This document shows, piece by piece, positions 1-64,000 of a DNA stretch of 64,000 bases. Source of the DNA: Ferrimonas futtsuensis DSM 18154 (GTDB lineage: Bacteria > Pseudomonadota > Gammaproteobacteria > Enterobacterales > Shewanellaceae); the NCBI RefSeq assembly GCF_000422645.1, contig NZ_AUGL01000001.1, forward strand, positions 62,001 to 126,000, in the 5' to 3' direction. Made by a program: the position numbers and the translations under genes. The notes below the pieces were generated by a model that was given only the letters and a program-made list of their open reading frames with translations, was not told where the DNA came from and ran no database searches. Positions within the stretch are counted from its first letter, which is position 1. The number at the start of each line of letters is the position of its first letter.

Positions 1-110
1 AGCGGGTGCAGAGTCTCAAGGAGCTGCGCGGCCTGCTGGAGGATTATGAAGGTGCCCTGGCCCTGAATATCCGTCGGGATGATGCCAACATGTACCTGAT
101 CCTTCGCTGA
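1..110 (+). CDS. degQ: Periplasmic serine protease DegQ, C-terminal end only (partial)
   Basis: Reading in frame from base 3, the last 35 codons of a protein run to a TGA at 108-110. The tail, with ALALNIRR followed by MYLILR, matches the end of the second PDZ domain of DegQ/DegP-type HtrA proteases. DegQ is a soluble periplasmic protease and chaperone for misfolded envelope proteins. The catalytic domain lies outside the window. The next gene on the same strand is degS, the usual degQ-degS order in gammaproteobacteria, which supports the call. DegP cannot be fully excluded from so short a piece. Confidence 0.8.
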   Translation, partial: RVQSLKELRGLLEDYEGALALNIRRDDANMYLILR

Positions 111-126
111 CCTTGACACAGAGAAA

Positions 127-154
127 ACGCCGCGGCTTGTCCGCGGCGTTTTTT
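127..154 (+). terminator. Rho-independent terminator after degQ
   Basis: A perfect 9-bp GC-rich stem (127-135 with 141-149) and a 5-base loop are followed by six T residues. It lies 17 bases after the degQ stop codon, so degQ and degS are probably separate transcripts. Confidence 0.9.
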
Positions 155-207
155 ATCCCGTTGAGACGATATGATATCCTGTTGTTTTTCATCGGACCCT
201 GAGCACT

Positions 208-1284
208 ATGGCACGGCTACTCATCTACATCGCAAAACCCATTCTGGCCGGTTTGGTGCTGGCGTCAGCCATCGTTCTGCTTATTCCCAACCTGCGTCAG
301 CAACTGCCTGAGCTCAACTGGCCCACCAGCCAGGTCAGCCGCAACAGCTTCTCTCATGCGGTAAAGCGTGCCTCCCCGGCAGTGGTCAACATCTACACCC
401 GTACTCAGAATGCCCAGATGCCCAGCCAATCCACCGGCGCGGGCCTGGGGTCCGGCATCATCATGCGCGAAGACGGTTATGTGCTGACCAACTACCACGT
501 GGTAAGCCGTGCGGACCTGATCTACGTGGCGCTGCAGGATGGCCGCTGGGGTTCGGCGGTGATGATTGGCGCCGATCCCTGGACCGACCTTGCCGTACTC
601 TACCTGGATACCCAGGGGCAGAGTCTGCCGACCATCCCCTATGATCTCGAGCGGACCACAGAGGTGGGGGACGCGGTTCTGGCCATTGGTAACCCCTATA
701 ACCTGGGGCAGACCATCACCCAGGGGATTGTCAGCGCCCGTGGCCGCACCGGTCTGAGCTCTCAATACCAGGACTTTATCCAGACCGACGCCGCCATCAA
801 CCAGGGCAACTCCGGAGGCGCCCTGGTGGACGCCGATGGCTACCTGGTGGGGGTCAACACCGCCAACTACAACGTTCGCGGTGAGAGCGGACTGGGGATC
901 AACTTCGCCATCCCGCTGCAGCTGGCCAATAACATCATGCAGAAGCTGATCAAGGATGGCCGGGTGATTCGGGGCCACCTTGGCGTGGCCGCCCAGGATC
1001 TGGACTTTAACAGCAGTCAGTCCCTGGGATTGACCGACCGAACGGGTGTGGTGCTGACCGGCATCGATCCCGGCGGCCCGGCCTCGCGTGCCGGCCTGGC
1101 CAAGTGGGACGTGGTGGTCGAGCTCAATGGCCAGCCTCTGCGCGGGGTGAATGCCATGATGGACGACATCGCTGAGACCCCGCCGGGCACAGAGGTGAAC
1201 CTGACCCTGCTCAGAGAAGGCAAGAAGCTGCAGCTGCCGGTAACCATCGGCGAAAAGCCCCCCTATCAGGGGCTGGAGAGATAA
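208..1284 (+). CDS. degS: DegS, membrane-anchored serine endoprotease that starts the sigma-E response
   Basis: A 358-residue HtrA-family protease. Residues 5-27 form one N-terminal membrane anchor, and the protease domain carries the triad His97 (in TNYHVV), Asp127 (in WTDLAV) and Ser202 (in GNSGG). A single C-terminal PDZ domain follows from about residue 255. One PDZ plus a membrane anchor distinguishes DegS from DegQ/DegP. In known systems the PDZ domain binds C-termini of unfolded outer-membrane proteins, and DegS then cuts the anti-sigma factor RseA to release sigma E. It sits directly after degQ and ends at a bidirectional terminator. Its length matches the family. Confidence 0.95.
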   Translation: MARLLIYIAKPILAGLVLASAIVLLIPNLRQQLPELNWPTSQVSRNSFSHAVKRASPAVVNIYTRTQNAQMPSQSTGAGLGSGIIMREDGYVLTNYHVVSRADLIYVALQDGRWGSAVMIGADPWTDLAVLYLDTQGQSLPTIPYDLERTTEVGDAVLAIGNPYNLGQTITQGIVSARGRTGLSSQYQDFIQTDAAINQGNSGGALVDADGYLVGVNTANYNVRGESGLGINFAIPLQLANNIMQKLIKDGRVIRGHLGVAAQDLDFNSSQSLGLTDRTGVVLTGIDPGGPASRAGLAKWDVVVELNGQPLRGVNAMMDDIAETPPGTEVNLTLLREGKKLQLPVTIGEKPPYQGLER

Positions 1285-1293
1285 TTCTTCGAT

Positions 1294-1318
1294 AAAAAGG
1301 GCCCTCGGGCCCCTTTTT
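1294..1318. terminator. Bidirectional terminator between degS and ogt
   Basis: The run AAAAA, a GGGCCC/GGGCCCC stem with a two-base loop, and TTTTT form a symmetric hairpin with A and T tracts on both sides. It can therefore end degS from the left and ogt from the right. The ogt stop codon (1317-1319) lies in its right edge. Confidence 0.85.
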
Positions 1319-1790
1319 ACTGTCCCCGTTGTTCGTGATTGAGCAGCGCCTGCTTGATCGCCAGACCGCCGGCATAGCCGGTCAGGCTGCCGCCGGCCCC
1401 GATCACCCGGTGGCAGGGCACCACCAGGGCCACCGGGTTGCGGCCATTGGCGGCTCCGACCGCTCGCACCGCCTTGGGCCGGCCGATCTGCCTGGCGATG
1501 TCACCATAGCTGCGGGTCTCGCCGCTGGGAATGGTGGTCAATGCCTGCCACACCTGGCGCTGAAACTCGGTTCCCGGCATGTCCAGGGGCAGAGCAAACG
1601 ACTCCCTCTCCCCAGCCGCGTATTGCTGGCACTGCCGACGCACCTGGGCCAGGGCGTCGGCATCCCTCTGCCAGTGCGGCTCAGGGGTGACCGGTTGGGC
1701 CCCCTGCTGAAACGCCAGCAACGCCAGTCCCTTGTCGGTCACCGCCGCCAGGATCTCCCCCCAGGGGCTGCCCCAGATGTCGAATTTCAT
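1317..1790 (-). CDS. ogt: Methylated-DNA--protein-cysteine methyltransferase (Ogt type)
   Basis: A 157-residue suicide repair protein that moves a methyl group from O6-methylguanine to its own cysteine. The active-site signature VVPCHRVIG is present, with the acceptor Cys in PCHR, preceded by the helix-turn-helix region containing [11 protein letters not shown]. The ATG at 1788-1790 was chosen because the protein then starts at the family N-terminus ([11 protein letters not shown]). It overlaps the stop of the upstream glycosylase gene by four bases (ATGA), which implies translational coupling. The frame stays open upstream inside the neighbour but does not look like methyltransferase there. 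The two genes form an alkylation-repair operon. Confidence 0.93.
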
Positions 1791-3211
1791 TGCTGATCTC
1801 CTAAACTCCGCCATAAAGCCATTACTCCATAGGCCCGCCAGGGGCGCCACGTCTCCGCCAGCGCCAGGGTTTGCTTTGGCGTGCCCTTCTCCAGCCCCAA
1901 CGCATGATACAAGCCCAGATCCGAGGCCACGAAAGCGTCGCTTTCTCCAAACGCCCTCATGCACACATAGTGGGCGGTCCAGTCCCCGACCCCTTTCAGG
2001 GTTTTCAGTCGGGCGACCCGGCTGGCCAGGTCCCCCTCCCCGGCAGTGAACCCCTGACTGTAGTGCAGGGCGATGTCACGGATCCACGCTGCCCGGGTCT
2101 GAGTCAGTCCCAACCCCGACAGTTCCGCTCCGGCCAGCTCCGCCGGTTGTGGGAACAGCCAGCCCAGCTGCGGCCCCTCACTGGGTGCACCGAAGCGCTC
2201 ACACAGCCGGGTCAATATGGTCCGGGCTCCCTTCACGCTGATCTGCTGCCCCACGATGGCCCGCACCAGGGCCTCAAACTCACTCCAGATTCCCGGTAAC
2301 CGCACCACCTTGCCTTGCTGGAACGTCGCACCCAGCAGAGGGTCCTGCGCCAGCTGGCGGCTCAGTTGCATCGGGTCCAGCTCCAGATCGAACATCTGCC
2401 TGATGCGCTGCACCACCGGCCGTATCGCCCTGGGCTGATCACAATGCAGGGTCAGCGCCAACGCATCCTTTCCTGGAATGGGGGCCACCTCAAACCAGCC
2501 ACAGCCTTGCTGCCAGCGGAACGTACGCCGGTACACCTGGCCCTCGATCGCCTCGACACCGGACAGGGCCCGGTCGGACAGAAAGCGGATGATCCCGGCC
2601 CAGTCCAGGGGCGGCCGATAGTTCAGCGTCAGGCAACACCCCCGGGGCTGCCCCGCCTCTCCGCGTCGAACCTGACTCGGCGTCAGTCGGAACTGACGAG
2701 CAAACGCATCATTGAATCGTCTGCGGGACTGGAATCCACACGCCAGGGCAACGTCCATCACCGGCAGCGGACTCTCGGCCAGCAGTTGTTTGGCGAACAG
2801 CAGCCTGTGGTTTAACGCGTAGTTCAGCGGCGACACCCCGAGGTGACGCTGAAACAGACGACGCAGATGGCGATCACTGACCCCCAGGCGTTCGGCGAAC
2901 GGGGCCAGGGGGCCGTCGAGCTCGCCCGCATGAATCAGACCAAGGGCCCGCTCCACCGTGGTTTCACTGCCTCGCCATGCGGGGCTCAGCGGCGCACTTT
3001 CAGGGCGGCAACGCAAGCAGGGGCGATACCCTGCCGCCGCCGCGGAGGCGGCGTTGTCGAAGTACTCCACGTTTTCAGGCTTGGGCGCGGGCGCCGGACA
3101 CACAGGCCGGCAGTAGATGCCGGTGCTTTTCACCGCGGTAAAAAAGCGGCCATCGAAACGGCTGTCACGGGCCAGGCGAGCCTGTTCACATTGGTCATGG
3201 GTGAGTTTCAT
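1787..3211 (-). CDS. alkA: Ada-type regulatory/zinc domain fused to AlkA 3-methyladenine DNA glycosylase
   Basis: A 474-residue fusion. Residues 1-75 are the Ada zinc module with four cysteines, C34, C38, C65 and C68, of which the first corresponds to the methyl-acceptor Cys of E. coli Ada. Residues ~85-185 are an AraC-type helix-turn-helix region ([17 protein letters not shown], then the second helix pair). Residues ~195-474 are an AlkA N-terminal fold plus an HhH-GPD glycosylase core with [11 protein letters not shown]. The protein likely senses methyl phosphotriesters, activates transcription and excises alkylated bases. The O6-methylguanine transferase half of Ada is absent and is supplied by the overlapping downstream ogt. 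Start: the ATG at 3209-3211. An in-frame start at 3244 would only add an unusual 11-residue extension. Confidence 0.92.
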
Positions 3212-3296
3212 GACCGCCAGCTTAACACAGCCCTTGCACTGCATAAGCCAGATCCGGACCTCACCCTATAGTCCCTTGCTGCAACCTCCAAAACAG

Positions 3297-3322
3297 AAAC
3301 GGGAGCCCTGAGGCTCCCGTTT
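3297..3322. terminator. Terminator hairpin downstream of murA
   Basis: An 11-bp perfect stem (AAACGGGAGCC paired with GGCTCCCGTTT) with a 4-base loop lies 20 bases after the leftward murA stop. T content on the murA strand is modest, so termination may be partial. It also separates murA from the alkylation-repair operon. Confidence 0.75.
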
Positions 3323-3342
3323 GATGGACACAACACTGGGCA

Positions 3343-4608
<1,266 letters not shown>

Positions 4609-4618
4609 TCAATCACAC

Positions 4619-4870
4619 TCAGAGGTTGAACATTTTTTCGCGTTGCCACTCCACTGGCGTGAATGCCTTGATGGTCAAGGCGTGCAGGGTGCCATCGGTG
4701 ATCCTCTCCATCAGCGGGCCATACACGGCCTGCTGACGCTTCACCTTGCTCATTCCGTCAAAGACGTCGCCCACGGCAATCACCTTGTAATGGGTGCCTT
4801 CTGAGGTCACGATAACCTCATCCAGGGCCATGGTGCCCTTCAACAGATCGGCCACTTCACTGTTCTGCAT
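4619..4870 (-). CDS. ibaG: BolA-family protein IbaG
   Basis: An 83-residue BolA/IbaG protein. The conserved BolA core is visible as GTHYKVIAVGDVFDGMSKVKRQQ followed by the helix with YGPLMERI. It contains the family helix-loop histidine (in GTHYKV) used with glutaredoxins to bind a [2Fe-2S] cluster. IbaG, formerly YrbA, is linked to acid stress and iron-sulphur handling. Its place between mlaB and murA is the standard position of yrbA in E. coli, which separates it from BolA proper. The ATG has a purine-rich GGGAGAGGGAAATGC context upstream. Confidence 0.93.
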   Translation of the reverse strand: MQNSEVADLLKGTMALDEVIVTSEGTHYKVIAVGDVFDGMSKVKRQQAVYGPLMERITDGTLHALTIKAFTPVEWQREKMFNL

Positions 4871-4889
4871 TTCCCTCTCCCTCTCGCCC

Positions 4890-5177
4890 TCAGGCGAGTG
4901 TTAAGAATTCGATATCGTAGAGCTCGAGGAGCGCTTTCACCTTGCCCGGTACCGACACCAGGCTGAGGGGCCGCCCCTGCCCATGGGCCTCAGACACCCA
5001 CTGCAACAGCAGGGCCACACCGGCGCTGTCGCAGTGGCTTAAACCACTCAAATCCAGCTCGGTGATGGCATCGGTCAGGGGGTTATGCCCCGGCTCGGAA
5101 AAGTAGGGCACGGAGTCCAGGTCCAGCCGGCCGTTAAGGCTCAGGCGGGCTCCCTGGACGGTCGCGGTTGCGCTCAT
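4890..5177 (-). CDS. mlaB: STAS-domain protein MlaB of the Mla lipid transporter
   Basis: A 95-residue cytoplasmic STAS-domain protein. The STAS signature LDLSGLSHCDSAGVALLLQWV is present, with the conserved D-S-A-G loop. MlaB binds the MlaF ATPase and is needed for assembly and activity of the MlaFEDB inner-membrane complex, which moves phospholipids between the membranes. It overlaps mlaC by four bases and is followed by ibaG, as in E. coli. Confidence 0.92.
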   Translation of the reverse strand: MSATATVQGARLSLNGRLDLDSVPYFSEPGHNPLTDAITELDLSGLSHCDSAGVALLLQWVSEAHGQGRPLSLVSVPGKVKALLELYDIEFLTLA

Positions 5178-5812
5178 TGGCTCTGTCCTGTGGTGGCAAC
5201 AATACCCTGTCGATTGCGCTCCGCCAACTGTGCCGTCACAGATTCGATGCCATTCTGACGAATCAATCCGCCCAGCTCGGCCTGTTGAGAAGCCAGCAGG
5301 CTGATGCCTTCCGCCACCAGATCAAAGACTTTCCAATGGCCACTCTTGTTCTTACGCGCCTTGAACTGAAGATCCACCGGTTCACGACGATCTTCGATCA
5401 ATTTCACATTGATGGCGACGATCTTGGCATCCTCGTAGGGTTGCTCCGGCGCAAACTCCAGAGTCTGGTCATTGTACTTGTTAAAGGCATTGGCGAAGGT
5501 CGCCAGCATGTACTCCTTGAACTGCTCGGTAAACGCCAGACGCTGCTCCTTGGTCGCACTGCGGGCTTGCTGGCCCATCACCTTGTAGGCGGCGTACTTG
5601 TAATCGATGTAGGGCAGCAGCTCCTCATCGATCAGGGCGCGCACCTTGGCCGGATCCTGTTCGAGTTCGCCGCGCTCCTGTGCCAGGCGGCTGAATGCCT
5701 TGTCCGCCACCTGTTGCATCATTTCGTAGGGGTTGGTGTAGCTGGTGGCCCTGGCCGGCATCACCGCCGCCACGAGCAGAACCAGACCCAGTTGTAGAAT
5801 CCGCTTAATCAT
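5174..5812 (-). CDS. mlaC: Periplasmic phospholipid-binding protein MlaC
   Basis: A 212-residue protein with an N-terminal signal peptide (hydrophobic residues 5-18, likely cleavage after ARA). Family features include NPYEMMQQVADKAFSRL near the N-terminus and LVEGISLLASQQAELGGLI near the C-terminus. MlaC ferries phospholipids across the periplasm between the outer-membrane MlaA-porin complex and inner-membrane MlaFEDB. mlaA is not in this window. It lies 11 bases downstream of mlaD and overlaps mlaB by four bases, so it is within one operon. Confidence 0.94.
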   Translation of the reverse strand: MIKRILQLGLVLLVAAVMPARATSYTNPYEMMQQVADKAFSRLAQERGELEQDPAKVRALIDEELLPYIDYKYAAYKVMGQQARSATKEQRLAFTEQFKEYMLATFANAFNKYNDQTLEFAPEQPYEDAKIVAINVKLIEDRREPVDLQFKARKNKSGHWKVFDLVAEGISLLASQQAELGGLIRQNGIESVTAQLAERNRQGIVATTGQSQ

Positions 5813-5823
5813 CTGATCCTCCG

Positions 5824-6291
5824 TTACTCTTTACCGGCGCTGTACAGGAATTGGCCAATCAATTCCTCCAGAACCATGGCACTGCGGGTGTCCTCCAGAC
5901 GCCCGCCATCCTCCAGAATTTCAGACTCATCATCGATGAATCCCGGGGTGAGACCGATGTACTGCTCACCCAGCAGGCCGGAGGTCAGAATCGAGGCACT
6001 GCTGTTGTCGGAGAACTGATTGAATCGGGTCTCGATGGCCAGGGTCACCTCGGGAATCAACAGGTCGGGATCCAGGTCAATCTTGGCCACCCGGCCCACG
6101 ACCACGCCGCCAACCTTCACCGGCGAGCGCTCCTTGAGGCTGCCGATGTTGTCGAACTTGGCGGTCAGGTAATACACATTGGTGTGAGACCGGGGATCGA
6201 TGTCTGCCACCTTGAACACCAGCACCAGGAAGGCAATCAATCCGGCCGCCAGGAATGCACCCACGGCCAACTCCAGTTTTTTATTCGTCAT
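5824..6291 (-). CDS. mlaD: MCE-domain protein MlaD of the Mla transporter
   Basis: A 155-residue protein with one N-terminal transmembrane helix (residues ~8-28) and a periplasmic MCE domain. The domain is recognisable from YYLTAKFDNIGSLKERSPV, VGGVVVGRV and LLGEQYIGL. MlaD forms the hexameric ring that receives lipid from MlaC. The ATG at 6289-6291 was chosen. It begins MTNKKLELAVG like other MlaD proteins and is preceded by GGAAA at good spacing, whereas a TTG four codons upstream would overlap mlaE. One base separates it from the mlaE stop. Confidence 0.94.
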   Translation of the reverse strand: MTNKKLELAVGAFLAAGLIAFLVLVFKVADIDPRSHTNVYYLTAKFDNIGSLKERSPVKVGGVVVGRVAKIDLDPDLLIPEVTLAIETRFNQFSDNSSASILTSGLLGEQYIGLTPGFIDDESEILEDGGRLEDTRSAMVLEELIGQFLYSAGKE

Positions 6292-6292
6292 G

Positions 6293-7075
6293 CTAGTTTC
6301 CAAACATCAAAGCAGTCAGCAGAAAATCCAGTCCCAATACGGCCAGGGAGGCGTGTACCACGGTGTCCGTGGTGGCTCTTCCCAATCCTTCGGCCGTGGG
6401 AACGGCGTTGTAGCCCTTGTAGGTGGCGATCCAGGTCACGACCACTGCAAAGGCGACAGATTTAATCAAACAATTCACTATATCCTGGCGCCACTCCACC
6501 GAGGCCTGCAGGATGGACCAGAAGGCACCGTCGTCGATCCCTTTCCACTCCACCCCCACCAGGTGACCACCCCAGATACCCACGGCGACAAACATCAGTG
6601 CTAGCAGCGGCATGGAGATCACCCCGGCCCAGAAGCGAGGCGCAATCACCCGGCGCAGCGGATCCACCGCCATCATCTCCAGACTGGCCAGCTGCTCGGT
6701 GGCCTTCATCAGGCCGATTTCGGCGGTCAGGGCGGAGCCGGCCCGGCCGGCGAACAGCAGCGCAGTCACCACAGGACCCAGTTCACGCAGCAAGGACAGG
6801 GCCACCATGGGGCCCAGGCTGTCCTCGGTGCCGAAGTCCACCAGGATGGTGTAGCCCTGCAGGCCCAGTACCATGCCGATAAACAGCCCGGATACCAGGA
6901 TGATCAACATGGACAGCACCCCGACGTTGTAGATCTGGCGTGCCAGCAGTGGCCACATCTTGGCGGGCTGCGGGCGGTGCACCAGGGCTCCCCACAACAT
7001 CAAGCCTGCCCGGCCCAGGGAGCTGATCTTATCCAGCCCCGCAGCGCCTAGTCGGGCAACGGATTCGAGAATCAT
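6293..7075 (-). CDS. mlaE: Mla transporter permease MlaE
   Basis: A 260-residue integral inner-membrane permease of the MlaE/YrbE family, with several predicted membrane helices from residue ~50 onward. The conserved cytoplasmic loop contains [23 protein letters not shown], the family hallmark that docks with the ATPase. It works with MlaF, MlaD and MlaB to move phospholipids. Its start overlaps the mlaF stop by four bases. Confidence 0.95.
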
Positions 7076-7875
7076 TTGTGCATCAGCTCCTGTTGATAGT
7101 CCCGAGCCGGGTAATGGAAGGCCACGGGGCCGTCCGCCAGTCCCTTGAGGAACTGGGTCAGCTGAGGGGAGTCGTTGGACAACAGGCTCTGGCTGTCGCC
7201 AGCCCCAATCACCTGCCCATCGGCAATCACATAGGCGTAATCGGCGATGGAGAGCACCTCCTGCACATCGTGACTCACGACGACAGAGGTCAACTCCAGG
7301 GCCTGGCCCAGCTCCTTGATCAACTTCACCAGCACCGCCATAGAGATGGGGTCCTGACCAGCGAAAGGCTCATCGTACATGACCAGATCCGGCTCCAGGG
7401 CGATGGCCCTGGCCAGGGCGACACGGCGCTGCATGCCTCCAGAGAGCTCAGACGGCATCAGGCTGGCGGCCCCACGCAGTCCGACCGCCTCCAGCTTCAT
7501 CAGCACCAGCTTGCGAATCAGTGATTCACTCAGCCGGGTGTGCTCACGCAGGGGGAAGGCAATATTGTCATACACCGACATGTCGGTGAACAGGGCGCCG
7601 GACTGGAACAACATGCTCATCCGGCGGCGCATCTTGAACAGCTCCTGACGACCGGCTTGATGCAGATCTTCACCGTCGAACAGAACCCGCCCGGAATCTG
7701 GCTGCAGCTGGCCGCCAATCAATTTAAGCAGAGTGGTTTTGCCAATGCCGCTGGGGCCCATGATGGCCGTGACCTTCCCCTTGGGGATCACCAGGTCCAG
7801 CCCTTTGAAGATGCGGCGACTGCCGCGACTGAAGGTCAGCCCCTCAACCTCGATCAGGTTGTGTTGAGTATCCAC
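7072..7875 (-). CDS. mlaF: Mla transporter ATP-binding protein MlaF
   Basis: A 267-residue ABC ATPase. Walker A is GPSGIGKTT (residues 40-48), the ABC signature is LSGGM (144-148), Walker B ends in the Asp-Glu pair at 168-169, and SHDVQE supplies the H-loop. The C-terminal extension after residue ~240 is typical of MlaF and contacts the neighbouring ATPase subunit. It is the first gene of the leftward mlaFEDCB-ibaG-murA cluster, divergent from the calcium/sodium antiporter across a 295-base gap that must hold both promoters. Confidence 0.95.
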
Positions 7876-8145
7876 TTAGAACGTCATTCCCTAATTTCAG
7901 ACACGACTTCAGATTGTAATGGGTCAGATTACCAAGAATCGGGAAGAAATTTAACAACAAAACAGCGTCCGCCCCCCATGATTCAGTTTCAGTTCAGACA
8001 CCAATCCTTCCCTGGAGTTTCAGTACGGCGACGCCGGTTTTCGCCTCTGCTGCGCCCTGTACCCAGTTTATCCACCGCAAAATTTGCGCTCAACAACGGG
8101 GGACGCCCTTTTCTTTTCAAAATGTTCGGGCGACAATGCGCCTCT

Positions 8146-8151
8146 TATACT
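8146..8151 (+). promoter_or_regulatory. Possible -10 element upstream of the antiporter gene
   Basis: TATACT, one mismatch from the sigma-70 -10 consensus, lies 19 bases upstream of the ATG at 8171. No convincing -35 hexamer is seen at normal spacing. The rest of the divergent gap (7876-8170) shows no other clear site. Confidence 0.25.
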
Positions 8152-8170
8152 GCCAGGCATTTTTTCAACC

Positions 8171-9133
8171 ATGTTGCTCAACCTGTTACTTCTGGCCGGC
8201 GGGCTTGCCCTGCTGGTGTGGAGCGCCGACCGATTCGTTTACGGCGCCGCCGGCATCGCCCGCAACCTGGGTCTGCCCTCGCTGATCATCGGCCTCACCA
8301 TCGTCTCCATGGGCTCCTCTGCCCCCGAGATGATGGTGTCCGCCACCGCGGCCCTGGAGGGGCGCGGCGATACCGCCATAGGTAACGTTCTCGGTTCCAA
8401 CATCGCCAACATCACCTTCATTCTCGGCGCCACCGCACTGCTCCGCCCCCTGGTGGTGAGCAGCACCACCCTTAAGCGTGAAATGCCGCTGATGATGGTG
8501 GGCACCCTGTTGGCCGGCTACCTGCTGAGCGATCTGGAGCTGAGCCGCAGCGACGGCCTGGTGCTGCTGGTGGCCTTTGTGGTCATCCTCGGGTTTCTCT
8601 GTGTTCAGGCCTGGCAGAACCGGGACACCGACCCCCTGGCTCAGGAGAGCGATGATGAGATTCCCAAGGATCTCTCCACCCCCAAAGCCCTGCTCTGGCT
8701 GGCATTGGGGATGGCACTGCTGCCGCTGGCCTCGGGCTGGATGGTGGACGGCGCCGTGGGCATTGCCCAATGGTTCGGCATGTCCGATCTGGTGATCGGC
8801 CTGACCATCATCGCCGTGGGCACCAGCCTGCCGGAACTGGCCGCCTGCGTCGCCGGTGTCCTGAAAAATGAGGACGACCTGGCCATTGGCAATGTGGTGG
8901 GCTCCAATCTGTTCAATATTCTTGCGGTGCTGGCAATCCCGGCACTGCTGGCCCCGGGCCAGGTGGACGCCAACGCCGCCGGCCGGGACCTCTACATGAT
9001 GCTGGCCACCAGCCTGGCGCCTCTGCTGCTATTGTGGATGAAAAAGCGTCAGGTACTGGGCCGCATCGAAGGAATTATCCTTCTGGTTGTATTTATTGCC
9101 TATCAGGGCATGCTGTTTAGTCAGGCGGGTTAA
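8171..9133 (+). CDS. yrbG: Calcium/sodium antiporter of the CaCA family (YrbG type)
   Basis: A 320-residue inner-membrane cation exchanger with about ten predicted helices. It shows the two inverted alpha repeats of the family: GSSAPEMMVS with GNVLGSNIANI in the first half, and GTSLPELAACV with GNVVGSNLFNI in the second. These motifs carry the acidic ion-binding residues. The ATG at 8171 was chosen because the protein then starts at the first hydrophobic helix. The open frame upstream encodes a non-hydrophobic stretch unlike the family. Position between the mla operon and kdsD matches yrbG in E. coli. Confidence 0.92.
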   Translation: MLLNLLLLAGGLALLVWSADRFVYGAAGIARNLGLPSLIIGLTIVSMGSSAPEMMVSATAALEGRGDTAIGNVLGSNIANITFILGATALLRPLVVSSTTLKREMPLMMVGTLLAGYLLSDLELSRSDGLVLLVAFVVILGFLCVQAWQNRDTDPLAQESDDEIPKDLSTPKALLWLALGMALLPLASGWMVDGAVGIAQWFGMSDLVIGLTIIAVGTSLPELAACVAGVLKNEDDLAIGNVVGSNLFNILAVLAIPALLAPGQVDANAAGRDLYMMLATSLAPLLLLWMKKRQVLGRIEGIILLVVFIAYQGMLFSQAG

Positions 9134-9150
9134 AGGAGCAAAGCAACACC

Positions 9151-10125
9151 ATGACCAACCCCTCTCAATTGCGTCAATGGGGACGCGAAGTGATCGATGT
9201 GGAGATTGAAGCCCTGCAGGGGATGCAGCAATACATCGACGACAGCTTTGTGGCCGCCTGTGAACAGCTCCTGGCCTGCCAGGGGAAGGTGATCGTCATG
9301 GGGATGGGCAAGTCCGGCCACGTGGGCAACAAGATTGCCGCCACCCTGGCCAGCACCGGCACCCCCTCCTTCTTCGTCCACCCCGGCGAGGCCAGCCATG
9401 GCGACCTGGGGATGCTCACCGAGCGCGATGTGGTGGTGGCCATCTCCAACTCCGGCGAAGCCAGTGAAATCATGACCCTGATGCCGGTGATTCGCCGTCT
9501 GGGGATCCCGGTGATCGCCATGACCGGCAAACCCGATTCCAGCCTGGCCCGCCTTGCCCAGGTGCACCTGTGCATCAAGGTAGAGAAGGAGGCCTGTCCC
9601 CTGGGTCTGGCCCCCACCTCCTCCACCACCGCCACCCTGGTGATGGGCGATGCCCTGGCGGTCGCCCTGTTGCAGGCCAAAGGGTTTACCGCAGACGATT
9701 TCGCCCTGTCTCACCCTGGGGGTGCCCTGGGGCGCAAGTTGCTGCTTCGCGTCGACGATCTGACCCACAGGGGCGAACACCTGCCCTGTGTAGAGGAGCA
9801 AGTGTCCCTGTCCGAAGCCCTGCTGGAGATCTCTGCCAAGGGGCTGGGCATGACCTGCGTGGTCAATGACCAGGGGCGCCTTACCGGCATCTTCACCGAC
9901 GGCGATCTGCGCCGGGTGCTGGATGCCCGGGTGGAGATCCACAACAGCACCATAGGCCAGGTGATGACCGCCAACCCCATCACCCTGGCGGACAACATCC
10001 TGGCCGCCGAAGCCCTCAAATTGATGGAGGAGCGCAAGATCAATGGCCTGGTACGCATCGACGACCAGGGTCGCCCCGTTGGCGCCCTCAACATGATGGA
10101 CATGCTCAAAGCGGGAGTACTCTGA
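9151..10125 (+). CDS. kdsD: Arabinose-5-phosphate isomerase KdsD
   Basis: A 324-residue enzyme that converts ribulose 5-phosphate to arabinose 5-phosphate, the first step of Kdo synthesis for LPS. Residues ~30-175 are a SIS domain with GMGKSGHVGNKIAATLASTG and SNSGEASEI, and the LAPTSSTT and LSHPGGALG motifs follow. Two CBS domains occupy roughly residues 210-324. A GGAG ribosome-binding site precedes the ATG. Its stop overlaps the kdsC start by one base, starting the kdsD-kdsC-lptC-lptA-lptB operon. Confidence 0.96.
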   Translation: MTNPSQLRQWGREVIDVEIEALQGMQQYIDDSFVAACEQLLACQGKVIVMGMGKSGHVGNKIAATLASTGTPSFFVHPGEASHGDLGMLTERDVVVAISNSGEASEIMTLMPVIRRLGIPVIAMTGKPDSSLARLAQVHLCIKVEKEACPLGLAPTSSTTATLVMGDALAVALLQAKGFTADDFALSHPGGALGRKLLLRVDDLTHRGEHLPCVEEQVSLSEALLEISAKGLGMTCVVNDQGRLTGIFTDGDLRRVLDARVEIHNSTIGQVMTANPITLADNILAAEALKLMEERKINGLVRIDDQGRPVGALNMMDMLKAGVL

Positions 10126-10679
10126 TGACCATGATCGATACCCTCTATGGCCCCGTCTCTCAGGACAACCTCAACCGTGCTGCCAGCATCCGCCTGCTGG
10201 TGTGTGACGTAGACGGCGTGTTCTCCGATGGCCGCATCTACCTGGGTAACCAGGGTGAAGAGCTCAAGGCGTTTCACACCAGAGACGGCTTTGGCATCAA
10301 AGCTCTGCAGGGCACCGGCGTTCAGGTGGCCGTCATCACCGGCCGCCGCTCCGAGATTGTTCAGACTCGGATGAGCGCCCTGGGGGTTACCCACATCTAT
10401 CAGGGCGTGGAAGACAAGGTCAGCGCCTATGAGGAGCTGAAAACCACCCTGGGTCTGGAGGATGAACAGTGCGCCTACATTGGCGATGATCTGGTGGATG
10501 CCCCGGTAATGGCGCTCACAGGCTTGTCCGTTGCCGTCAACGATGCCCACCCCCTGCTGCTGCGCCAGGCGCACCTGATCACCGGCACCCGCGGCGGCTT
10601 TGGCGCCGTCCGTGAGTTGTGCGACCTGATCATGGAGGCCCAGGGCACCTTCAAGGATGCCAAAGGGATGAGCGTATGA
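10125..10679 (+). CDS. kdsC: 3-deoxy-D-manno-octulosonate 8-phosphate phosphatase KdsC
   Basis: A 184-residue HAD-superfamily phosphatase that releases Kdo from Kdo 8-phosphate. HAD motif I is VCDVDGVFSDG (nucleophile and acid Asp residues). Motif II includes VITGRRS, and motif IV is YIGDDLVDAPVM. The cap is minimal, as usual for the tetrameric KdsC type. The start overlaps the kdsD stop (TGATG), and its own stop overlaps the lptC start (ATGA), so the three are translationally coupled. Confidence 0.96.
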   Translation: MTMIDTLYGPVSQDNLNRAASIRLLVCDVDGVFSDGRIYLGNQGEELKAFHTRDGFGIKALQGTGVQVAVITGRRSEIVQTRMSALGVTHIYQGVEDKVSAYEELKTTLGLEDEQCAYIGDDLVDAPVMALTGLSVAVNDAHPLLLRQAHLITGTRGGFGAVRELCDLIMEAQGTFKDAKGMSV

Positions 10680-11230
10680 AGCGCGAAGGGATAGCCATTG
10701 CCATCCTGTTCGGCGCCGCCATCCTGCTGACGTGGCGCTCCATGGTGATGAAGGACCAGGCCAAGGTGGACGTCAAGCCCAGCTACCAGCCGGACTTCGT
10801 CGCCGAGAATCTGCGCAGCCGCATCTATTCGGAATCGGGCCGCCTCAGTGCCGAGATCAATGCCGACCAGATGGAGCACTACCAGGCCCTGGCGCTTACC
10901 CGCCTGCAGGAGCCGGACTATCTGCTCTACCCTGAAGACAGTCAGGGTCAGTGGCGGGTACAGGCCACTCAGGGGCAACTCAGCGACGGCCGCCACGTGG
11001 TACTGGAAAATGATGTTATCATCACAGCCATCGAGCCCAATGAACCACTCAAGACCATCACCACCGACTATCTGGAACTGGACCTGGAGACGATGATCAT
11101 GACCTCCAACCGCCAGATCCGGGGCAATGGCGAGGGCTTTAACATCACCGCCAAAGGGTTGTGGGCGGATCTGAATTTGAACCGGATTGAATTAAAGAGT
11201 CAGGTAAATGCCATCTATGAAACCCATTAA
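10676..11230 (+). CDS. lptC: LPS export protein LptC
   Basis: A 184-residue bitopic inner-membrane protein. Residues 4-21 form the membrane helix, followed by the periplasmic beta-jellyroll domain. LptC accepts LPS from LptB2FG and passes it to LptA. The ATG at 10676 was chosen because it overlaps the kdsC stop by four bases and places the hydrophobic helix at the N-terminus. The 3' end overlaps lptA by 23 bases. Sequence is divergent, as normal for LptC, so position between kdsC and lptA is a major support. Confidence 0.93.
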   Translation: MKREGIAIAILFGAAILLTWRSMVMKDQAKVDVKPSYQPDFVAENLRSRIYSESGRLSAEINADQMEHYQALALTRLQEPDYLLYPEDSQGQWRVQATQGQLSDGRHVVLENDVIITAIEPNEPLKTITTDYLELDLETMIMTSNRQIRGNGEGFNITAKGLWADLNLNRIELKSQVNAIYETH

Positions 11231-11759
11231 ACTGCTTCTGGCCGCCATGATGCTGCTGGGCAGCACCGGCGCCGCAGCCCTGGACAGCGACATTCACGAA
11301 AAGGTGGAGGTCAAAGCCGATAACTCCCGAGCGGATCTGCCCAACGGCATGCTGATCTATTCCGGCCGGGTGCGCATCACCCAGGGCACCCTGCTGATCA
11401 ACGCCGACGAGCTGCGTGCCGAAGCCACCGACAACAAGGTGGTCACCACCCTGATCGCCTCCGGCACGCCGGCCACCTATCAGCAGATGATGGAGAATGG
11501 CAAGCTGGCCCAGGCCGAAGCCGCCGAGATCCGCTATGACATCCAGAAACGCATTCTGACCCTGAAAGGGAAAGCGGAGATGCGCCAATCCGGCAGCCTG
11601 GTTCAGGGCGACACCATCCAGTACGACCTGGAGAAGCAGATGCTGGTGGCCGAAGGCAACAAGGATGAGCAGATCACCACCATCTTCCAGCCGGCAGAAA
11701 CCGACCTGAAATCCCTGGCCGAGCCCAAGGAGAAGAAAGAGGGTGAGAAACAGCAATGA
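11208..11759 (+). CDS. lptA: Periplasmic LPS-binding protein LptA
   Basis: A 183-residue protein with a signal peptide (hydrophobic residues ~8-22, likely cleavage after GAAA) and an OstA-type jellyroll domain, visible from [20 protein letters not shown] and [13 protein letters not shown]. LptA bridges inner and outer membrane and carries LPS to LptD. The C-terminus is Lys/Glu-rich ([10 protein letters not shown]). A second ATG at 11217 is an equally good start by family length; 11208 has the closer AGG ribosome-binding site. The stop overlaps the lptB start by four bases. Confidence 0.93.
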
Positions 11760-12487
11760 CCCGCTCAACCCTGACCGCAGAGAAACTGGCCAAGGCCTAT
11801 AAGGGCCGGGAAGTGGTCAAGAATGTCGGCCTGGAGGTCAGCACCGGCCAGATCGTCGGCCTGCTTGGTCCCAATGGGGCCGGTAAGACCACCACCTTCT
11901 ACATGGTGGTGGGCCTGGTGCAGAACGACCGTGGACGCATCCTCATCGACGGTGAGGAGATCACCCTGCTGCCGATGCACAGCCGCGCGCGCAAGGGCAT
12001 TGGCTACCTGCCGCAAGAGTCTTCCATCTTCCGAAAACTGTCGGTGTACGACAACCTGATGGCGGTACTGCAGACCCGCAAGGGGCTGAGCCAGTCTCAG
12101 CGGGTGGAGAAGCTGGAGCAATTGCTGGAAGAGTTCAACATCACCCACATCCGCGACAGTCTGGGGATGAGCCTCTCCGGGGGCGAGCGCCGCCGGGTAG
12201 AGATTGCCCGGGCCCTGGCCGCCGATCCCAAGTTCATCTTGCTCGATGAGCCCTTCGCCGGCGTCGATCCCATCTCGGTGATCGACATCAAGAAGATCAT
12301 CCAGCACCTGAGGGATCGTGGCCTGGGCGTGCTGATCACCGACCACAACGTCCGCGAGACTCTGGACGTCTGTGAACACGCCTATATCGTCAGCCACGGC
12401 GAGCTGATCGCCCAGGGCGAACCCGCCGCCATCCTCGAGAACAAGCTGGTGCGCTCGGTATACTTGGGCGACCAGTTCAAGCTATAG
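11756..12487 (+). CDS. lptB: LPS export ABC transporter ATP-binding protein LptB
   Basis: A 243-residue ATPase that powers LPS extraction from the inner membrane as LptB2FG with LptC. Walker A is GPNGAGKTT (residues 38-46), the signature LSGGE is at 140-144, and Walker B ends with Asp164-Glu165. [10 protein letters not shown] gives the H-loop. It is the last gene of the lpt block before rpoN, a strongly conserved order in proteobacteria. lptF and lptG are not in the window. Confidence 0.97.
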
Positions 12488-12554
12488 TAATTTGGACTCT
12501 CGTTCAGGAATACAACCGGAAAGAACTAGAAGGAATAAGGACAGGTTGTTGTAA

Positions 12555-14006
12555 ATGAAGACTTCTCTACAGCTAAAGCTGGGACAGCAGCTCACCATGA
12601 CCCCGCAGCTGCAGCAGGCCATTCGTCTGCTGCAACTGTCGACTCTGGATCTCCAGCAGGAGATTCAGGAGGCTCTGGATGCCAATCCCCTGCTTGAGGT
12701 CGAGGAGGATCTCAGCCCAGTCGTCCCCGACACCCCGGACAGCGCTTCCCGGGACGAGCTGGAGCCCGCACCGGAAGCCGCCAGCCTGGACACCAGTGAG
12801 GCCCTGAGTCAGACCGACATGCCGGATGACCTTCAGGTGGACACCTCCTGGGACGAATACTACACCTCCTCCCCGGCCCCCATGGCCAGCCGGGAAGATG
12901 ACATGCCCTTCCAGGGCAGCACCGGAGAAAGCCTGCAGGGTCATCTGCTGTGGCAGATGGAATTGACCCCCATGTCCGATACCGACCGCGCCATTGCGGT
13001 GGCCATCATCGATGCCACCGACGAACGCGGCTACCTGACCCAGACCGCCGAGGACATTCTCGAGGCCATGGGCGACGACGAGGTAGAGCTGGATGAAGTG
13101 GAAGCGGTGCTCAAGCGAGTGCAACGCTTCGACCCGGTCGGCGTCTGTGCCCGGGATCTGGCAGAGTGCCTGCTGGTGCAACTGAGTCAGTTTGACGCCG
13201 CCACTCCCTGGTTGGCAGAGGCCAAGATGCTGATTCAGGAACATATGGATCTGCTGGCCAACCGCGACTTTCGCGGTCTAATGCGTAAGACCCGCCTCAA
13301 GGAGGAGGAGCTCAAGGAGGCGATGGATCTGATCCAGACCCTCAACCCCCGCCCCGGCAGTGCCCTGGTCAACGACAATGACCAGTATGTCATCCCCGAT
13401 GTGGCGGTCTCCAAACGCAAAGGACGCTGGGTGGTGGAACTCAATCCGGACACCATGCCCAAGATCCGCATCAATGAACAGTACGCAGCCCTGAGCCGCA
13501 ACAGTCGAAACCAGGCGGACAGCCAGTTCGTCCGCGGCCACCTGCAAGAGGCCAAGTGGTTCCTGAAGAGCCTGGAGAGCCGTAACGATACCCTGCTCAA
13601 GGTGGCCAACTGCATCGTCCAGTTCCAGCAAGGGTTCCTGGAGTATGGCGACGAAGCGATGAAGCCGATGGTGCTCAACGATGTGGCCGAAGCGGTGGAT
13701 ATGCACGAGTCCACCATCTCCCGGGTAACCACCCAGAAGTATATGCATACCCCCCGCGGCATCTTCGAGCTGAAATACTTCTTTTCCAGCCATGTCAGCA
13801 CCGACAGTGGCGGCGAGTGCTCATCCACCGCAATTCGTGCTTTAATTAAAAAATTGGTTGCTGCAGAGAATCCTAAGAAACCTCTGAGCGACAGTAAAAT
13901 GGCGGAGCTGCTGGCAGAACAGGGAATCAAGGTGGCGAGACGGACCATCGCCAAGTACAGGGAAGCCCTGGGCATCGCTCCATCCAATCAGCGGAAACAG
14001 CTGTAA
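12555..14006 (+). CDS. rpoN: RNA polymerase sigma-54 factor RpoN
   Basis: A 483-residue sigma-54. Region I at the N-terminus ([23 protein letters not shown]) is the glutamine-rich activator-responsive part. An acidic region II follows (~residues 50-120). The C-terminus carries the core-binding and DNA-binding domains with the RpoN box [10 protein letters not shown] (461-470) that reads the -24 promoter element. It lies 67 bases after lptB and heads the rpoN-hpf-ptsN-rapZ-npr block. A GGAATAAGGACAGG stretch precedes the ATG. Confidence 0.97.
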
Positions 14007-14029
14007 CCAGCTAAAAAGGAGGAACCTAT

Positions 14030-14317
14030 ATGCAAATCAATCTGACCGGTCACCATGTCGAGATCACAACCGCTCTGAGAGATTATGTGCACACCAAGTT
14101 CGACAAGCTGGAGCGCCACTTTGACCATATTTCCAATGTCTACGTGGTGCTGAATGTGGAGAAAGCACAGCAAACCGCCGAAGCCAAACTGAACCTGAGT
14201 GGCCGCGAAGTGTACGCGACCCACCACCACGACAACATGTACGCTGCCATCGACGGCCTGATCGACAAGCTGGACCGTCAGGTTATCAAGCACAAAGAGA
14301 AAATTTCACGCCATTAA
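14030..14317 (+). CDS. hpf: Ribosome hibernation promoting factor HPF (short form)
   Basis: A 95-residue S30EA-family protein with the core MQINLTGHHVEITTALRDYV and the conserved basic C-terminal helix (IDKLDRQVIKHKEK). Short HPF works with RMF to build 100S ribosome dimers in stationary phase. A strong AAAGGAGG site precedes the ATG. It sits between rpoN and ptsN, the usual gammaproteobacterial order. Confidence 0.95.
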   Translation: MQINLTGHHVEITTALRDYVHTKFDKLERHFDHISNVYVVLNVEKAQQTAEAKLNLSGREVYATHHHDNMYAAIDGLIDKLDRQVIKHKEKISRH

Positions 14318-14319
14318 TC

Positions 14320-14766
14320 ATGGAACTATCCACGTTACTCAGCCCGGAGTGCGCCACCATCGCCGCTCCGGGCCTTAGCAAGAAGCGCGCCCTGGAGATG
14401 ATCTCCCAGCTGGCGGGCGATCTTCACGGCAACCTGAACCCTCAGCAACTGTTTGAAAGTCTGCTGGCCAGGGAGAAGATGGGCAGCACCGGCATCGGCA
14501 AAGGGATTGCCCTGCCCCATGGCCGGCTGGCGAACATCGATCGCCCCATTGCCGTGTTCATCAAGTGCGATGAAGCGATCCCTTTCGACGCCATCGATGG
14601 TAAGCCTGTGGACCTGCTGTTTGCCCTGTTTGTCCCTGAGGACGCCGTACAGGAGCACCTGGCCACCCTGGCCGCCATGGCCAAGACCCTGCAGGACAAA
14701 GAGACCTGCCGGGCCCTGCGTAAATGCAGTAACGACTCGGAGCTCTATGCCCTGGTGACCACGTGA
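14320..14766 (+). CDS. ptsN: Nitrogen PTS regulatory protein EIIA(Ntr), PtsN
   Basis: A 148-residue PTS EIIA type-2 domain protein. The phosphorylated histidine is His67 in GIALPHGRL. PtsN takes phosphate from NPr and regulates potassium transport, nitrogen and carbon balance. It begins two bases after the hpf stop, and its own stop overlaps the rapZ GTG start by four bases. Confidence 0.95.
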   Translation: MELSTLLSPECATIAAPGLSKKRALEMISQLAGDLHGNLNPQQLFESLLAREKMGSTGIGKGIALPHGRLANIDRPIAVFIKCDEAIPFDAIDGKPVDLLFALFVPEDAVQEHLATLAAMAKTLQDKETCRALRKCSNDSELYALVTT

Positions 14767-15629
14767 AGCTGATCATCCTCTCCGGACGTTCCGGTGCCGG
14801 CAAATCCGTCGCACTTCGGGTCCTCGAAGACCTGGGATGTTACTGTGTCGACAACCTGCCTGCGGCCATGCTCCCCTCTCTGGTGGAGGAGATGCTGGGT
14901 CAATGCGACACCCTGGCGGTCAGCCTGGATATTCGCAACCTGCCGGACCAGGCGGAACAGATTCCTGAGATTTTGACCCATCTGCCCGACTCCATAGAGA
15001 AGCAAATCTACTTTCTGGATGCCTCCGACGCCAGCCTGATTAAACGCTACAGTGAGACCCGCAGGCTTCACCCCCTTTCCCGTGGAGGCACCTCCCTGGC
15101 CGAAGCGATCGCCTCGGAGACCCAGCTGCTGGCGCCGATCCGCACTCTGGCCGACCACAGCTTTATGACCGACGGCCTGTCGGTACACCAGCTGGCCGAT
15201 GAGATACGCACCCGTTTGCTGGGCCAGGCGGAGCGGGAACTGCTGCTGGTGTTTGAATCCTTCGGTTTTAAGCACGGCATTGCCAAGGATGCCGACTACG
15301 TGTTCGACGTACGCTTCCTGCCCAATCCCCACTGGGATCCGGCCCTGCGCCCCCTCACCGGTCTGGACAAGCCGGTACAGCGTTACTTCGCCAAGGAGTG
15401 GATGGTGGCGCGCTTTATCGAACACACCGAAAACTTCCTGCTCAACTGGCTGCCGATGCTGGAACGCAACAACCGCGCCTATCTGACCATCGCCATCGGT
15501 TGCACCGGTGGCCAGCACCGCAGTGTCTACATCGCCCAGCAGTTGGAACAGCGCTTCCGTCAGCGACAGAAGCAGACCTCGGTCCGTCACCGTGAACTGG
15601 ACAAACGTGAAGCTGACCAGAACCCTTAA
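14763..15629 (+). CDS. rapZ: RNase adapter protein RapZ
   Basis: A 288-residue protein with an N-terminal P-loop (Walker A GRSGAGKS, residues 8-15) and a C-terminal RNA-binding domain containing the family motif IGCTGGQHRSVYIA. The C-terminus is rich in Arg and Lys. In E. coli RapZ binds the GlmZ small RNA and brings RNase E to it, controlling glucosamine 6-phosphate synthesis. The start is GTG, coupled to the ptsN stop. Its 3' end overlaps npr by 23 bases. Confidence 0.96.
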   Translation: MKLIILSGRSGAGKSVALRVLEDLGCYCVDNLPAAMLPSLVEEMLGQCDTLAVSLDIRNLPDQAEQIPEILTHLPDSIEKQIYFLDASDASLIKRYSETRRLHPLSRGGTSLAEAIASETQLLAPIRTLADHSFMTDGLSVHQLADEIRTRLLGQAERELLLVFESFGFKHGIAKDADYVFDVRFLPNPHWDPALRPLTGLDKPVQRYFAKEWMVARFIEHTENFLLNWLPMLERNNRAYLTIAIGCTGGQHRSVYIAQQLEQRFRQRQKQTSVRHRELDKREADQNP

Positions 15630-15879
15630 AGTCGTCAACAAGCTGGGCCTGCATGCCCGCGCCGCCACCCGGCTGGCACAGCTTGCCCACAACTACGACG
15701 CCCGCATCCAGGTGGTCCATGGGGACCAGAGCGCCAGCGCCGACAGTGTGCTGGGTCTGCTGATGCTGCAAACCTGTCAGGGGCAGGAGGTGACGGTGAT
15801 CTGCGAAGGCAGTGACGCCGAGCCCGCCCTGGAAGCGGTCACCCAGCTGTTCAGCGGTCGGTTCGACGAATCAGAGTAA
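15607..15879 (+). CDS. ptsO: Nitrogen PTS phosphocarrier protein NPr
   Basis: A 90-residue HPr-family protein. The active-site histidine is His16 in KLGLHARAA, and the second helix contains ADSVLGLLML. NPr passes phosphate from EI(Ntr) to PtsN. A GTG start at 15607 was chosen, since it gives a family-length protein beginning VKLTRTLKVVNK. An upstream in-frame ATG at 15508 lies wholly inside rapZ and adds non-homologous sequence. It is the last gene before a strong terminator. Confidence 0.92.
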   Translation: MKLTRTLKVVNKLGLHARAATRLAQLAHNYDARIQVVHGDQSASADSVLGLLMLQTCQGQEVTVICEGSDAEPALEAVTQLFSGRFDESE

Positions 15880-15918
15880 GCACACATCCCCCCCATGCCA
15901 AGTGGATGCACTGCACAT

Positions 15919-15950
15919 AAAAAACCGGAGTCTGGACTCCGGTTTTTTTT
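15919..15950. terminator. Bidirectional terminator between npr and pmbA
   Basis: A 14-bp perfect stem (six A residues, then CCGGAGTC pairing with GACTCCGG and T residues) with a two-base centre and eight T residues. The symmetry lets it serve rightward npr and leftward pmbA. Confidence 0.92.
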
Positions 15951-15974
15951 ATCTCTTCTGCAGCGCTGTGCCGA

Positions 15975-17315
15975 TCAGTTGCCAGCGACCTTCATGGCGC
16001 TCAGCAAGATGGAACCGGTCTTGATGCTGGTGCGGGGATCCACATCGGTACCCACCGCCACCATATCCCGATACATCTGTTTCAGGTTGCCGGCAATGGT
16101 GATCTCATGCACAGGGTACTGAATGATGCCGTTCTCCACCCAGAAGCCGGCGGCGCCACGGGAGTAATCGCCGGTCACCCCGTTCACCCCGTGCCCCATC
16201 AATTCGGTGACGTAGAGACCGGTGCCCATCTGCTTCAGCATGGACGCCAGGTCACCGCCATTGCTGGCCAGTTGCCAGTTATAGATGCCGCCAGCGTGGC
16301 CTGTGGTGGTCATCCCCAGGCGGCGGGCAGAGTAGGCGGTCAGCAGGTAGGACTCCAGCACGCCATCACGAATGATCTGCCTGGCTCGGGTGGCCACCCC
16401 CTCGCCATCGAAGGGGGCGCTGGCCAGGCCCACCGGAAGATGGGGGTCTTCATCGATGGAGAACCATTCGGGCAGAATCTGGCTGCCGAGGCTGTCCAGC
16501 AGGAAGGAGGACTGACGATAGAGCGACGCGCCACTGATGGCGCCCACCAGATGCCCCACCAGGCCGGTGGCGGTCTCAGCAGAGAACAGCACCGGCACTT
16601 CGCAGGTGTCGATCTTGCGTGCGCCCAGGCGGGCGCTGACCTTGGCGGCGGCACTCACACCCAGGGTCTCCGGATTCATCAGATCGCCGAATCGGCGGCC
16701 GACGGTGTAATCGTAGTCCCGCTCCATCCCCTGATCATCCTTGCCAATCAACACGCAGGAGAGGCTGTGGCGGGAGGAGGCATAACTGCCGATGAAGCCA
16801 TGGCTGTTGCCATACACCTTGATGCCGGCGTGGCTGTTGCAACTGGCACCATCGGACATCTCAATGCCATGCTCACTGGCCAGTGCCGCTTGCTCGCAGC
16901 GGGTCGCCAGCTCGATCCCCTCCTCCGGGGTCAGGGCATGGGGGTGGTAGAGATCCAGGTCGGGAAGCTCCGAGGGCATCAACTCGGCTTCGGCCAGGCC
17001 ATTATGCTGATCTGCCGTAGTATGACGGGCGATGCCATCGGCGGCACGCACCGCATCGACGATCGCCTGAGCGCTGAGATCCGAGGTGGAGGCATTGCCC
17101 TTGGCGCCATCACGGTACAGAGAGATGCCCAAGGCACCGTCCTTATTGAACTCTACGGTCTCCACTTCACCCATGCGGGTCGAGACGCTCAAGCCCTGCT
17201 GCTTACTGATGGCCACCTCTGCGGCAGACACCCCCAGTTTTTTGGCCTCATCCAGGGCCAGGGCTACCGCCTCCTCCAGCTGCTGACGCTGGGCTTCAAT
17301 GCTGACTTGGGTCAC
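15975..17315 (-). CDS. pmbA: Metalloprotease PmbA (TldE)
   Basis: A 446-residue protein of the TldD/PmbA family. The N-terminal domain has the pattern VEFNKDGALGISLYRDG. The C-terminal half contains TTTGHAGGIYNWQL and the conserved ending TSIKTGSILLSAMKVAGN. TldD and TldE form a heterodimeric protease that degrades unfolded peptides and matures microcin B17 in E. coli. TldE lacks the metal-binding HExxxH motif, which the tldD product at 23634-25082 supplies. It is divergent from darP, as in E. coli. Confidence 0.95.
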   Translation of the reverse strand: MTQVSIEAQRQQLEEAVALALDEAKKLGVSAAEVAISKQQGLSVSTRMGEVETVEFNKDGALGISLYRDGAKGNASTSDLSAQAIVDAVRAADGIARHTTADQHNGLAEAELMPSELPDLDLYHPHALTPEEGIELATRCEQAALASEHGIEMSDGASCNSHAGIKVYGNSHGFIGSYASSRHSLSCVLIGKDDQGMERDYDYTVGRRFGDLMNPETLGVSAAAKVSARLGARKIDTCEVPVLFSAETATGLVGHLVGAISGASLYRQSSFLLDSLGSQILPEWFSIDEDPHLPVGLASAPFDGEGVATRARQIIRDGVLESYLLTAYSARRLGMTTTGHAGGIYNWQLASNGGDLASMLKQMGTGLYVTELMGHGVNGVTGDYSRGAAGFWVENGIIQYPVHEITIAGNLKQMYRDMVAVGTDVDPRTSIKTGSILLSAMKVAGN

Positions 17316-17435
17316 TCGTCGGTTCCATAAAATTCAGTTGCAAGAAAGGATAGCAAACCCCGCCCCCGCTCCGATAGGGGCATGACGCTTCATAGCCTGT
17401 TAGAATAGGCAGACAAGATTTTGAGGAGAGTAACT

Positions 17436-17960
17436 ATGGCAGCAAAACGCCCGGAACCGGAGCTCCAGGAAGAGGAGTGGATCAGCAAATCGGAGCTTAA
17501 GCGGGAAGCGGAACAGCTGCAGAAGATCGGCAATGAGATTGTGGCCCTGGGCAAAAACGACCTGGCCAAAGTGCCCCTGGACGAAGAGCTCGAACACGCC
17601 GTTGCCCTGGCCCAACGCCTGAAGGGGAAAAACGAAGCTCACCGTCGTCAGCTGCAGTTTATTGGCAAGCTGCTGCGCAGCCGGGATCCCGAGCCTCTGG
17701 TGGCCGCCCTGGATAAGATCCGCAACAAGCACAACCAGGCCAACCAGGAGTTCCACAAGATGGAGCAGTGGCGCGACCGGCTGATTGCCGAGGGTGACGA
17801 CGCCATCCAGGAACTGTTTGCCGAAGTGCCGGCCATGGCAGAGGAGCGCCAGCGGGTACGTCAGCTGATTCGCCAGGCTGCCAAGGAAGCCAAGGCGAGC
17901 AAGCCACCCAAGGCCTCCCGGGAGCTGTTCAAGCTGATTCGCCAGTACATGGAAGAGTAG
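17436..17960 (+). CDS. darP: Ribosome biogenesis factor DarP (YjgA)
   Basis: A 174-residue, highly charged helical protein of the DUF615/YjgA family, with WISKSELKREAEQLQKIG at the N-terminus and SRELFKLIRQYMEE at the end. DarP helps late maturation of the 50S subunit. The ATG at 17436 has a GAGGAGAG ribosome-binding site seven bases upstream. A TTG at 17421 would include that site in the coding region and was rejected. pmbA is divergent next to it, a conserved pairing. Confidence 0.94.
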   Translation: MAAKRPEPELQEEEWISKSELKREAEQLQKIGNEIVALGKNDLAKVPLDEELEHAVALAQRLKGKNEAHRRQLQFIGKLLRSRDPEPLVAALDKIRNKHNQANQEFHKMEQWRDRLIAEGDDAIQELFAEVPAMAEERQRVRQLIRQAAKEAKASKPPKASRELFKLIRQYMEE

Positions 17961-17974
17961 ATACGAGTATCAAT

Positions 17975-18001
17975 AGGGAGGCAAATGCCTCCCTGCTTTT
18001 T
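17975..18001. terminator. Terminator after darP
   Basis: An 8-bp perfect stem (AGGGAGGC with GCCTCCCT) and an AAAT loop are followed by GCTTTTT, 14 bases after the darP stop. It may also stop the leftward outer-membrane protein gene that ends at 18014. Confidence 0.85.
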
Positions 18002-18013
18002 CGCTGAGCCACC

Positions 18014-18868
18014 TCAGAAGTGGGTGGTCACCACCACGCCCAAGGCGCTTTCCGACGCCAGATCCCGCTTGTCCCCACCGTTGGGCCCCTTCAGGGAGAA
18101 CTCCCCTTCGGAGCGATGCCCCAGGTAGGCAGACACTCGCCAGCCACCCTCGGCGGTAAAGCTGCCCCGCAGGAAACTCAGTGGCTGTTCAATCTCAATG
18201 CCCCCTTCATCCACGGCGAAATTCTGGCTCCGGTAGGCCATTCCCGCACCGAACTCCCAGGTGGGGTTCAACCGGTAGGACAGCTCCAGGCCACCGCGAC
18301 CGGCAAAGCCGGGCTCGAAGGGATTGTCCAGCTTGAGTTTGTCGGTGATCTGCCACTTGATGAACAGCACCGGCATCCAGCGCACATCATAGGGGTCATT
18401 GAAGTAGCCCCCGCCAAATCCCAGGGTCAGGGTATCGCTGACCGGATAGCTGGCTCCCGCCAGCAGGCCATAACCGAAGCCATCACCGAAAGAGGTTGTG
18501 TCTGCATAGGACCACTGCACTCTAGGGCCCAGGAACCAGGTCAGGCCAGTGCGGTTGGGCTTGGTGAAGTTCACCCCCCCTCCCAGAGTCTTGACGTTAT
18601 CCCAGGCCTCGAGGCGTCCGTCCATCAATGAACCGCGGTTGAAGTCGAAGTCACTGTAGGCGGCCTCCAGTTGCCAACTCATCAGCCACTGGTCATTGAG
18701 GCGGCCCCGCTTATCCAGGGTAAAGCCATAGATCTCCTGCCCCACCTTACCGTTGTCCTCGAGGGACGCCGAGGGAAAGGCCACGGTGTAGGGGGTGAAG
18801 GTCATGGCGGGCGGATTGGCACTGGCGCCGAAGGCCAGCAACAATAATCCAAGATAACGGCAGTTCAT
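18014..18868 (-). CDS. Predicted outer-membrane beta-barrel protein (DUF6268-like)
   Basis: A 284-residue exported protein. A short signal peptide (residues 5-17, cleavage probably after GASA) is followed by alternating, aromatic-rich strands (FGYGLLAGASYPVSDTLT, WEFGAGMAYRS, WRVSAYLGHRS) and a terminal Phe, typical of a beta-barrel inserted by BAM. I associate it with the DUF6268 family but cannot confirm this without a search. The ATG at 18866-18868 was preferred over the GTG just before it because AAGGA is then six bases away. It is the gene downstream of the exporter operon, after a 36-base gap, so it could be co-transcribed. Confidence 0.7.
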   Translation of the reverse strand: MNCRYLGLLLLAFGASANPPAMTFTPYTVAFPSASLEDNGKVGQEIYGFTLDKRGRLNDQWLMSWQLEAAYSDFDFNRGSLMDGRLEAWDNVKTLGGGVNFTKPNRTGLTWFLGPRVQWSYADTTSFGDGFGYGLLAGASYPVSDTLTLGFGGGYFNDPYDVRWMPVLFIKWQITDKLKLDNPFEPGFAGRGGLELSYRLNPTWEFGAGMAYRSQNFAVDEGGIEIEQPLSFLRGSFTAEGGWRVSAYLGHRSEGEFSLKGPNGGDKRDLASESALGVVVTTHF

Positions 18869-18904
18869 CACGATTCCTTGTTAATCAAAACAACATGATA
18901 CGCT

Positions 18905-20059
18905 TCAAACGTCGGTGGGATCATCGCTGCCCAGAGCCTGACGTCGTTTCAGCCCCAACAGGGCCAGAATGCCCCATGCTAGCACCTGAAGCCAGAGAGA
19001 GGACAACTCATACCCCAATCCAGACAACCCCAGATTCAATTGGTTCGCCTTGATCATGGCGATCATCGCCGGTTGGGCCGGCAGCCAGGCAAACAGCCCG
19101 CTGAGCAGCGCGGACATGCTGTCCGTTGGCCAGACAAAGCCGCTGGTGAACAGGATGGGCATGCCGGTGAGCACCATCAGTTGCACCGGCACGGCACGAC
19201 GCTGAAACAGGGTGCTGATGGCCACCCCCGCCAGGGCCGTCGCCAGCAGGAAAGGGGTCAGCACACCGACCATGGTCACGAAGGGGGCCGCCATGACCAC
19301 CGACTGCCAGGGCAGCACCAGATCAAAATAGAGAATGCAGGAGGGCAGATACAGGCAGGCCAGCATCGCCGCCCGGGCACTTAACCAGCTGACGGTGGGA
19401 TAGCCGGGCCAGTCGCCGCGGGTATTCCAGTTGTTGGCGCCCAACATCGCCGCCACCATCAGCAGGGTCTGGTGGAGAATCAGCACTAGGGCTCCGGGCA
19501 ACACATAACTGGAGTAGCTCATGCCTGGATTGAATACCGGCTGGAATTTGGTCTGCACCGGTTGCAATCGACGCATCTCCGTTGCGATGTCCCCTCCTGA
19601 GGCCACCCCGCGCTGAAGCCGCACCGACGCACTCAGGTAGCCGGCTCCCTGCAGGGCGACGGTCGCCAGGTTGCTGTAAGGCAACAGGAAACTGCCGTCT
19701 CCAGCGGCGGCCAACTGCACCTGCTCGCCGCGATACAGGTTGCGCTCAAACTGATGGGGAATCACGATCATCCCCTTAAGCTCCCCCTCGGTCAGGGCGG
19801 ACTCCGCGGCACTCTGGTCCGGATAGACCTGAGTCAGCGCCACCTTCGGGGAGGCCAGCCACATTCGCAGCAGCTGGCGACTGGTGGCACTCTGATCCAG
19901 GTCCACCACCGCCACAGGCTGATCCAGGGCCACATGATTGGCGTAGGGCAGCGGGTAGATCACCGCATAGAACAGGATGCCGCCGATGGCGGTGAGCATC
20001 GCGGCCTTATCCGCCAACAGCCCCAGCCACTCGCGCTTAAACAGTTGCCACCAGCTCAT
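18905..20059 (-). CDS. ABC-2 type permease, second subunit of the exporter operon
   Basis: A 384-residue ABC-2 permease of the YbhR/YhhJ type. One N-terminal membrane helix (residues ~21-40) precedes a large extracytoplasmic domain (~45-180, with VAVVDLDQSATSRQL and GMIVIPHQF). About five C-terminal helices follow. It overlaps the upstream permease gene by four bases. The pair should form a heterodimeric membrane domain joined to the HlyD-like adaptor and TolC-like channel encoded upstream. No ATPase gene is present in the operon. Substrate unknown; related systems export drugs or hydrophobic compounds. Confidence 0.85.
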   Translation of the reverse strand: MSWWQLFKREWLGLLADKAAMLTAIGGILFYAVIYPLPYANHVALDQPVAVVDLDQSATSRQLLRMWLASPKVALTQVYPDQSAAESALTEGELKGMIVIPHQFERNLYRGEQVQLAAAGDGSFLLPYSNLATVALQGAGYLSASVRLQRGVASGGDIATEMRRLQPVQTKFQPVFNPGMSYSSYVLPGALVLILHQTLLMVAAMLGANNWNTRGDWPGYPTVSWLSARAAMLACLYLPSCILYFDLVLPWQSVVMAAPFVTMVGVLTPFLLATALAGVAISTLFQRRAVPVQLMVLTGMPILFTSGFVWPTDSMSALLSGLFAWLPAQPAMIAMIKANQLNLGLSGLGYELSSLWLQVLAWGILALLGLKRRQALGSDDPTDV

Positions 20060-21129
20060 GGCATCCTCCTGTAGAGACAGGCCACAGGAACCAGCAACAG
20101 CGACATCATCAGCAGGGGCCAGGTGGCGGACCAGTTGTGGTTGGCCCCCGCCTGCAGCATCAACGGCAGGTAGTGGGTGCTGGGCATCAGCACCCGCCAG
20201 ATCTGGGCAGCCGCCGGCATCGACTCCAGGGGAAAGCTGATCCCCATGTAGGCGAACGCCGGGGCAAACAGGGCCCCTCCTACGCTGGTGGCACGCACCG
20301 GATCATCCACCACCATGGCCACCAGCAAAATGATGCCGGCGATGGCCCCCAGCAGAGGAATCATCCCCAGCCAGAGGATCAGCATCGATCCCGCCATGGG
20401 CAGGTCAAGTCCGGAGTAGAGCACCAACAGCCCAATCCCCCCCATCAGCCACCACCACAGCAGCAGCAATAGGATCCGCAGCGGCAGACCGCGCTTGCCT
20501 CTGGCCACCGCATTCACCAGGGTGGCACTCACCAGCAACTGGTAGAGGGCCAGCAGCAGGCCGGGCAGCAGGAAAGGCAGATACCCCAGGTCCGGGTTGA
20601 ACATGGGGGTCATGGAGACATTCACCGGCGCCATTACCGCAGGCAGCGACTCGGTTGGCGTGCCCTCGGAGAGGGCGCCCTGAGCCCCGACCTGGGCCAA
20701 GCCGCCGCGAATGGCCCCTGCGGCGGCGGAGTAGAGCCGCTTGCCCATCAGCAGGTACTGGGCGTTATAGCGGACGGGTAACTGGGGCTGACGGCCACCC
20801 ACCAGGTCCGCAGCAAACCTGGGGGGGATCACCACCTGGGCATACACTTCACCGCGGCGCATCGCCCGCTCGGCGTCCGCCTCGGTGGCGTAGGCCACCA
20901 GGCCGATGGCCGGGCTGGCCTGCAGCTGCCGACCCAGGGCCCGACTCACCGTGGTGTTGTCCATATCTGTCCAGGCCACAGGCAGCTGAGTGGGCAGACT
21001 GCGGGCGAATACCGCCCACAGAGACAGCGCCAGCAATACCGGCAGCCAGGTCATCAGGCTCACCTGCCAGGGATCCGACAGCAGATCCCGGAAACTGCGG
21101 TGCAGCAGGATGACGATGGATTTGGTCAT
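20056..21129 (-). CDS. ABC-2 type permease, first subunit of the exporter operon
   Basis: A 357-residue paralogue of the permease encoded next to it, with the same plan: membrane helix at ~25-43, periplasmic domain with VAWTDMDNTTVSRALGRQL and AQVVIPPRFAADL, then a cluster of helices (~190-350). The repeated DMDNTTVSR/DLDQSATSR motif shows that the two genes arose by duplication. It overlaps its neighbours by four bases on each side (TldD-like packing of start and stop codons), so all four genes are one transcription unit. Confidence 0.85.
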   Translation of the reverse strand: MTKSIVILLHRSFRDLLSDPWQVSLMTWLPVLLALSLWAVFARSLPTQLPVAWTDMDNTTVSRALGRQLQASPAIGLVAYATEADAERAMRRGEVYAQVVIPPRFAADLVGGRQPQLPVRYNAQYLLMGKRLYSAAAGAIRGGLAQVGAQGALSEGTPTESLPAVMAPVNVSMTPMFNPDLGYLPFLLPGLLLALYQLLVSATLVNAVARGKRGLPLRILLLLLWWWLMGGIGLLVLYSGLDLPMAGSMLILWLGMIPLLGAIAGIILLVAMVVDDPVRATSVGGALFAPAFAYMGISFPLESMPAAAQIWRVLMPSTHYLPLMLQAGANHNWSATWPLLMMSLLLVPVACLYRRMP

Positions 21130-22100
21130 TGCTCGATCAGCGCAGTCATCCCGGCTCGCAGGCCGGGGATGGCGTCCGTGGGCACCAGCTCCACCTCAAA
21201 GGTGCGCAGATCGAATGCCATGCCGGATTCGGTGGCATTCCAGGTGGCGTAATCCCCCAGCACCGACCGGTAACGCACCCGGAAGGGGAAGCTGCCGTTC
21301 AGGGCGGGGATGCGCACCTGTACCATTTCACCCTCAGGGAAGCGGGCCAGGCTGTCTTCACGGACATTAAACAGGGCCCAGGCATCACTCATGTCCACCA
21401 GGGTCACCACGGGGAACCCCGTCGGAGCCAGCTCCCCCTCATCCAGCAACACCTGGCTGACCTCGCCTGTGCGGGGGGCTCGCATCTGACTGTCCGCCAG
21501 AACCGCCTGCACTTCGTCCAGCTGTCCCCGTGCAGCCAGTGCCTTGCCGGCGGCAGCGTCTCGAGTCTCCTGACGGGCGCCCTCCTCCGCCATCTGGTAA
21601 ACCGCTTCCGCGGCCCTCTCGGTAAACCGGGCTGCCTGCCACTGGGTGTAGGCCTCATCCCGTTTCTGGCGAGCGACTACGCCCTCATCGAACAGAGCCT
21701 CAACCCGGTCGAAAGTGACCCGGGCCAGCTCGGCGGCTGCCTGGGCTTTATGCCACTGCTCCCGAGCCGCCAGCACCTCCTGACGACGGGCGCCATTGTC
21801 CGCCTGGGCCTTCAACGCTTCGGCCGCCTCCAGACCGGCTCTGGCCTGGGTTTGCTTGGCTTCCAGCTCCGGGCTGCTGATGGCGAACAACAGATCGCCC
21901 CGCGCCACCTGATCACCACGGTGCACCAGAATCCGCTCCAGGCGGCCGGGCACCTTGGAGGAGACGTGATATTGGCGGGCCTCAATCTGGCCCTGGATGA
22001 ATTTGGCATCCGGTTGGCTCAGGGTCCAGGCGGCCCGTCCGGCCAGACCCGCCAGCAGCAACAGCGCCAGCAGGCCAAAGAGTTGGTTCAGTCGTTTCAT
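21126..22100 (-). CDS. HlyD-family membrane fusion (adaptor) protein
   Basis: A 324-residue periplasmic adaptor. One N-terminal anchor helix (residues ~8-26) is followed by a biotinyl-lipoyl half motif (VSSKVPGRLERILVHRGDQV), a long Ala/Glu/Gln-rich coiled coil (~75-195) and the second half motif (MRAPRTGEVSQVLLDEGEL). This is the YbhG/YhiI subtype. It would connect the two inner-membrane permeases with the TolC-like channel. It overlaps the tolC-like gene and the permease gene by four bases each. Confidence 0.88.
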   Translation of the reverse strand: MKRLNQLFGLLALLLLAGLAGRAAWTLSQPDAKFIQGQIEARQYHVSSKVPGRLERILVHRGDQVARGDLLFAISSPELEAKQTQARAGLEAAEALKAQADNGARRQEVLAAREQWHKAQAAAELARVTFDRVEALFDEGVVARQKRDEAYTQWQAARFTERAAEAVYQMAEEGARQETRDAAAGKALAARGQLDEVQAVLADSQMRAPRTGEVSQVLLDEGELAPTGFPVVTLVDMSDAWALFNVREDSLARFPEGEMVQVRIPALNGSFPFRVRYRSVLGDYATWNATESGMAFDLRTFEVELVPTDAIPGLRAGMTALIEQ

Positions 22101-23464
22101 TGGGTTTCAGTACTCATCAGAAGTTGGAACAGCAGCGACTGGTTGTCGCTCATGGCCGCCAGTTGCCCCAGGGCCACCAGGTAGTGGTACTGGGCCGCGG
22201 CGCGGGCGGTCTGTACTTCCAGCAGCTTGTCTCCGGCGTCCACCTGATCGATGGAGGTGCCCAGCCCCTGGGCAAACGCCAGTTGACGCAGTCTGAGGTT
22301 TTCCTTGGCCAGGGACTCGGCGCTGGCCAGGGCACGATACTCATGTTGGGCCTGGGTCAGTTGCTGTTCCCTGGAGGCCATCAGCAGGTCCAGATCCTGC
22401 TGGGTCTGCGCCTTGAGGTGTTGCACCTGGAGTTGAGCGCTTTTAGCGGCACGAACCCGGTCGTTTCGCCCATCATTGGTGAAGATGGGCACCTTTAAAG
22501 TCACCCCAACCATCCACTCCGGCTCGAGTTCGGACAGCAGGCTCTCGTCCACATCGAAGCTGTAGTTGCCCACCAGTGCCAACTCCGGCTTATAGCGACC
22601 TCGCTCGGCCTCGATGGCCCCTCTGGCCTGGGCCTCCTTGGCACCGAACAGCGCCAACGCGGGGTGGGTGTCCAGCATCTGTCGATGCCAGCCGTCCAGG
22701 TCCGGGGTCTGCATCGGCAAGGCCAGTGGCTGACTCAGTTGGCTGCCCTTCTGCTGCAGCAGGGTATCCAGGGCCATCTGCGCCAGGGTGCGACGTCGGC
22801 TGGCCTGGGACAGGGCCACCTCACCCTGCTCCATCGCCACCTGGGCGTTGAGCGTCTCCACTTCGGCTACCTGCCCCTGACGCTGCAGCGCTTCGGCGTT
22901 GTGCAGCTGCTGCTTCAGGGTCTTCAGCCTCGCCTGATGCAGCTGTTCCACCTTGTGGGTCAACGCCAGGGCGAAGTAACGCTCAACCAGAGTGGTGAAG
23001 CGCTCCTGAGCGTCCAGCCGCGTCTGCTGCTTCTGTTGCTCCGCTTCGGCGGCCTTGATGCTCTGGGCCGCCTCGATGCGCCCCCCCACGTAGAGGGGCC
23101 ACACCGCCTGCAGGCTGGCATGGTAGATGTCACGATCGGTGATCTCGGTCTTCCAGGCAGAATCCGGCAAAGGGGGAAGCAATCCCGCCGGCAGCGCCGT
23201 CAGCAGTGTCCCCAGAGGGTTGATCGCCCTGGCATCCAGCTCCACCGGCCTGTCCAGCCGCAGGTAGCTGCCTCTCAGGGTGAGGCTGGGGTCACCCAAC
23301 TGCCGCGCCACGCCCAGCTCCGCTTCGGCCCGCTGGTGAGCCTGCTGCTGAGCCTGCAGCTTGTCACTGACGCTCTCCACCCGCTGCCAGGCCTGGTGCA
23401 GGCTCATGGGCTGAGCAGACAGGGAGCCGCTGAGGCACAGCAGGGCACAGATCCAATATCTCAT
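22097..23464 (-). CDS. TolC-family outer-membrane efflux protein
   Basis: A 455-residue outer-membrane factor. A cleaved signal peptide (residues 1-17, ending LSAQ) precedes two tandem OEP repeats with long alpha-helical hairpins rich in Ala, Gln and Leu (for example AEAEQQKQQTRLDAQERF). The second half has VGVTLKVPIFTNDGRNDRV, the usual second-repeat strand. It is the first gene of the operon. Its start codon is close to a 16-bp palindrome and two further inverted repeats, so the operon is probably regulated. No N-terminal lipoprotein Cys is present. Confidence 0.88.
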   Translation of the reverse strand: MRYWICALLCLSGSLSAQPMSLHQAWQRVESVSDKLQAQQQAHQRAEAELGVARQLGDPSLTLRGSYLRLDRPVELDARAINPLGTLLTALPAGLLPPLPDSAWKTEITDRDIYHASLQAVWPLYVGGRIEAAQSIKAAEAEQQKQQTRLDAQERFTTLVERYFALALTHKVEQLHQARLKTLKQQLHNAEALQRQGQVAEVETLNAQVAMEQGEVALSQASRRRTLAQMALDTLLQQKGSQLSQPLALPMQTPDLDGWHRQMLDTHPALALFGAKEAQARGAIEAERGRYKPELALVGNYSFDVDESLLSELEPEWMVGVTLKVPIFTNDGRNDRVRAAKSAQLQVQHLKAQTQQDLDLLMASREQQLTQAQHEYRALASAESLAKENLRLRQLAFAQGLGTSIDQVDAGDKLLEVQTARAAAQYHYLVALGQLAAMSDNQSLLFQLLMSTETQ

Positions 23465-23477
23465 CGTCTGTCCAAGT

Positions 23478-23566
23478 TAGAGTCGAAACTCTAGATCTTA
23501 CTCCTTCCAGTTTCACAGTCGAGTGCTTTTCCACTCGTCTGATCTCTAAGCAGACTGAGATCTTAG
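23478..23566 (-). promoter_or_regulatory. Three inverted repeats upstream of the tolC-hlyD-permease operon
   Basis: The 125-base gap before the operon holds a 16-bp palindrome TAGAGT-CGAA-ACTCTA (23478-23493), a GAGTG-N6-CACTC repeat (23521-23536), and GATCTC-N10-GAGATC (23541-23562) overlapping CTAAG-N11-CTTAG (23546-23566). Two share a GAGT/ACTC half-site. Such dyads are typical operator sites. No regulator gene lies next to them and no clear -35/-10 pair was assigned. Confidence 0.4.
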
Positions 23567-23584
23567 GTTTTTTTGCAGACACCA

Positions 23585-23611
23585 ACGAAAACGGGGCCCA
23601 TCAGGGCCCCG
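23585..23611 (-). terminator. Terminator downstream of tldD
   Basis: An 8-bp perfect stem (CGGGGCCC with GGGCCCCG, 23592-23611) and a 4-base loop. On the leftward strand it is followed by TTTTCGTT. It lies 22 bases past the tldD stop. Confidence 0.8.
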
Positions 23612-23633
23612 CATGTCTGTACCGCAGACAAGC

Positions 23634-25082
23634 TTAGTCTGTGCCGCCCACGGTCAGGCGATCCAGCTTGAGGGTGGGCTGGCCCACCCCCACAGGCACA
23701 CTCTGGCCCTCTTTGCCGCAAACGCCTACCCCCTTGTCCAGGCAGAGGTCATTGCCCACCATGGAGATGGTCTGCATCGCTTCCGGGCCATTGCCAATCA
23801 GGGTCGCCCCCTTGATGGGGGTGGTGATCTTGCCGTTCTCAATCAGGTAGGCTTCGGACGCCGAGAACACGAACTTGCCGGAGGTGATGTCCACCTGGCC
23901 ACCGCCAAAGTTGGGGGCGTAAACGCCGCGCTGCACGGACTCGATGATCTCACCCGGCTCCTTGTCTCCCCCCAGCATGTAGGTATTGGTCATCCGCGGC
24001 ATCGGCATGTGGGCGTAGGATTCCCGGCGACCATTGCCGGTCGGGGCCATCCCCATCAGTCGGGCATTGAGCTTATCCTGCATGTAGCCCTTGAGGATGC
24101 CGTTTTCGATCAGCACGGTGTGCTGGCCTTCGGTACCCTCGTCATCGATGCTGACAGAGCCGCGGCGCCCCTCCAGGGTGCCGTCGTCCACCACGGTGCA
24201 CAGCTCGCTGGCCACCTTCTCACCGATGCGGCCTGCGAAGGCACTGGAACCCTTGCGGTTGAAATCCCCCTCCAGGCCGTGGCCCACCGCCTCGTGCAGC
24301 AGCACTCCGGGCCAGCCGGGGCCCAGGACCACGGGCATCTCACCGGCGGGGGCATCCACCGCCCGCAGATTCACCTCGGCCTGGCGCACCGCTTCATGAC
24401 ACAGTTGCAGGGCACGGCGGCGATCCTGATCGTCGGTCACGTCCAGCTGCTCGAAGCCGTACCGACCGCCCATGCCGGCGCTGCCGCGCTCGCGGCGATC
24501 CCCTTCCACCATGATGACGGAGCAGTTCAGGCGCACCAGGGGGCGCACGTCGGCGGCCAGGGTGCCATCGGATGCGGCCACCAGCACCTCCTCATAGGCG
24601 GCGCTGAGGCTGACAATCACCTGCTGTACCCGGCTGTCCAGAGCCCGGACATAGGCGTCCATCTCCTGGAGCAGCGACAGCTTCTGTTGCTGTTCCCAGG
24701 TGTCTATGGGGTCGATGGCGGGATAGCGCTTGGCACTGCCGCTGCCGGCCAGGGCATTGACCCTGCCCTCACCGCCACTGGCGGCGATGCCGCGGGCCGC
24801 GTCGGCGGACTGCTGCAGGGAGTCCAGGGTCACCTCATCGGCGTAGGCGAAACCGGTCTTCTCGCCATCGATGGCGCGGATGCCCACACCCTGTTCGATG
24901 TTGAAACTGCCCTCCTTGACGATGCCATCCTCCAGCACCCAGGATTCATGGCGGGCCGACTGCAGATAGATGTCGGAGTAATCCAGTTTGTGACTGTGGA
25001 TGCGAGACAGTATCCGCTCCAGATCATTGAGGTCCAGCCCGGCGGGCTGCAGCAGGGTAGCGCTGGCTTTCTCTAAAGTCAT
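23634..25082 (-). CDS. tldD: Metalloprotease TldD
   Basis: A 482-residue protease subunit that pairs with PmbA/TldE. The metal-binding motif [11 protein letters not shown], with the HExxxH signature, is present in [18 protein letters not shown], and the C-terminus contains [26 protein letters not shown]. Together with TldE it degrades peptides threaded into its chamber and matures some microcins. It starts 25 bases after the nitrilase gene, within the leftward rng-yhdP-nit-tldD cluster known from E. coli (rng-yhdP-tldD). Confidence 0.96.
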
Positions 25083-25107
25083 GGCGTCCTTGGTTCCTTG
25101 GGCTGCT

Positions 25108-25920
25108 CTACAGGGGCAACCGAATATGATTGAGGCAAGGCATCGCCTGCCTCACCTCCTGAATACGTTCTCTGTCGAAGGGGGCGTCAATCATCCCCTC
25201 TTTCTCGCCGGCATCGGCCAGCACTTCGCCCCAGGGGTCGACAATCATCGAGTGACCCCAGGTCTGTCGGCCATTGACGTGCACCCCGACCTGGCCGGCG
25301 GCCACCATGTACACCTGGTTCTCGATGGCGCGGGCCTTGATCAGCGCCTCCCAGTGTGCGTCACCGGTGACCCGGGTAAAGGCACTGGGCAGCACCAATA
25401 TCTCTGCCCCTCGAGCCGTCATCTCCCGAAACAGTTCGGGGAAACGCAGATCGTAACACACCGCCAGTCCCACTCGCCCCAGGGGTGTGTCGATCACCTC
25501 AATCTGCCGACCAGGGTGGGTGGTGTCGCTCTCGCGGTAGTGGCCGGTGTTGTCTCCGACAGTCACATCAAACAGATGCAGTTTGTCGTAACGGCCCACT
25601 CGCCGCCCCTGCTGATCAAACACCAGTGAGGCGGCGTAGGCGCGGCCATCGTCAGCCAGAATCGGCAGAGTCCCGGCCACCAGGGTGCAGCTGGCCAGCC
25701 TGGCCAGTTCCGCCATCCTGGCCTGCAAGGGCCCCGCCCCCAGGGGTTCGGCCAATGCCTGCCATTGTCCCTTGGGGCCGTCGAAGGCCAACACACACTC
25801 GGGCAGCACCACCAACTTGTCGCCGGACTCGGCGCCCAGGAGGGCAAGCTGCGGTCGCAGCCGTGCCAGGTTTTCCTCGGGATCGGCGGTGGAACAGCAC
25901 TGCAGGGCGTACAGCCGCAT
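25108..25920 (-). CDS. Carbon-nitrogen hydrolase (nitrilase superfamily, Nit1/YbeM type)
   Basis: A 270-residue nitrilase-superfamily amidase with the complete triad Glu41 (LPECVLAF), Lys113 (YDKLHLFDV) and Cys155 ([13 protein letters not shown]). The sequence resembles Nit1-type enzymes that hydrolyse deaminated glutathione, a metabolite-repair reaction. That substrate is inferred from similarity. It lies between yhdP and tldD, an arrangement I recall from Shewanella and Vibrio relatives. Confidence 0.9.
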
Positions 25921-25928
25921 AGACTCTC

Positions 25929-28900
25929 CTACTGGCCTACCGTGCGGCTCTCACCTTCAGGCAAGGGCTCCGGCAGGGCTTCCATGTAATCGGGTGCCTG
26001 GGTATTGGGCGTCACCTGAGACTGGGGCTCGGGCTGCGGCTCCTCTTCGATGAGGCGGATCTCCCGCTTGTCCCGTTCCAGCTCCTCCAGAACCGGGTCA
26101 TCAAAGGTACCGGTAAGTTTATAGTTTAGCTGGGTAATCACCTCAATCACCGGCTCCAGGATCTTGGATACCGCAAAGGCGCCGACCCCGACGGTGAGCG
26201 AGGCGCCGGACATCAGGGCCACGGCGGGGACACTGGCGGTCAGGGCGGGGGAGAAGGTGATGCGGTAATCCAGCTCCCGGTTCACCAGATTGGAGCTGCC
26301 ACGAATCTTCATGACCCCCGCATCCCCATCCAGCTCGGTGTCCTGGGTGCTGGCCAGCCCATTGTCGAACTCGATGGACCCATCGAAGCTGGTGTAGTAA
26401 AAGCCTTTGCCGAATACGTCGGTAAAGTCCAGCGACAGCTTCCTCAACAGGGAGTCCAGGCTGAACATGGAGAGAATTCTGGCTCCCTTATCGGACACCT
26501 GCGACAGATGCCCCTTGCCGAAGGCGAACTCGAGGTCGCCGTCCAGGCTGGGCATATCCATGGACCAGGGGGCATCCTGCCAGCTCACGTCGAACCGGGC
26601 GTCCAGGGTGGACTCCTCCACCCCGAGGGGCTGGCCTATGACCGAACTCATCTTGCCGAAATCCTCGCTTTCCAGCGAACCGGTGAGATCAAAGCGGGTC
26701 AGCTCACCTTGTGGTTGCCAGAAGCCCTCGGCCTGAAGCTGATATTCGGGTCGTGACAGCATCAGCTCCTGCACCCGGTAGCCCCCGGCTTCATGGACAG
26801 TGGCAAGCGTCAGTTCACCCAGGTCCAGCTCGCGGATATGAAAACTGCCCACCTTGGCCTGCACTGCCGGCATCTGGGCGATGAGGGAGGCCGCTTCAGG
26901 CTCGCCGGGCCCCGCTTTGCTGTCCCACTCCATCTGCAAACGGTCCGCCTCGATGCGCAGGCCGTCCTGTTGCCAGTCTCGGCCGATGAGGATATCCCCT
27001 CGCATCTGATCCGCCTCAGCCCTGAAGCGCCAACCCTGCTCCTCCGGCCACCCCTCCAGCAGCGTCTGATCGAAATGCAGCCCGAAAATATCCAGACGGG
27101 AGAGGGAGCCACTCACCCGGGTCAGGGGAGGCACCACCCCCTGAGACCCGTCACCCGTGGTGGTCACAAAACCGGTGATCAGGGGCAGCCACTCCTGCAG
27201 CTTGACCTGGGACATCGCCAGGTCGATGGCACCCGAGCCCACCCCAATCAGGCTTGGGCGTTTGCCGATGGCCAGCTGATATCTGGGCCAGTGGAACCCC
27301 ATGCTGTCCACTTCAAACTCCGCCAGATAACCGACCCGTACTCCCTGAGTCGCCATCAGGCGGGCCCCAGTCTGATCGCCGTTGACCTCGAGCACGGTGC
27401 GGATCGGTGTGGAGGCACTCTTGCCCACCGGGGCAGGCAAGTCCACCTCCAGCCCTTCCAGGTTGGTCTCCACCTTGGCCTGATAGGCGTACGCCCCGTC
27501 CTGGCGGAAATTCATCTCCAGTTTGCCCTGCCAGTGAGCATCGCCGTCGAGGTGTTCAAACAGGGGGAAGCTCTGCCCTGTCGGGATGTTGTCCGTGTGC
27601 CAGCGGCCACTGAGATCCACCTGGGCACGGTAGACATCACCATCGTTGCCGGTATCCACCTTAAGAGTCAGAGGCTGATTGAAGATCTGTGCCTGCAAGC
27701 CTTCCGAGGTGACCTTGTCCGAGTCAAAGCTCAACTCGCCACGAACCGAAGAGAGCTCGGTGGAGAGGGCGCGAATATGGATGGGATTGTCCCACAGGGC
27801 GACCCGGCCCAGAATGCTGGGCGACTGGTCCGAGACGGCATTGCCCAGAGGGAAGGTGAGGTCCAGGCTGGTGGCCACATCACCCCCGATCTGCAGCTCC
27901 TTGAGGGTGGTGCCAACAGTGCTGCCCAGAGAGGATTTGGCCATCAGCTCGCTGGCTGCGGCGGCATCGGTTCGCACCGAGGCGGCCACGGTCAGGGTGG
28001 CGCTGCGGTTCAGGGCAGGAATAAACACATGGGCATTTTCCACCGGCACCCTGTCCAGCAGCCCCTGGCGCAGCCAGATGTCCATGCGCATGTTTTCAAA
28101 CAGGGCATCCAGAGTGATGTCGGTGACCGCAGGCCAGGACTCGAGAAACTGGAACTGGCCCTGCTGCATGGTAAAGCCCGCCTGGAACACCCCTTCGCCG
28201 CCCGCGTAGGGGTAGTCGGCAAAGTCGCCATGCCAGAGGATCTGCGCGTCATCGGTGTGCCCCCCCTGAATCGCCGCCGCCAGGTAGTCGGACAGCCCCT
28301 CACCCATGGCTTTACGGGGAAACAGCTTGTCTGCCTCGGCCATCTGCTTCAGCCCGGCATTGCCGTAGAGTTGCAGCCGAACCGGCTGATCAACGGGCAG
28401 CAACAGAGCCGCCTCGAGATCCGCCTGGAGAATGTCGCCATCGAGGCGCAGGTTGTCTGTGGTGACGGCCCAGCCATCCTCATGGGTTACAAAGAGATCG
28501 CCGCTGAGCTCGGAGAACTTGACCGTATGGCTGAACTGCCAGGGCCAGTACAGTGCCGCTTTCTGGCTGGGCAGGTGCAGATGCCCCTGGGCGCCGCTCC
28601 AGGTCACCCGGCCATTGACGCCGGCAACCCCCGGCACCTTGCCACTCATGTCCCAGCCCAGATCGGCCAGATCGGCGGCCAGGGCCCATTGGCCATCCCG
28701 CCGCTGGGCGCGGATCTGTTGAATCTCACCGCGGCCATTGGCGGCCAGCATGTCAGACAGGGCTCGCCTCTTGATCCCGGGGATCACCCCGAGCAGGGGC
28801 TTGAGCTTATCCAGCTGCAGCCCACTTAACCAAAGGCTGAGATCCCCCTGGCCGTGGCGTAGGGCAAAATGGGTCGGCTGCCAGGGTTGTCCATTGCTCT

Positions 28901-29834
28901 GCAGCTGCAGATCCTGGCTGGCCAGCAGGCCCCCAGCTTCCGTGGGCGACCACACCAGTCGGCCGCCGCTGATGGCCATCCGCTGGGGTTCCGGCTGTTG
29001 CCAGCTGAAGTCACTCTCACCGAACTCCACCTGGCCGCGGCGCAGGCCGTGCTCATCGAAGGTCACCCAGGACTCCATGTTCAGCACCCCGGAGAACTGA
29101 CGACTGTCACTGCCCATCTGCCGAGCCAGCCAGTCGCCGATATCCAGTTGCGCCGCCTGCACATAGCCGCGACCGAACAGTTCATCCTGGTCGCTGCGCA
29201 GCTCCAGGGCCAGTCTCAGGGTTTCATCCTGGTTGCTGTCACTGTCCAGGTAGAGGCGGCCCTCACCCAGGTGACGGTTGCCCTGGTTACGCCACTGCAG
29301 GTTGGCGATATGAATGGGCTCCCCCTCCTGCTCGGACAGGGGAAGGTAAATCCGGGCATCTTCCAGGTTCAGCTGGCGCAGACCGTGGAGGAAGGTGCGC
29401 TTGAAAGCATCGATGGCGCCGCCGGAACCGGAGCCGCTGCCGGTATTGAGCTGGCCCAACAGGCGCACCTCAACCCCGGAAAAGCTGACCTGGTCGAAGC
29501 GCAGATCCAGGTCGGTCAGCGACGCCCAGAAGTCCAGCTGGGCCACCGCCTCCTCGACCCTCACGTCCAGGTCGAGATCTTCCTGGGCGGGCAGATGAAA
29601 GTTCTGAATAACCAGCTGAGGTCCCTTGGGTTTCCAGCTGGCCCCCAGGCGGCCGAACTCCAGTTCCAGACCACTCTGGGCACTCAGCTGGGCAGTCAGT
29701 TCATCCCGGATGGCGTCCAGCTCAGGCAGCAGGGTACGCACCGCCGCCACCGTGAGTGCAAACAGCACGATCAGGGTTGCAGCGGTGTACCAACAGAAGC
29801 TCAGCAGTCGCCGGAATCCGGGGCCCAGGGTCAC
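25929..29834 (-). CDS. yhdP: AsmA-like intermembrane lipid transport protein YhdP
   Basis: A 1301-residue protein with one N-terminal membrane helix (residues ~9-32) and a very long periplasmic beta-rich region. The C-terminal DUF3971/AsmA-like part includes FGKGFYYTSFDGSIEFDNG and MKIRGSSNLVNRELDYRITFSP. YhdP, with TamB and YdbH, is thought to form a hydrophobic groove bridging the membranes for anterograde phospholipid flow, complementing the Mla system also in this window. The start overlaps the rng stop by four bases. The C-terminal ~50 residues are Glu/Pro/Gln-rich. Confidence 0.95.
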   Translation of the reverse strand: MTLGPGFRRLLSFCWYTAATLIVLFALTVAAVRTLLPELDAIRDELTAQLSAQSGLELEFGRLGASWKPKGPQLVIQNFHLPAQEDLDLDVRVEEAVAQLDFWASLTDLDLRFDQVSFSGVEVRLLGQLNTGSGSGSGGAIDAFKRTFLHGLRQLNLEDARIYLPLSEQEGEPIHIANLQWRNQGNRHLGEGRLYLDSDSNQDETLRLALELRSDQDELFGRGYVQAAQLDIGDWLARQMGSDSRQFSGVLNMESWVTFDEHGLRRGQVEFGESDFSWQQPEPQRMAISGGRLVWSPTEAGGLLASQDLQLQSNGQPWQPTHFALRHGQGDLSLWLSGLQLDKLKPLLGVIPGIKRRALSDMLAANGRGEIQQIRAQRRDGQWALAADLADLGWDMSGKVPGVAGVNGRVTWSGAQGHLHLPSQKAALYWPWQFSHTVKFSELSGDLFVTHEDGWAVTTDNLRLDGDILQADLEAALLLPVDQPVRLQLYGNAGLKQMAEADKLFPRKAMGEGLSDYLAAAIQGGHTDDAQILWHGDFADYPYAGGEGVFQAGFTMQQGQFQFLESWPAVTDITLDALFENMRMDIWLRQGLLDRVPVENAHVFIPALNRSATLTVAASVRTDAAAASELMAKSSLGSTVGTTLKELQIGGDVATSLDLTFPLGNAVSDQSPSILGRVALWDNPIHIRALSTELSSVRGELSFDSDKVTSEGLQAQIFNQPLTLKVDTGNDGDVYRAQVDLSGRWHTDNIPTGQSFPLFEHLDGDAHWQGKLEMNFRQDGAYAYQAKVETNLEGLEVDLPAPVGKSASTPIRTVLEVNGDQTGARLMATQGVRVGYLAEFEVDSMGFHWPRYQLAIGKRPSLIGVGSGAIDLAMSQVKLQEWLPLITGFVTTTGDGSQGVVPPLTRVSGSLSRLDIFGLHFDQTLLEGWPEEQGWRFRAEADQMRGDILIGRDWQQDGLRIEADRLQMEWDSKAGPGEPEAASLIAQMPAVQAKVGSFHIRELDLGELTLATVHEAGGYRVQELMLSRPEYQLQAEGFWQPQGELTRFDLTGSLESEDFGKMSSVIGQPLGVEESTLDARFDVSWQDAPWSMDMPSLDGDLEFAFGKGHLSQVSDKGARILSMFSLDSLLRKLSLDFTDVFGKGFYYTSFDGSIEFDNGLASTQDTELDGDAGVMKIRGSSNLVNRELDYRITFSPALTASVPAVALMSGASLTVGVGAFAVSKILEPVIEVITQLNYKLTGTFDDPVLEELERDKREIRLIEEEPQPEPQSQVTPNTQAPDYMEALPEPLPEGESRTVGQ

Positions 29835-31321
29835 ATCATCACCACGTCGAACTTATCTTGGGCATAGAGGGGTTCGGGCTGTAGACGGATGCGTTTGCCG
29901 ATAAAGACTTCAAGTTCAGCCAGGCTGTGAGCCTCATCGCCAATCAGGGCATCGTGTACCGCCGGCGCGACGTAGACGGAAAACTCATCGGCGTCATACT
30001 GACGGTCCACCCGGATGATCTCCCGGAACATCTCGTAGCAGACGGTCTCCACCGTTTTCAGGGTACCGGTGCCCTTACACACCGGGCATTCGCCACACAG
30101 CACATGCTCCAGGCTTTCCCGGGTGCGCTTGCGGGTGACCTCCACCAGGCCCAGGCGGGAGAAGCCGCTGACACTGGTCTTCACCCTGTCCACAGCCAGG
30201 GCGGCCTCCAGGGTACTCAGGACCCGGTTACGATGCTCTTCCGACGTCATGTCGATAAAATCGATGATGATGATCCCACCCAGGTTGCGCAGGCGCAGCT
30301 GGTGGGCAATGGCTCGGGTCGCTTCCAAGTTGGTGTTGAAGATGGTCTCTTCCAGGTTGCGGTGGCCCACGAAAGCGCCGGTGTTGATGTCGATGGTGGT
30401 CATCGCCTCGGTCTGGTCGATGATCAGGTAGCCACCGTTTTTCAGCTCCACCTTGCGCTCCAACGCCCGCTGGATCTCGTTCTCCACATCGTAGAGATCG
30501 AACAGGGGAGAGGGGCCGGTAAAGTGCTCCAGAACCGGCGCCACATCGGGCACGAACTCCTGGGCAAACTCACTGAGCTCCTTGATGGCAGTGCGGGAGT
30601 CCACCTGCACCCGCTCAATGTTGCAGATCGCCAGATCCCTCAGCAGGCGTCTGGGCAGAGTCAGATCCTCATACAGGGGGATCACCTTGCCGCCGGGACG
30701 CTGAAGGCGCTCACTGACCTTGCGCCAGACCCGGCGCAGGAAGGCGGCGTCATGGGCCAGCTCCTTCTCACAGGCGCCTTCGGCGGCGGTACGGATGATG
30801 AAGCCACCGTCGGTGTCCACAAACTGGCCCACCAGCTTCTTCAGACGCTCCCGCTCCTCCTCAGACTCAATGCGCTGAGACACACCCACGTGGGCGGCAC
30901 CGGGCATGAACACCAGATAGCGGGAGGGAAGGGTAATGTCCGTGGTCAGCCGGGCGCCTTTGGTCCCCAGCGGATCCTTGGTCACCTGGACGGTGATGTC
31001 CTGGCCCGGGCGCACCAGAGAGGCGATGTCCTGAGCCTGAAACTGCTTCTGCTCAGGTTCCGCCACACATTCGGTGTGGGGAATGATGTCGGAGGCGTGA
31101 AGAAATGCCGCCTTCTCGTGGCCGATGTCCACAAACGCCGCCTGCATGCCAGGCAGCACCCGGGTCACCTTGCCGCGATAGATGTTGCCCACGATCCCCA
31201 GTCGGCCACGCCGCTCGACGTGCACCTCCTGAAGTTGGCCGCGTTCCAGCAGTGCCACCCGATTCTCGGTGGGGGTGACGTTGATCAGTAGTTCGGTACC
31301 GATGACTGATGAGGGATGCAC
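29831..31321 (-). CDS. rng: Ribonuclease G
   Basis: A 496-residue endoribonuclease very close to E. coli RNase G over its length. The S1 domain (GNIYRGKVTRVLPGMQAAFVDIG) is N-terminal. The catalytic DNase I-like part has TTIDINTGAFVGHRN and IIIDFIDM with the metal-binding Asp residues. The zinc-link motif CGECPVCKGTG follows. RNase G matures the 16S rRNA 5' end and degrades some mRNAs. The ending QFDVVMM-like FDVVMM is diagnostic against RNase E, which has a long C-terminal scaffold. Confidence 0.97.
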   Translation of the reverse strand: MHPSSVIGTELLINVTPTENRVALLERGQLQEVHVERRGRLGIVGNIYRGKVTRVLPGMQAAFVDIGHEKAAFLHASDIIPHTECVAEPEQKQFQAQDIASLVRPGQDITVQVTKDPLGTKGARLTTDITLPSRYLVFMPGAAHVGVSQRIESEEERERLKKLVGQFVDTDGGFIIRTAAEGACEKELAHDAAFLRRVWRKVSERLQRPGGKVIPLYEDLTLPRRLLRDLAICNIERVQVDSRTAIKELSEFAQEFVPDVAPVLEHFTGPSPLFDLYDVENEIQRALERKVELKNGGYLIIDQTEAMTTIDINTGAFVGHRNLEETIFNTNLEATRAIAHQLRLRNLGGIIIIDFIDMTSEEHRNRVLSTLEAALAVDRVKTSVSGFSRLGLVEVTRKRTRESLEHVLCGECPVCKGTGTLKTVETVCYEMFREIIRVDRQYDADEFSVYVAPAVHDALIGDEAHSLAELEVFIGKRIRLQPEPLYAQDKFDVVMM

Positions 31322-31336
31322 CTGACCTCCAAGTTT

Positions 31337-31900
31337 TTAAAAACGGGATAAGAGTTCTCGGGTCTCTACCAAGGGTAGGCCCACCACGGCAGAGTAGCTG
31401 CCGTTTATCGCCTTCACATAGGCGCCGCCCAGTCCCTGGATACCATAGCTGCCCGCCTTGTCCATGGGCTCACCGCTGGCTACATAGTCGCGAACCTGTT
31501 CCTGGGTCATGGCGCTGAAACTGACCTGAGTGGTCACCAGGGTCTGCTCCAGCCGTTCACCCTGCACCAGAGCCACGGCGGTCATCACCTGATGACTGCG
31601 CCCCTGCAGCGCCGCCAGGGTATCGATGGCATCCGCCTGATCCACAGGCTTACCCAGAATCCGGCCGTCGAGCACCACCACGGTGTCGGATCCCAGCACG
31701 GGACGGCTGCCATCGGTCAGGGCTTCGCCCGCGCGGGCTTTCTCCCTGGCCAGACGGGCCACATAATCAGTTGGACTCTCCCCGGCTCGCGGGGTTTCAT
31801 CGATCTCCGGGCTGACACATTCAAAGTGACAGCCCAGCTGTCCCAGCAACTCTCTCCGACGCGGAGAGGAGGAAGCCAGGAAGCAGTTTGGCAGGATCAT
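31337..31900 (-). CDS. maf: Maf-family nucleotide pyrophosphatase (dTTP/UTP, YhdE type)
   Basis: A 187-residue Maf protein. The phosphate-binding motif [12 protein letters not shown] (8-19), catalytic region [10 protein letters not shown] (Asp72) and [23 protein letters not shown] near the C-terminus are all present. Family members of the YhdE subtype hydrolyse dTTP, UTP and modified pyrimidine nucleotides. It lies between mreD and rng, the standard mreBCD-maf-rng order. Confidence 0.94.
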
Positions 31901-31902
31901 GA

Positions 31903-32385
31903 CTATTTAACCTTGTAGTGACGGCGGGTACGCCTGAGCAACCAGAAGACCCAGGGCCACAGCAGCGGGGTAATCACCACTGGCTTCAGGTATTCCCAGG
32001 AGAGTTGAACACCGCTATGCAGATATTCTGCCCAGAATACCAGAAGATGGCTGAGCAGGCTCAGCATGGCGATGACGCTCATCTGCTGCAGCCAGGCAAA
32101 GTGACGCAGCTTCTGGTATTGCAGCACCACCAGATAGATCACCACCGACAGCGCCAGCGAGCGCACCCCCAGGGTGGCCCCCAGCAGCACGTCCAGCAGC
32201 AGGCCAACCACAAAGGCGGTCAGGATGCCCGCCCGGTGGGGCAGCGCCAGGGTCCAGTAGGCCAGTACCAGCATCACCCAGTCCGGGCGCCAGTCCGCCA
32301 CCAGCTGAGGCAGGGGCATGATCTGCAGGAACAGGGCAATCAGGATGCTGATCCAGATGATGCCGTAACGCCGTGGCTTATCCAT
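31903..32385 (-). CDS. mreD: Rod shape-determining protein MreD
   Basis: A 160-residue integral membrane protein with five or so hydrophobic helices spread over its length ([17 protein letters not shown] near the start, a Leu-rich block at ~65-85). MreD works with MreB, MreC and RodA in cell-wall elongation. The ATG at 32383-32385 was chosen. It overlaps mreC by eight bases and gives the family N-terminus, while an upstream extension inside mreC encodes an unusual Cys-rich segment. Confidence 0.93.
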
Positions 32386-33226
32386 CTGTGTTCTCCTGAG
32401 GCGTATTGCCCTGTACTTCGTTCTGCCACAGCAGCAGCAGATAACGGATTCGTTCCAGGTGGGCCACGGGCTCGGCACTGATCTGGGCCCAGGTCATCCC
32501 TTCATCCCGAACCACCTGGGTCACGGTGGCCACCGGGTAACCTTCGGGGAAGCGCTGTCCCAAGCCGGAGGAGATCAACAGATCACCCACCCGGACGTCG
32601 GTGCTCATGGGCACATTGGCCAGCTCCAGCTGGTTGAGTTTGCCGCTGCCGTGGGCCACCGCACGCACGTCGTTGCGGGCCACCCGCACCGGAATGGCGT
32701 GGGTAAAGTCGGCGATCAGCAGTACCCGGGCCGTCGTCTGGGCCACCTCGGTGACCTGCCCCACCACGCCGGAGTCGTCCAGCACAGGCTGGCCAACATA
32801 CACCCCTTCGTTGAGCCCCTTGTCGATGAGCACCTGGCTCTTGAAGGGATCACGATCCACAAACATCACCTCGGCCACCATGCGGCGGGCATCTTTGCGG
32901 GTGGGGGATTGCAGCAGGGCACGCAGGCGGGCGTTCTCCTCCTGGAGGTTGGCCATCTTCAGCAGCTGCTCACTCATCAGCAACTGACGCTGCTGCAGGC
33001 GATCGTTCTCCTTGAGGAGCTCTGCCCGGGTAGACAGGTTGGTGGAGAGCTCATCCAGCACCAGGGCGGGCAGATTTGCCAGGTACTGCAGCGGGCTGAC
33101 CAGGGTTGCCATGGCAGAGCGCAGGGGCAACAACCGGTCGTTGGCCAAAATCAGGGCGAGAGAAAGCAATACCGCCATGAACAGGCGGTATTGCGGAGAC
33201 GCACCTTGGATAAAGAAGGGTTTCAT
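32378..33226 (-). CDS. mreC: Rod shape-determining protein MreC
   Basis: A 282-residue bitopic protein. One membrane helix (~14-30) is followed by a coiled coil (~60-108, ENDRLQQRQLLMSEQLLK) and the periplasmic beta domain with VGQPVLDDSGVVGQV and LLISSGLGQRFPEGYPV, typical of MreC. It links MreB filaments to the periplasmic cell-wall enzymes. It starts 18 bases after mreB. Confidence 0.95.
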   Translation of the reverse strand: MKPFFIQGASPQYRLFMAVLLSLALILANDRLLPLRSAMATLVSPLQYLANLPALVLDELSTNLSTRAELLKENDRLQQRQLLMSEQLLKMANLQEENARLRALLQSPTRKDARRMVAEVMFVDRDPFKSQVLIDKGLNEGVYVGQPVLDDSGVVGQVTEVAQTTARVLLIADFTHAIPVRVARNDVRAVAHGSGKLNQLELANVPMSTDVRVGDLLISSGLGQRFPEGYPVATVTQVVRDEGMTWAQISAEPVAHLERIRYLLLLWQNEVQGNTPQENTDG

Positions 33227-33244
33227 TCAGCGGTGATCCGCCAA

Positions 33245-34324
<1,080 letters not shown>

Positions 34325-34489
34325 TCAGCTAACTTTACCAACGCCCCGACCAATCCACAACCCGCTTTACCACTGGGGTTACTGGTTCTTTCACAGTGTC
34401 GAAAAAACGACTTGCTCCAATTTTCCGACACCAAGGTTCTGTCGCGGCTTAAAAAGCGCCTTTTTGATAGGTTAAGTTTCTCAGAATCC

Positions 34490-37207
34490 TCAGAACAGCT
34501 CTCGGCGGTAGATCACCTTATCGTGACCGCGATACCGTCCCAGGGTCACCTCTGCGCTGGGATTCTGCAGCACAGAGGGATGATCCTTGTCCCAATACCA
34601 CTGCAGCCAGGTTGGCGCCATCGAGGCCGCCTCCGGGAAGGTGCAACCGGCCTGGCTGGCAAAGGGGTGTTCCAGATGGTACTCCAGGGACAGCGGCGGC
34701 TTGGTCACCGTTCCGGTCCCGGCGATGGAGAGCGATTCGAAGACGCCCGACAGGGAGTACGCCTGGCCGGAAGTCGTCGGCAGTGGGTTCAAAGAACCGC
34801 TGAGGGTTACTCTGCCTGAGGTGGCGGGAGAGCCGCTGTCCAGGGCCCGTCCATCCCCATAGAAACCGGTATCCAGCAGGTTGGTGGCAAACTGCTGGCC
34901 GTTGAAGTACTCCAGGGTCAGGGGCATGCGCACCACCTGATTTTCACTGCCATAGGCACTGGCCAGCACGGCTCGGCCATATCGTAGCTGCGGGCCCTGG
35001 ATGTATCCCAGGCTGGCACCGCCACTCTCAGTAGTAAAGGCGCTGCCCTGACAGTCTCCCCATTGCCCCAGGCACAGCTGATCGCCGCTGACGGTGAAGG
35101 ACGAAGAGGGCAGACTCAATGTGGTCTGGCTGCCGGACGCCGTGGTCCCCAGGGGCGCAACCGGAGAAACCGGCCTGACAAAACTGATCCAGCTCTTGTT
35201 GACGCTGAAGCGGCGACTGCCATCGAGATCATTGGCGTCCGCCTCGGTTACGGCGATCCCCGAAGGCTCCTGCACCGTGACCGATGCGTTCTGGGTGCCA
35301 TAGGCTCTGGAACTCATGGGGTTGGGCAGATTCCAGAACGCCGAATCGAAATTATTGGTGACGCTGCCGTCGATGGCATAGCCGGTCACCGTCAAAACAG
35401 GCATGGCGGTATAGGGCACTGGCTGCCCCAGGTAACTGAAACTGTTGCAGTAGGCACCCAGTATCGTGTTGGTGGTTTCGGCGCCCAGATAGGCCGGCGT
35501 CACCCGGCCAATGTTGGCCGAACTGATGCTGCTCTTGGCCAGCTGATGACCCAGATAGTCGATGTCGTTCTTGGGCACGAAGCGGAATACCCCCACCTCG
35601 TCCAGGATCCGGGCCACGGTGCCGCTGCCATCATTGCCAATCACCGCATTGCCGCTGGCATCCGCAGGCAGATCCGCGCTGTTCTGACCGCCGCTGGGCG
35701 CCACCAACTCCGGCTCCAGATCGATGCCACTGTGGCGGAAGTTGAGGGTCCCGGGGTTGTTACCAAAGTTGCCGTCGTCGTTGGCCACCCAGCAGTGGGC
35801 GGTCACGTCCACATCCACGCTGTTGCCCGCCTTCATCAGGGGGTTGCAGCTCTCGTCGCCCGCCGTGCACAGGGAATCGCCGGCAGTGATATGCAGCCCG
35901 GCTGGCAGCCAGTCAAGCTTGGATTCCCCGCTCAGGGTCACTCTACCCTGCCCTCGGCCCAGGGTAGCGGTGAGGTTAAGCCTGCCGGCCTCGTCATACT
36001 GGATTGGAATCGTGGCTTCGCCATTGTTATCAAAAGAGAGGCTCTGCGATTTGGTTTGCCCCTCCTTGAGCACCGCGCTGCCTACGGCGAGGGTTGCCTC
36101 AACCTGAGGCTGAGAGGGCTCAACATAGGCGAAGCTGAACGTCACCCGCTCACTGCTGGTAACCGGCAGGCACCGCCTGGGGTTGGCGGCATCGGTTTCC
36201 AGCAACGCCAGGTGCAGATCGTAGTCATTGCGACAAGCGGTCAAACCCGATTGCTTGGCATTGTTCAGTAAGACGCTCAGGTCAATGCCACTCTCCTTAA
36301 ATTCGATGTTGCAGCTGCTGCCACCGCTGTCACTGAGACACAGATAACTCTGGCCCACGGCTCCGATGGTCACTGTGCCGGAGCTGGCCGCCCATAACTG
36401 CAGTCGATCGCCATGCCACACCTCGAGTGACTGGCCACTGGTTCCGCGAGTCAGGTTCTCCCAGGTCACCCCGCTGTCCGGGGACAGGCTGATCACCAGG
36501 GAGTTGGTGCTGTCGACGCTGGAGCAATCGGCGTTGCTGCACAGGTCAACACCAATCTCCGCCCCCTGACAGGTGATGGTACTGTCCGGGTGCTGAAAAC
36601 GGGGAAACACGGAAATGGGCGGCACCACACCACCATCATTGGAGGTCCCTTCGCTGGGTTCACACCGATCCCAATCCGGATCCAGCGCACTGCCATCGGG
36701 CTTGGCACAAATATCGGTGAGACTGCCGTTTTTGAATACGTCGGTGGCGACGCTGTCCTCAACGCTCCAAATCTGCTTATTCTTGATGCTGTTGGCATTG
36801 TTTGATGATCGCACATAGTGCACGACAGCGTTATTGGAGCCTGTCGGGCTGGCCGGGGCAGTGACCATCACTTCGATGTGATTGGGGTGAAAGCTGAAGC
36901 CGTAAAACACCTTGAAAGTATTGGCCTGGCAGCTGTTATCTCCGCACCCCAAAGCGACTGAGGTTCCCTGACTTCCCGCACTGGCCCACTGGATCTGCCA
37001 GCCTGTGGAATCGGTGAGAGTCTCACGGAAAAACAGCTCGACATAGCCGCGATCCACATTGATCTCGTTGATCATCACCTTGAGGCTTTCAGTGGGGTGG
37101 GCGTCCATGTCGATGTAACTTCTGGATTTGGGCTTCGCGTCTGCCTGTGGCAGTGCGCACAGCAAGACCAGCAGAAGTATTGAGATTATCGCGCTCAACC
37201 GTGCCAT
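34490..37207 (-). CDS. mshQ: MSHA biogenesis protein MshQ
   Basis: A 905-residue exported protein, the last gene of the MSHA locus. A signal peptide (hydrophobic residues ~4-19, cleavage near ADA) is followed by many beta-rich segments with paired cysteines (LCSNADCSSVD, CTAGDESC, CLGQWGDCQG) and the DUF6701 region of MshQ in the C-terminal half. Its function in the pilus is unclear; it may be a surface adhesin-like part. The ATG at 37205-37207 has GAGG six bases upstream. A GTG at 37219 lacks a ribosome-binding site and abuts the mshP stop. Confidence 0.9.
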   Translation of the reverse strand: MARLSAIISILLLVLLCALPQADAKPKSRSYIDMDAHPTESLKVMINEINVDRGYVELFFRETLTDSTGWQIQWASAGSQGTSVALGCGDNSCQANTFKVFYGFSFHPNHIEVMVTAPASPTGSNNAVVHYVRSSNNANSIKNKQIWSVEDSVATDVFKNGSLTDICAKPDGSALDPDWDRCEPSEGTSNDGGVVPPISVFPRFQHPDSTITCQGAEIGVDLCSNADCSSVDSTNSLVISLSPDSGVTWENLTRGTSGQSLEVWHGDRLQLWAASSGTVTIGAVGQSYLCLSDSGGSSCNIEFKESGIDLSVLLNNAKQSGLTACRNDYDLHLALLETDAANPRRCLPVTSSERVTFSFAYVEPSQPQVEATLAVGSAVLKEGQTKSQSLSFDNNGEATIPIQYDEAGRLNLTATLGRGQGRVTLSGESKLDWLPAGLHITAGDSLCTAGDESCNPLMKAGNSVDVDVTAHCWVANDDGNFGNNPGTLNFRHSGIDLEPELVAPSGGQNSADLPADASGNAVIGNDGSGTVARILDEVGVFRFVPKNDIDYLGHQLAKSSISSANIGRVTPAYLGAETTNTILGAYCNSFSYLGQPVPYTAMPVLTVTGYAIDGSVTNNFDSAFWNLPNPMSSRAYGTQNASVTVQEPSGIAVTEADANDLDGSRRFSVNKSWISFVRPVSPVAPLGTTASGSQTTLSLPSSSFTVSGDQLCLGQWGDCQGSAFTTESGGASLGYIQGPQLRYGRAVLASAYGSENQVVRMPLTLEYFNGQQFATNLLDTGFYGDGRALDSGSPATSGRVTLSGSLNPLPTTSGQAYSLSGVFESLSIAGTGTVTKPPLSLEYHLEHPFASQAGCTFPEAASMAPTWLQWYWDKDHPSVLQNPSAEVTLGRYRGHDKVIYRRELF

Positions 37208-37219
37208 AGCGATCCTCAC

Positions 37220-37651
37220 CTAATCGAATGCCTGAGACTCGAAGGCACGGCTGACGGCCAGGCCCCCGGTCCCACAGTTGGCGTTGGAGCTGATGATGAA
37301 ACGATTGCGCACATCGCCATCCAGGGTAAACGCGGTGTGAATGCAACTCACCTGCACCCGGCAGTTCCCCAGACCGGCGCCAGTCGGCAAGCCGGTGCCA
37401 CCGCTCAAGGTTGCGCTGGCAGCAGCGCAGGCGGCATCTGCCGCCACCGCACCTCGATTGAGAACCTGAGCCAGCCCCCAATCCAGACCGGCCTGGCCGG
37501 CAGACCAGGTGCGGGTGCCATTGACCTCCAGCACCATCTGGTCATCCTGGCTGTCCAGCATCTGCACCAGGGTCACCCCCAGCATCAACATCACCACCAC
37601 GATAAACAGGGCAATGATCAGGGTGGACCCACGCTGCTTGTCAGGGGACAT
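37220..37651 (-). CDS. mshP: MSHA minor component MshP
   Basis: A 143-residue protein with a PilX/MshP-type N-terminus, RGSTLIIALFIVVVMLMLGV, giving a hydrophobic helix at residues ~9-30, and two Cys pairs downstream. MshP is a minor pilin-like or assembly protein. The ATG at 37649-37651 gives the family N-terminus. It overlaps the mshO stop by 11 bases, and its stop is followed directly by mshQ. Confidence 0.88.
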   Translation of the reverse strand: MSPDKQRGSTLIIALFIVVVMLMLGVTLVQMLDSQDDQMVLEVNGTRTWSAGQAGLDWGLAQVLNRGAVAADAACAAASATLSGGTGLPTGAGLGNCRVQVSCIHTAFTLDGDVRNRFIISSNANCGTGGLAVSRAFESQAFD

Positions 37652-38359
37652 TCTCAACCTGGACCTCCTGAGCAAAACGTTGGGACTGACCGGCCTCGGT
37701 CAGCCAGAATTGCAACTTAACCACATTATTCCGGGCAAGGCTGGGGGGAAGCAGGGTGAAGGGGCACTGCTCGTTGTCTCTGTCCGACAGATCACAGCCA
37801 CCCAGATTATTGCCGAACCCTTCCCCCATCAGGCTGGTGGCGCCGTTTTCCGTCCGGCTGAGATTGCCGGTACTACTCAGGCAATAGCTGACGCTGTTGC
37901 CCGCCACAAAGAAGCGTTTGCCTACGGAGAAGTCCCCCTGAATCAGATCCCGATCCAGAGTCAGACTGCAGACTCCGCTGCTGCAACTCGACGCGGTCAC
38001 CTGTGGCAGGCATTGCAGTGGGTTGCGGTGCAGCAAGGCAGGGCAAAAATGGAGACTTGGCGGGCATTGCTGTGCACCGGCGCCTCAATGAAATGGCCGC
38101 TGTCGATAATGGGGCGGAAGGTCACGCACTGACTGGTACCGCTGGCACCGACAGCCACACTGCCCGGCAACGCATCCCGAAGCTCCCGGGAGAGGCGCTG
38201 CAAGCCATAACGATACTGACTGATCGACTCCGACCAGGCCTGACTGTCGGCATAGATGCGTGTGGCATAGGTGACAAAGCTGGAGACGCCGATGGAGACG
38301 ATGCTGAGCAGCAACATGGTGATCAACAGTTCCATCAGGGTGAAGCCGCGAACTCGCAT
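37641..38359 (-). pseudogene. mshO: MSHA minor pilin MshO, reading frame broken by a one-base shift
   Basis: The N-terminal part (38359 to 37997) starts MRVRGFTLMELLITMLLL, a class III prepilin signal with the Gly-Phe cleavage site. It reads well to residue ~107 (ARQVSIFALP) and then runs to a stop after a Cys/His-rich tail. The rest of the family-length protein continues in another frame (38036 down to 37641, ending EVQVENVP) up to the mshP overlap. A single missing base near 38040-38052, where a T5 and a C3 run occur, would join the halves as QVSIFAPALLHRNP. This is either a true frameshift or an assembly error; neighbours are intact. Confidence 0.8.
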
Positions 38360-38847
38360 CAGAAGTTCCCCCTCACCATCTGGAAGGGGTAACGGCTGCC
38401 ATCCGGCGCAACGGCAGTAATAGCGATCACCTTGGCGCCACCAGACCAGTTGGTGCTGCCGACTGCGGCGGTGTTGCAGCTGACATCCACCTCCAAGCCG
38501 AAGCGCTCATAGGAACTGTTTCCCAACAGATCATCGGCACTGCCACGATAGCCATTGTAATCCTCCACAAAGGCCCAGGCCGTAGGGTCGTTGCCAGTGG
38601 TGACCTTGGTGCAGTTCAGGTTGGTGACTTGCCCGCCACCGTTGGGGGTGTTGCGGTCAAACTGCCGCCCCATCAACTCTCCCATCACCGCCTGCCCAAG
38701 CTGGGCGGCGCGGACCTGATAGAGACTCTGAGCCGCCCGCTCGGCCTGGGGAAACAGCAGGGTGGCCAGCATCACCAGGGCGATGGCCATCACCACCATG
38801 CCCACCACCATCTCCAACAGGGTAAATCCGCGGGTATTAGCAGCCAT
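38359..38847 (-). CDS. mshD: MSHA minor pilin MshD
   Basis: A 162-residue type IV prepilin-like protein with leader and helix RGFTLLEMVVGMVVMAIALV (cleavage after Gly, Glu at +5). A C-terminal region carries Cys residues (NLNCTKV, DVSCNTA). Start chosen at the ATG 38845-38847, which gives the typical short leader MAANTRG. It overlaps mshC at its 5' end and mshO by one base at the 3' end. It is probably part of the initiating tip complex. Confidence 0.9.
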   Translation of the reverse strand: MAANTRGFTLLEMVVGMVVMAIALVMLATLLFPQAERAAQSLYQVRAAQLGQAVMGELMGRQFDRNTPNGGGQVTNLNCTKVTTGNDPTAWAFVEDYNGYRGSADDLLGNSSYERFGLEVDVSCNTAAVGSTNWSGGAKVIAITAVAPDGSRYPFQMVRGNF

Positions 38848-39316
38848 GGATGTACCCCTCGGATTCGATGCACACCTCAAGGGTTTCTGTTCCGGTGAGG
38901 GTCAGACGGCAGATGCCGCCGGTCAGGGTGCAGCCGGTCACTCTGCCCAAGTCATCCATCCCCAGGGTGAAGGTGGTACTGCCCGCCATATTCAGGCCGA
39001 CGCCATCATTGAGGCAGACGCCATTGGTGATGGTATCCCCGGAATCGCATTGCTCCTGCCGGCTCTGCCGGGCGGGAGAGCCACAGGACGCAGGCAGCCA
39101 GAAGCCGCGAGGGGCCACGCTCAATTGGCAGTTTTGTCCGGCCAGGGAGAGTTGTTGCAGATAGGAGAGTTCTGAGAGGAGTTGGTCCTGGGCGGCGCGG
39201 ACCGCAAACTGGTCTGCCCCCAGGAACCGGGTCATGGCGGCGACAGAAAGTATGGTGACCAGAAGGATAATGGTCACCAGCTCAATCAGGGTAAAACCGC
39301 GATTCTGTCGCCCCAT
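38837..39316 (-). CDS. mshC: MSHA minor pilin MshC
   Basis: A 159-residue prepilin-like protein with leader MGRQNRG and helix FTLIELVTIILLVTILSV. The body contains several cysteines (NCQLSV, ASCGSPA, GICRLTL) and ends in EGYIHGC. MshC belongs to the minor pilin group needed to start MSHA pilus assembly. It starts 19 bases after the second mshA gene. Confidence 0.9.
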   Translation of the reverse strand: MGRQNRGFTLIELVTIILLVTILSVAAMTRFLGADQFAVRAAQDQLLSELSYLQQLSLAGQNCQLSVAPRGFWLPASCGSPARQSRQEQCDSGDTITNGVCLNDGVGLNMAGSTTFTLGMDDLGRVTGCTLTGGICRLTLTGTETLEVCIESEGYIHGC

Positions 39317-39335
39317 AGGCTATGCCCTGACTGGA

Positions 39336-39809
39336 TTAACAGCCGGTGCTTACAATAACGTAGCTAATTGCACCGTCATTATTGGTGTAGGTCAGCTTGC
39401 AGGTACCGTTTGCCGTGAAGCCGTCGGGCACAATAACAGCGGCTTTGTTGGTGGTATCTTCCCAGATACCCCATTCGGCGGTAGCCGCAGTGTCACCGTC
39501 CGCTAACTTGGCGCTACCAAACTCAGCCTCGACCGCATTATTCAGAGCGGCGTAGGTCGCATCGATATAACCCTTAGTCGTTGCCACAGCGCCTACATTA
39601 CCACTGGTCTTCTCAATGCCATCGATGGCCGCCTTGGCGTAGATCAGGGAGTTGGCCCCCTGAACCGAGGCTTTCATCCCATCCAGAGTGGCTTTGCGGG
39701 CATCATTCTGCAGGTTGATGAACTTAGGTGCGGCGGTTACTGCCAGGATACCCAGCACAATGATCACCACCACCAGTTCAATCAGGGTAAAACCGGACTG
39801 TCGCTTCAT
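39336..39809 (-). CDS. mshA: MSHA major pilin MshA, downstream (second) copy
   Basis: A 157-residue type IVa-like major pilin: leader MKRQSG, then [24 protein letters not shown]. It is nearly identical to the upstream copy through the helix and similar through about residue 60 ([22 protein letters not shown]), then diverges. It has two C-terminal cysteines (GTCKLTY and the final VSTGC), consistent with one disulphide loop. A stem-loop lies between the copies and could lower its expression relative to the first copy. Confidence 0.9.
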
Positions 39810-39834
39810 AATCAGATCCCTAAAACATCAAAAG

Positions 39835-39857
39835 TCGTCGAGGCTGAACCTCGACGA
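39835..39857 (-). terminator. Stem-loop between the two mshA genes (possible attenuator)
   Basis: A perfect 9-bp stem, TCGTCGAGG (39835-39843) with CCTCGACGA (39849-39857), and a 5-base loop. On the leftward strand it is followed by CTTTTGATGTTTT, an interrupted T tract. It lies 45 bases after the first mshA stop and 26 bases before the second start, so partial termination or mRNA 3'-end protection are both possible. Confidence 0.6.
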
Positions 39858-39901
39858 GAGAGTATCACTGGGGAAACATAGCCTCCCCTCTGTCATTTTT
39901 A

Positions 39902-40408
39902 TTAACAGCCGCCGTCTTCGAGAGTGTATTTGGCAGAAACACTGCTGGTGGCGGGCACATATTCCAGCTGGCAAGCCTTGGATTTATCCGCGCCGGTTAC
40001 CACAGCTACGCCGTCTGGAGTGATGTAAACGGTGCCGCTGGTGGTACTGTCGTCCAGATCCCACTCATCACCGCTCAGTTCAGCGGCGGCCTGAATCTGA
40101 TCCGCATCGGCGGCCACGGAACCGTATACCGGCGTAACCTTGGTGGCGGATCCAGAAACATCAATGTCGTCACAACCATCAGGCTTGGTAGCCGCAGCGC
40201 AGTTCTTATCCAGGTCACTGTTGATGGCGGCTTTAGAGTAGATCAACGCATTGGCACCTTGCAGCGTGCCCTTGGCACCTTGCAGGGTTGCCTGGCGGGC
40301 ATCTTTTTGCAGATCGATAAACTTAGGCGCAGCGGTGACTGCCAGGATACCCAGAACGATGATCACCACCACCAATTCAATCAGGGTAAAACCACGTTGT
40401 GCGTTCAT
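39902..40408 (-). CDS. mshA: MSHA major pilin MshA, upstream (first) copy
   Basis: A 168-residue prepilin with leader MNAQRG and helix [24 protein letters not shown], cleaved and methylated at Phe by the prepilin peptidase in this family. It differs from the downstream copy by an insertion around residues 64-80 with two extra cysteines (NCAAATK, DGCDD), besides ACQLEY and the terminal GGC, so it may form two disulphides. It is the first of a tandem pair and 31 bases after mshB. Confidence 0.9.
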   Translation of the reverse strand: MNAQRGFTLIELVVVIIVLGILAVTAAPKFIDLQKDARQATLQGAKGTLQGANALIYSKAAINSDLDKNCAAATKPDGCDDIDVSGSATKVTPVYGSVAADADQIQAAAELSGDEWDLDDSTTSGTVYITPDGVAVVTGADKSKACQLEYVPATSSVSAKYTLEDGGC

Positions 40409-40439
40409 AATCTTAATTCCGTGCTAGTTACAACAAGTC

Positions 40440-41036
40440 TTAGTTGGAGAAGGTCACAACCTGGCCAGTACCAGGGTTGTATTTAAAGCCTTTTCCTTGG
40501 CTGCCATCGAAGCTGGCTGGCATGTTGGCGGTGTCCAGAGTGGCCAGTTGAACGTAGTAGCACTCGTCCAGACCGGTAATGTCGGTGCCACCGGGGATCA
40601 CCAGACTGCCGCCGGTACCATCGCTCACATCCACTGCGTAGCGGGCATCGGCCAGTGCCGCGGCGCTCGCACTGCGCAATACGGCCGGAGGCGGGCTCTG
40701 CAGAACTTCATTGAAAACATTCAGGCAGCGGGTGGCGTTCATGCCGGTGGGCGCTTGCCCCTGCTGACCGGAGGGATAGCCGTAGGCGTTCACATTCACG
40801 TATTGGCCATCGAGGACCACTCGTCCCACGCTGGTGCCAGGGCGGCCCTCCACTTCCCACTGAGCACGGGTAATGCCCACGGCAGAGGCAAAACCGCCAG
40901 CCAGGCCTTCGGAGGCCGCATCTTCGGCCTGATCGGTGATGTCGATAAAACGAGGAAGCGCCACGGCCGCCAGCAGGCCCAGTACCACCACTACAATAAC
41001 TAATTCAACCAGGGAGAAACCGGTCTGCTTCTTCAT
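40440..41036 (-). CDS. mshB: MSHA minor pilin MshB
   Basis: A 198-residue prepilin: leader MKKQTG, helix FSLVELVIVVVVLGLLAAVALPRFIDI, with Glu at +5. The globular part contains an AQWEVEGRPG motif and a Cys pair (TRCLNVF, DECYYVQ). The ATG at 41034-41036 has an AGAAGGA site upstream. It heads the structural half of the locus (mshBAACDOPQ), after a 99-base gap that may carry its promoter. Confidence 0.92.
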   Translation of the reverse strand: MKKQTGFSLVELVIVVVVLGLLAAVALPRFIDITDQAEDAASEGLAGGFASAVGITRAQWEVEGRPGTSVGRVVLDGQYVNVNAYGYPSGQQGQAPTGMNATRCLNVFNEVLQSPPPAVLRSASAAALADARYAVDVSDGTGGSLVIPGGTDITGLDECYYVQLATLDTANMPASFDGSQGKGFKYNPGTGQVVTFSN

Positions 41037-41087
41037 GTTACGCGTCCTTCTGTCGCTCAAGCTTAAAAACGTGATCCCAAACAAAGT

Positions 41088-41102
41088 GTACCCTTAGGGT
41101 AC
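41088..41102 (-). promoter_or_regulatory. Palindrome in the mshF-mshB gap
   Basis: GTACCC-TTA-GGGTAC is a perfect 6-bp dyad in the 99-base gap between mshF and mshB, 52 bases upstream of mshB. It could be an operator or part of a weak mshF terminator (ACTTTGTTT follows on the leftward strand). No strong promoter was assigned. Confidence 0.35.
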
Positions 41103-41135
41103 CCAAAACAAAATCTTATGTGTCGAAAGTGACGA

Positions 41136-41612
41136 TTATTCGTCTTGCGACAACAAAATGACGCTGCCTGTCGCCGAATCATACCTTAGAAACGGCTGTG
41201 AGTGAAAACTGACCCAGCAACTCCTGCCATCGTTACGCAGGGTAATATTGCCATTGGACAGCTCCCTTCCCATCATCATGGACCACCAGTCAGCGCAATT
41301 ACTGTCAGGGTCGGGCCAACCCCGGTCATTCATACGCACCCTCGCCTGAAGCGGTCCCGACTCACGTTCGGAGGCCGGAGCAACCCAAGAAATCTCTTTA
41401 GGCCTGCCCTGTTGCATCCAGCTAACCCGTGCCAGATTGAGGCTGGTCACCAGCCTACTTTGCATGATGTAGGCCAGGTTTCTGTCAATCTCAGGCTGTT
41501 TGTCGTTCCAGCCCCGCAGCAGCAGAAAGATCATCACCAACACCACCACCAGGGTGAGCAACCGGGAAAAATCGCGCTTTAAGCGCAATTCCACCCTCTG
41601 ATGCAGATTCAT
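41136..41612 (-). CDS. mshF: MSHA biogenesis protein MshF
   Basis: A 158-residue bitopic protein with a basic N-terminus (RVELRLKRDFSR) and one membrane helix (LLTLVVVLVMIFLLLRG, residues ~20-36). The remainder is periplasmic and contains NCADWWSMMMG and SCWVSF. MshF is a small, poorly conserved MSHA protein recognised mainly by position after mshG. The ATG at 41610-41612 overlaps the mshG stop by one base; a start further upstream would lie within mshG. Confidence 0.82.
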   Translation of the reverse strand: MNLHQRVELRLKRDFSRLLTLVVVLVMIFLLLRGWNDKQPEIDRNLAYIMQSRLVTSLNLARVSWMQQGRPKEISWVAPASERESGPLQARVRMNDRGWPDPDSNCADWWSMMMGRELSNGNITLRNDGRSCWVSFHSQPFLRYDSATGSVILLSQDE

Positions 41613-42832
41613 CAGGTTCCGCCCTTGTAGGCACTGAACATGTCCCACATGGGCAGGTACACGCCCAGGGCCAGCACCATCACCATGGCCGCCACAATGA
41701 TCAGCAGTATCGGCTCAATCCTGGCGGTCAAGGTCTTGAGATCGTAATCCACCTCACGCTCGTAGTATTCGGCGGCGTCATCCAGCAGCTCATCGATGCG
41801 CCCGGTCTCCTCCCCCACCGACAGCATCTGCAACACCAGAGGAGTAAACAGCTGGGAGTGTGCCGCCGTACGGGTAATGGACTCACCGCCCTCGATACCG
41901 CGTCGCATCTCGACGATGCGGTCGTGCATGAAGCGATTGTCCACCGCATCCGCCACCAGAGAGAGGGACTGGTTCACCGGCACCCCACCACGCAGCATCA
42001 TCGACAGACTGCGGGCAAAACGGGACAGGGTCGCCCTGTCCAGAATGCTGCCGACAATGGGCATACGCAGCTTGAAGCGGTCGAAGGTCCAGCGCCCCTT
42101 ATCCGTATTGAGCCACATGCGCCAGCCGACGCTGAGCCCAATCAGACCCAACAGCAACAGTGGCCAATAGTTCAGGAAAAACTCCGAGGTGCCGATCAAT
42201 ATTCGCGTCGGGAGGGGCAGGTCGGCACCAAACTTGGCAAACATCTTGGCGAACTCAGGGATCACGAAGATGTTGATCACCACCAGGGCGAGCACGATAA
42301 AAGCCAACACCAGGATGGGGTAACGCAAGGCGGCATTGATCCGTCGCTTGGTGTCCTGCTCCATCTCCAGGTGCAGAGAAAGTCGCTCAAACGCCTGATC
42401 CAGCTGACCGGTGTTTTCCCCCACGTGCACCATGGCCACATAGAGTTCACTGAACACATGGGGGTGTTGATTGAGTGCCGACGACAAGGCATAACCCGAG
42501 GTCAGCTGGCTGGCCACATCTTTGAGGGCTTCAGACAGCACCTTACAGTGGCTGGACTCCGCCAGGCCGGTAATGGCACGCAGCAATGGAATCCCGGAGC
42601 GGGTCAGAGACAGCATCTGCCGGGTGAACATCTGCAGATCCGCCATCTTCACCTTGCGGCGGAACAGCACCCTGAGGTCAATTCCCTGGGGTTCGCGCTT
42701 CACCTCAATCCGCAGAGGCACGATTGAGCGCCGCATCAGTTGATCGGCGGCGGCACTCTCATTGGCCGCTTCCAGCACCCCTTCCACCTGGGCACCACTG
42801 CTATCCCGCCCTTGATACCGGTAGTGCGCCAT
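41612..42832 (-). CDS. mshG: MSHA inner-membrane platform protein MshG (PilC/GspF family)
   Basis: A 406-residue type II secretion F-domain protein. Two GspF domains are visible (FTRQMLSLTRSGIPLLRAI in the first, FARSLSMMLRGGVPVNQSL in the second), each followed by membrane helices, and the C-terminus ends with a hydrophobic helix and PMWDMFSAYKGG. It is the platform on which the MshE ATPase drives pilin extrusion. It begins one base after mshE. Confidence 0.95.
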   Translation of the reverse strand: MAHYRYQGRDSSGAQVEGVLEAANESAAADQLMRRSIVPLRIEVKREPQGIDLRVLFRRKVKMADLQMFTRQMLSLTRSGIPLLRAITGLAESSHCKVLSEALKDVASQLTSGYALSSALNQHPHVFSELYVAMVHVGENTGQLDQAFERLSLHLEMEQDTKRRINAALRYPILVLAFIVLALVVINIFVIPEFAKMFAKFGADLPLPTRILIGTSEFFLNYWPLLLLGLIGLSVGWRMWLNTDKGRWTFDRFKLRMPIVGSILDRATLSRFARSLSMMLRGGVPVNQSLSLVADAVDNRFMHDRIVEMRRGIEGGESITRTAAHSQLFTPLVLQMLSVGEETGRIDELLDDAAEYYEREVDYDLKTLTARIEPILLIIVAAMVMVLALGVYLPMWDMFSAYKGGT

Positions 42833-42833
42833 A

Positions 42834-44588
42834 TCAGTCTCTCATCTCGTGGGCACGGTCTATCAGGGGTGAGGCCAGCTCACTGACATCCTCTGCCAGA
42901 CGCATGGCATCCTCGATGCTGGTGATCCCCTGAGCGGCATACTCCAGAGCACTGTCCACCAGCGGGCGGAACTGACCGCTGGTGCGCACGGCGGCGGCGA
43001 ATTCATCCGGGCTGCCCTTACGCAAGGCCTCCACCATCGGCTCATCCAGCTCCAGCATCTCGAACACACCGATACGGCCTCGATAGCCGGTATGGTTGCA
43101 GTACTGGCAGCCTCGTCCCTTGCGGTAACCCTGGGATTCGTGTGCCACATGGGGCTGGATATGACGCAACCAGGCCAGCTCTGAAGGCGGAAGTGTGTGC
43201 AGCTCGCCACAACGGGAACAGATTCGGCGCACCAGTCGCTGGGCGATGATCGCCCTCAGGGCACTGGCCACCAGGTAGGGCGCCGCCCCCATATCGATCA
43301 GTCTCAGGGTGGAGGTGATGGCATCGTTGGTGTGCAGGGTCGACAGCACCAGGTGACCGGTGATCGCCCCTCGCAGGCCGATCTCCGCGGTTTCCTGGTC
43401 TCGCATCTCACCCACCATGATGATGTCCGGGTCCTGACGCAAAGTGGTGCGCAGTACTTCGGAGAAACCCAGGCCGATCTTCTGGTTTACCTGCACCTGG
43501 TTCACCCGCGGCAGCCGGTACTCCACCGGATCCTCCACGGTGATGATCTTGGCGTTGGGCTTGTTCAGCTCATTCAGGGCCGCATACAGGGTAGTGGTTT
43601 TACCGGAACCGGTCGGCCCGGTCACCAGGATCATGCCATGGGGCCGGTTTATCTGATGACGCAGCCTGGCAATGATCTCCGCCGGCATCCCGGTCTGTTC
43701 CAACTCCAGCAGACCTGCAGACTGATCCAGCAGTCGCATCACCACCGACTCACCAAACTGCACCGGCATGGTGGACACCCGCACATCAAGCTGATGCTTG
43801 CCAACCTCGAAATGGAATCGGCCATCCTGGGGGATCCGCTTCTCGGAGATATCCAGGCTGGCCATCAGCTTGATCCGCAGCACCAGTGCACTGGAGATGC
43901 CATATTCGGTCAGGACGGTTTCCTGCAACTGACCATCCACCCGCTGACGAATCCTCAGCTCCTTGTCACCGGGCTCAATGTGAATATCCGATGCCCGGAT
44001 GCGGATGGCGTCCTCGAAGATGGAGTTGAGCAGCCGCACCACGGTCGCTTCGTTGTCCGCATCCTGGGCCGTGATACTGGCCAGGTCGAACTCCTGCTCC
44101 TGCTGGTGCTCCTGCTGAAGCTCGCCGGCAATGGAGGCGATGCGATCCGTCTGGCGGTAGAGGCTGTCGATACCCTCGAACAGCTGGCCCTCGGTCACCA
44201 GGGCCAGCTCCACCATGCGGGGCGACAGCATGGGGACGATGGCATCGTAAGCGGCGAGGTCCGCCGGGTCGCTCATGGCCACCGTCGCCTTGGTGTTATC
44301 GGCGTCGATCACCAGGGCCCGGAAGCGACGGGCGTGCATCTCCGGGATCAGCTTGACCACATTGGGGTCCAGCCGGCGTTCACTGATGTCCACGAAGGGC
44401 ACATTCATCTGCCGGGACAGGAAAGAGAGCAACTGCTCTTCACCGATGAACCCGAGATCGATCAGGGTACGTCCCAGCTTGCGGCCACCACTGCGCTGGG
44501 CGGTCAGCGCCTGAGTCAGCTGCTCTTCGGTAATGATCTGCTGACTGACCAGCAGATCACCCAAACGCTGTTTTAACTGAGGTTTCAT
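42834..44588 (-). CDS. mshE: MSHA extension ATPase MshE with c-di-GMP-binding MshEN domain
   Basis: A 584-residue GspE/PilB-type ATPase. Two tandem MshEN motifs occupy residues 8-31 (RLGDLLVSQQIITEEQL..) and 37-60 (KLGRTLIDLGFIGEEQL..), the pattern shown in Vibrio cholerae MshE to bind c-di-GMP. Walker A is GPTGSGKTTT, and GEMRDQETAEIGL gives the Asp and His boxes. A zinc knuckle (CSRCGEL, CQYCNHTGYRG) follows. Pilus extension is therefore likely c-di-GMP controlled. The ATG at 44586-44588 gives MKPQLKQRLG; an upstream extension inside mshN has no homology. Confidence 0.95.
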   Translation of the reverse strand: MKPQLKQRLGDLLVSQQIITEEQLTQALTAQRSGGRKLGRTLIDLGFIGEEQLLSFLSRQMNVPFVDISERRLDPNVVKLIPEMHARRFRALVIDADNTKATVAMSDPADLAAYDAIVPMLSPRMVELALVTEGQLFEGIDSLYRQTDRIASIAGELQQEHQQEQEFDLASITAQDADNEATVVRLLNSIFEDAIRIRASDIHIEPGDKELRIRQRVDGQLQETVLTEYGISSALVLRIKLMASLDISEKRIPQDGRFHFEVGKHQLDVRVSTMPVQFGESVVMRLLDQSAGLLELEQTGMPAEIIARLRHQINRPHGMILVTGPTGSGKTTTLYAALNELNKPNAKIITVEDPVEYRLPRVNQVQVNQKIGLGFSEVLRTTLRQDPDIIMVGEMRDQETAEIGLRGAITGHLVLSTLHTNDAITSTLRLIDMGAAPYLVASALRAIIAQRLVRRICSRCGELHTLPPSELAWLRHIQPHVAHESQGYRKGRGCQYCNHTGYRGRIGVFEMLELDEPMVEALRKGSPDEFAAAVRTSGQFRPLVDSALEYAAQGITSIEDAMRLAEDVSELASPLIDRAHEMRD

Positions 44589-45787
44589 CCTGCGTCTCCA
44601 AGCTGTTGCAAGCGCTGCTCGATGTATCTTCTGGCGCTGTCCGACAAAGAGCGGGTAGACAACGCCTGGCGATAGGCGGAGGCCGCCTCGCCATAATTTC
44701 CAAGCCGGTCCAGGCTGTGGGCAAGGCCCAGCCACCAGCGTCCCTGTTGGGGATCGGCATTGGCCAGTCCCCGGTAATCACTGACTGCCAGGGTCAGCAT
44801 CGACAGCTCCCTGGCCAGATCCGCCCGTCGGGCCATCATCGGCAGGGACAGGGGTTGTTGATTCAGTTGACCCAGCCACAAGGCAGCCTGCTCCCGGGCA
44901 CCGGAGCCCAAAGCCACTTCGGCCGCGGTCAGGGCGTAGTCCGGCTCGGCTGGCCAGCGACGACTCGCCTCTGCCAGCATCACCAGGGCCTCCCCGGGGT
45001 CGGCGATGGCCAAACGTTGAGCCAGCAACACCCTGGCCTGGTGCAGAGACTCATCCAGCGCCAGGGCCTGACGCAGTGCATCGGTCCCCCCTTGCTCCTT
45101 GCCTTGCAGGTAGAGTGCCTGAGCCTGTTGCTCATGGGAGAGCTTGGCCGGAGCCACCACCATCACCTGAGGTTTGGCGTGAGGCTCTGTGCTCGGCGCA
45201 GGCTCTTCAGCCGTCAAAGGCGTTTGGGGCTCAGCGATCTCCTCCACCCTGGCCTCCTTAATAACAGCTACCGCCTCAATATCCGCAGTTCCGACCGTTT
45301 GGGCAGCAGCCAGATCCAGGGTCACCGGCTTCGATACCCCGGCAGGCTCAGTGAAGGGCGCCTCCGTCTTGGCGGCAGTCATCTTCGTCTCTTGAGGGTC
45401 ATCGGCCAACTGTTCGGCCTGGCCCCTGGGCCTGGACTGCGCCTGAGGCAGTGCCTCGGACCTGGGCGACGCTTTAACGTCACCGACTGCGCCAATCGTG
45501 TCTGGCGCCTCGGCCGTCTCTGTGGCTTCACCGGGCAGAGAATCAGCTTGGCTCACGGCCACATCCGTTTGTGGCTGGACCGCTGGCGCCAACCGAGCCT
45601 GCAACCTCGGCCAGAGCCCCACCCAGATCACCAGAGTCAGCACCAGGCTGAGCAGCAGTATCAGCCACCAGCCACTGCGTTTGCTCTGCCCCTGTTGAGA
45701 GAGGGTCGCGCTGGCCAGGTTCGGCTGAAGTATTCTCTGACGTTGCTGCTGGTCCAGGTCTTTCAGCATCTTGTTGATGACGCTCAT
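44585..45787 (-). CDS. mshN: MSHA biogenesis protein MshN (TPR protein)
   Basis: A 400-residue bitopic protein. A cytoplasmic N-terminus (MSVINKMLKDLDQQQ) and a membrane helix (~41-60) precede a low-complexity Ala/Glu/Pro/Thr region, then tetratricopeptide-like repeats in the C-terminal ~170 residues (QALYLQGKEQGGTDAL, AASAYRQAL). The MSVINKMLKDLD start is the family hallmark and decides the ATG at 45785-45787, which overlaps mshM by four bases. Confidence 0.92.
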   Translation of the reverse strand: MSVINKMLKDLDQQQRQRILQPNLASATLSQQGQSKRSGWWLILLLSLVLTLVIWVGLWPRLQARLAPAVQPQTDVAVSQADSLPGEATETAEAPDTIGAVGDVKASPRSEALPQAQSRPRGQAEQLADDPQETKMTAAKTEAPFTEPAGVSKPVTLDLAAAQTVGTADIEAVAVIKEARVEEIAEPQTPLTAEEPAPSTEPHAKPQVMVVAPAKLSHEQQAQALYLQGKEQGGTDALRQALALDESLHQARVLLAQRLAIADPGEALVMLAEASRRWPAEPDYALTAAEVALGSGAREQAALWLGQLNQQPLSLPMMARRADLARELSMLTLAVSDYRGLANADPQQGRWWLGLAHSLDRLGNYGEAASAYRQALSTRSLSDSARRYIEQRLQQLGDAG

Positions 45788-46701
45788 AGGGGCCCCTCCA
45801 GATAGAGGCTCAGCGCCAATCCTGTTCCCGCCAAAACCAACATGGTCAGCGACAGCACCATCAGCAGGTTCTCTCGCCACCAGGGAAGCAGAGTCTGAGC
45901 CGCTTCGGTGTCGGACACCGCCAAACGAACCATCTCATTGCTGACCTTGTCCCGCGCTCCGGCCCCATAGGCCAGCATCAGCGTTTTGTGGCAGAGCACA
46001 TTCAGTAGCCGGGGAATGCCACTGGACGCCCGGTGCAACCAGGTCATCTGCTGCCAACTGAACAGGGGTTTACCCTGATATCCCGCAACGGCCAGCCGGT
46101 GCTCCACGTAGCCACAGCTCTCCTCCAGGGTCAGCCCCCGCAGCTTATAGCCGAAGGTGATCCGCTGTCGCAACTGACGGAACTTACTCTCCGCCAACCG
46201 CTGCTCCAATTCGGGCTGACCGAACAGCACCACTTGCAGCAATTTGGCGTATTCCGTTTCGAGATTGGTGAACAGACGCAGAGCCTCCAGGCTCTCATCG
46301 GGCAGCGCCTGGGCTTCATCCAGCAGCAGCACCACCCGCTTTCCCTGACCGGCCAGTTCCATCAGCCTGTGGCTGATCGCCTCGGTCAGGTGGTGTTGAT
46401 CGCCCTTGGGAACGATGCCCAGCTCGGCGGCCACCGCCTGACGCAGTTCATCGGCTTTCAGGTAGGGATTGGGCAGGTAGGCAACCTGATACTGGTCGCC
46501 CAGCTCATTCAGCATCTTTCTGCACAACAGGGTTTTACCCGTGCCGACTTCGCCGGTCACCTTGATAAACCCCTCACCCGCCGCCAAAGCGGTGTGCAGA
46601 ACCTGAAGCGCCTCCACATGGGGCGCTATCTGCATAAAGAACTGAGTGTTGGGCGTAAGGGAGAATGGCAACTCCCTTAAACCAAAGTGATACAGATACA
46701 T
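45784..46701 (-). CDS. mshM: MSHA biogenesis AAA ATPase MshM (ExeA type)
   Basis: A 305-residue ATPase beginning MYLYHFGLRELPFSLTPN, typical of ExeA/MshM. Walker A GEVGTGKT is at 50-57 and Walker B is VVLLLDEAQAL. A C-terminal membrane helix (~278-300) anchors it. By analogy with ExeA it may use ATP to help place the MshL secretin through peptidoglycan. It follows mshL by four bases. Confidence 0.93.
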   Translation of the reverse strand: MYLYHFGLRELPFSLTPNTQFFMQIAPHVEALQVLHTALAAGEGFIKVTGEVGTGKTLLCRKMLNELGDQYQVAYLPNPYLKADELRQAVAAELGIVPKGDQHHLTEAISHRLMELAGQGKRVVLLLDEAQALPDESLEALRLFTNLETEYAKLLQVVLFGQPELEQRLAESKFRQLRQRITFGYKLRGLTLEESCGYVEHRLAVAGYQGKPLFSWQQMTWLHRASSGIPRLLNVLCHKTLMLAYGAGARDKVSNEMVRLAVSDTEAAQTLLPWWRENLLMVLSLTMLVLAGTGLALSLYLEGPL

Positions 46702-46705
46702 AAAC

Positions 46706-48388
46706 TCAGTTTGTTGGGTACCAGGTGTCGATCAGTGAACGAGACTGCTCCAGCTGCTGTTTCCAGGTGCCGCTCTCAATCACCGTAGGCTTGAGCAAAA
46801 TCACCAGCTCGGTCTTGGATTCGCGCTGAGCGGTGTTGGTAAACAACATCCCCAGGCCAGGAATGTCGCCCAGCAGAGGCACCTTGGACTCGATGTCCTC
46901 TTTCAAGGTCTTCATCAAGCCGCCGATCACCACCACGTCGCCGCTGCTGGCGCGAATCAAGGTATCAGACTCGCGGATGTCACTCTGGGCCAGGGGCAGC
47001 TCCACCTGGTCACCCAATACGTTGATGGTCTTCACCTGCTCAGAGATGTCTGACACCGAAGGATGGACGTGCAGCAACACCTCACCCTCTTTGGAGATCT
47101 GCGGCGTCACATCCAGGGCGATGCCCGAGAAGAAGGGAGTCAGCTCGATCTCCGGGTTGTTGATGGCAGTATTGCCCGCCACCGTGGTGGTGCTGGAAAT
47201 CTCGGTCACGAAGTACTCATCGGTGCCCACCTTGATCACCGCCTTCTGGTTGTTGGTGGCGGTCACCCTGGGGCTGGAGAGGGTATCCACATCGCCCTGG
47301 GTATCCAGCAGATTGATCACCGCATTGAAGTCGGAGTTGGAGAAGGTCAGGCTGGTAAGGTTGCCCAGCGCCTGAGTGACCTGGTTGCCAAACTCACCAC
47401 CGGTGGTGCCACCGGACCAAACGTTGCTGGCGCCCTGTCCATCATCGAGCAGAGTCCACTGAATCCCCTGCTGGAAGCCGTCGTTCAGTCGCACTTCCAG
47501 AATGCGCGCCTCCAGAATCACCTGGCGTTGCATGTGTTCCTGAGCCTGTCCCAGGAACTCGCCCACCAGACGCAGCTCCTCCGGGTTGGCGCGAACCGTC
47601 ACCAGACCCGCCTGAGGCAGCATCACCACGGAACGGCCCTGCCCGGAGCCCACCAGGGTGGTGACACTCTCTTTCAACTCGGTCCAGAAGTCGGTCTCAC
47701 TGAGGGTCTCAATGCGGGTGCCATTGGCGCTCTGGTTGTTATTGGACTCCCCGTTACCACTGTCATTGGAGGAGTTGGAGTTGTTGTTGGAACTGTTGTT
47801 GGAGTTGTTGTTGCCGCTGTCGTTGTTGTTGTCATCGGTCAGGCGACCGGAATTCACACTGGTGACCGACAGGCCCGCACGCTTCATGTGCAGATAGTTC
47901 ACCGCAAAGGTCTCGGAACGCATCCCAGTAGGAAAGACCTGCAACACCCGGCCGCTGCGGCGCACATCATAGCCGTAGATATCCTCGACGGTCTTCAGCA
48001 CCTCGTCGATGGTGACCTGCTTCAGGTTCAGGGAGATGGTGCCCTGCACGCCGGGGTGCACCGCCACGCTGTAACGGCTGCCCTCCACCAGACTGGCGAA
48101 AAACACCTGGGCATCCACATCCTTGGCCGCCACATCCACCAGGGGCTGAGCCCGGCGGTTATCGGGCAAACGCGGCACCGCCAGTTCCCGGGCAACGTCC
48201 GTCGGCAGCGCCATGGGGGGGGCCACCTGGTTGCTCTTGGCTTGCTGCTCCTCCAGCGCCCTGTTCAGTGCCTGCTTGGAGTCCACCGGGTCCTGTCGGT
48301 CCTCCGGCAGAGACTGACAGCCGGCCAACAGCACGGCCGCCAGTGGCAGGCAACGAAGTAGGGTCATCGAATCCCTGATTTTTCTCAT
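46706..48388 (-). CDS. mshL: MSHA outer-membrane secretin MshL
   Basis: A 560-residue secretin lipoprotein. The lipobox LLAGC sets the acylated Cys at residue 24. A STN/N0 domain (VDAQVFFASLVEG to SGRVLQVFP), an N1-like domain, and the C-terminal secretin domain (VNLLDTQGDVDTLSSPRVTATNNQKAV, VVIGGLMK) follow in order. An Asn/Ser-rich linker occupies residues ~187-221. It is the gated pore for the pilus. The ATG at 48386-48388 overlaps the mshK stop (ATGA); a second ATG at 48367 with AGGG upstream also leaves the signal peptide intact. Confidence 0.94.
   Translation of the reverse strand: MRKIRDSMTLLRCLPLAAVLLAGCQSLPEDRQDPVDSKQALNRALEEQQAKSNQVAPPMALPTDVARELAVPRLPDNRRAQPLVDVAAKDVDAQVFFASLVEGSRYSVAVHPGVQGTISLNLKQVTIDEVLKTVEDIYGYDVRRSGRVLQVFPTGMRSETFAVNYLHMKRAGLSVTSVNSGRLTDDNNNDSGNNNSNNSSNNNSNSSNDSGNGESNNNQSANGTRIETLSETDFWTELKESVTTLVGSGQGRSVVMLPQAGLVTVRANPEELRLVGEFLGQAQEHMQRQVILEARILEVRLNDGFQQGIQWTLLDDGQGASNVWSGGTTGGEFGNQVTQALGNLTSLTFSNSDFNAVINLLDTQGDVDTLSSPRVTATNNQKAVIKVGTDEYFVTEISSTTTVAGNTAINNPEIELTPFFSGIALDVTPQISKEGEVLLHVHPSVSDISEQVKTINVLGDQVELPLAQSDIRESDTLIRASSGDVVVIGGLMKTLKEDIESKVPLLGDIPGLGMLFTNTAQRESKTELVILLKPTVIESGTWKQQLEQSRSLIDTWYPTN
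47726..47830 (-). repeat. Asn/Ser codon-rich low-complexity tract in mshL
   Basis: About 35 codons encode almost only Asn, Ser, Asp and Gly (DDNNNDSGNNNSNNSS and similar), as imperfect repeats of AAC and TCC type codons. It lies between the N-terminal domains and the secretin core and is likely a flexible, length-variable linker. Confidence 0.85.
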
Positions 48389-48702
48389 AGTTGGACACCT
48401 AGCTTGGGAAACAGCACCAGCTTGCGTCCATCCGCCAGCCAGACTGCATCTCGTTCAATTCTTTTTATTTTCGATCCCATCAGGGCGGCTCCCGTCTCGA
48501 AAGATTGACCACCTATGATGGCGACTCGCTTATCTTTGGACACCAGAATGGACTGCAACTGGCCATTGGACGCCACCGGCGCTGCCGCCTGAGGGGCCTG
48601 AGCCGCCCAGGTGGGCGGCTTAGTCGGATCCCTCAGGGACTCGGCCTGAATATCAGCGACCAGAGAAAAGCTCAAAGTCAGTGCGAGGACGCGTACCAAC
48701 AC
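48385..48702 (-). CDS. mshK: MSHA biogenesis protein MshK
   Basis: A 105-residue periplasmic protein. The signal peptide covers residues 1-20 (ending DIQA), followed by RDPTKPPTW, the PilP-like start of MshK, and a small beta domain (LQSILVSKDKRVAIIGGQS). It probably links the inner-membrane complex to MshL. The start is GTG, with AAGGAG seven bases upstream, inside mshJ (50-base overlap). Confidence 0.88.
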   Translation of the reverse strand: MLVRVLALTLSFSLVADIQAESLRDPTKPPTWAAQAPQAAAPVASNGQLQSILVSKDKRVAIIGGQSFETGAALMGSKIKRIERDAVWLADGRKLVLFPKLGVQL

Positions 48703-49324
48703 GAATCAACTCCTTCTCAGTTCCGAGGGTGTAAATGTCCAGAGTCATCACCGCTATGGGGTAGGACTCCACCTGATAATCCACTTTCTGCCAGTAAAAC
48801 TGCTGAGGCAGAGACTCCATTTTGCCCAATACCTTCATCAGGCTGAAGAACTCCCCTTTCAGCTTCAGGGTCAGACCATGCTGATACAGAGAACTGCCCG
48901 CCGCCAGAGGCTCGGAGGGGTTCGACACCAGCGACACCAGCTCCACCCCGGAAGCGCTGGTCAGCATCTGCGCCAATACCGAGGGCATCTGCTCCGGCAG
49001 AATCAGACCAATCACCCGGTCCCCCAGGGCCGCCTGTGCCTGCTCGATCTCCGAAGAGAGCGCCTGCAGCCTGGCGCGACTGGACTCGTTTACGTCCAGG
49101 GTCAGGCGATCATTAAGCTCAAGAACCTGGGCTTTAAACTGAGGCAATTGACTCTCCACCTGAGTCACCGAACTGCGCATCTGCTGCAGCTTCAGCCACA
49201 TGGGTTCGGCCACCATCAAAAGCCCGATGGCCAGCACCATCACCTGCAGGGCACCAAAGACCAGCACCCGCTCCCGGGAGGTCAGGGACTCAAATTGTTG
49301 TCTCAACCGATCCAGCTGCTTCAT
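48653..49324 (-). CDS. mshJ: MSHA biogenesis protein MshJ (PilO-like)
   Basis: A 223-residue bitopic protein: a short cytoplasmic segment, membrane helix (~22-42), coiled coil (~45-100, with many Gln and Leu) and a C-terminal ferredoxin-like domain, as in PilO/GspM alignment proteins. It ends unusually deep in mshK (50 bases of overlap in different frames) and starts on the mshI2 stop. Confidence 0.88.
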   Translation of the reverse strand: MKQLDRLRQQFESLTSRERVLVFGALQVMVLAIGLLMVAEPMWLKLQQMRSSVTQVESQLPQFKAQVLELNDRLTLDVNESSRARLQALSSEIEQAQAALGDRVIGLILPEQMPSVLAQMLTSASGVELVSLVSNPSEPLAAGSSLYQHGLTLKLKGEFFSLMKVLGKMESLPQQFYWQKVDYQVESYPIAVMTLDIYTLGTEKELIRVGTRPRTDFELFSGR

Positions 49325-49923
49325 GGCCTGGCCTCCTCGGTCTCAATTTCGTGCCCCACGGTAAAGGTCACCGGGCCGGTGTCATTACCGCTGATGTTGA
49401 ACTGGCTCAGCGATCGGCCGCGCAGAGAGGGCTTCAGGCCAAGCTGCCCCAGCCACTGAGGCACTGCCGCCGGAGACTGGGCCAGCCCCTGCAGCAAGAT
49501 GCCACTGTCGGAAACGCCAAAGCGCTGCAGCCACACCTGTTGATCACTGCTCTGGGCCAGGTCCCGCATCAGGTTGGAGAAACCAGGGTTGGCCATCACG
49601 CTGCGCCGATCCAGCTCAGCCGACAGCAGATCCATCGCCTCCAGTTGACGCTGGAGCAGGTCCACCTGCTGCAGCAGGTGCTGGTCCGGTTGCCGGGCCG
49701 ACAGTTCGGCGGTCAGGGTTTTAATCTGCTCCTCCGTCTGGCTCTGCTGACTCTGGAGCGCCGTCAGTTTCGTCTGAGTCCGGCTGGTCTCATAGCTCAG
49801 CCATCCAGCCAGGGCGGACAAGCCGACAACAACCACCAGCGTGGCCACCAGCATGCGATTGAAGCTCAGCCGAAGCTCAATCGGCAGCAGGTCCTCTCGG
49901 AATAGGTTGACTCTATGCTTCAT
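49321..49923 (-). CDS. MSHA biogenesis protein MshI2 (PilN-like)
   Basis: A 200-residue bitopic protein. The cytoplasmic N-terminus (VNLFREDLLP) resembles the PilN motif that docks into PilM-like proteins. A membrane helix follows (~26-44), then a coiled coil and a small periplasmic domain. Together with the PilM-like MshI it forms the assembly platform. It overlaps mshI by 11 bases and mshJ by four. Confidence 0.87.
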   Translation of the reverse strand: MKHRVNLFREDLLPIELRLSFNRMLVATLVVVVGLSALAGWLSYETSRTQTKLTALQSQQSQTEEQIKTLTAELSARQPDQHLLQQVDLLQRQLEAMDLLSAELDRRSVMANPGFSNLMRDLAQSSDQQVWLQRFGVSDSGILLQGLAQSPAAVPQWLGQLGLKPSLRGRSLSQFNISGNDTGPVTFTVGHEIETEEARP

Positions 49924-50773
49924 CCTGCACCTCCGGAGACTCCTCCAGGACAGCCGCAGCGATGCAATTCAGCACGTTCCGGTCTACGGTGGCAATGGAC
50001 TCAACCGGCAGTTCAAACAGAGTCTGGATGCGGGGCTCAAGCCACTGCTGAAGCTCAACAGGCAGCAGCAGGGAGATGCTGGAGGGCATGGGCATTCTCA
50101 GCTGACGATCCAGGTAATCCAGCGAACGTTGCAGCTCCAGCGTCAGAGAGTCAAATTGCATCTGCCGGGTCATCTCGTCCTGCTCTTCGGCAAACACCAC
50201 CCCGCTGATAAGACGCTGCAGCACAAACTCGCCGCCGACGGAGACCAACAGGCTCAGCTGGTTTTCCCGAAGCTGGCACAGCATCAGATGGGGGCGCTCA
50301 TCCTTGGGCATCAGATTGGTCAGGGCGATCTCTTCGATGGTGATCAGCTCAATCTTCACCTTGAAGCTGTTGAGCAACGTCAACAGAGGCTGGATCTTGC
50401 GCCGGTCCGCCACCACCACCTGCAGCTTTTTCGGGCCGGCAGGCTGAACTTTCAGCTCGAAGTAATCGATCTGCTGATGCTCAAGGGGGATGGCAGAGAG
50501 ATCTTTCACCGACCAGGTGAGGGCGGCGACCAGCTCGGACTCATTCACATTGGGACGGTCGACGGTGATCACTTCGTAGCAGTCAGAAGAGAGCAGTAAA
50601 CGGAACGTTTTCTGGCCTTTAGGCAACTGATTCAGCAAAGATCGCCACCCTTCGGCACTCTCAACAGACACGGGTGAAAGGCGCAGTTCCTTAGCGGCCA
50701 GATGGCACAGATTGCCTGATAAATATCCACCAATGTAAATCGGCTCTTGAGACCGATTGGAAAATATCCCCAT
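49913..50773 (-). CDS. mshI: MSHA biogenesis protein MshI (PilM-like)
   Basis: A 286-residue cytoplasmic protein of the actin-like PilM/MshI type, shorter and more divergent than PilM. Regions such as ALTWSVKDLSAIPLEHQQIDYFEL and SLTLELQRSLDYLDRQL match the family. It should bind the N-terminus of MshI2. It is the first gene of the assembly half after mshH, with a 133-base AT-richer gap upstream that may hold a promoter. Confidence 0.88.
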   Translation of the reverse strand: MGIFSNRSQEPIYIGGYLSGNLCHLAAKELRLSPVSVESAEGWRSLLNQLPKGQKTFRLLLSSDCYEVITVDRPNVNESELVAALTWSVKDLSAIPLEHQQIDYFELKVQPAGPKKLQVVVADRRKIQPLLTLLNSFKVKIELITIEEIALTNLMPKDERPHLMLCQLRENQLSLLVSVGGEFVLQRLISGVVFAEEQDEMTRQMQFDSLTLELQRSLDYLDRQLRMPMPSSISLLLPVELQQWLEPRIQTLFELPVESIATVDRNVLNCIAAAVLEESPEVQDEA

Positions 50774-50906
50774 AAACCCGCCAGTTGAAGATTATTTGAA
50801 TTAGATTATTGAGCAGCGCTTTCAGTATAAATGCATATGCGGCAATAGTATCACAAGACCTTATGCTAACCATCATCCCTGTCAGAAATGCGTCAGCGTC
50901 AAAAAA

Positions 50907-52820
50907 TCAGAACGCTTGCTTCAATGCATCCAGGTTATCACTGGCTTTTCCGGCCAGCGCACCCTGATATCCAACCACATCAAGTTCTTCCAGGCGCTCG
51001 CGCTCCTCCTCCAGCTCAACCCCCTCGGCCAGGATAATCACCTTGGCCTGCTCCAGGCTTTTCACCACACTGCCGATATACAACTGATTTTCGGGGCGAA
51101 GATGAACCCTCTGGGCCAGACTGTTGTGAAGTTTGATCAAGTCCACACCGAATCGCTCCACATAGTCCAGCTTCTCAACCGATTGGCCTACGCCATCCAC
51201 AGCCAGCAGGCAATCCACCGACTTCAGCTGACTCAGGGGCTTCTCCAATTGATCCGCCTGAGTCACCAGCTCTCGCTCATTGATCTCCAAAATCAGCTGC
51301 TGGCGGCGACTGCTGTAGCTGGCCAACAGCATCTTGAGTCGCTTGATGAAGCGTTCGTGCAGCAGAGACTCGGCGGAGATGTTCAGGGAGACCCGCACCG
51401 GCCAATCGTGATCCCGCAACTTGCGCAGGGCGATCTCCACCAACCGCAATTCAATCTGTGGGATAAAACCACAACGCCAGGCCATGGTGCGATAGAGCGT
51501 GGCGCGAAGCAGTTCACCCTGGGGCGAACGCATGCGGCTGAACACCTCCAGGTGCGCCAGCTCCCCTTTCTGAGTCAGGACCGGCGCCATAAACAACACC
51601 AGTCCATCTCTGGCCAGGGCATTCTCAATCATGCTGCGCCAACGCACCGACCCCTGGGCCAGTTCTCGGTCCACGGCCCCCTTGTCGTACATGAACCAGC
51701 CACTCTCCCCTTGAAGCAGGGCGGCTTTCAGCGCCATCTCCGCTTCTCTGAGCACCTGATCCGGGGTATCGCCGCGGTTGTAGTAGGCCACGCCGATATA
51801 GATAAGCTCATCCCGGTAGACCCCCTTAGGCAGGGTGATCATCTCGATGCACTTCATCAACTTGGAAACCAGCCCCTCGCACTCTTTCAAGGGCAGCTGC
51901 GGCACCATCAGTGCCAGCTCCAGGGAGTTGCGGCTGGCAAACACCGTGTCGAAGTGTTCCGCAATCAGCGGACGGGCCAACTCGATAAACTGGCGCTTCA
52001 CCTTCTTGCGCTCAGCCACAGGCAACCCCTCGAGTCCGGTGAACTGCAACAGAGCCACCATTCCCTGCTGGGTGATCTCCTCACCCTCAGCCTGGGCCTG
52101 AAGCCGGTGTTCGAAGAAGGAGCGGTTGCCAATGCCCAGCTCGGCATCCAGGAAGGTGTTGGCCCGAATGAAGTGATCCAGTTTGCGCTTGGCCGCCTTC
52201 TCCTCCTGCCAGGCACGATGGAGCTTACCCAGAGCCTTAGCGACGCTGATGGGCCGCTCCGCTCTGTTGCGCCGGGCAGCCAAGCCCAATTCCCCATCAA
52301 GAATGCGCCTGCCTCGAGCCGCCAGCAGTTCCACCCCGTTCATCTCCCGGGTCAGCCAGAAGTAACCGATGAGCACCATGGCCAGGGAGGCCAGCAAGCC
52401 TGCCCCGATCACCACCCACTCCCGGGCGCTGAACCCCATCAATATCTGCGGCGCAGGCATCACCACCTGCATGCTGACGTCATTGGAGAGACGTACCTCG
52501 AAGTGGCTTTGATGGCGCTGCAAAGGATAGGGAGCTTGCCAGTGATACAGGTCGTTGCCGTCCCGCTCGAGACGAAAACGGGAAAATTCGTAGCTGACCA
52601 GAAGATCCGGCAACCAGCGATCCAATGCGGCCAGATCGGAGTTGCGGAAAAACTGGCGCTCCATGGTGGCCGCCAGGGCCTGAACATTCTGTTGCTGATT
52701 GCGATTGGCGTGGGAAAACGCCGCGGTCCACGCACTGACCATCAGCGCGAATACCACGATGCTCAGTGAAGCCACCCAAAATGAGAGCAGTCGTTGGGTC
52801 TGTTCCCTGGTTGTTGTCAT
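50907..52820 (-). CDS. mshH: MshH/CsrD-type protein with degenerate GGDEF and EAL domains
   Basis: A 637-residue membrane protein. Two membrane helices (~12-34 and ~134-156) flank a periplasmic loop. A cytoplasmic HAMP-like/coiled region, a GGDEF-like and an EAL-like domain follow. The GGDEF site reads ASRNSLELAL (295-304) and the EAL site LEVFSRM (424-430), so neither cyclase nor phosphodiesterase activity is expected. E. coli CsrD, the homologue, instead promotes RNase E decay of CsrB/C RNAs. The ATG at 52818-52820 has AGGGG upstream; a GTG at 52865 adds a poor leader. Confidence 0.9.
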   Translation of the reverse strand: MTTTREQTQRLLSFWVASLSIVVFALMVSAWTAAFSHANRNQQQNVQALAATMERQFFRNSDLAALDRWLPDLLVSYEFSRFRLERDGNDLYHWQAPYPLQRHQSHFEVRLSNDVSMQVVMPAPQILMGFSAREWVVIGAGLLASLAMVLIGYFWLTREMNGVELLAARGRRILDGELGLAARRNRAERPISVAKALGKLHRAWQEEKAAKRKLDHFIRANTFLDAELGIGNRSFFEHRLQAQAEGEEITQQGMVALLQFTGLEGLPVAERKKVKRQFIELARPLIAEHFDTVFASRNSLELALMVPQLPLKECEGLVSKLMKCIEMITLPKGVYRDELIYIGVAYYNRGDTPDQVLREAEMALKAALLQGESGWFMYDKGAVDRELAQGSVRWRSMIENALARDGLVLFMAPVLTQKGELAHLEVFSRMRSPQGELLRATLYRTMAWRCGFIPQIELRLVEIALRKLRDHDWPVRVSLNISAESLLHERFIKRLKMLLASYSSRRQQLILEINERELVTQADQLEKPLSQLKSVDCLLAVDGVGQSVEKLDYVERFGVDLIKLHNSLAQRVHLRPENQLYIGSVVKSLEQAKVIILAEGVELEEERERLEELDVVGYQGALAGKASDNLDALKQAF

Positions 52821-53053
52821 TGACGCCCCTGTCAGGCCCGGTCTTGTGCTGCCGGGCTTAATCACTTCAATACTGTGTTTGGTACAGAGCGGGACTGGCA
52901 GATCTCCGCTCGTTTTTGCCTAAGTTACCGCAATGCGGCGGGAATCCCTACCTATATGTAAGGAAAAGTGTCGGCCTTGAAACCGGAATTTAGAGCCGTT
53001 AAACAAAAAGATCGTCCCTGAGAAACGGCTCCTTAAACCCTTTTGCCTTCAAA

Positions 53054-53473
53054 TCACACCGACACCTGCAACCTGACCTCCACATTGCCCCGGGTCGCAT
53101 TGGAGTAGGGGCACACCTGATGGGCCTTTTCGGTGAGGGCGTTCGCCGCCCCCTGATCCAGCCCGGGAAGGTGAATATACAGATCGATATCCAGGCCAAA
53201 TCCGCCGGGTATCTGGCCTATGCCGACCTCGGCGCAGATGTTGGTATCTTCGGGAATCTCCATCCCCTCCTGGCCAGCGACAAACTTGAGCGCCCCGATG
53301 AAGCAGGCGGAATACCCCGCCGCAAACAACTGTTCAGGATTGGTGGCACGACCGCCGGCTCCCCCGAGCTCCTTGGGCGTCGCCAGCGGTAAATCAAGCA
53401 GCCCGTCACTGGAGCGGGCATAGCCGTCCCGGCCACCTGTGGTGGTCACACTTGCCTTATAAAGCACATCCAT
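53054..53473 (-). CDS. ohr: Organic hydroperoxide resistance protein Ohr
   Basis: A 139-residue OsmC-superfamily thiol peroxidase that reduces organic hydroperoxides with lipoylated partners. The two catalytic cysteines are Cys57 (GYSACFIGAL) and Cys121 (HQVCPYSNATRGN), and the N-terminal Arg and Glu of the family active site are near YARSSD and NPEQL. Length fits Ohr rather than OsmC by the CPYSNAT motif. A GGAGGCGATC site precedes the ATG. No ohrR regulator gene is adjacent. Confidence 0.95.
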   Translation of the reverse strand: MDVLYKASVTTTGGRDGYARSSDGLLDLPLATPKELGGAGGRATNPEQLFAAGYSACFIGALKFVAGQEGMEIPEDTNICAEVGIGQIPGGFGLDIDLYIHLPGLDQGAANALTEKAHQVCPYSNATRGNVEVRLQVSV

Positions 53474-53937
53474 AAAGATCGCCTCCTGTTCAGAGAAAAT
53501 GCGGCCCGGATCAACAGGCCGCCGCCTCTAAGGGTAGGCTTGAATGGTCACCAAAAGGTGATACAAGGGAGAATTAATGACGAACGGCTCTCAATAGAGA
53601 GGGGAACACTCCCCCAGCTGCGCGTTTCTTTCAACAAACAGGCAAATGTGAAAGGGATATATGCAATTCCCGCCCAGCCGTCACCCCATCCGCGGCAGGC
53701 AGTCCGCATTAAGGGGGAGCAGGCACCCGACCAATAGGGCACCGGGGCTCAGTGGGGAGTGTTCCATGCCGCCTGACCTGAGATTGAAAAGCGACAAAGC
53801 AAAGCTACAGCCAACCAATGCGAATAACAATGATTATCATTACCGGGCACGCTGTTGGCTGGCACTTTTGAGATCCACTCCGCAATTTCCTTTAAGTGAC
53901 AACAACCTGAACAGGCCCCTCGCTTCCACCTGTTCAC
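53474..53937. other. 464-base intergenic region with no convincing gene
   Basis: Between ohr and the next gene (both leftward) no open frame has a ribosome-binding site plus sensible composition. The frames open on either strand read as Pro/Arg/Asn-rich low-quality sequence. It holds the ohr promoter region, a Fur-box-like sequence (53826-53844) and, near its right end, an 8-bp inverted repeat (TGAACAGG at 53908-53915 with CCTGTTCA at 53929-53936) two bases past the stop of the next gene. A small RNA is possible, but no terminator was seen. Confidence 0.6.
53826..53844. promoter_or_regulatory. Fur-box-like sequence
   Basis: AACAATGATTATCATTACC matches the 19-bp consensus GATAATGATAATCATTATC at 16 positions and keeps the central ATGATwATCAT dyad intact. 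It lies 353 bases upstream of the ohr start and 94 bases past the end of the 441-residue gene, so its target is not obvious. Confidence 0.6.
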
Positions 53938-55263
53938 TCAAGACTGGCGTTGAGACAACTGAGCAACCCGCTCCTGAATGCAACTGCAGTAACACTGATG
54001 CTCATACCAATTGGCCACATTGATTGAGTGCACCAGCGCAAAGATCTGCCATTGGCGCCACAGTGCCGGATACAGGCCCTCTCGATCCTGTTTGTGAGTC
54101 TGATACAGCGTTTTGGCACTGATGCTGATACCAAACTTCTGTCGCAACCTCTTGGACAGCTCCGTTGCCATGCTCGCTTTCTGCTCATCACCGCCGGAGA
54201 ACACCGGCAAGTCCAGCCTCTCGCGTTGACCAAACAGGAACAGGTGGAACTGCAGGGCACAGGTCATGGAGAGCATTTTGCCGAAACGGTAGTCCCGCCC
54301 CTGCTTATCCACAAACAGCTGCCGGGATCGGTCTGAAGCAACATACTCCAGAAGCTTGGCCAATGACTGGCGTGACTGATCCATCTTGGTCATGGGGGCC
54401 ACCGCCATCGCAGAGCCTTGCGCTCCTGGCCCGACAAACAGAGAGCGAATCAGCCGCTGACCTGCCGGCGTTTCCATCAGCGCCATGTCGACGGTCAGCT
54501 TGCGGCTGGTGTGCGTGAGCGCTACAGGCTTTTCATCAATCAACAACTCAGAGTCAAAGTCTCGAGTCTCCTCCTTGATGCCGCGACGAAATTCGGTCTC
54601 CCACACCCTATGAGCCACAGTCTGAAACTCCCGCCACAACGCCAGTCGAACAATGGGCTCGGCAAAGTGGTCCGGCACCTCATCACTGGGGTGGATCGCT
54701 TCGGTACGGAGAAAGCCCTTACTGACGCCATAGCTGAGCAGCTTCAGCGGCGCCAAGGGGTCGGAGACCAGATAGGCATTCATCACCAGATCCAGCAGAT
54801 ACTCAGGGGCGACCTGTTGCGACGTGAGGTCGGCATCATCCAACAACTCACCGCACAAGGTGTCAACCAGAGAAAAATCCAGCCCGGCTCTCTCAGTAAG
54901 CGTTTGCAGCAGGCTGCGAACCAGGGCCCGGCGAAAGTCGGCGTTGTACTCTTGCAGCGCCTTGATCTTATTCTCCTCAATGCCGGTGCTGCCCGCGGCG
55001 TTTTGGGTCATAAACTGCTGCCAATGAGTCGCTTTCACGTGGCGCTCGCACACCTCAGACTGGAACAAGCACAGCACGTAGTGAGCGAGATAAGGCCGGT
55101 GTTTCTCCGGCTGCGCCTCCAGCTTCTGTGACAGCCGGTCAGTCAGCTTTAACAGCCAGGCGTAGCGCTCCAGGTCCCGCTCCGGTGACAAGCGGATCTG
55201 AGCCGACACCATCAGATCCAAGGCGTGGTGGACCCCCATGGCCCTGTGGTCGATTCTTGGCAT
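53938..55263 (-). CDS. Protein of unknown function, 441 residues
   Basis: I do not recognise this family. It is soluble in appearance, with no signal peptide or membrane helix, and rich in predicted helices. The C-terminal part has a hydrophobic segment (CALQFHLFLFGQRERL), a basic stretch (ELSKRLRQKFGISIS) and a cysteine cluster near the end (EHQCYCSCIQERV) that could bind metal. The ATG at 55261-55263 has GGGAAG about nine bases upstream. An ATG at 55278 adds five residues but abuts a palindrome. Base composition is like the surrounding GC-rich DNA. It is divergent from the small HicA-like gene. Confidence 0.75.
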   Translation of the reverse strand: MPRIDHRAMGVHHALDLMVSAQIRLSPERDLERYAWLLKLTDRLSQKLEAQPEKHRPYLAHYVLCLFQSEVCERHVKATHWQQFMTQNAAGSTGIEENKIKALQEYNADFRRALVRSLLQTLTERAGLDFSLVDTLCGELLDDADLTSQQVAPEYLLDLVMNAYLVSDPLAPLKLLSYGVSKGFLRTEAIHPSDEVPDHFAEPIVRLALWREFQTVAHRVWETEFRRGIKEETRDFDSELLIDEKPVALTHTSRKLTVDMALMETPAGQRLIRSLFVGPGAQGSAMAVAPMTKMDQSRQSLAKLLEYVASDRSRQLFVDKQGRDYRFGKMLSMTCALQFHLFLFGQRERLDLPVFSGGDEQKASMATELSKRLRQKFGISISAKTLYQTHKQDREGLYPALWRQWQIFALVHSINVANWYEHQCYCSCIQERVAQLSQRQS

Positions 55264-55281
55264 AACAACACTTCCCATTTT

Positions 55282-55300
55282 GGTACAACCAAATTGTACC
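55282..55300. promoter_or_regulatory. Perfect 19-bp palindrome between divergent genes
   Basis: GGTACAA-CCAAA-TTGTACC has two perfect 7-base arms. It lies 18 bases upstream of the leftward 441-residue gene and 64 bases upstream of the rightward HicA-like gene. On the leftward strand it contains TACAAT, a possible -10 element. A repressor operator for one or both genes is likely. Confidence 0.5.
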
Positions 55301-55364
55301 TTTTAGGTTTCTTGCGGCCATTTTATCCTGATTTCATCGAGTTAGTCAGCTCTTGGAGCATCAG

Positions 55365-55568
55365 ATGAAATACAGCAGAGAACCCAGCATCGCCGCCCTG
55401 GTGACACAGTTCATCGCCAAGGGCTGGACCTTCCGAAAGGGGCGTAAGCACGGCAAGCTGATCACCCCTTGGGGCAAAATCGCCGTCATTCCGGCCACCC
55501 CTAGTGATCGCCGCGCCTATCTCAACCTGCGGAGCCAGTTGCGCCGCATGGAAGCCACCTCCTGTTAA
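55365..55568 (+). CDS. HicA-like small protein without a HicB partner
   Basis: A 67-residue basic protein. The segment GWTFRKGRKHGKLITPWG followed by IPATPSDRRAYLNLRSQLRRM resembles the dsRNA-binding-like fold of HicA mRNA interferases, including a His in the position of the HicA active-site residue. This is inferred from pattern only. No HicB-like antitoxin lies on either side. The ATG has GGAG seven bases upstream. A weaker TTG start at 55353 adds four residues. A small Ala/Gly-rich gene follows after 28 bases on the same strand. Confidence 0.65.
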   Translation: MKYSREPSIAALVTQFIAKGWTFRKGRKHGKLITPWGKIAVIPATPSDRRAYLNLRSQLRRMEATSC

Positions 55569-55596
55569 TACCAACATCACTCAAAGGGGAATCCTT

Positions 55597-55911
55597 ATGT
55601 CCAAAACTTCATCCGTGATTGGCGCCGCCGGCGCCACCGCCACCGCAGGAACCGCCGCAACTACCGCGTCCGCCGTCGCCGGGGGCTCCGCCGCCACCAT
55701 CATGTCGGCGACTGCCGGCACCACCGGGGCAGCGGTAGCCTCGACTCTGGGGGCGGCCGGCACTTCAGGTGCCGCCGCCATCTCCTCGGGCATGGCCACC
55801 GCCGGAGGAGTGCTTGGGGGAGGCATGGCCACCGGCGCCGTGTTGACCGCCGCCGCGCCTGTGGCACTGATTGCCGCAGCCGCCTGGGGCATCAGCAAGC
55901 TCTGGGATTGA
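55597..55911 (+). CDS. Ala/Gly/Thr-rich small hydrophobic protein
   Basis: A 104-residue protein made mostly of Ala, Gly, Thr and Ser, with one Trp pair at the C-terminus. Glycine-zipper-like spacing is common (AGGVLGGGMATG). The C-terminal segment APVALIAAAAWGISKLW is a likely membrane helix. There is no cleavable signal peptide. An AAAGGGGA ribosome-binding site precedes the ATG at good distance, and a strong terminator follows, so it is very probably translated. Function unknown; a membrane-active or self-assembling protein is possible. It may be co-transcribed with the HicA-like gene. Confidence 0.7.
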   Translation: MSKTSSVIGAAGATATAGTAATTASAVAGGSAATIMSATAGTTGAAVASTLGAAGTSGAAAISSGMATAGGVLGGGMATGAVLTAAAPVALIAAAAWGISKLWD

Positions 55912-55922
55912 GTGCCGAAACG

Positions 55923-55951
55923 AAAAAGCCCCGTCAGTGACGGGGCTTTTT
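55923..55951. terminator. Bidirectional terminator between the Ala/Gly-rich gene and ssb
   Basis: AAAAAGCCCCGTCA and TGACGGGGCTTTTT form a near-perfect symmetric hairpin around one central base. It follows the rightward gene by 11 bases and the leftward ssb stop by 27 bases. Confidence 0.92.
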
Positions 55952-55978
55952 GATATTCGCTAGGAAACCGGGCCGGTT

Positions 55979-56635
55979 TTAGAATGGGATATCGTCGTCC
56001 CAACCGTCGTCCAGATCCGGGGTGTAGCTCTGCTGCTGGTTCTGCTGCTGAGGCGCGGCAGGCTTTTGCTGAGGAGCCGCAGCGGCAGGCTTTTGCTGAG
56101 GGGCTGCCTGACGGGGAGCAGACTGCTGCTGACCACCCTGGAAACCGCCGCTTTGCTGGCCACCCTGGAAACCGCCGCTTTGCTGGCCACCCTGGAAACC
56201 ACCACCTTGCTGGCCTCCTTGGAAGCCGCCGCTTTGCTGGCCGCCCTGGAAGCCGCCGCTTTGCTGGCCGCCCTGGAAACCGCCGCCTTGCTGGCCGCCA
56301 CGGGAATCCAGCATCTGCATCTCTTCCGCAACCACTTCGGTGGTGTAACGGTCCTGGCCATTGTTGTCCTGCCACTTACGAGTCTGCAGTTTGCCTTCCA
56401 GGTAAACCTTGGAGCCCTTGCGCAGGTACTCACCGGCGATCTCGGCCAGACGACGGAACATCACAACACGGTGCCACTCAGTGCGCTCCTGCTGCTGACC
56501 CTGCTGGTCTTTCCAGGTTTCACTGGTTGCTACGGTGATGTTCGCCACGGCATTACCGTTTGGCATGTAACGAACCTCGGGATCCTGTCCCAGGTTACCA
56601 ACGAGAATCACTTTATTGACGCCACGGCTGGCCAT
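55979..56635 (-). CDS. ssb: Single-stranded DNA-binding protein SSB
   Basis: A 218-residue SSB. Residues 1-112 are the OB fold ([45 protein letters not shown]). The disordered tail (113-205) contains six 9-residue GGFQGGQQ-type repeats and Pro/Gln runs. The C-terminal tip WDDDIPF is the conserved partner-binding peptide. It coats ssDNA and recruits replication and repair proteins. The tail makes it longer than E. coli SSB (about 178). The ATG at 56633-56635 gives the family N-terminus. Confidence 0.97.
56126..56287 (-). repeat. 27-bp tandem repeat in ssb, six units
   Basis: Six in-frame 27-base units encode [G/S]GGFQGGQQ (residues 117-170). Units differ mainly at the first codon and a few silent positions, which suggests recent expansion by slippage or unequal crossing over. 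They form part of the flexible linker. Confidence 0.93.
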
Positions 56636-56699
56636 CGTTGTCTCCAATGTTGAACTTGTTGTAATCGGCAAAGGTTACCACAGCACAGGGCCGGAATCA

Positions 56700-57401
56700 T
56701 CACTTGCCAGAGGCTTTCATCAGCTCCTTGAAGCGAGCTTTGGCTGCGGCTTCATCCTGCCACTCCCGCAGAGAATCGGGGTCCGGACACCTGAGTTCTT
56801 TGCAGATCAATTGATTGGGATTTCCACCCGGGAAACACTCCGGATTGGTCTGGAATAGCGCCAACATGGCGCCATAGTGGCCCACGCCCAAAGCCGGCGC
56901 CGTCTCCCGGGCCATGCTCCAGAAAGAGCGCCCCTCCATGGGACAGAGCTTCAATTCCTGCTTACGGGGTTTCGGCGGCTTGGGCGCCACCTCGGTGGCC
57001 TTGGCCACAGAGGCATCCTGAGCCACCTTGCGGGTCACCGTGGGCACCCCTCCTGAGGCAGGGTCCAGATCAATGTTGAAGTAGATCAGCTTGTCCGGCT
57101 CATCCTGAAACAGGCTGGTGACCACCACCTGGATACGGGAGCCCCGAGCGGGCACTTGTGAGTTCAGATGGATGAGGAAATCGCCATCCATTTTCCGGGC
57201 CAGGGGGTAGCGGTTGCCGTTCTGCAGCAGGAAGAAGCGCAACTGCTGCACCACGAAGGGGTCGCCGACAACGTTCATGGTCAGGTTGAGAGGCTCATTG
57301 GAGCGGGACACCACCTGGTTCACACTCAGGTGATCCACCTTCTGAGCCGCCGACACGGCGCTCACCCAACACAGCAGTGCCAGGAGCAAACCTCTGACCA
57401 T
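56700..57401 (-). CDS. FimV-like periplasmic protein
   Basis: A 233-residue exported protein. A signal peptide covers residues 1-18 (ending VSAA). The N-terminal half (SRSNEPLNLTMNVVGD, GSRIQVVVTSL) resembles the beta domain at the N-terminus of FimV/HubP. The C-terminal part RSFWSMARETAPALGVGHYGAMLALFQTNPECF resembles the FimV motif that ends in FQANPxAF. It lacks the membrane helix and the long acidic tail of full FimV. Three of its cysteines (CPMEG, NPECF, LICKELRC) may form disulphides. Possible role at the cell pole or in envelope assembly is inferred only from similarity. Confidence 0.55.
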   Translation of the reverse strand: MVRGLLLALLCWVSAVSAAQKVDHLSVNQVVSRSNEPLNLTMNVVGDPFVVQQLRFFLLQNGNRYPLARKMDGDFLIHLNSQVPARGSRIQVVVTSLFQDEPDKLIYFNIDLDPASGGVPTVTRKVAQDASVAKATEVAPKPPKPRKQELKLCPMEGRSFWSMARETAPALGVGHYGAMLALFQTNPECFPGGNPNQLICKELRCPDPDSLREWQDEAAAKARFKELMKASGK

Positions 57402-57424
57402 ATTGTCCTCCGAGTTGACTAAAG

Positions 57425-58783
57425 TTAGCCCGCCAGTACCTGCCTTGCCTGCTCGATATCGAACTCCGACTCCACCTTCAGATAGGCGGCCTGCTGATCC
57501 AGGATCAGGGTCACCTCGGCGACACCGGGCAGCGTCAGCAGTCTTCCCGCCAGCGCCTGGGCGTGGGCGTCGTCATTGATATGAGCATCCATGGTGATGC
57601 TCTTGACGGACTTGGGATTTTTAAGTCCCAGCATGGGGATAAACCAAATAAGGGTCAAGCCTGCGCACACCAGGAATACCCCTTCGGCACCGAAGATGGT
57701 GTACATGCCACCGCCGATGGAACCGCCGAAGAAAGCGCCCATAAACTGGCTGGTGGAGTAGATCCCCATGGCTGAGCCCTTGTCCCCGGCCGGACTCAGG
57801 CGGGAGATGAGGGTCGGCAGTGAGGCTTCCAGATAGTTGAAGCCGGTGAAAAACACCAGAGTGGCCGCACCCAGGATCCACAGGTTGTGATGGGCAGAGG
57901 CCATGATCAGCATGGAGCCGGCCAGCAACAACATCGCCATCAGGAAGGGGCGGCGGCTGTCCTGCTTGCGCACCGAGTAGATGATCATCGGTGCCATAAA
58001 GACAAAGGAGAGCAGCAACGCGGGCAGATACAGCATCCAGTGAGAGGTGGCTTGCAGGCCGCTGTCGACCACAGCGATGGGCAGGGCCACGAACAGGGCG
58101 CACATGATGAAGTGCAAAGCGAAGATACTGATGTCCAAACGCACCAGCTGACCATGCTTGAGCATCTTCAGGAAACGCCTGGGCACCGCCACCACATCAC
58201 CGGTCGGGGCCTGACGCACCGCGTTGGGCACCAGGCCGTGCACCACCAGCAGGGCGGCAGACGCCAGCACCGCGGTCAGGTAGAACAGACCGGACAGGCC
58301 CATGGTCTCAGCCAGCGCCGGACCCGCCACCAGGCTGACGGCAAACGCCAGGCCGATGAAGGAGCCGATCACCGCCATCACCTTGGGACGCTGCTCTTCA
58401 CGGGTCAGATCCGAGGCCAGAGCCAGCACCGCCGACGCCACCGCACCCATGCCCTGCAGGGCACGACCCACGGTCACCATCTGAATCGACTCCGCCATGC
58501 CGGCCACCAGGCTGCCGAGGATAAACAGGATCAGGCCTATGGTGATCACTGGCTTGCGACCGATCTTATCGGACAGCATCCCCGCCGGGATCTGCAGCAG
58601 TGCCTGAGTCAGGCCGTAGCCACCGATGGCCAGGCCCACCCACATGGGAGAGAAGCCTTCCAGGTGCTGGCCGTAGATCGCCAGCACCGGCATGATCAGG
58701 AACAGACCGAACATCCGCAGCCCATACACGCTGGCCAGGGTAAAGGCCGCTCTGCGTTCTGTTGGGTTTAACCCATTACTCAC
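57425..58783 (-). CDS. yajR: MFS transporter of the YajR type with C-terminal YAM domain
   Basis: A 452-residue major facilitator with twelve predicted helices. Motif A reads GMLSDKIGRKP, and the second-half equivalent is weaker, as in YajR. After helix 12, residues ~390-452 form a ferredoxin-like domain (ITMDAHINDDAHAQALAGRLLTLPGVAEVTLI), the YAM domain that defines YajR. Substrate unknown. The start is GTG with GAGGAAG upstream. It is divergent from uvrA, an arrangement frequent in Shewanella and Vibrio (ssb-MFS-uvrA). Confidence 0.88.
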   Translation of the reverse strand: MSNGLNPTERRAAFTLASVYGLRMFGLFLIMPVLAIYGQHLEGFSPMWVGLAIGGYGLTQALLQIPAGMLSDKIGRKPVITIGLILFILGSLVAGMAESIQMVTVGRALQGMGAVASAVLALASDLTREEQRPKVMAVIGSFIGLAFAVSLVAGPALAETMGLSGLFYLTAVLASAALLVVHGLVPNAVRQAPTGDVVAVPRRFLKMLKHGQLVRLDISIFALHFIMCALFVALPIAVVDSGLQATSHWMLYLPALLLSFVFMAPMIIYSVRKQDSRRPFLMAMLLLAGSMLIMASAHHNLWILGAATLVFFTGFNYLEASLPTLISRLSPAGDKGSAMGIYSTSQFMGAFFGGSIGGGMYTIFGAEGVFLVCAGLTLIWFIPMLGLKNPKSVKSITMDAHINDDAHAQALAGRLLTLPGVAEVTLILDQQAAYLKVESEFDIEQARQVLAG

Positions 58784-58999
58784 AATCTACTTCCTCAAAA
58801 TCGTTGTTTTTCTCGGCGCCAGAGGGGCGACAGTTTAACAGAGCTTTCTCACCTTCACAGGGTCGATTCGGCACTGATTGTCCCACTATTCCGAAAACTC
58901 GCCTTTACAATGCAGATTAAGACCATCGATTTCCTTGAAGTGCCCAGCGAATAGAGAATATGCGATACTGCTCAAATTCTTTTTCCAACCGGCAGCATC

Positions 59000-61834
59000 A
59001 TGGATCAGATTGACGTTCGCGGCGCCCGCACCCACAACCTGAAAAACATCTCCCTGACCCTACCCCGAGACCAGCTTATTGTAATTACCGGCCTGTCCGG
59101 CTCAGGTAAGTCGTCTCTGGCGTTCGATACCCTGTACGCCGAGGGCCAGCGGCGCTACGTGGAATCCCTCTCCGCCTACGCCCGTCAGTTCCTGTCGCTG
59201 ATGGAGAAGCCAGACGTGGACCACATCGAGGGCCTGTCGCCGGCGATCTCCATCGAACAGAAGTCCACCTCCCACAACCCGCGCTCCACCGTGGGCACCA
59301 TCACCGAGGTGTATGACTACCTGCGTCTGCTGTTTGCCCGTGTCGGCGAGCCCCGTTGCCCCACTCACGGGCAGCCTCTGGCGGCCCAGACCGTCAGCCA
59401 GATGGTGGATAAAGTACTGAGCCTGCCGGAGGGCAGTAAGCAGATGCTGCTGGCGCCGGTGGTTCAGGGACGCAAGGGCGAACACACCAAGCTGCTGGAG
59501 GGCCTGGCGGCCCAGGGCTACATCCGCGCCCGCATCGACGGCGAGGTGTGCGACCTGTCCGATCCACCGCCGCTGGAACTGCACGTCAAACACGACATCG
59601 AAGTGGTGATCGACCGCTTCAAGGTGCGCCCCGACCTGGCCCAACGCCTGGCGGAAAGCTTCGAGACCGCCCTGGAGCTGTCCGGCGGTGTGGTGAAGGT
59701 GGCGGCCATGGACGACGCCGAGGCTGAACCGTTGGTGTTCTCCGCCAACTTCGCCTGCCCCATCTGCGGCTACGCCATGGCCGAGCTGGAGCCGCGCATC
59801 TTCTCCTTCAACAACCCCGCTGGGGCCTGCACCAGCTGTGACGGTCTGGGGGTGCAGCAGTTCTTCGACGAACAGCGAGTGGTCACTAACCCCACCGCCT
59901 CCCTGGCCGAAGGCGCCATCCGTGGCTGGGACAAGCGCAACTTCTACTACTACCAGATGCTCAAGTCCCTGGCGGAGCACTATACGTTTGACCTGGATGA
60001 ACCCTTCGAGGACCTGCCCAAGAAAGCGCGGGACGTCATTCTTAATGGTTCCGGCCGCACCAGCATCGCCTTCAAATACGTCAACGATCGCGGCGATGTG
60101 GTCACCCGCAACCACCCCTTCGAGGGGATCCTCAACAACATGAACCGCCGCTACAAAGAGACCGAATCCAACTCGGTGCGCGAGGAGCTGACCAAGTACA
60201 TCAGCACCACCAAGTGCCGCAGCTGTGATGGCTCCCGCCTGAGGGAAGAGGCGCGCAACGTGTTCATCGAGGAGATCAACCTGCCGATTCTGTCGGAGTG
60301 GTCCATCGGTCAGGCGCTGGAGTGGTTCAGTAGCATCGAACTGCAGGGCCAGCGGGCACAGATTGCCGAGAAGGTGCTTAAGGAGATCAACGACCGTTTG
60401 GGCTTCCTGGTGAACGTGGGCCTGAATTACCTGACCCTTCACCGCTCCGCCGAGACCCTCTCCGGTGGCGAAGCCCAGCGCATCCGCCTGGCCAGCCAGA
60501 TTGGCGCCGGCCTGGTGGGGGTAATGTACGTATTGGATGAACCCTCCATCGGTCTGCACCAGCGAGACAACGAACGCCTGCTGGCCACCCTCACCCACCT
60601 GCGGGATCTGGGCAACACGGTGATCGTGGTGGAACACGACGAGGACGCCATCCGCACCGCCGACCACATCGTGGACATTGGCCCCGGCGCCGGGGTGCAT
60701 GGCGGTCAGGTGGTGGCCCAGGGCGACTACAAAACCATTTGCGACAGTAAGGACTCACTCACCGGCCAGTACCTGTCTGGCAAGAAACAGATTGCCGTGC
60801 CCGAGGAGCGTACCCCCTACGACGCCAAGAAGGTCATCGAGCTGACTGGCGCCCGAGGCAACAACCTGAAGAACGTGGATCTGACCATCCCCTGTGGCCT
60901 GATGACCTGCGTCACCGGTGTGTCCGGCTCAGGCAAGTCCACCCTGATCAACGACACCTTCTACAAGATTGCCCACAGGGAATTGAACGGCGCCACCGTG
61001 GAAGAACCGGCGCCTTACACCGCCATCAAGGGGCTGACCAACTGCGACAAGGTGGTGGACATCGACCAGAGCCCCATCGGTCGTACCCCGCGCTCTAACC
61101 CGGCCACCTACACCGGCATCTTCACCCCAATCCGTGAGCTGTTCTCCGGCACCCATGAAGCCCGCTCCCGTGGCTACAAGCCAGGACGCTTCTCCTTCAA
61201 CGTCCGCGGCGGTCGCTGCGAGGCGTGTCAGGGAGATGGGGTGATCAAGGTAGAGATGCACTTCCTGCCGGACGTGTACGTGCCTTGTGACCAGTGTAAG
61301 GGCAAGCGCTACAACCGCGAGACCCTGGAAGTGCACTACAAGGGCAAGAACATCAACCAGGTGCTGGAGATGACCGTCGAGGAAGCCCGCGAGTTCTTCG
61401 ACCCGGTGCCCGCCATCGCCCGCAAGCTGCAGACCCTGATGGACGTCGGCCTGTCCTACATTCGCCTGGGCCAGTCAGCCACCACCCTCTCCGGCGGTGA
61501 AGCCCAGCGGGTGAAACTGGCCCGAGAGCTGTCCAAGCGCGATACCGGCAAGACCCTGTACATTCTGGATGAGCCCACCACCGGCCTGCACTTCCAGGAC
61601 ATCCAGTTGCTGCTGGACGTACTGCACCGCCTTCGCGACCACGGCAACACCGTGGTGGTCATTGAACACAACCTGGACGTCATCAAGACTGCGGACTGGA
61701 TTGTGGATCTGGGCCCGGAAGGCGGCTCCGGTGGCGGCGAGATTCTGGTGCACGGCACCCCGGAAGAGGTGGCGGTTCACAAAGAGTCCCACACCGCCCG
61801 CTTCCTCAAGCCGATGTTGCCGAAGCTGGCCTAA
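59000..61834 (+). CDS. uvrA: Excinuclease ABC subunit A, UvrA
   Basis: A 944-residue DNA damage sensor of nucleotide excision repair. Two ABC ATPase modules are present, with Walker [10 protein letters not shown] (31-39) and GVSGSGKST (~640-648), and two LSGGE signatures. Zinc modules include C253/C256 with CTSCDG, and C740/C743 with C763/C766. UvrA2 loads UvrB onto distorted DNA. Length matches E. coli UvrA (940). I searched the divergent 216-base promoter region for a LexA box (CTG-N10-CAG) and did not see one. Confidence 0.98.
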
Positions 61835-61856
61835 GCGCCAACCACGCATTGACGAC

Positions 61857-61889
61857 AAAGGCCCAGTCAACGAGACTGGGCCTTTTCTT
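61857..61889 (+). terminator. Rho-independent terminator after uvrA
   Basis: A 12-bp perfect stem (AAAGGCCCAGTC with GACTGGGCCTTT) and a 5-base loop are followed by CTTTTT-type T tracts. It lies 22 bases past the uvrA stop. Confidence 0.92.
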
Positions 61890-61934
61890 TTTCAGAGCAC
61901 AGCAACCACAGTGAAACCCGACTGCCGCACCGCC

Positions 61935-62192
61935 ATGGCCCAACTGATTGAACAGGTAAGGGACGCCTTCCCCTTTGGCGTGCCCGAAGCGGAGATCTGT
62001 GGCGACACCTGTGTAGGCTGCCCGAAGAAATTGCTGGAACTGGTGGACACTGAGCTGTGCGACTGGGAAACCCGACTGGAACACGGCGAAACGCCCAAGC
62101 TGGGGGACATCTCCCGCCTGGCGAAGCTGTGCAAGAACGTGTACCGGGGGTTAAAGCGGAATAAACTGGTTAATTCAGACTACAAATCTTAA
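61935..62192 (+). CDS. Small conserved protein with CxxxxCxxC motif downstream of uvrA
   Basis: An 85-residue soluble protein. A cysteine motif ICGDTCVGCPKKLLELVD lies near residues 18-35, with a fourth cysteine in ELCDWE and a fifth in KLCKNVY; metal binding is possible. I recall similar uncharacterised proteins after uvrA in related marine bacteria. No good ribosome-binding site is seen. The ATG at 61935 was chosen, but a GTG at 61911 would add eight residues. It starts after the uvrA terminator, so it needs its own promoter or readthrough. Confidence 0.7.
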   Translation: MAQLIEQVRDAFPFGVPEAEICGDTCVGCPKKLLELVDTELCDWETRLEHGETPKLGDISRLAKLCKNVYRGLKRNKLVNSDYKS

Positions 62193-62341
62193 GCTTAAAT
62201 AAAAATCGACAGACTTATCCATACAGAATGTAACCCAGATACAAAATTACTATTCAAAAGGCAAGGTTCAACAAAAAACTCTAGTGTTAATTTAGTCAGT
62301 TGTCCAGTTAAGACCGAACAATGATGTGAATACAGCATTTT

Positions 62342-62536
62342 TCAATACTTTACTTCCTTAGAGAATATTGACGTATACATTAATGCTAAACCAACCCACA
62401 TAATGCATTCCAAGAAATCATAAGAAAAACCTTTTGCTTTATACTCACACCCTGCCGCAGAAATAAAAACAAAAATACAAATCAAAGAAAGCCAGAAAAG
62501 TATCACTCTCAGAAAGCTAATGATTTTGCACATCAT
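62342..62536 (-). CDS. Small two-helix membrane protein of unknown function
   Basis: A 64-residue protein in the AT-rich segment, with two hydrophobic helices (about residues 6-26, FLRVILFWLSLICIFVFIS, and 41-56, CIMWVGLALMYTSIF) joined by a short polar loop. The ATG at 62534-62536 was preferred because GGGGAGG lies ten bases upstream. An ATG at 62575 gives 77 residues but has no clear site. Codon use is AT-rich, unlike the rest of the window. It lies on the same strand as the bacteriocin precursor, so an immunity or accessory role is possible. Confidence 0.55.
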   Translation of the reverse strand: MMCKIISFLRVILFWLSLICIFVFISAAGCEYKAKGFSYDFLECIMWVGLALMYTSIFSKEVKY

Positions 62537-62575
62537 AGCATTATGGCCTCCCCTATTGCCGCCAACCATTCTCAT

Positions 62576-62783
62576 AATGGACTTTCAATTCCATCACTTG
62601 CTCAAATAATATCATGGTAGCAAATGAGGAAGAGTAGACAATTCCACACATAGCCTTTGAAGCAATATCTTTATCTTAAGGTGAATAAATACCAGATTTT
62701 TCCTATGCAAGGTGAAGCATATCATTTATGACTTAGCCTCACCTTACAACTTGGGCAAATAAATCTCACAATAAATCCCCAAT
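62576..62783. other. 208-base AT-rich gap without a clear gene
   Basis: This gap separates the two small membrane-protein genes. Only a 37-codon frame with no ribosome-binding site is open on the leftward strand. No hairpin terminator was recognised. Confidence 0.5.
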
Positions 62784-62951
62784 TCAACCTGTTCCATCCC
62801 TAAGATTTTTTTTAGAAAAGTAAACCACAGGAATGGTTAAGAGTGCTGAAGTAATATATACATACAACCTAGAATCTATATTGAAGATAACATCATTAAA
62901 AAATGACGTGGCAAAAAAAACAAATGAAAAGCTATAAATAATGTTTGTCAT
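62784..62951 (-). CDS. 55-residue membrane protein, candidate bacteriocin immunity protein
   Basis: A short frame found by reading the strand directly. It begins ATG at 62949-62951, 41 bases after the bacteriocin precursor stop, and ends at TGA 62784-62786. The product has two hydrophobic stretches (about residues 4-18, IIYSFSFVFFATSFF, and 29-45, LYVYITSALLTIPVVYF) and a basic C-terminus (SKKNLRDG). Small two-helix proteins next to the precursor are typical immunity proteins of class II bacteriocins and microcins. The ribosome-binding site is weak, so translation is not certain. Confidence 0.5.
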   Translation of the reverse strand: MTNIIYSFSFVFFATSFFNDVIFNIDSRLYVYITSALLTIPVVYFSKKNLRDGTG

Positions 62952-62956
62952 ATTTC

Positions 62957-62986
62957 ATCGGGAGGCCTAATGACCTCCCCTCCGAT
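62957..62986 (-). terminator. Stem-loop at the end of the bacteriocin precursor gene
   Basis: ATCGGGAGG and CCTCCCCTCCGAT pair as a GC-rich stem with a small bulge around an 8-base loop, in otherwise AT-rich DNA. It starts five bases after the precursor stop on the leftward strand. There is no long T tract, so it may be a weak terminator or a 3'-end stabiliser that allows lower expression of the downstream gene. Confidence 0.55.
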
Positions 62987-62991
62987 AAAGT

Positions 62992-63213
62992 TTAGTATTG
63001 TTCAATGAATTTACCAAACAAGTACCCAAAGCCACCAATAACTGCTCCAGCAGCACAAACCTGACCAAAGGCCACATTTGATGTACCACCTGTAGCTATA
63101 GAAGCCCCCATTACTGCGGTAACACACCCTGCCCCCATAGCACCAGCAAGCTCGCCAGGGCTAAAAGAGCCACCAGTAACTGAGCCCAACTGTTCCGATT
63201 GCAATTCCTTCAT
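62992..63213 (-). CDS. Class II bacteriocin/microcin precursor with double-glycine leader
   Basis: A 73-residue precursor. Residues 1-15, MKELQSEQLGSVTGG, are a canonical double-glycine leader, with Leu4, Glu7, Leu9, Val12 and Gly14-Gly15 at the positions read by C39 peptidase transporters. The predicted mature peptide has 58 residues, no charged cluster, many Gly and Ala, GxxxG motifs (GELAG, GAVIG, GYLFG) and two cysteines (C30, C53) that could form a disulphide. This resembles pore-forming class II bacteriocins. AGGA lies six bases before the ATG. The neighbouring ABC transporter gene upstream supports export of this peptide. Confidence 0.8.
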   Translation of the reverse strand: MKELQSEQLGSVTGGSFSPGELAGAMGAGCVTAVMGASIATGGTSNVAFGQVCAAGAVIGGFGYLFGKFIEQY

Positions 63214-63298
63214 ATCACATCCTATTTTACATCCATGTTTAAATAAGCTTGATACATAAACATAGTTTGCTTATAAACCAAGCGCCAGCTCAAGGGTG

Positions 63299-64000
63299 TT
63301 AGGACCCTTGATTTAGGCCCTCAGTTGAGCCTAAATTCTTTATAAGACCAGTCTCCCAATTAGCGACATCGACTGCAGAAATGCAACCAGAGTCAATCAC
63401 CAATACCCTAGTGACGTTCTTAACTGTCTCCGGACGATGGGAAATCACTATTCTAGTCATAGTCAACCCATTGATCTCATGTAATATTCTTGCTTCATTC
63501 TCTAGGTCCAGGTGGCTAGTAGCTTCATCCAGAAACAAAATTTTTGGTCGCTTATACAAAGCCCGAGCGAGCAAAATTCGTTGAACTTGGCCACCTGAAA
63601 ATTGATTTCCCATATCTCCAACTAAACTGCTATAGCCCATTGGTAGCTTCTGTATCTCATTATGAATGGACGCAATCTGTGCACACTTTTGCATCCATAA
63701 CATATTTGGCTCAGGGTCGAAAAATGTTATGTTGTCTGCCACAGAGCCAGTAAGCAGTGTATCGTCCTGCATCACAGCTGCGACCTCCGCCCGATAACGC
63801 CTGTTGCCAAGCCCTCGAATCTCTACTCCATCCAAATAGATGCTTCCAGCATTTGGCTCTATAAGCCCAAGGAGCAACTTCATCAACGTTGTTTTTCCGC
63901 TTCCTGACGGCCCAACTATCGCAACATGCTCTCCCGGCATGACATCAAAAGCTAACTGTTCAAACAAAGGGGGCTGCGAAGGTTCATAACCATATTCCAG
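63299..64000 (-). CDS. ABC exporter, C-terminal nucleotide-binding domain (partial, likely bacteriocin transporter)
   Basis: About 233 residues are visible; the frame stays open to the window edge, so the N-terminal membrane and any peptidase domain lie beyond it. Walker A GPSGSGKTT, the signature FSGGQ, Walker B KILFLDEATSHLD and the H-loop ISHRPETV are all present. The sequence GYEPSQPPLFEQLAFDVMPGEHVAIVG is typical of the linker to the ATPase of exporters that fuse membrane and ATPase domains (C39-type bacteriocin or HlyB-type exporters). It ends 85 bases upstream of the double-glycine precursor on the same strand. An inverted repeat (63291-63310) overlaps its stop. Confidence 0.85.
   Translation of the reverse strand: MEYGYEPSQPPLFEQLAFDVMPGEHVAIVGPSGSGKTTLMKLLLGLIEPNAGSIYLDGVEIRGLGNRRYRAEVAAVMQDDTLLTGSVADNITFFDPEPNMLWMQKCAQIASIHNEIQKLPMGYSSLVGDMGNQFSGGQVQRILLARALYKRPKILFLDEATSHLDLENEARILHEINGLTMTRIVISHRPETVKNVTRVLVIDSGCISAVDVANWETGLIKNLGSTEGLNQGS

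Follow-up and report, generated by a model that had tools for sequence, protein, structure and literature searches.

The right-hand end of a 64,000-nucleotide stretch of the Ferrimonas futtsuensis DSM 18154 genome, termed the window, holds an AT-rich group of genes beside uvrA in which a preliminary description saw a class II double-glycine precursor with its own exporter and proposed a new, horizontally acquired bacteriocin, raising the question of what this locus does and which part of it, if any, has moved. The change in base composition after uvrA is as described, with 60.7% GC in positions 1-62170 compared with 36.7% in the block containing the precursor (termed the cargo block) and 43.4% in the ABC gene. 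The locus adjoins uvrA on a contig of 418,907 bases, and its features are collected in Table 1 in window positions, which equal positions in L003 (the same contig read past the window end) plus 60999. On the minus strand the order of transcription is HlyD-like adaptor, ABC exporter (PCAT), precursor, 55-aa ORF and 77-aa ORF, with the PCAT start and the adaptor stop overlapping by one base and the exporter gene placed immediately upstream of the precursor as first noticed. The reading we favor, with a probability of about 0.78, is an operon for an unmodified microcin of the class IIa type, composed of an adaptor, a cutting exporter, a precursor and one or two candidate immunity ORFs.

Table 1. 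Features of the exporter and precursor locus adjoining uvrA (window positions)
Feature	Position	Strand	Basis or detail
HlyD-like adaptor gene, 414 aa	equivalent of 65476-66720 (L003:4477-5721), wholly beyond the window	-	HlyD family matches
PCAT gene (ABC exporter), 725 aa	63299..64000 in the window, on to the equivalent of 65476 (L003:2300-4477)	-	PF03412, ABC membrane region and ABC ATPase
Precursor gene, 73 aa	62992..63213	-	leader 63169-63213, core 62995-63168
Inverted repeat, precursor stop to 55-aa ORF	62954..62989	-	folding energy compared with shuffles
55-aa ORF, weaker immunity candidate, may be non-coding	62784..62951	-	moderate hydrophobicity
77-aa ORF, main immunity-protein candidate	62342..62575	-	hydropathy, ribosome-binding-like stretch
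Cargo block (precursor and two small ORFs)	62173..63227	.	unaligned with the G012 block, both flanks aligned

The precursor has the N terminus MKELQSEQLGSVTGG, comprising a 15-residue double-glycine leader with V-4, L-7 and L-12, followed by a 58-residue core. A leader matrix of 15 columns, trained on 10 leaders of other Ferrimonas loci with its own leader left out, scores the precursor at 21.0 bits, the highest of the 578 small ORFs in the whole window (distinct stops, 30-130 aa), the second reaching 12.9 bits. This value falls within the leave-one-out scores of the training leaders (15.0-26.7), and with a profile of 11 leaders, its own being one row, the precursor leader is the sole match at E<=1 in the entire genome. 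The core is glycine-rich (22.4%, with 21.9% in the whole precursor) with a mass of 5.57 kDa and a net charge of about -1.6, and the two cysteines at core positions 15 and 38 may form a disulfide. The GxxxG motifs that had been singled out as a feature do not hold up, as three are observed where 2.56 would be expected when the core is shuffled (p about 0.50), and they therefore carry no information beyond the high glycine content.

The precursor scores 11.2 bits against Pfam PF10439 (Bacteriocin_IIc), below the cut-off of 27.1, is unmatched by Pfam PF17508 (MccV) at E<=1, and has no match in NCBIfam or among the solved structures. No convincing homologue of it was found among 152 genomes of the family (one weak match besides its own) or 394 genomes of the order (two weak matches besides its own), nor in the plasmid collection, the viral contigs or the genome-contig scan. 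The weak matches in G485 and G241, at neither of which a leader ORF is seen by eye, and that in G004, which contains a stop codon, are attributed to chance. The precursor peptide can fairly be regarded as new in the sense of having no close relatives in the collections searched, and to this extent the earlier proposal stands.

Reading past position 64,000 gives the full PCAT, in which an intact peptidase C39 domain (PF03412) is matched at 120.8 bits (cut-off 22) together with the ABC membrane region and the ABC ATPase, and beyond it the adaptor gene. The preliminary description had named an ABC protein with no C39 domain as the finding that would count against it, and the domain found here therefore removes that objection. 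Residues Gln-23, Cys-29, His-102 and Asp-118 are invariant in an alignment of six Ferrimonas PCATs. The top matches among solved structures are bacteriocin-type PCAT entries, including PDB code 4ry2 (E 6.5e-99), which we take to be PCAT1. The C39 and ABC exporter architecture is shared with this protein, although PCAT1 belongs to a Gram-positive organism, Clostridium thermocellum, where it is described as working with no adaptor or outer channel (PMC10233263). The published catalytic triad of CvaB is Cys-32, His-105 and Asp-121 (PMC9746304), related to Cys-29, His-102 and Asp-118 of the Ferrimonas PCAT by a constant shift of 3. Just one other C39 match occurs in the genome (C15, 42-46 bits); its alignment begins at profile position 15-16, past the catalytic Cys, and a matching His is not seen by eye. 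For the outer-membrane step, 13 of the 14 PF02321 channel matches in the genome lie above the cut-off.

These components suggest a pathway that would start from a precursor carrying its 15-residue leader, to which the PCAT would bind through its C39 domain before cutting behind the Gly-Gly pair. Export of the 58-residue peptide straight to the medium would then run through the PCAT together with the HlyD-like adaptor and a TolC-type channel encoded elsewhere. Cutting and export of the precursor by the PCAT are very probable. An antibacterial action of the peptide is probable, though less so; its likeliest target would be the inner membrane of bacteria related to the producer, which would itself be protected by the small membrane protein of 63-77 aa encoded downstream.

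Two tiny membrane-protein genes had been described downstream of the precursor, and of this claim the two ORFs remain, while a clear membrane segment by hydropathy is present in the 77-aa ORF only. Its hydropathy maximum is 2.63 in a strong hydrophobic segment at residues 18-36, beside which it has a second, weaker one, compared with a maximum of 1.53 for the 55-aa ORF, which lacks a ribosome-binding stretch immediately ahead of its start. A ribosome-binding-like stretch, GGGGAGG, ends 10 bases before Met-14 of the 77-aa ORF, so the true start is probably Met-14 or Met-15 (62536 or 62533) and the product may be 64 or 63 aa long. Known microcin immunity proteins are described as 51-216 aa in length and as a rule membrane-bound, with their genes next to that of the precursor (PMC10233263, PMC9746304), and the size and place of the 77-aa (or 63-64-aa) ORF fit such adjacent transmembrane proteins, suggesting that it may confer immunity. 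Neither small ORF reaches the cut-off of a family model, and neither has a convincing homologue in the 394 genomes of the order. The weak matches to the 77-aa ORF in six other genomes (28-34% identity over 42-60 residues, three of the six with internal stops) and to the 55-aa ORF in one were judged to be chance, the weak small-ORF matches overall having 28-41% identity.

The inverted repeat lying in the gap from the precursor stop to the 55-aa ORF folds at -17.9 kcal/mol (z -2.28, with 6 of 200 shuffles folding as well), giving modest support to a possible mRNA 3'-stabilizing or processing hairpin, which has no T run. Iron control through Fur was considered and rejected, as the best match ahead of the adaptor (12/19, shuffle mean 11.0, maximum 14) and that in the cargo block (13, shuffle mean 12.1, maximum 15) are not above chance. 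Searches for promoters (4 found compared with 9.7 expected) and terminators (2 compared with 3.8) were likewise not above chance and uninformative, and Rfam gave no match.

Class II microcins are characterized as having an N-terminal double-glycine leader of 15-18 residues, hydrophobic leader residues at -4, -7 and -12 and a glycine content of 12-26% (PMC11494933), and the leader, these three positions and the glycine content are all found here along with the PCAT triad, the adaptor and the TolC-type channel. The assignment to class II made in the preliminary description is thus retained. Class IIb microcins are set apart by a Ser/Gly-rich siderophore-attachment C terminus (PMC10233263), which is missing from the core, ending as it does in GYLFGKFIEQY, and on this point the core falls in class IIa. 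The class IIa microcins are tabulated in the same source as plasmid-borne, which the present locus on its contig with uvrA is not, but this is a habit of the five examples and not a definition. By function the locus is filed as one that would operate like a class IIa microcin.

The closest parallel is microcin V (CvaC/CvaB/CvaA/TolC), with which the locus shares a 15-residue double-glycine leader, a Gly-rich anionic peptide in the range of about 5-10 kDa, a PCAT with the same triad, an HlyD-like adaptor, a small membrane protein beside the precursor and a possible disulfide (PMC10233263, PMC9746304, PMC11494933). It differs in having no MccV (PF17508) match, in lying beside uvrA on a contig of 419 kb and in an immunity candidate below the family cut-offs. 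A double-glycine leader peptide, a PCAT and an HlyD protein also occur together on plasmid pAWOD920 of Aliivibrio wodanis, another marine gammaproteobacterium (PMC4462113), and an A. wodanis plasmid, LN554848.1, encodes a PCAT with 52% identity to the Ferrimonas PCAT. The pAWOD920 locus differs in having possible mceI/mceJ-like maturation genes and a CAAX (Abi) protein (PMC4462113), none of which is seen by eye among the ORFs listed at the Ferrimonas locus. A. wodanis isolates with the bacteriocin locus are reported to inhibit others, as did isolates without it, making the link a correlation only (PMC4462113).

The inheritance of the exporter was followed through 14 Ferrimonas genomes, including its own (G000). 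Relatives of the PCAT at E<=1e-60 are present in eight of them, its own included, and the exporter lies beside uvrA in four (G000, G012, G008 and G005); in G002, G001, G007 and G011 PCATs are found elsewhere than this site, G007 having two, of which one lies at a distance of about 21 kb from uvrA. The four uvrA-site PCATs form a single clade, ((G000,G012),G008),G005 (support 100/99), whose order is that of uvrA similarity (95, 91 and 82%). Between G000 and G012 the synonymous divergence (dS) is 0.29 for the adaptor and 0.51 for the PCAT (0.41 without the PCAT end), and for four flanking genes it is 0.26, 0.31, 0.37 and 0.47. In G009 about 350 unaligned bases lie between the small genes after uvrA and a CAP-domain gene, where G005 has about 5.3 kb, and since 2.8 kb on the uvrA side match at 93% identity between the two genomes, loss of the exporter locus in G009 is the simplest reading.

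The cargo block between the flanks appears to have a different history. Identity between G000 and G012 is 94.9% in the flank that spans uvrA and the small gene after it and 87.2% in the flank that takes in the PCAT, the adaptor and sequence further on, whereas the block between them, 1,055 bases in G000 and 850 in G012, does not align. Comparison of the two blocks by blastn gives only pieces of 9-14 bases (best E 0.11), and by tblastx only short pieces, including 19 residues at 53% (E 0.002) between the precursor and the second peptide of G012. Identity falls along the end of the PCAT gene (90, 78, 64, then 28 per 100 columns, gaps counted), which places the junction within the 3' end of this gene or right at it. 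By eye, the G012 cargo at the uvrA site consists of two double-glycine peptides and a Zn-ribbon-like membrane protein, that of G008 of a single longer double-glycine peptide and an 82-aa hydrophobic protein, and that of G005 of two double-glycine peptides and two Zn-ribbon-like proteins; away from the uvrA site, G001 has two double-glycine peptides with one Zn-ribbon-like protein and G002 has three with a 101-aa hydrophobic protein. None of three Zn-ribbon-like proteins scanned reaches a Pfam cut-off.

Because the exporters form one clade in a uvrA-like order with dS near that of the flanking genes, and because the block between the flanks does not align, the exporter is read as a vertically kept resident of the uvrA site in part of the genus and the cargo as the exchanged part. 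The preliminary description had the locus as a whole transferred horizontally, which for the exporter is rejected by the tree and the dS values; the cargo block, with the precursor and immunity candidates, alone appears to behave as an exchanged module, for which no donor was found. We lean toward the view that the uvrA site is an exporter-anchored slot in which the PCAT and adaptor are kept and short modules of precursor(s) and a membrane-protein ORF are swapped by recombination, with the inner junction in or at the PCAT 3' end, so that sister species would arm one machine with different peptides. For microcins, it has already been described that exporters are conserved while cores and immunity proteins vary (PMC9746304).

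Beyond the genus, the best 80 of at least 556 loci confirmed by exporter similarity were searched for leaders. Leader-like ORFs of at least 14 bits number 112 among 3975 small ORFs on the PCAT strand compared with 4 among 4924 on the other, and at 20 bits 84 compared with 2 (L045 and L050 are Ferrimonas loci with leaders in the training set). At least one leader ORF lies on the PCAT strand in 48 of the 80 loci and none in 32, and recognizable cargo is therefore not beside every such exporter. The matches listed include Shewanella, Colwellia, Pseudoalteromonas, Thalassotalea, Rheinheimera, Aquimarina and others. The cargo of related PCATs (Ferrimonas, Shewanella, Pseudoalteromonas, Colwellia and others) is like that of G000 in exporter and leader consensus, but the cores differ and many loci have two to several peptides. 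For the core, blastp without composition correction against related cargo gives E of about 1e-6 and phmmer at best 0.0043, and shuffles were therefore used to judge likeness. Against 116 cargo cores, the strongest excess over shuffles is with the second peptide of G012 (z 6.7), involving the C-terminal half of the core, followed by the L063 peptide (z 5.6), with z below 1 for the other nine Ferrimonas cores. The L063 peptide lies above the PF10439 class II bacteriocin cut-off (28.4 bits compared with 27.1), and none of nine other Ferrimonas cargo peptides scanned does (best 17.2).

Double-glycine peptides with other roles exist, for example cyanobacterial biofilm proteins, and the present peptide might be a signal or a biofilm or surface peptide, not a killer, with the small ORFs encoding accessory membrane proteins or having arisen by chance. 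Such a role would suit the lack of convincing homologues for the small ORFs, which are assigned to immunity by inference, and also the presence of a chemoreceptor gene (MCP signaling and HAMP domains, L003:7354-8970) about 1.6 kb past the adaptor gene. By eye, however, no sensor kinase or response regulator is present among the ORFs listed beside the cassette, cargo that differs between sister species fits competition better than a conserved signal, and the sister cargo blocks too hold (by eye) a small hydrophobic ORF beside the peptide or peptides, making a signaling or surface role unlikely.

The peptide could also be one half of a two-peptide bacteriocin with the partner lost, located elsewhere or hidden in the 55-aa ORF, as the two peptides in G012, G005 and G001, the three in G002 and the likeness of the C-terminal half of the core to one G012 peptide might suggest. 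Such an arrangement is improbable given the one leader match in the genome, the 55-aa ORF having no leader, and the likewise single peptide of G008 at the same site. It is more improbable still that the locus is in decay, with an old exporter left beside a chance or dead cargo ORF; the lack of a convincing homologue of the cargo and the weak ribosome-binding context of the 55-aa ORF would agree with decay, but the leader scores like true leaders and the exporter genes have open reading frames and show purifying selection, with a dN/dS of 0.11 in the PCAT and adaptor genes alike when compared with G012.

Read as a class IIa-type microcin operon, the locus adds a microcin-type candidate peptide to a genus for which the literature searched showed no bacteriocin work, "Ferrimonas" with "microcin" giving no paper and "Ferrimonas" with "bacteriocin" only two, by their titles a review on the fish gut and a metagenome study of the gut. 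The four genomes with one exporter clade at one site and different cargo provide a natural experiment, and comparison of the cargo could test how far the PCAT constrains what it carries and how immunity travels with the peptide.

In three Ferrimonas genomes where the double-glycine cargo consists of two peptides, four small proteins are encoded beside that cargo. All four share an arrangement recognized by eye, in which two CxxC pairs precede hydrophobic segments. Three of the four were scanned and matched no Pfam model above cut-off. The four proteins may form an immunity family.

Coordinates of the features, each numbered within its own fetched stretch of DNA (L)
Feature	Coordinates	Source
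Small CxxC protein	L020:6903-7214	
Two small CxxC proteins	L022:11319-11636, 11647-11955	
Small CxxC protein	L024:10383-10733	
PHP/AAA ATPase protein	L044:4243-6888	G009
Leader-bearing peptides	L026:9429-9713; L027:8166-8324	G011, G007
Additional distant PCAT locus	L028:4644-7555	G001
Double-glycine precursor ORFs	L143:5166-5345; L144:5897-6040	G010, G013
PCAT loci	L080-L083, L086-L088, L090	Aquimarina

The exporter is absent from the uvrA site of genome G009, where an 881-amino acid protein, possibly a defence gene product, lies beyond the CAP gene; its domains are PHP and AAA ATPase. The PCATs (C39 peptidase-containing exporters) of G011 and G007 form a Ferrimonas clade of their own, and the associated peptides have proline-rich C termini (e.g. 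FPPGGIIR) in contrast with the glycine-rich cargo. At the distant G001 locus, a radical SAM protein accompanies two double-glycine-like ORFs that lie on opposite strands, suggesting that the peptide of this locus is modified. Precursor ORFs also occur in G010 and G013, two genomes in which the search for PCAT relatives at E ≤ 1e-60 gave none; one adjoins a 127-amino acid hydrophobic protein and the other a 198-amino acid CAAX (Rce1-like) protein.

Among the 80 best of 556 exporter relatives, PCATs from Aquimarina (Bacteroidota) are ~48-50% identical to that of the window, with one to several double-glycine peptides at each locus, a likeness that might reflect transfer across phyla.
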